Below, one piece after another: positions 1-10,944 of a stretch of DNA of 10,944 nucleotides. The notes beneath the pieces are model-generated. The model saw only the letters and a program-made list of their open reading frames with translations. It made no database searches and had not been told where the DNA came from. The stretch spans positions 515,680 to 526,623 of the forward strand of contig NZ_MDDW01000001.1 in the NCBI RefSeq assembly GCF_001854865.1. The letters are read 5' to 3'. The stretch comes from Rhizobium sp. LCM 4573. Lineage in GTDB: Bacteria; Pseudomonadota; Alphaproteobacteria; Rhizobiales; Rhizobiaceae. The translations under genes and the position numbers were made by a program. Numbering within the stretch: the first letter of the stretch is position 1; each line of letters starts with the position of its first letter.

Positions 1-962
1 CAAAACACCGCCCGGACGCCATCATCCATTTCGCCGAACAGCGCGCCGCGCCCTACTCGATGAAGAGCGACCGGCACAAGAACTACACGGTCAACAATAA
101 CGTCAACGCCACGCACAATCTGTTGAACGCGCTGGTGGAACTCGAACTCGATGCGCATCTGGTGCATCTCGGCACCATGGGCGTCTACGGTTACTCGACG
201 GTCGGCGCTGCCATCCCCGAAGGCTATCTGCCGGTCGGGATCGAGACCGCCGATGGCCGCACCGTCTCCCAGGAGATTCTCTATCCGGCCAATCCCGGCT
301 CGATCTACCACATGACCAAATGCCTGGATCAGCTCCTCTTCCAGTTCTACGCGAAGAACGATGGATTGAGGATTACCGACCTGCACCAGGGCATCGTCTG
401 GGGCACCCATACCGAGCAGACCCGCCGCCACCCGCAATTGATCAATAGATTCGATTATGACGGGGATTACGGGACTGTCTTGAATCGTTTTCTCATCCAG
501 GCGGCGATCGGTTATCCGCTGACCGTGCACGGCACCGGCGGGCAGACCCGCGCCTTCATCCACATCCAAGATTCGGTCCGCTGCATCGAAATCGCGCTCA
601 ACAACCCGCCGGCGCGCGGCAGCCGGGCGGAAATCTTCAACCAGATGACGGAGACCCACCGCGTGCGCGATCTGGCGGAAATGGTCGCCAGGATGACCGG
701 CTCGCAGATCGCCTGGCTGCCGAACCCGCGCAAGGAAGCGCCGGAAAACGAGCTGGTCGTGAAGAACGAAAAGTTTCTCGGCCTCGGCCTCGAGCCGATC
801 ACGCTCGGCGAGGGCCTGCTCGGCGAGATCGTCGACGTTGCGAAGAAGTTCGCCTATCGCGTTGACAGGACTCGCGTTCCGGCCGTTTCCGCCTGGACGA
901 GGGACATCGCCGCCAAGATCGAGCACGATCCGGAAGGCAAGCGGTTGAAGTCGGTCTCATGA
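1..962 (+). CDS. sqdB: UDP-sulfoquinovose synthase, 5'-truncated by window edge
   Basis: SqdB converts UDP-glucose plus sulfite into UDP-sulfoquinovose, the head-group donor for the sulfolipid SQDG, using bound NAD+. The reading frame is open from base 3, so the gene begins before the window. About 319 residues are visible, while the family usually has roughly 390-405, so the N-terminal Rossmann glycine motif is missing here. Visible hallmarks are the family signature HFAEQRAAPYSM at 27-62, the catalytic SDR motif YHMTK (Tyr at 306-308, Lys at 318-320), a preceding HLGTMGVYG with the conserved Thr, the segment DLHQGIVWG, and a C-terminal part with TGGQTRAFIHIQDS that is typical of sugar-nucleotide epimerases. 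An ATG at 60 is internal, because upstream codons continue the conserved sequence. It lies just before sqdD and sqdC on the same strand, which supports the assignment. The TGA stop is at 960-962. Confidence 0.95.
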   Translation, partial: KHRPDAIIHFAEQRAAPYSMKSDRHKNYTVNNNVNATHNLLNALVELELDAHLVHLGTMGVYGYSTVGAAIPEGYLPVGIETADGRTVSQEILYPANPGSIYHMTKCLDQLLFQFYAKNDGLRITDLHQGIVWGTHTEQTRRHPQLINRFDYDGDYGTVLNRFLIQAAIGYPLTVHGTGGQTRAFIHIQDSVRCIEIALNNPPARGSRAEIFNQMTETHRVRDLAEMVARMTGSQIAWLPNPRKEAPENELVVKNEKFLGLGLEPITLGEGLLGEIVDVAKKFAYRVDRTRVPAVSAWTRDIAAKIEHDPEGKRLKSVS

Positions 963-1001
963 AATCAGGAGTGCATTAATGGAGCACTGGCGGCTCGCCA
1001 A

Positions 1002-1142
1002 CCTCCCGTCATCCCTGTGCTTGTCACAGGGCTCCAGCGGCGCCATGTCCATGGCGCAGAACACTCGAGAAAATAGAGCTTTCATTCACGGCGCAAACGC
1101 GCCGTGGCTGGATTCCTGTGACAAGCACAGGAATGACGGAGG
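1002..1142. repeat. RIME-like palindromic intergenic mosaic element
   Basis: This 141-bp block has matching ends in inverted orientation: 1002-1037 and 1108-1142 are near-perfect reverse complements differing by a few bases and one indel. Each end contains its own small hairpin, CCTGTG-CTTGT-CACAGG. Inside are two further perfect hairpins: GCGCCATG-TC-CATGGCGC at 1040-1057 and CACGGCGC-AAAC-GCGCCGTG at 1087-1106. This architecture and the CATCC(C)TGTGCTTGTCACAGG end motif are what I know from Rhizobium-specific intergenic mosaic elements (RIME1 type). The family name is from memory and not confirmed by search. The element sits between sqdB and sqdD, and its right end runs up to the presumed ribosome-binding region of sqdD. 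A short open frame across it (979-1167) is a by-product of the repeat. Confidence 0.8.
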
Positions 1143-1163
1143 ATGTGGAGAGCACCACACGCC

Positions 1164-1976
1164 ATGACCAATGCCTTCGTCACCCTTGTCACCAATGCCG
1201 ATTACGCGATGGGAGCCACCGCGCTTGCCCATTCGCTTCGCCTGACGGGAACGATGGCGGAAATTGTCGTGCTGCATACCGGCGGGGTAACGCATTCGGA
1301 ACTCGCGCCGCTCGATGCGCTGGGCTGCCGGCTGGTGGAGGTCGGCCATCTGCCGCTCTCCGATGACTTCAACGAGCGCCACACCCGCCGCAACCTGCAT
1401 AGCGCCGCCCCCTTCACCAAGGGCCGCAAGCCGGATTTCCACACGCCGCTCGACAATTTCTGCAAGCTCAGGCTTTGGCAGCTCATCGAATACGAGACTT
1501 GCGTCTTCATCGATGCCGACGCGCTGGTGCTGAGAAACGTCGACAAGCTCTTCCGCTATCCGGAATTTTCCGCCGCGCCGAACGTCTATGAAAGCCTTGC
1601 GGATTTCCACCGGCTGAATTCCGGCGTTTTCGTTGCGAAGCCCTCCACCGAGACCTTCGACCGGATGCTGGCGGCGCTCGACCAGCCGGAGGCCTTCTGG
1701 CGGCGCACCGACCAGACCTTTCTCGAAAGCTTCTTTCCGGACTGGCACGGCCTGCCGGTATTCATGAACATGCTGCAATATGTATGGTTCAATCTGCCGG
1801 AACTCTGGGACTGGAACAGCGTTTGCATCCTCCACTACCAGTATGAAAAGCCTTGGGAAAAGGATCATCCTAAGATGGAGCGGTTGCGGCCCCTGATCGA
1901 CCTCTGGCATTCCGTCCATGACGGTGCCAGCCTCCCAGATCTTTCCAGCATGCCGAAACCGAAGCCAAGCCCATGA
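1164..1976 (+). CDS. sqdD: SqdD-like GT8 glycosyltransferase, sulfolipid cluster
   Basis: This is a 270-residue glycogenin-like (GT8) glycosyltransferase, probably the enzyme using UDP-sulfoquinovose in sulfolipid assembly. The N-terminus (NAFVTLVTNADYAMGATALAHSL) is the usual GT8 nucleotide-binding start. The metal-binding DxD is FIDADALVL (Asp117 and Asp119). A late HYQYEKPW (His224, Lys229) resembles the GT8 HxxGxxKPW metal/phosphate motif. I chose the ATG at 1164 rather than the in-frame ATG at 1143, because the homologous region begins there and the earlier ATG directly abuts the repeat's GGAGG with no spacer. GGAGAG at 1147-1152 could serve as ribosome-binding site with a somewhat long spacer. 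It lies 201 bp after sqdB with a repeat in between, and its stop overlaps the sqdC start by ATGA. The exact acceptor is inference from the cluster; glycogenin-like folds alone would not tell. Confidence 0.85.
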   Translation: MTNAFVTLVTNADYAMGATALAHSLRLTGTMAEIVVLHTGGVTHSELAPLDALGCRLVEVGHLPLSDDFNERHTRRNLHSAAPFTKGRKPDFHTPLDNFCKLRLWQLIEYETCVFIDADALVLRNVDKLFRYPEFSAAPNVYESLADFHRLNSGVFVAKPSTETFDRMLAALDQPEAFWRRTDQTFLESFFPDWHGLPVFMNMLQYVWFNLPELWDWNSVCILHYQYEKPWEKDHPKMERLRPLIDLWHSVHDGASLPDLSSMPKPKPSP

Positions 1977-2860
1977 AGGCGCTGGTTTCCGGCGGAACCG
2001 GTCTTGTCGGCCGCTATATCGTGGAGGGCCTGCTGACGAGCGGCTATCGCGTGATTGTGGGCGGGCGGCGCCCGCCGCCGGGCGGCTGGTTTTCACAGCC
2101 GGTCGGCTTCGTCCCCCTCTTGCTCGATCCCGAGGCCGACCAGATCGAGGCCTTCGACGATGCCTATTTCTTCATCCACGCCGCCTTCGATCATGTGCCG
2201 AGAAAATACCGCGGGGGCGAAGGCGATGACCCCGATCGGTTTCGCAAGCTGAACCTCGACGGCACCGTGCGCCTCTTCGAGACGGCGCGGAAAGCCGGCA
2301 CGCGGCGCGCGGTCTTCCTCTCGAGCCGGGCCGTCTATGATGGCCTTCCGGCAGGCACCGCGCTGACTGAAGACCTCGCCCTTGAGCCGCAAAGCCTTTA
2401 CGGCGAGATCAAGCTGCTCGGTGAGACGGCGCTTGCCGCCCTCTCCGCGCCCGGCTTTGCGACGGCCAGCCTGCGGCTCACGGGCGTCTATGGCCATTTC
2501 ACGCCCAACAAATGGGATGGCCTCTTTGCCGATTATCTGGCGGGAAAACCGGTTCCCCCGCGCGCCGGAACCGAAGTGCACGGGCACGATGTCGCCTCCG
2601 CCGTGCGGCTGATGCTGGAAGCGGAAGCCGGCAGGATCGACCGGCAGGCCTTCAACGTCTCGGACATTCTGGTGGATACGCGCGATATCCTTTCCGCCCT
2701 GCCCGACCGGCCGCATGAACTGCCGTCGGCGGCCGATCGCGGCGCGATCAATCTCATGTCGACGGATAAGATAGAAACGATCGGCTGGCGCCCCGGAGGC
2801 GAAGACCTCTTCCGTGAAACCATCCGCGAGATCGCCGCCGCTTTCAGCCCGACCGGCTGA
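1973..2860 (+). CDS. sqdC: SqdC-like NAD(P)-dependent epimerase/reductase
   Basis: This is a 295-residue extended short-chain dehydrogenase. The Rossmann motif GGTGLVG is at residues 7-13, the active-site serine region is FLSSRAVYD (about 115-123), and the catalytic pair YGEIK has Tyr143 and Lys147. A FNVSD segment and a C-terminal GWRPG are typical of NAD-dependent epimerases. In sulfolipid clusters of Rhodobacter and Sinorhizobium a reductase-like SqdC accompanies SqdB and SqdD, and in Rhodobacter its loss is linked to accumulation of a sulfoquinovosyl-dihydroxyacetone, so a late reduction or related step is plausible. The ATG overlaps the sqdD stop in an ATGA (1973-1976), implying translational coupling. 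The last 17 bases overlap the 3' end of the convergent gene on the minus strand. The SDR assignment is firm; the name SqdC rests mainly on position. Confidence 0.75.
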   Translation: MKALVSGGTGLVGRYIVEGLLTSGYRVIVGGRRPPPGGWFSQPVGFVPLLLDPEADQIEAFDDAYFFIHAAFDHVPRKYRGGEGDDPDRFRKLNLDGTVRLFETARKAGTRRAVFLSSRAVYDGLPAGTALTEDLALEPQSLYGEIKLLGETALAALSAPGFATASLRLTGVYGHFTPNKWDGLFADYLAGKPVPPRAGTEVHGHDVASAVRLMLEAEAGRIDRQAFNVSDILVDTRDILSALPDRPHELPSAADRGAINLMSTDKIETIGWRPGGEDLFRETIREIAAAFSPTG

Positions 2861-3224
2861 ACCGTCGCATCCGCGCCTCGTCCTTCGCCTTTTCCATGGC
2901 CTGCCTGTGCTCTTCCGCCCAGGCCTTCCCGGCATCCCCTCCCCAGAGCAGCCAGGCGATATAACCGGTGGAAGGGTCTTCCTCGTTTCCGAAATTCTCA
3001 GCCCGGCTCTCGCTCTTCTGGCGCTTGAAGTAACGGATCATGCGCCGCATCGTCTGCTCGGAAAGCGGTCTGCGGTTCTTGAGATCGCGCGCCCTAGCAA
3101 TTGCTGCCATCGTGCCTCCCCGCCGAAACTGGGTGCGGAGCTTCAACCCCTTCTCGGCAGCCACGGCCACCTCTGGCGGCGGGACACGGCTGGGATATTC
3201 TTCAGCCTTCTCGATATGTTGCAT
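2844..3224 (-). CDS. Small conserved protein of unknown function
   Basis: This gene encodes a basic 126-residue protein for which I do not recognise a function. It starts at an ATG (3222-3224) preceded by AAGGAG with a 7-base spacer, a strong ribosome-binding site that supports a real gene. Visible blocks are a central basic segment GGTMAAIARARDLKNRRPLS followed by EQTMRRMIRYFKRQKSES (about 36-73), then STGYIAWLLWGGDAGKAW (about 85-102), and a charged, probably helical C-terminus. The block order resembles short proteins or domains found in phage genomes and scattered in bacterial chromosomes, which is a recollection and not a search result. There are no membrane segments. It follows the Nudix gene by 52 bases on the same strand, so it may be the last gene of the ruv-led transcript, and it overlaps the convergent sqdC by 17 bases. 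Confidence 0.75.
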   Translation of the reverse strand: MQHIEKAEEYPSRVPPPEVAVAAEKGLKLRTQFRRGGTMAAIARARDLKNRRPLSEQTMRRMIRYFKRQKSESRAENFGNEEDPSTGYIAWLLWGGDAGKAWAEEHRQAMEKAKDEARMRRFSRSG

Positions 3225-3276
3225 GAGGTTTCTCCTTCTGCAGGAGAACCGGAAACCCCTCGCGATGTTCCGAAAA

Positions 3277-3786
3277 TCAGGGGTTCAGGTTGAGATCGCC
3301 GTCGCGCCAGACGAGATGGCGGGGGCTCGGCGGCAGGCTTTCGATCTCTTCCGCTATGAAATAGGGCGGTATGTCGAGCGCCCGGAGCGACGCGACCGTC
3401 GCCGGCACCCATTTGAATTCCAGCTCGTGCTCGTCCTGAACCCGATGGACGATGTCGTGGGACCGGAATGGAAAATGTGCCGGCACTTCCATCAGGTAAT
3501 AAAGGCCTAGCTCGTGCCACTCGCGCTCCTCGTAATGGAAGAAATTCTCGACCACCCAGAGAAGCTGCCCTATCCCCACCTCGACGCCAAGTTCCTCGAC
3601 CATCTCGCGCCGGAGCGTCTCCTCGGAGGTCTCGCCGATTTCCGCCCGGCCACCCGGAAAGGTCCAGAACGTCTCATGCACCGCCCGGTGCACCAGCACA
3701 TGCCCATCGCGAAAACCGAGACCAGCCACCCGCATCTGGAAAACGCACTTCGGCTTGGTCTCGATGCGGATACGGGTGCGGCTCAT
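3277..3786 (-). CDS. Nudix hydrolase
   Basis: This 169-residue Nudix protein hydrolyses a nucleoside-diphosphate-linked compound; the substrate cannot be told from sequence. The 23-residue Nudix box is complete at residues 46-68: Gly46, Glu52, then REMVEELGV with Arg60, Glu61, Glu64 and Glu65, the metal-binding helix. An N-terminal strand region (CVFQMRVAGLGFRDGHVLVHR) and WTFPGG lead into the box as expected. The C-terminal part, with HELEFKWVP, is the usual closing region of the fold. The length is normal for a single-domain Nudix enzyme. The ATG at 3784-3786 lies 5 bases after the stop of the upstream metallophosphoesterase gene, so the two are very likely co-transcribed and perhaps translationally coupled. 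A housekeeping or cell-envelope nucleotide role is possible. Confidence 0.9.
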   Translation of the reverse strand: MSRTRIRIETKPKCVFQMRVAGLGFRDGHVLVHRAVHETFWTFPGGRAEIGETSEETLRREMVEELGVEVGIGQLLWVVENFFHYEEREWHELGLYYLMEVPAHFPFRSHDIVHRVQDEHELEFKWVPATVASLRALDIPPYFIAEEIESLPPSPRHLVWRDGDLNLNP

Positions 3787-3791
3787 GTGAT

Positions 3792-4688
3792 TCAGCCGAG
3801 TTCGATGAACACGATTTCCGGAGGCGACCCGAAGCGAATGGGCAGGCCGGAACAGCCAAGGCCGCCGGAAACGATGATGTTGCGGCCATCCTCCTGCACA
3901 TGTCCGTAAACATAGCGGTCGCCATATCGCGAGGGCACGACGGGCGCATAGCCGAACAGCCGCACCTGTCCCCCGTGGGTATGGCCCGAAAGGGTGAGCG
4001 AGACGCGATCGGGAACCTGCGGAAAGATGTCCGGCTCATGTGCCATAAGAATGATCGGCGCGTCATCGGTCACTTGCGCCAGCGTGCCCGGAAGATCGTG
4101 CAGCCCCACCTGATCTCTCGGATGGCCGGGCCTGTAGTAAAAGGCAAGCTGGTCCTCCAGACCGGCAAGCCAGAACGGGCGTCCGTCCTTCTCAAGCCGA
4201 ACGGCACTGTTGCTGTAGACCGGAATTCCTACGGCCTCCAGCGCCGCCCGGGTAAATGGTATTCCGCCGGCGGCCAGTTGCACCGCCGCGTCCTCTCCCC
4301 AATCGTGATTGCCGAGCACTGCATGGACCCCGAGCGGCGCCTTCAGGGTGGCTAATACCCCTGCCCATACCGCAGGCTCCACCCGACCGGTGGAAAGGCG
4401 CATGCCGGAGATGTAATCCCCCAGAAGCAGAATGACGTCCGGTTCGAGATCGTTCGCCGTCCGGCAGAATTTGGCGATACGATCCGCGGGCATCCACGGC
4501 TCACAGGCGTGAATATCGGCCAGCACCACGACCCGCAGTTTCAGGCCCGGCGTCCAGCCCGGCGGGTTCAAGGCATAGCGCGTAACATTGAGGCGAACGA
4601 ATGGTTCGGCGAAGGCGTAGCCACCAAGCGCCAGCATCGCCGCGAAGCTGCCGCCGACTCTTTTGAAGAGCCCCCGCCGCGTAATCAC
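3792..4688 (-). CDS. Calcineurin-like metallophosphoesterase, TAT-exported (YkuE type)
   Basis: This 298-residue protein has all the dinuclear metal motifs of the calcineurin-like phosphoesterase family: DIH (Asp58, His60), GDY (Asp91), GNHD (Asn127, His128), AHEPD (His217) and SGHTHGGQ (His236, His238). The N-terminus TRRGLFKR followed by a hydrophobic stretch and AFA-E looks like a twin-arginine signal (residues 3-28), so it probably acts in the periplasm or at the membrane. The layout matches YkuE-like enzymes, some of which cleave lipid-linked or UDP-linked pyrophosphates; the substrate here is unknown. The start codon is GTG at 4686-4688, immediately after the ruvB TGA, with AGAGGA about 8 bases upstream inside ruvB. 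A nearby ATG (4690-4692) is in a different frame and lacks homology. This tight junction implies co-transcription with ruvB. Confidence 0.88.
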   Translation of the reverse strand: MITRRGLFKRVGGSFAAMLALGGYAFAEPFVRLNVTRYALNPPGWTPGLKLRVVVLADIHACEPWMPADRIAKFCRTANDLEPDVILLLGDYISGMRLSTGRVEPAVWAGVLATLKAPLGVHAVLGNHDWGEDAAVQLAAGGIPFTRAALEAVGIPVYSNSAVRLEKDGRPFWLAGLEDQLAFYYRPGHPRDQVGLHDLPGTLAQVTDDAPIILMAHEPDIFPQVPDRVSLTLSGHTHGGQVRLFGYAPVVPSRYGDRYVYGHVQEDGRNIIVSGGLGCSGLPIRFGSPPEIVFIELG

Positions 4689-5729
4689 TCATTCGTCCTC
4701 TGTGAACAAACGAAACTGTGCCGCCTCGAGGTCCTTCGGCGGCTGGAGACCCAGATGTTTCCAGGCATTTGCGGTCAAAACACGGCCGCGCGGCGTGCGC
4801 TGGATGAAACCCTGCTGGATCATGTAGGGTTCTATGATGTCCTCGATGGCGTCCCGCGGCTCGGAAAGCCCGGCCGCGATCGTCTCGATGCCCACCGGCC
4901 CACCGCCGAAATTCATGGCGATCATGCTGAGATAGCGCCGGTCGAGCTGGTCGAGCCCCATATTGTCGACGAGCAGGCGGTTGAGCGCCTCGTCGGCAAT
5001 CTCGCGCGTGACCGCCTCGGCGCGCGCCACCTCGGCAAAATCGCGCACACGGCGCAAGAGGCGCCCGGCGATACGCGGCGTGCCGCGTGCGCGCCTTGCC
5101 ACCTCGCGAGCACCGTCGTCCGTCATCGGCAGGTTCATGAGCCGCGCCCCTCGCCGGACGATCAGCTCCAGTTCCTCAACGGTATAGAAGCTGAGCCGCA
5201 CCGGTATGCCGAACCGGTCGCGCAACGGCGTCGTGAGGAGGCCGAGCCGGGTGGTCGCGGCGACCAGCGTGAACTTCGAAAGGTCGATCTTGACGGAGCG
5301 CGCCGCCGGCCCCTCGCCGATGATGAGATCGAGCTGGAAATCCTCCATGGCCGGATAGAGGATTTCCTCCACCGCCGGATTGAGCCGGTGGATTTCGTCG
5401 ATGAAGAGCACGTCGCGCTCCTCGAGATTGGTGAGCAGCGCCGCCAGATCGCCGGCCTTGGCGATCACCGGGCCGGAGGTCGAGCGGAAATTGACGCCGA
5501 GTTCCTTGGCCATGATCTGCGCAAGCGTCGTCTTGCCCAGCCCCGGCGGCCCAACGAAGAGAACGTGATCCAGCGCCTCACCGCGATTCTTCGCCGCCTC
5601 GATGAAGATTTTCAGGTTGGCGCGCGCCTCCGCCTGGCCGGTGAAATCGTCCAGCGTCTGCGGCCGCAGCGTCGTATCCAGGTCTTCGCCACGCTTTTCC
5701 GGCGTTATCAGGCGGGCGGGTTCATTCAT
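4689..5729 (-). CDS. ruvB: Holliday junction branch migration ATPase RuvB
   Basis: RuvB is the hexameric AAA+ motor that, loaded by RuvA, drives branch migration of Holliday junctions. The 346-residue product has full family length. It shows Walker [10 protein letters not shown] (60-68), Walker B FIDEIH (Asp111, Glu112), sensor 1 AATTR (158-161), a probable arginine finger in LRDRFG (Arg170), and sensor 2 [15 protein letters not shown] (216-230). The C-terminal winged-helix DNA-binding domain follows (about 260-346), with the RGRVLT segment near its end. The ATG at 5727-5729 begins the usual MNEP..LITPE sequence. It is 72 bases downstream of ruvA, and its stop abuts the GTG start of the metallophosphoesterase. 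Assignment is unambiguous. Confidence 0.99.
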
Positions 5730-5801
5730 TGCGACATTTCCGTTTGAAACTCGACTTGTTCAATACACGACATGGACGGATTTGGGCAGCGGCAAAGGCA
5801 G

Positions 5802-6419
5802 CTATCGCGCCAGCTCCTTCAGCCCCAGCCGGATAAGCTTGGCGCTATCGGCCTCCTCTCCCCCGTTCTTCAACGCGGCGGCAACGGCATTGGCGGCCTG
5901 GTCGCGCGAATAGCCGAGATTGGTGAGCGCCGAGACGGCATCCGCGACAGGCGCGGAGGCCACACCTTCGCCAAGCTCCTGCTTGATGCCGATATTGGCA
6001 GCGGCCTCCCCCGCAAAAGCAGGCGCCTTGTTCTTGAGTTCGGTGACGATACGCACTGCAACCTTCGGACCGACCCCCGGCGCGCGGGTGACCGTCGTTT
6101 TGTCCTGAAGAGCAATGGCGTTGGCGAGTTCGGAAGGCGTCAGCGTCGAGAGCACGGCGAGCGCCACCTTGGCGCCCACCCCCTGCACGCTCTGCAGGAG
6201 GTTGAACCATTCGCGCTCCAGAGCCGAAGCGAAACCGAAGAGCTTGAGCTGGTCCTCGCGCACATAGGTCTCGATGAATAGCACCACCGCCTCGCCTACC
6301 GAACCGACCTTCGAAAGCGTGCGCCCCGAGCAGAAGGCTTCGTAACAGACGCCATGCACGTCCACGAGCAGGTAATCCTCGCCGATCTCGTCGATGGTGC
6401 CTTTGAGCTTGCCGATCAT
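5802..6419 (-). CDS. ruvA: Holliday junction DNA-binding protein RuvA
   Basis: RuvA binds the four-way junction as a tetramer and recruits RuvB. The product is 205 residues, normal for the family. Domain I is an OB fold starting MIGKLKGTI. Domain II carries two helix-hairpin-helix motifs, [11 protein letters not shown] (about 77-86) and [10 protein letters not shown] (112-121). A flexible linker leads to domain III (about 156-205, [16 protein letters not shown]), which contacts RuvB. The open frame runs far upstream (to 6782), but the start is the ATG at 6417-6419, because the family sequence begins exactly there and AAGGAA (6428-6433) lies 8 bases upstream. The ATG overlaps the stop of the vapC-like toxin gene as ATGA, and the ribosome-binding site lies inside that gene, so ruvA translation is probably coupled to toxin translation. 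Confidence 0.98.
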
Positions 6420-6847
6420 CTGGTCTGTTCCTTCATAGGGTGAGTTTCCGGCGTGATCAGCTCGACCATGGGGAAATAATTGCGGTATCCGGAAGGATCG
6501 CGTGTGAGGATCGGGTATCCTCGGATGGCCGCATGGGCACCGATCAGGAAATCCGGAAGCACCCGCTCCTTTCTGCCCCCTCCCGCCCGATAAAGCCGGA
6601 ACGCCTGCGCTGCCGCGAACGCAGCCGGCCAGGGCAAACCTTCCCGCAAAAATTCGGTTTCGGGAAGCAGCGCCTCCACCTCGTCGGGATCGTCGTAGCG
6701 ATAGGAGAATTCGGAATAGATGATCTGGTTTATGATAACGGCACCGCGCCCGGCCGCAGCGAACAGCTGATTGAGCGACCATGAATGCCAGTTTGGGTCG
6801 CGAACGGCGACATCGACCAGCACATTCGTATCGACAAGCGTCGCCAC
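6416..6847 (-). CDS. PIN-domain RNase toxin, VapC family
   Basis: This 143-residue PIN-domain protein is the likely toxin of a type II toxin-antitoxin pair; VapC toxins are Mg-dependent RNases that cut specific RNAs such as tRNA or rRNA. The acidic catalytic set is intact: Asp6 in LVDTNVLVD, Glu46 in IIYSEFSYR, Asp99 in [14 protein letters not shown], and Asp117 in [14 protein letters not shown]. It therefore looks active. The start is a GTG at 6845-6847, only 3 bases after the antitoxin TAA, with no clear Shine-Dalgarno of its own, which suggests translational coupling that keeps toxin below antitoxin. Its TGA overlaps the ruvA ATG. The position inside the ruvC-ruvA-ruvB series is unusual. 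The target RNA cannot be predicted. Confidence 0.9.
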
Positions 6848-6850
6848 CGG

Positions 6851-7105
6851 TTAATCACGATCCCGCGTGATGCGCATCAACGCGTCCGCATCCACGGCCT
6901 GATCGCCGGTTCCCTCCACCCTGCGAAGCGCCTGCATGAAACGATCGAGCCGCTGCCGGTCGGCCTCCATGCGCCGATCCACTTTCGGAACGATGGTAAT
7001 CTTCCCGCCTTCCATAGCAAAGACTACCTCGCTATTGGCTTCAATCCCGGCGAGTTCGCGCAGATCACGGGGTATCGTCACTTGGCCTTTCGATGTCACT
7101 CGCAT
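6851..7105 (-). CDS. AbrB/SpoVT-type antitoxin, VapB-like
   Basis: This 84-residue protein has an N-terminal swapped-hairpin AbrB domain, [21 protein letters not shown]...[15 protein letters not shown] (residues 1-41), the DNA-binding fold of VapB and MazE antitoxins. The C-terminal half is charged and ends [13 protein letters not shown], the kind of helix that blocks a PIN toxin's active site. I chose the ATG at 7103-7105 because GGAGG (7111-7115) stands 5 bases upstream; the preceding in-frame GTG (7106-7108) would be too close. It is 59 bases from the end of ruvC, and the toxin gene follows after 3 bases. It probably represses its own promoter together with the toxin. Pairing with the adjacent PIN gene makes the antitoxin role quite secure. 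Confidence 0.9.
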
Positions 7106-7124
7106 CACGCCCTCCGTAACACGA

Positions 7125-7141
7125 GTAAGAAATATCCTTAC
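7125..7141. promoter_or_regulatory. Imperfect palindrome over vapB -10, candidate autorepression operator
   Basis: The 17-bp sequence GTAAG-AAATATC-CTTAC has perfect 5-base arms and lies across the proposed -10 element of the antitoxin promoter. AbrB-type antitoxins commonly bind short inverted repeats over their own promoters, so this is a reasonable operator for VapB/VapBC. That assignment is inference from position and symmetry. Confidence 0.5.
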
Positions 7142-7157
7142 ATCAAGAACAAGTCAA
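7129..7157 (-). promoter_or_regulatory. Promoter upstream of vapB-vapC-ruvA-ruvB
   Basis: On the minus strand the -35 is TTGACT (7152-7157; CTTGAC with the preceding base, the alphaproteobacterial form). A 17-base spacer leads to TATTTC (7129-7134) as the -10. Transcription would start near 7122, leaving a short leader with the GGAGG of vapB. The -35 lies inside the LexA box at 7147-7161, and the -10 lies inside a palindrome. The -10 is only a partial match, so strength is uncertain. Confidence 0.6.
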
Positions 7158-7161
7158 GAAC
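7147..7161 (-). promoter_or_regulatory. Perfect alphaproteobacterial LexA (SOS) box
   Basis: Read on the minus strand this is GTTC-TTGACTT-GTTC, an exact match to the GTTC-N7-GTTC direct repeat bound by LexA in alphaproteobacteria. It is embedded in two tandem 11-bp units (7143-7153 and 7154-7164) that differ at one base and begin directly at the ruvC stop codon. The -35 of the vapB promoter (TTGACT) occupies the spacer, which is ideal for repression. With 8 fixed bases, a chance match in a 59-bp gap is about 0.2 percent at uniform base composition, counting both strands. Confidence 0.75.
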
Positions 7162-7164
7162 AAA

Positions 7165-7674
7165 CTAACCGGCAAGCACTGCCCGCATTCGCTGGCCACC
7201 CCTGTGATGAGCGTGGCAGATGGCGATGGCCAAAGCGTCGGCCGCGTCGTTGCCGGTAAATGTCGCCTTCGGCATCAGGATCTTCAGCATCATATGGATC
7301 TGCTGCTTCTCCCCATGGCCGACGCCGATCACCGACTTCTTCACCGCGTTCGGAGCGTATTCGGAAACCGGCAACCCGGCACGCGCCGGCACCAGCATGG
7401 CAATCCCCCTCGCCTGGCCGAGCTTGAGCGTGGCGACGGCATCCTTGTTGACGAAAGTCTGCTCCACCGCCGCCTCGTCCGGCCGGTAGGCGTGCACCAC
7501 CTCGGCAAGGCCGTCGTGGAGTTGGCAGAGGCGAGAGGCGAGGTCCATGTCGCCATCGGAAGTGACGGTTCCCGACGCCAGGAACCGCAAGCTGTTGCCG
7601 AGCGTCTCGATAATGCCCCAGCCGGTGCGCCGGAGGCCCGGATCGATGCCGATGATGCGAATCGTCTCTGTCAT
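7165..7674 (-). CDS. ruvC: Holliday junction endonuclease RuvC
   Basis: RuvC is the dimeric, Mg-dependent nuclease that cuts Holliday junctions symmetrically. The 169-residue product has all four catalytic carboxylates in order: Asp11 in [14 protein letters not shown], Glu71 in [11 protein letters not shown], and Asp143 and Asp146 in [11 protein letters not shown]. The segment VGHGEKQQI with its basic neighbours is the usual DNA-contacting part. The ATG at 7672-7674 is preceded by AGGG about 6 bases upstream. It is the first gene of the minus-strand series and is separated from ruvA by a toxin-antitoxin pair, whereas ruvC and ruvA are usually adjacent. The gene upstream is divergent. A one-mismatch LexA box lies 44 bases upstream of the start. 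Confidence 0.98.
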
Positions 7675-7717
7675 GCCTCACCCTACCTTTCGGCTCCGGC
7701 AAGTGCCACGAGAATGT

Positions 7718-7732
7718 GAACAAAACAAAAAC
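7718..7732 (-). promoter_or_regulatory. Possible degenerate LexA box upstream of ruvC
   Basis: On the minus strand this reads GTTT-TTGTTTT-GTTC, one mismatch from the GTTC-N7-GTTC LexA direct repeat, 44-58 bases upstream of the ruvC start. The A-rich or T-rich spacer is common in such boxes. A single-mismatch site is much more likely by chance than the perfect one before vapB, so I hold this loosely. Confidence 0.35.
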
Positions 7733-7753
7733 GGGGCATGTGCCTGGTCTAGG

Positions 7754-7768
7754 TTAACCGGCTGTTAA
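7754..7768. promoter_or_regulatory. Perfect CtrA-type box TTAA-N7-TTAA
   Basis: TTAA-CCGGCTG-TTAA matches the full CtrA half-site pair with the correct 7-base spacing. It lies in the 203-bp gap between divergent ruvC (start 80 bases away) and the HAMP/MCP-like gene (start 110 bases away). CtrA is the alphaproteobacterial cell-cycle regulator that also controls motility and chemotaxis genes, which fits the MCP-like neighbour. In GC-rich DNA an 8-base AT-only match is unlikely by chance in such a short gap. The rest of 7675-7877 shows no other site that I can support. Confidence 0.55.
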
Positions 7769-7877
7769 GTTTTCGGCCAAGGTTTCGGGGAGAACGGTCC
7801 TCTTCGATGCAACGGCCTCTTCCTTTCCGCGTTCCGCTTCGACGAAATGCGGGCCCGAGACGCCAGGAGAGCCGACC

Positions 7878-8855
7878 ATGCTGAAGGATCGCGAAAACAT
7901 CGAGATCGAAGTGCAGAATCTGCGTAGCGTCGTCAGCGCGCTGGATGCGGGCCTGCGCCGCCTCGCCACCGGCGATCTCTCCCATGTCATCGAAACGCCC
8001 TTTCCGAGAGCCTACGAAGGGCTTCGCAACGATTTCAACCGAAGCCTGCGCATGATCGCGGGCAGCATGGAGGCGGTGGCGGAAAGATCCGATCTGCTGC
8101 GCGATGCCTCACGCGAACTGCGTCAGGAGCTGGAAGGCCGGGCCGATACGAGAGCCGCCCAGGCGTCTATGCTGACCAAAGCCTCCGCCGAAGCGAGCGA
8201 ACTCGCTCTCACCGCCGGACGGCAGAGGACCCAGGCGGAGCATGCTGGCGCGATCGTCCATAATGCGCGGCTCGACATGCGCGAGCCCCGGCAGGCCTGC
8301 GAGGCTTCCGTTGCGGCGCTCGGCAGCGTCGATGAAGCATCGTTCGATCTGATGCCGCTGGCCGATGCGCTTGAGCAGATCGCCGGTGAAGCCGGGAAAC
8401 TGGCATTAAGGGCAGGAAACGAGGCCACCGGCGAGGAACTTCGCGCGCTGGCCGAAGGCTTTGCAGCCACGGCAGGCATGCTCTCGGCGGTGGCGGCGAA
8501 GTCGGCGCAAGCGGCAAACTTTGCCCGAGATTGCGTCGAGCGGACAGGCCGCGAGATCGCTGCCATCTCCCTCTATGTCGATGCCCTGGACGAGCATGTC
8601 CGCGATCTTGCGACGGGCGCGGGCATCGAGGCCGACGCGGCTTCCGCCTTGCAGACCGACCTTTCCGAGCTCGCCAGGGCAAGCCGCCAGAGCAATGCCG
8701 GCGAACACGCGCTGCGGATGATCCTGGACCGGATGGATCGGGAGATCGCTGCAATCGGCCAGCAGGCCGGCCGGTATATTCCCATCACCGTCTTGCCGCC
8801 GCAGCCTCCGGCACCATCGCGTCCGGGCTCCCATCTGCGCCTCGTGAAATCATGA
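7878..8855 (+). CDS. Soluble HAMP-containing degenerate chemoreceptor-like protein
   Basis: This 325-residue protein has no transmembrane segment or signal peptide. Residues about 18-70 (LDAGLRRLATGDLSHVIETPFPRAYEGLRNDFNRSL) match the HAMP domain of rhizobial chemoreceptors. The rest is a long alanine-rich, heptad-like helix that still follows a chemoreceptor signalling domain: LEQIAGEAGKLALRAGNEA (165-183) corresponds to the usual IDEIAFQTNLLALNAGVEA, and later segments correspond to the return helix. The hairpin-tip residues that contact CheA and CheW are not recognisable, and the FAVVAxEVRxLA block is replaced by EELRALAEGFAATAG. It may therefore be a cytoplasmic pseudo-receptor, or a coiled-coil protein recruited to another job. 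The C-terminus (about 301-325) is proline-rich and basic. The ATG at 7878 has GGAG 8 bases upstream. A CtrA-type box lies 110 bases before the start. Confidence 0.8.
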   Translation: MLKDRENIEIEVQNLRSVVSALDAGLRRLATGDLSHVIETPFPRAYEGLRNDFNRSLRMIAGSMEAVAERSDLLRDASRELRQELEGRADTRAAQASMLTKASAEASELALTAGRQRTQAEHAGAIVHNARLDMREPRQACEASVAALGSVDEASFDLMPLADALEQIAGEAGKLALRAGNEATGEELRALAEGFAATAGMLSAVAAKSAQAANFARDCVERTGREIAAISLYVDALDEHVRDLATGAGIEADAASALQTDLSELARASRQSNAGEHALRMILDRMDREIAAIGQQAGRYIPITVLPPQPPAPSRPGSHLRLVKS

Positions 8856-8864
8856 GCGGCGGCC

Positions 8865-8895
8865 TCAGGCAAGCCTGATTTCGGTGTTTCACCGA
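8865..8895. other. Two adjacent small hairpins after the MCP-like gene
   Basis: TCAGGC-AA-GCCTGA (8865-8878) is followed directly by TCGGTG-TTT-CACCGA (8881-8895). They lie 10 bases after the MCP-like stop codon. Neither is followed by a real T-run on the plus strand (only short TT or TTT), so they might weakly terminate transcription or protect the 3' end, but they are not convincing intrinsic terminators. The rest of the gap up to 8972 shows nothing I can name. Confidence 0.35.
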
Positions 8896-8972
8896 GGGGT
8901 CGTATTTCGCCGGCGAGTGCCTACATGAGGGAAGAACCTTCCTACCCTCAACCTGCCTCACTGGACGTGCCG

Positions 8973-9980
8973 ATGCTTCCCTTCTCCATTCTCGATCTTT
9001 CACCGATCGGTGAAGACCATTCCGTGCGCGATGCCCTCGAACAGTCCCGCCGCATGGCGATCAAGGCCGAAGAAGAGGGTTATAAGCGCGTGTGGCTTGC
9101 CGAGCATCACGGCATGCCGGGCATCGCCAGTGCAGCGACTTCGCTCGTCATCGCCCATGTCGGTGCTGCCACGAAGACAATCCGCGTCGGCTCCGGCGGC
9201 ATCATGCTGCCGAACCATTCGCCGCTGGTGGTCGCCGAGCAATTCGGCACGCTGGAAGCCCTTCTGCCCGGTCGCGTCGATCTCGGTCTCGGCCGGGCTC
9301 CGGGAACCGACATGCGCACCGCTCATGCCCTGCGCCGCAACCTGGAATCCGGCGCCGAAAATTTCCCGCATGATATCGTCGAATTGCAGCGCCTTCTCGG
9401 GGCACCGGAAGAAAACCAGCCCATCCTGGCCGTGCCCGGAATGAACAGCCAAGTTCCGATCTGGCTCCTGGGCTCGAGCCTCTACAGCGCCCACCTCGCA
9501 GCCGCTCTCGGCCTGCCCTACGCCTTCGCCTCGCATTTCGCACCGGACATGCTGATCGATGCCATCTCCATCTATCGCGACCGCTTCCAGCCCTCCGCCT
9601 CGCTGGACAAGCCCTATGTCATGGTGGGCGTGATGGGTGCTGCGGCGGAAACGGATACCGAAGCCAACCGGCTCTTCACTTCGTCGCAGCAGCAGTTCGT
9701 GAACCTGCGCAAGAACATTCGCACGCGGTTCCCGAAACCCGTCGACAGCATGGAAGACCTCTGGACGCCGATGGAGAAGCTGAGCGTCGAGCATACGCTT
9801 CGCTATGCCGCGGTGGGTTCGATTTCCACGATCGAGGCGAAGCTCACGGATTTCCTCAAGGAAACGGAAGCCGACGAACTCATCATTTCGATGCCGATCC
9901 ATGACATCGAGGCCCGGCTGCGCTCGGTAGAGCTGTTTGCGACGCTGCCGATGATGGAGAAGACTCCACCCTCCCCTTGA
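8973..9980 (+). CDS. LLM-class flavin-dependent monooxygenase (YhbW type)
   Basis: This bacterial-luciferase-like FMN-dependent oxidoreductase has 335 residues from this start, and its substrate is unknown. Recognisable family blocks are [12 protein letters not shown] at the start, [89 protein letters not shown], and a C-terminal [12 protein letters not shown]. These follow E. coli YhbW closely from memory. I place the start at the ATG at 8973, where homology begins. An in-frame ATG at 8925 would add 16 poorly conserved residues, and neither start has a strong Shine-Dalgarno. The last codons (KTPPSP and the stop) lie inside the palindromic repeat at 9964-10088, so the repeat appears to have replaced the native C-terminal end. 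It is convergent with yebC. Confidence 0.88.
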
Positions 9981-10088
9981 GGGGGAGGGTCGGCACGTAG
10001 TGCCGGGGTGGGGTGAACGTCCGGAGACGCCAAAATTCACCCCCACCCATCGCTTCGCGATGACCTCCCCCTCGAGGGGGAGGTGGAG
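9964..10088. repeat. Palindromic intergenic mosaic element between convergent genes
   Basis: This 125-bp block has inverted ends: 9964-9990 starts CTCCACCCTCCCC and 10063-10088 is nearly its reverse complement. The right end contains a perfect 20-bp palindrome (10064-10083) centred on CTCGAG. Inside are hairpins CGGCAC-GTA-GTGCCG (9991-10005) and ATCGC-TTC-GCGAT (10049-10061), plus GGGGTGGGGTGAA paired with TTCACCCCCACCC across the centre. It has the same build as the element at 1002-1142 but a different sequence, and I recall similar GGTGGGGTGA repeats in rhizobial genomes. It fills almost all of the gap between the monooxygenase and yebC, and its strong secondary structure could end transcription from both sides. 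It also encodes the last monooxygenase codons. Confidence 0.75.
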
Positions 10089-10092
10089 TGCC

Positions 10093-10839
10093 TCAAGCCG
10101 AAAGCTTGGCCATGACTTCGTCCGAGACCTCGAAGTTCGAATAGACGTTCTGCACGTCGTCGTCGTCCTCGAGATTGTCGATGAGCTTCATCAGCGACTG
10201 GGCCTTTTCCTCGTCCACTTCGATGGTGTTCTGCGGCTTCCAGATCGCCTTGACCGTTTCGGCCTCGCCGAGCGTGGCTTCAAGCGCCTTGGAGACTTCG
10301 CCGAGGTTTTCGAAGCCGCAGATGATGGTGTGGCCGTCCTCGTCGGAGGTCACGTCGTCCGCACCCGCCTCGATCGCCGCTTCCATCACCTTGTCGGCAT
10401 CGCCGGCGCTTGCCTTGTAGGTAATCTCGCCCACATGGTCGAAGGAGAAGGAAACCGATCCGGTTTCCCCGAGCGCACCGCCCGCCTTGGAAAAGATCGA
10501 ACGGACGTTGGAAGCCGTGCGGTTGCGGTTGTCGGTCAGCGCCTCGACGATGACGGCCGTGCCACCCGGACCGTAGCCCTCGTAGCGGACCGCATCATAG
10601 GTCTCGGCATCTGCGCCGGACGCCTTCTTGATGGCGCGATCGATATTATCCTTCGGCATGGACTGCGCCTTGGCGTTCTGAACCGCCAGACGCAAAGCCG
10701 CATTCATGGCCGGGTCGGGCAGACCCGCCTTTGCCGCCACGGTGATTTCGCGCGCGAGCTTGGAGAACAGCTTGGACCGGATCGAATCCTGACGACCCTT
10801 GCGGTGCATGATGTTCTTGAACTGTGAATGGCCAGCCAT
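10093..10839 (-). CDS. yebC: YebC/PmpR family regulatory protein
   Basis: YebC-family proteins (TACO1 relatives) are described as transcription regulators, and more recently as factors that help ribosomes through difficult sequences such as proline stretches. The 248-residue product is full length. It begins [37 protein letters not shown], the family signature, and continues [15 protein letters not shown] (here [13 protein letters not shown], 61-73), [23 protein letters not shown] (87-109), and [11 protein letters not shown]. The acidic C-terminal domain contains [20 protein letters not shown]. The ATG at 10837-10839 has AGGGG a few bases upstream. In many alphaproteobacteria yebC lies just before ruvC; here two plus-strand genes and a repeat lie between, suggesting rearrangement. 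Its promoter is visible at 10884-10912. Confidence 0.97.
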
Positions 10840-10883
10840 GGCACCCCTGATGTTTTAGCTTCGGCTTGTTTGGGAATGGGCGC

Positions 10884-10912
10884 CTTATAATTTCGAAGGG
10901 CTGCCCGTTCAA
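10884..10912 (-). promoter_or_regulatory. Promoter of yebC
   Basis: On the minus strand TTGAAC (10907-10912) and TATAAG (10884-10889) are separated by exactly 17 bases, a good sigma-70-type match; with the preceding C the -35 is CTTGAA, close to the alphaproteobacterial CTTGAC. Transcription would start near 10877, about 37 bases before the yebC ATG. Nothing else is recognisable in 10913-10944. Confidence 0.65.
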
Positions 10913-10944
10913 GGGCATTCGATGCTTTTGCTGCCAGGGCGAAG

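Follow-up and report, generated by a model that had tools for sequence, protein, structure and literature searches.

A putative LexA operator over the -35 element of a vapB-vapC-ruvA-ruvB promoter in Rhizobium, conserved across relatives with different toxin-antitoxin modules

Toxin-antitoxin (TA) genes share an operon with an SOS repair gene in dinB-yafN-yafO of Escherichia coli. Unlike at the locus described here, the TA genes of that operon lie downstream of the repair gene, belong to another TA family and are combined with another LexA motif. In Caulobacter crescentus, the promoter of the type II TA system higBA contains a perfect LexA site and is repressed by LexA and by the antitoxin, and the insertion of higBA upstream of the unrelated gene higX brought higX under SOS control, according to passages of PMC13384398. 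The locus of our study resembles this system, as judged from sequence, in that LexA and an antitoxin would meet on one TA promoter in front of a host gene. It differs in that the Caulobacter pair belongs to the HigBA family, is described in those passages from a small number of genomes and has a transcription factor as neighbour, not RuvAB (PMC13384398).

The gene order itself was remarked on in Rhizobium leguminosarum, where RL3987-RL3990 correspond to vapB-vapC-ruvA-ruvB and where insertion sequencing found all four genes to be needed for root attachment, with vapB in a different later-stage class than vapC, ruvA and ruvB (passages of PMC11406972). The requirement for all four genes fits a single operon; polar effects would give the same result. 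The order is the same as in our strain, and the main text of PMC11406972 mentions neither LexA nor ruvC. For the ruvCAB promoter, putative LexA sites were described in alphaproteobacteria despite rearrangements, and Vibrionaceae in which ruvCAB is split by insertions have independent LexA sites for ruvC and ruvAB, with ruvAB staying under SOS control; the main-text passages of PMC3323433 that report this contain no TA genes in the operon and no alphaproteobacterial box between ruvC and ruvA. Among the papers we searched on TA systems together with ruv or LexA, we found no description of a box at vapBC-ruvAB or of its distribution; a LexA regulon paper from 2004 may list such sites.

We analysed a stretch of 10,944 nucleotides from Rhizobium sp. 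LCM 4573 (contig NZ_MDDW01000001.1, positions 515,680 to 526,623), here called the window. Profile matches confirmed the gene order read in the first-pass annotation. All on the minus strand, ruvC (7165-7674, PF02075) is followed by vapB, encoding an antitoxin with AbrB/MazE fold (6851-7105, PF04014 above cut-off; ATG at 7105, alternative GTG at 7108), by vapC, encoding a PIN-domain toxin with D6, E46, D99 and D117 present (6416-6847, PF01850 above cut-off), and by ruvA (5802-6419) and ruvB (4689-5729), both assigned by family matches. The pair has the VapBC arrangement of an AbrB/MazE antitoxin followed by a PIN toxin; the NCBIfam VapC equivalog was matched only below its cut-off, with 28 of 80 bits. 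A search for solved structures related by sequence to VapB or VapC returned none at E 0.01. A second VapB-like match, 37% identical, is found elsewhere in the source genome (G000 C11, L253).

The acidic PIN residues are conserved in a set of 115 loci which includes loci chosen for the 15-mer discussed below (L192-L271): E46 in 115, D99 in 114, D117 in 113 and D6 in 115, the last count not being independent because D6 belonged to the rule by which PIN reading frames were picked. Since E46, D99 and D117 are kept in 113 to 115 of these loci, the VapC toxin is probably active. The start codon of ruvA overlaps the stop codon of vapC by 4 nt (ATGA), and because of this junction translation of vapC and ruvA is probably coupled. 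The same overlap between PIN stop and ruvA start recurs in 33 of the 115 loci, and in 52 the PIN stop lies 12 or 13 nt ahead of ruvA, in a search that allowed distances up to 60 nt and in a set partly chosen for the 15-mer.

At the junction of ruvC and vapB, the minus strand from 7161 to 7147 reads GTTCTTGACTTGTTC, a perfect GTTC-N7-GTTC repeat as claimed from the first reading of the sequence. The first-pass annotation let it begin right at the ruvC stop codon; it starts slightly later, 3 nt past the TAG at 7167-7165. The end of ruvC just ahead of it (7171-7186) contains a weak terminator-like stem, a kind of site that is no commoner in the window than in shuffled sequence. In the window 0.30 GTTC-N7-GTTC sites are expected and 54 of 200 shuffles contained at least one; over the whole genome we counted 176 sites, compared with 123 for a reversed control. 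We rejected the bare repeat as evidence by itself because its presence in the window is not significant, so that the case for the box rests on comparison. The exact 15-mer is present in a single copy in the source genome.

For this comparison a near set of 137 loci was assembled from 57 genomes of the genus and 80 named loci, of which 127 distinct loci were kept after removal of L106 and L108 (no usable ruvA or ruvC match) and of 8 duplicates. The presence of the box follows the distance between ruvC and ruvA: it was found in 75 of 75 loci with a gap above 350 nt, in 6 of 7 with 130-350 nt and in 6 of 45 with at most 130 nt. All 69 near loci with a PIN gene according to our reading-frame rule have the box. 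That rule, a D-T/S/A-N/S/C motif, failed to pick up six of the near loci whose gap exceeds 350 nt; these show PIN-like frames that are perhaps broken in L092 and L125. On a tree built from RuvC and RuvA of 126 loci there are 7 independent pairs with good support; 5.7 of them agree with the association and none opposes it (median p 0.031, range 0.031-0.0625). The association between box and gap is real, and the independent events behind it are few.

The exact 15-mer occurs in 50 of the 57 genomes of the genus, in all 50 at ruvC, with 0 matches for reversed controls; of the remaining genomes, 2 carry at ruvC a variant that differs by one base, and 5 lack it. The only second copy in the genus (G021 C9, L192) lies in a promoter-like place in a stretch with no ruv match. 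As a general vapBC promoter element the 15-mer is unsupported in the genus, with this one copy away from ruv. As to whether relatives lacking vapBC keep the box, the picture is mixed: 12 of the 52 near loci without a gap above 350 nt keep it, and outside the family it is kept without a PIN gene in 11 of 14 ruv loci, all of which were chosen for the 15-mer. In L219, L249 and L250 the 15-mer stands without TA genes 73-75 nt before ruvA and 977-979 nt after ruvC, and in L021 vapB has an early stop.

A weaker LexA-like box upstream of ruvC, the other site pointed out in the first reading, also stood up to comparison. In the window it reads GTTTTTGTTTTGTTC (7718-7732, minus strand), and 112 of the 127 near loci have, 40-70 nt upstream of ruvC, a repeat that deviates from the motif at no more than one position; 102 of the 112 are GTTT-N7-GTTC. 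A separate and weaker site for ruvC agrees with the description of ruvC as a late SOS gene in Caulobacter (passages of PMC12700426).

Several lines of evidence agree with the view that the junction box is a LexA operator. GTTC-N7-GTTC, as present at 7147-7161, is the form of the alphaproteobacterial LexA operator, and the Caulobacter consensus is (T/A)TGTTC-N6-TGTTC (passages of PMC13384398 and PMC12700426). The source genome encodes lexA (TIGR00498), with a box of its own that ends 47 nt ahead of the ATG, and further GTTC-N7-GTTC boxes lie in front of recA and in the interval between uvrA and ssb. We picked 20 stretches by eye (lexA, recA, AT-rich spacers) out of the first 100 of the 176 genomic sites. 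Of these stretches, 7 adjoin lexA, recA, uvrA/ssb, a PIN gene or a gene for an ImuA-like protein, a ligase or a glycosylase; 2 matched no family, and the scan passed over the other 11. The ImuA-like match is below the curated cut-off of its family. Boxes near an ATP-dependent DNA ligase gene and an HhH-GPD glycosylase gene (L145, L149) likely mark further SOS genes, and a second PIN-domain gene (G000 C3, L146 995-1665), which begins 83 nt past a GTTCTCTATATGTTC box, is possibly SOS-linked. As a control, the recA loci of the genus contain GTTC-N7-GTTC in 24 of 28 readable cases (of 30) and lack it in 4; the boxes lie 190 to 195 nt ahead of a conserved RecA motif and have 23 different spacers. 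This fixed place combined with a free spacer indicates that LexA of the genus reads the two GTTC halves.

At ruvC-vapB, by contrast with recA, the spacer is fixed, and we attribute this to the -35 element that it holds. The candidate -35 element TTGACT (7152-7157, minus strand) falls within the spacer of the repeat, as had been claimed, and a weak -10 element, TATTTC (7129-7134, minus strand), follows in register after 17 nt. A sigma-70 scan of the window did not list the ruvC-vapB promoter. Among the 87 boxes of the near set, whose loci were assembled irrespective of the 15-mer, the -35 reads TTGAC in 85 and TTTAC in 2. The exact 15-mer is present in 82 of them, and the others vary at position 10 (three), at position 7 (one) or at both (one). 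Position 10 is the sole position of the box which is required by neither LexA nor the core -35; the T at position 11 and the bases preceding the box (T in 85 of 87, and one further out T or A in 75 of 87) are accounted for by the Caulobacter consensus. Downstream of the 15-mer come 12 loose bases, after which TA is often found at box position 28, the place of the -10.

A 17-bp palindrome covering the -10 was part of the first reading. The sequence concerned, GTAAGGATATTTCTTAC (7125-7141), does cover it and is only imperfect: 12 of 17 positions agree with the reverse complement, 6 of 8 pairs match and the outer 5-bp arms are intact. We presume that it is the operator of VapB or VapBC. Two operator classes can be distinguished in the relatives by simple patterns, which assigned 99 loci and left out 16 of 115. 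Type I, as in the window, is GTAAG-ATA-TTCTTAC followed by a separate ribosome site, while type II, GTAATACC-n-GGTATTAC, extends over the ribosome site up to the start codon. TA at box position 28 is present in 36 of 41 type II and 11 of 20 type I near loci, and in 6 of 12 near loci without a PIN gene and with a gap of at most 350 nt; the respective counts in a larger set that includes loci chosen for the 15-mer (L192-L271) are 55 of 66, 23 of 33 and 17 of 33.

The operator class follows the TA type. On the VapC tree it requires 3 changes, on the RuvC+RuvA tree 19 (99 loci, FastTree), which means that modules replaced one another at the same position or were sorted out of tandem arrays; the gap class changes 20 times on the RuvC+RuvA tree. 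L197 (1997-3517) contains two complete vapBC modules in tandem, each of a different operator class and with its own 15-mer, and in L193 (1999-3089) a complete box-vapBC-ruvA arrangement is preceded by a solitary vapB that has a box as well. Two boxes each are found in L194-L196, and in L240 (1075-2755) an additional gene of 296 amino acids lies between ruvC and the box-vapBC module. The dual switch proposed in the first-pass annotation, with LexA acting at the direct repeat and VapB or VapBC at the palindrome, is consistent with the palindrome over the -10 and with a class that goes with the TA type; as at higBA, a LexA site and a putative antitoxin operator would share one promoter.

Beyond the genus, the exact 15-mer was found in 143 of 394 genomes of a family sample, representing 51 of 109 genera, against 1 match for the reversed control. 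From these, 59 loci were fetched: 58 have the 15-mer before ruvA, 57 of them preceded by a ruvC in the same orientation, and only L230 has it away from ruvA. A VapC-like match is present in 48 of the 58 (partial in L207), so that not every one has a TA pair. In the order, 23 of 249 genomes have the 15-mer, and all 18 from other families were fetched. Fourteen of the 18 are at ruvC/ruvA, and 11 of these have no room for a PIN gene, the box lying 24 to 319 nt before ruvA; the other three have a TA pair, namely vapBC in two and a Phd/YefM antitoxin with a PIN toxin in L260, where the toxin stop overlaps the ruvA start (ATGA) under the same 15-mer. Some of the TA-less boxes in other families are probably leftovers of TA modules, because antitoxin-like frames persist in L271 and in L295, which is the same place as L262. 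In L263-L265 the 15-mer stands before another gene, which in L263 is ImuA-like, below the curated cut-off; L266 falls outside both groupings.

When loci of the order were sampled irrespective of the box, 5 of 70 had a box in the ruvC-ruvA interval, each of them with TTGAC in the spacer, and 65 lacked a TTGAC-type box, L322 having a different repeat. The 70 come from 76 loci, four having been excluded because of a short contig or of split or very distant matches, along with G455 (L271) and G509 (L254), which had been pre-chosen for the 15-mer and are both at ruv. With 5 of 70 loci, the box as an ancestral element of the whole order is unsupported. In 31 of the 65 sampled loci with ruvC in reach, ruvC and ruvA overlap by 4 nt. 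In three of the sampled loci (L290-L292) vapBC-like genes stand ahead of ruvA without a perfect box; read by eye, L291 and L292 have a one-mismatch GTTG- or GTTT-N7-GTTC repeat in its place. In a class sample, 3 of 190 genomes contain the exact 15-mer, one being the source genome; the stretches from the other two (L342, L344, other orders) gave no ruvC, ruvA, vapB or vapC match and the 15-mer lies there in promoter-like places.

We consider it likely that the box belongs to an SOS promoter on the ruvAB side which was repeatedly occupied by TA modules adding autorepression by their antitoxins. From the sequence we infer protein binding, induction by damage, translational coupling and an effect on RuvAB dosage as follows. 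The 15-mer would be a LexA operator over the -35 of an internal promoter serving vapB-vapC-ruvA-ruvB; LexA would bar RNA polymerase in undamaged cells, and its cleavage would allow transcription of the operon, so that damage probably switches on the toxin, the antitoxin and the repair motor at once. VapB, or VapBC, on the palindrome over the -10 and the start would repress the same promoter, and its autoregulation would therefore also limit RuvAB, the antitoxin level setting how far the promoter opens after release of LexA. ruvC would retain its own, weaker LexA site. In evolution, different kinds of TA modules would have settled repeatedly between box and ruvA; we assign the box to the ruvAB side because it is found before a TA-less ruvA in several families. 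Against this reading stand the weak -10, the imperfect palindrome and the absence of the promoter from the sigma-70 scan, as well as the 65 of 70 loci of the order sample without a TTGAC-type box, the 31 of 65 in which ruvC and ruvA overlap and the vapBC-like genes without a perfect box in L290-L292.

Alternatively, box and vapBC could form a mobile cassette whose SOS promoter arrived with the TA genes and put ruvAB under its control, comparable to higBA and higX in Caulobacter. The strong association of box and vapBC among near relatives would follow from this, the box on each tandem module of L197 suits a box that travels with its cassette, and the lone vapB of L193 has its own box as well. 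However, the 15-mer also precedes a TA-less ruvA in other families and in L219, L249 and L250, and within the genus only one exact copy lies away from ruv; we regard the cassette as a doubtful explanation. It is likewise conceivable, though in our judgement improbable, that vapBC is a mere passenger of a promoter which is simply that of ruvAB: selection would then keep box and -35 for ruvAB only, and the TA pair would neither sense damage nor limit RuvAB. The 12 of 52 near loci with a box and no gap of vapBC length and the early vapB stop in L021 fit such a passenger. The retention of E46, D99 and D117 in 113 to 115 of 115 loci, class-specific operators maintained at promoter distance and the repeated gain, loss or exchange of modules (20 gap-class and 19 operator changes on the ruv trees) argue against it.

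That the 15-mer is bound by a factor other than LexA, or is just an extended -35, we think very improbable. The invariance of the spacer, which is free at recA, is unusual for a LexA box, but the second GTTC sits in the promoter spacer, where polymerase does not read it, the 15-mer matches the alphaproteobacterial LexA repeat, the recA control speaks for LexA, and the ImuA-like gene of L263, below the curated cut-off, stands behind the same 15-mer.

LexA-plus-antitoxin control of a TA promoter, LexA sites at ruvCAB and the gene order in R. leguminosarum are already known. What is new is the combination of a nearly immutable LexA/-35 element with several kinds of TA modules and a core repair motor, across families. 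We speculate, with considerable reservation, that the junction of ruvC and ruvA permanently serves as a docking site for unrelated TA pairs and that antitoxin autorepression acts as a rheostat of RuvAB after damage. If this is true, pairs of at least two VapBC operator classes, and a pair of the Phd-PIN kind, have repeatedly come to lie between one nearly immutable LexA/-35 element and ruvA, in tight connection with ruvA. Why bacteria retain chromosomal TA pairs is still debated, and here such a pair stands under a putative SOS operator in the operon of a recombination motor. The locus makes it possible to ask whether antitoxin autorepression sets the dose of RuvAB and whether loss of the pair costs survival of DNA damage, and neighbours which have the box together with zero, one or two TA modules offer natural replicates.
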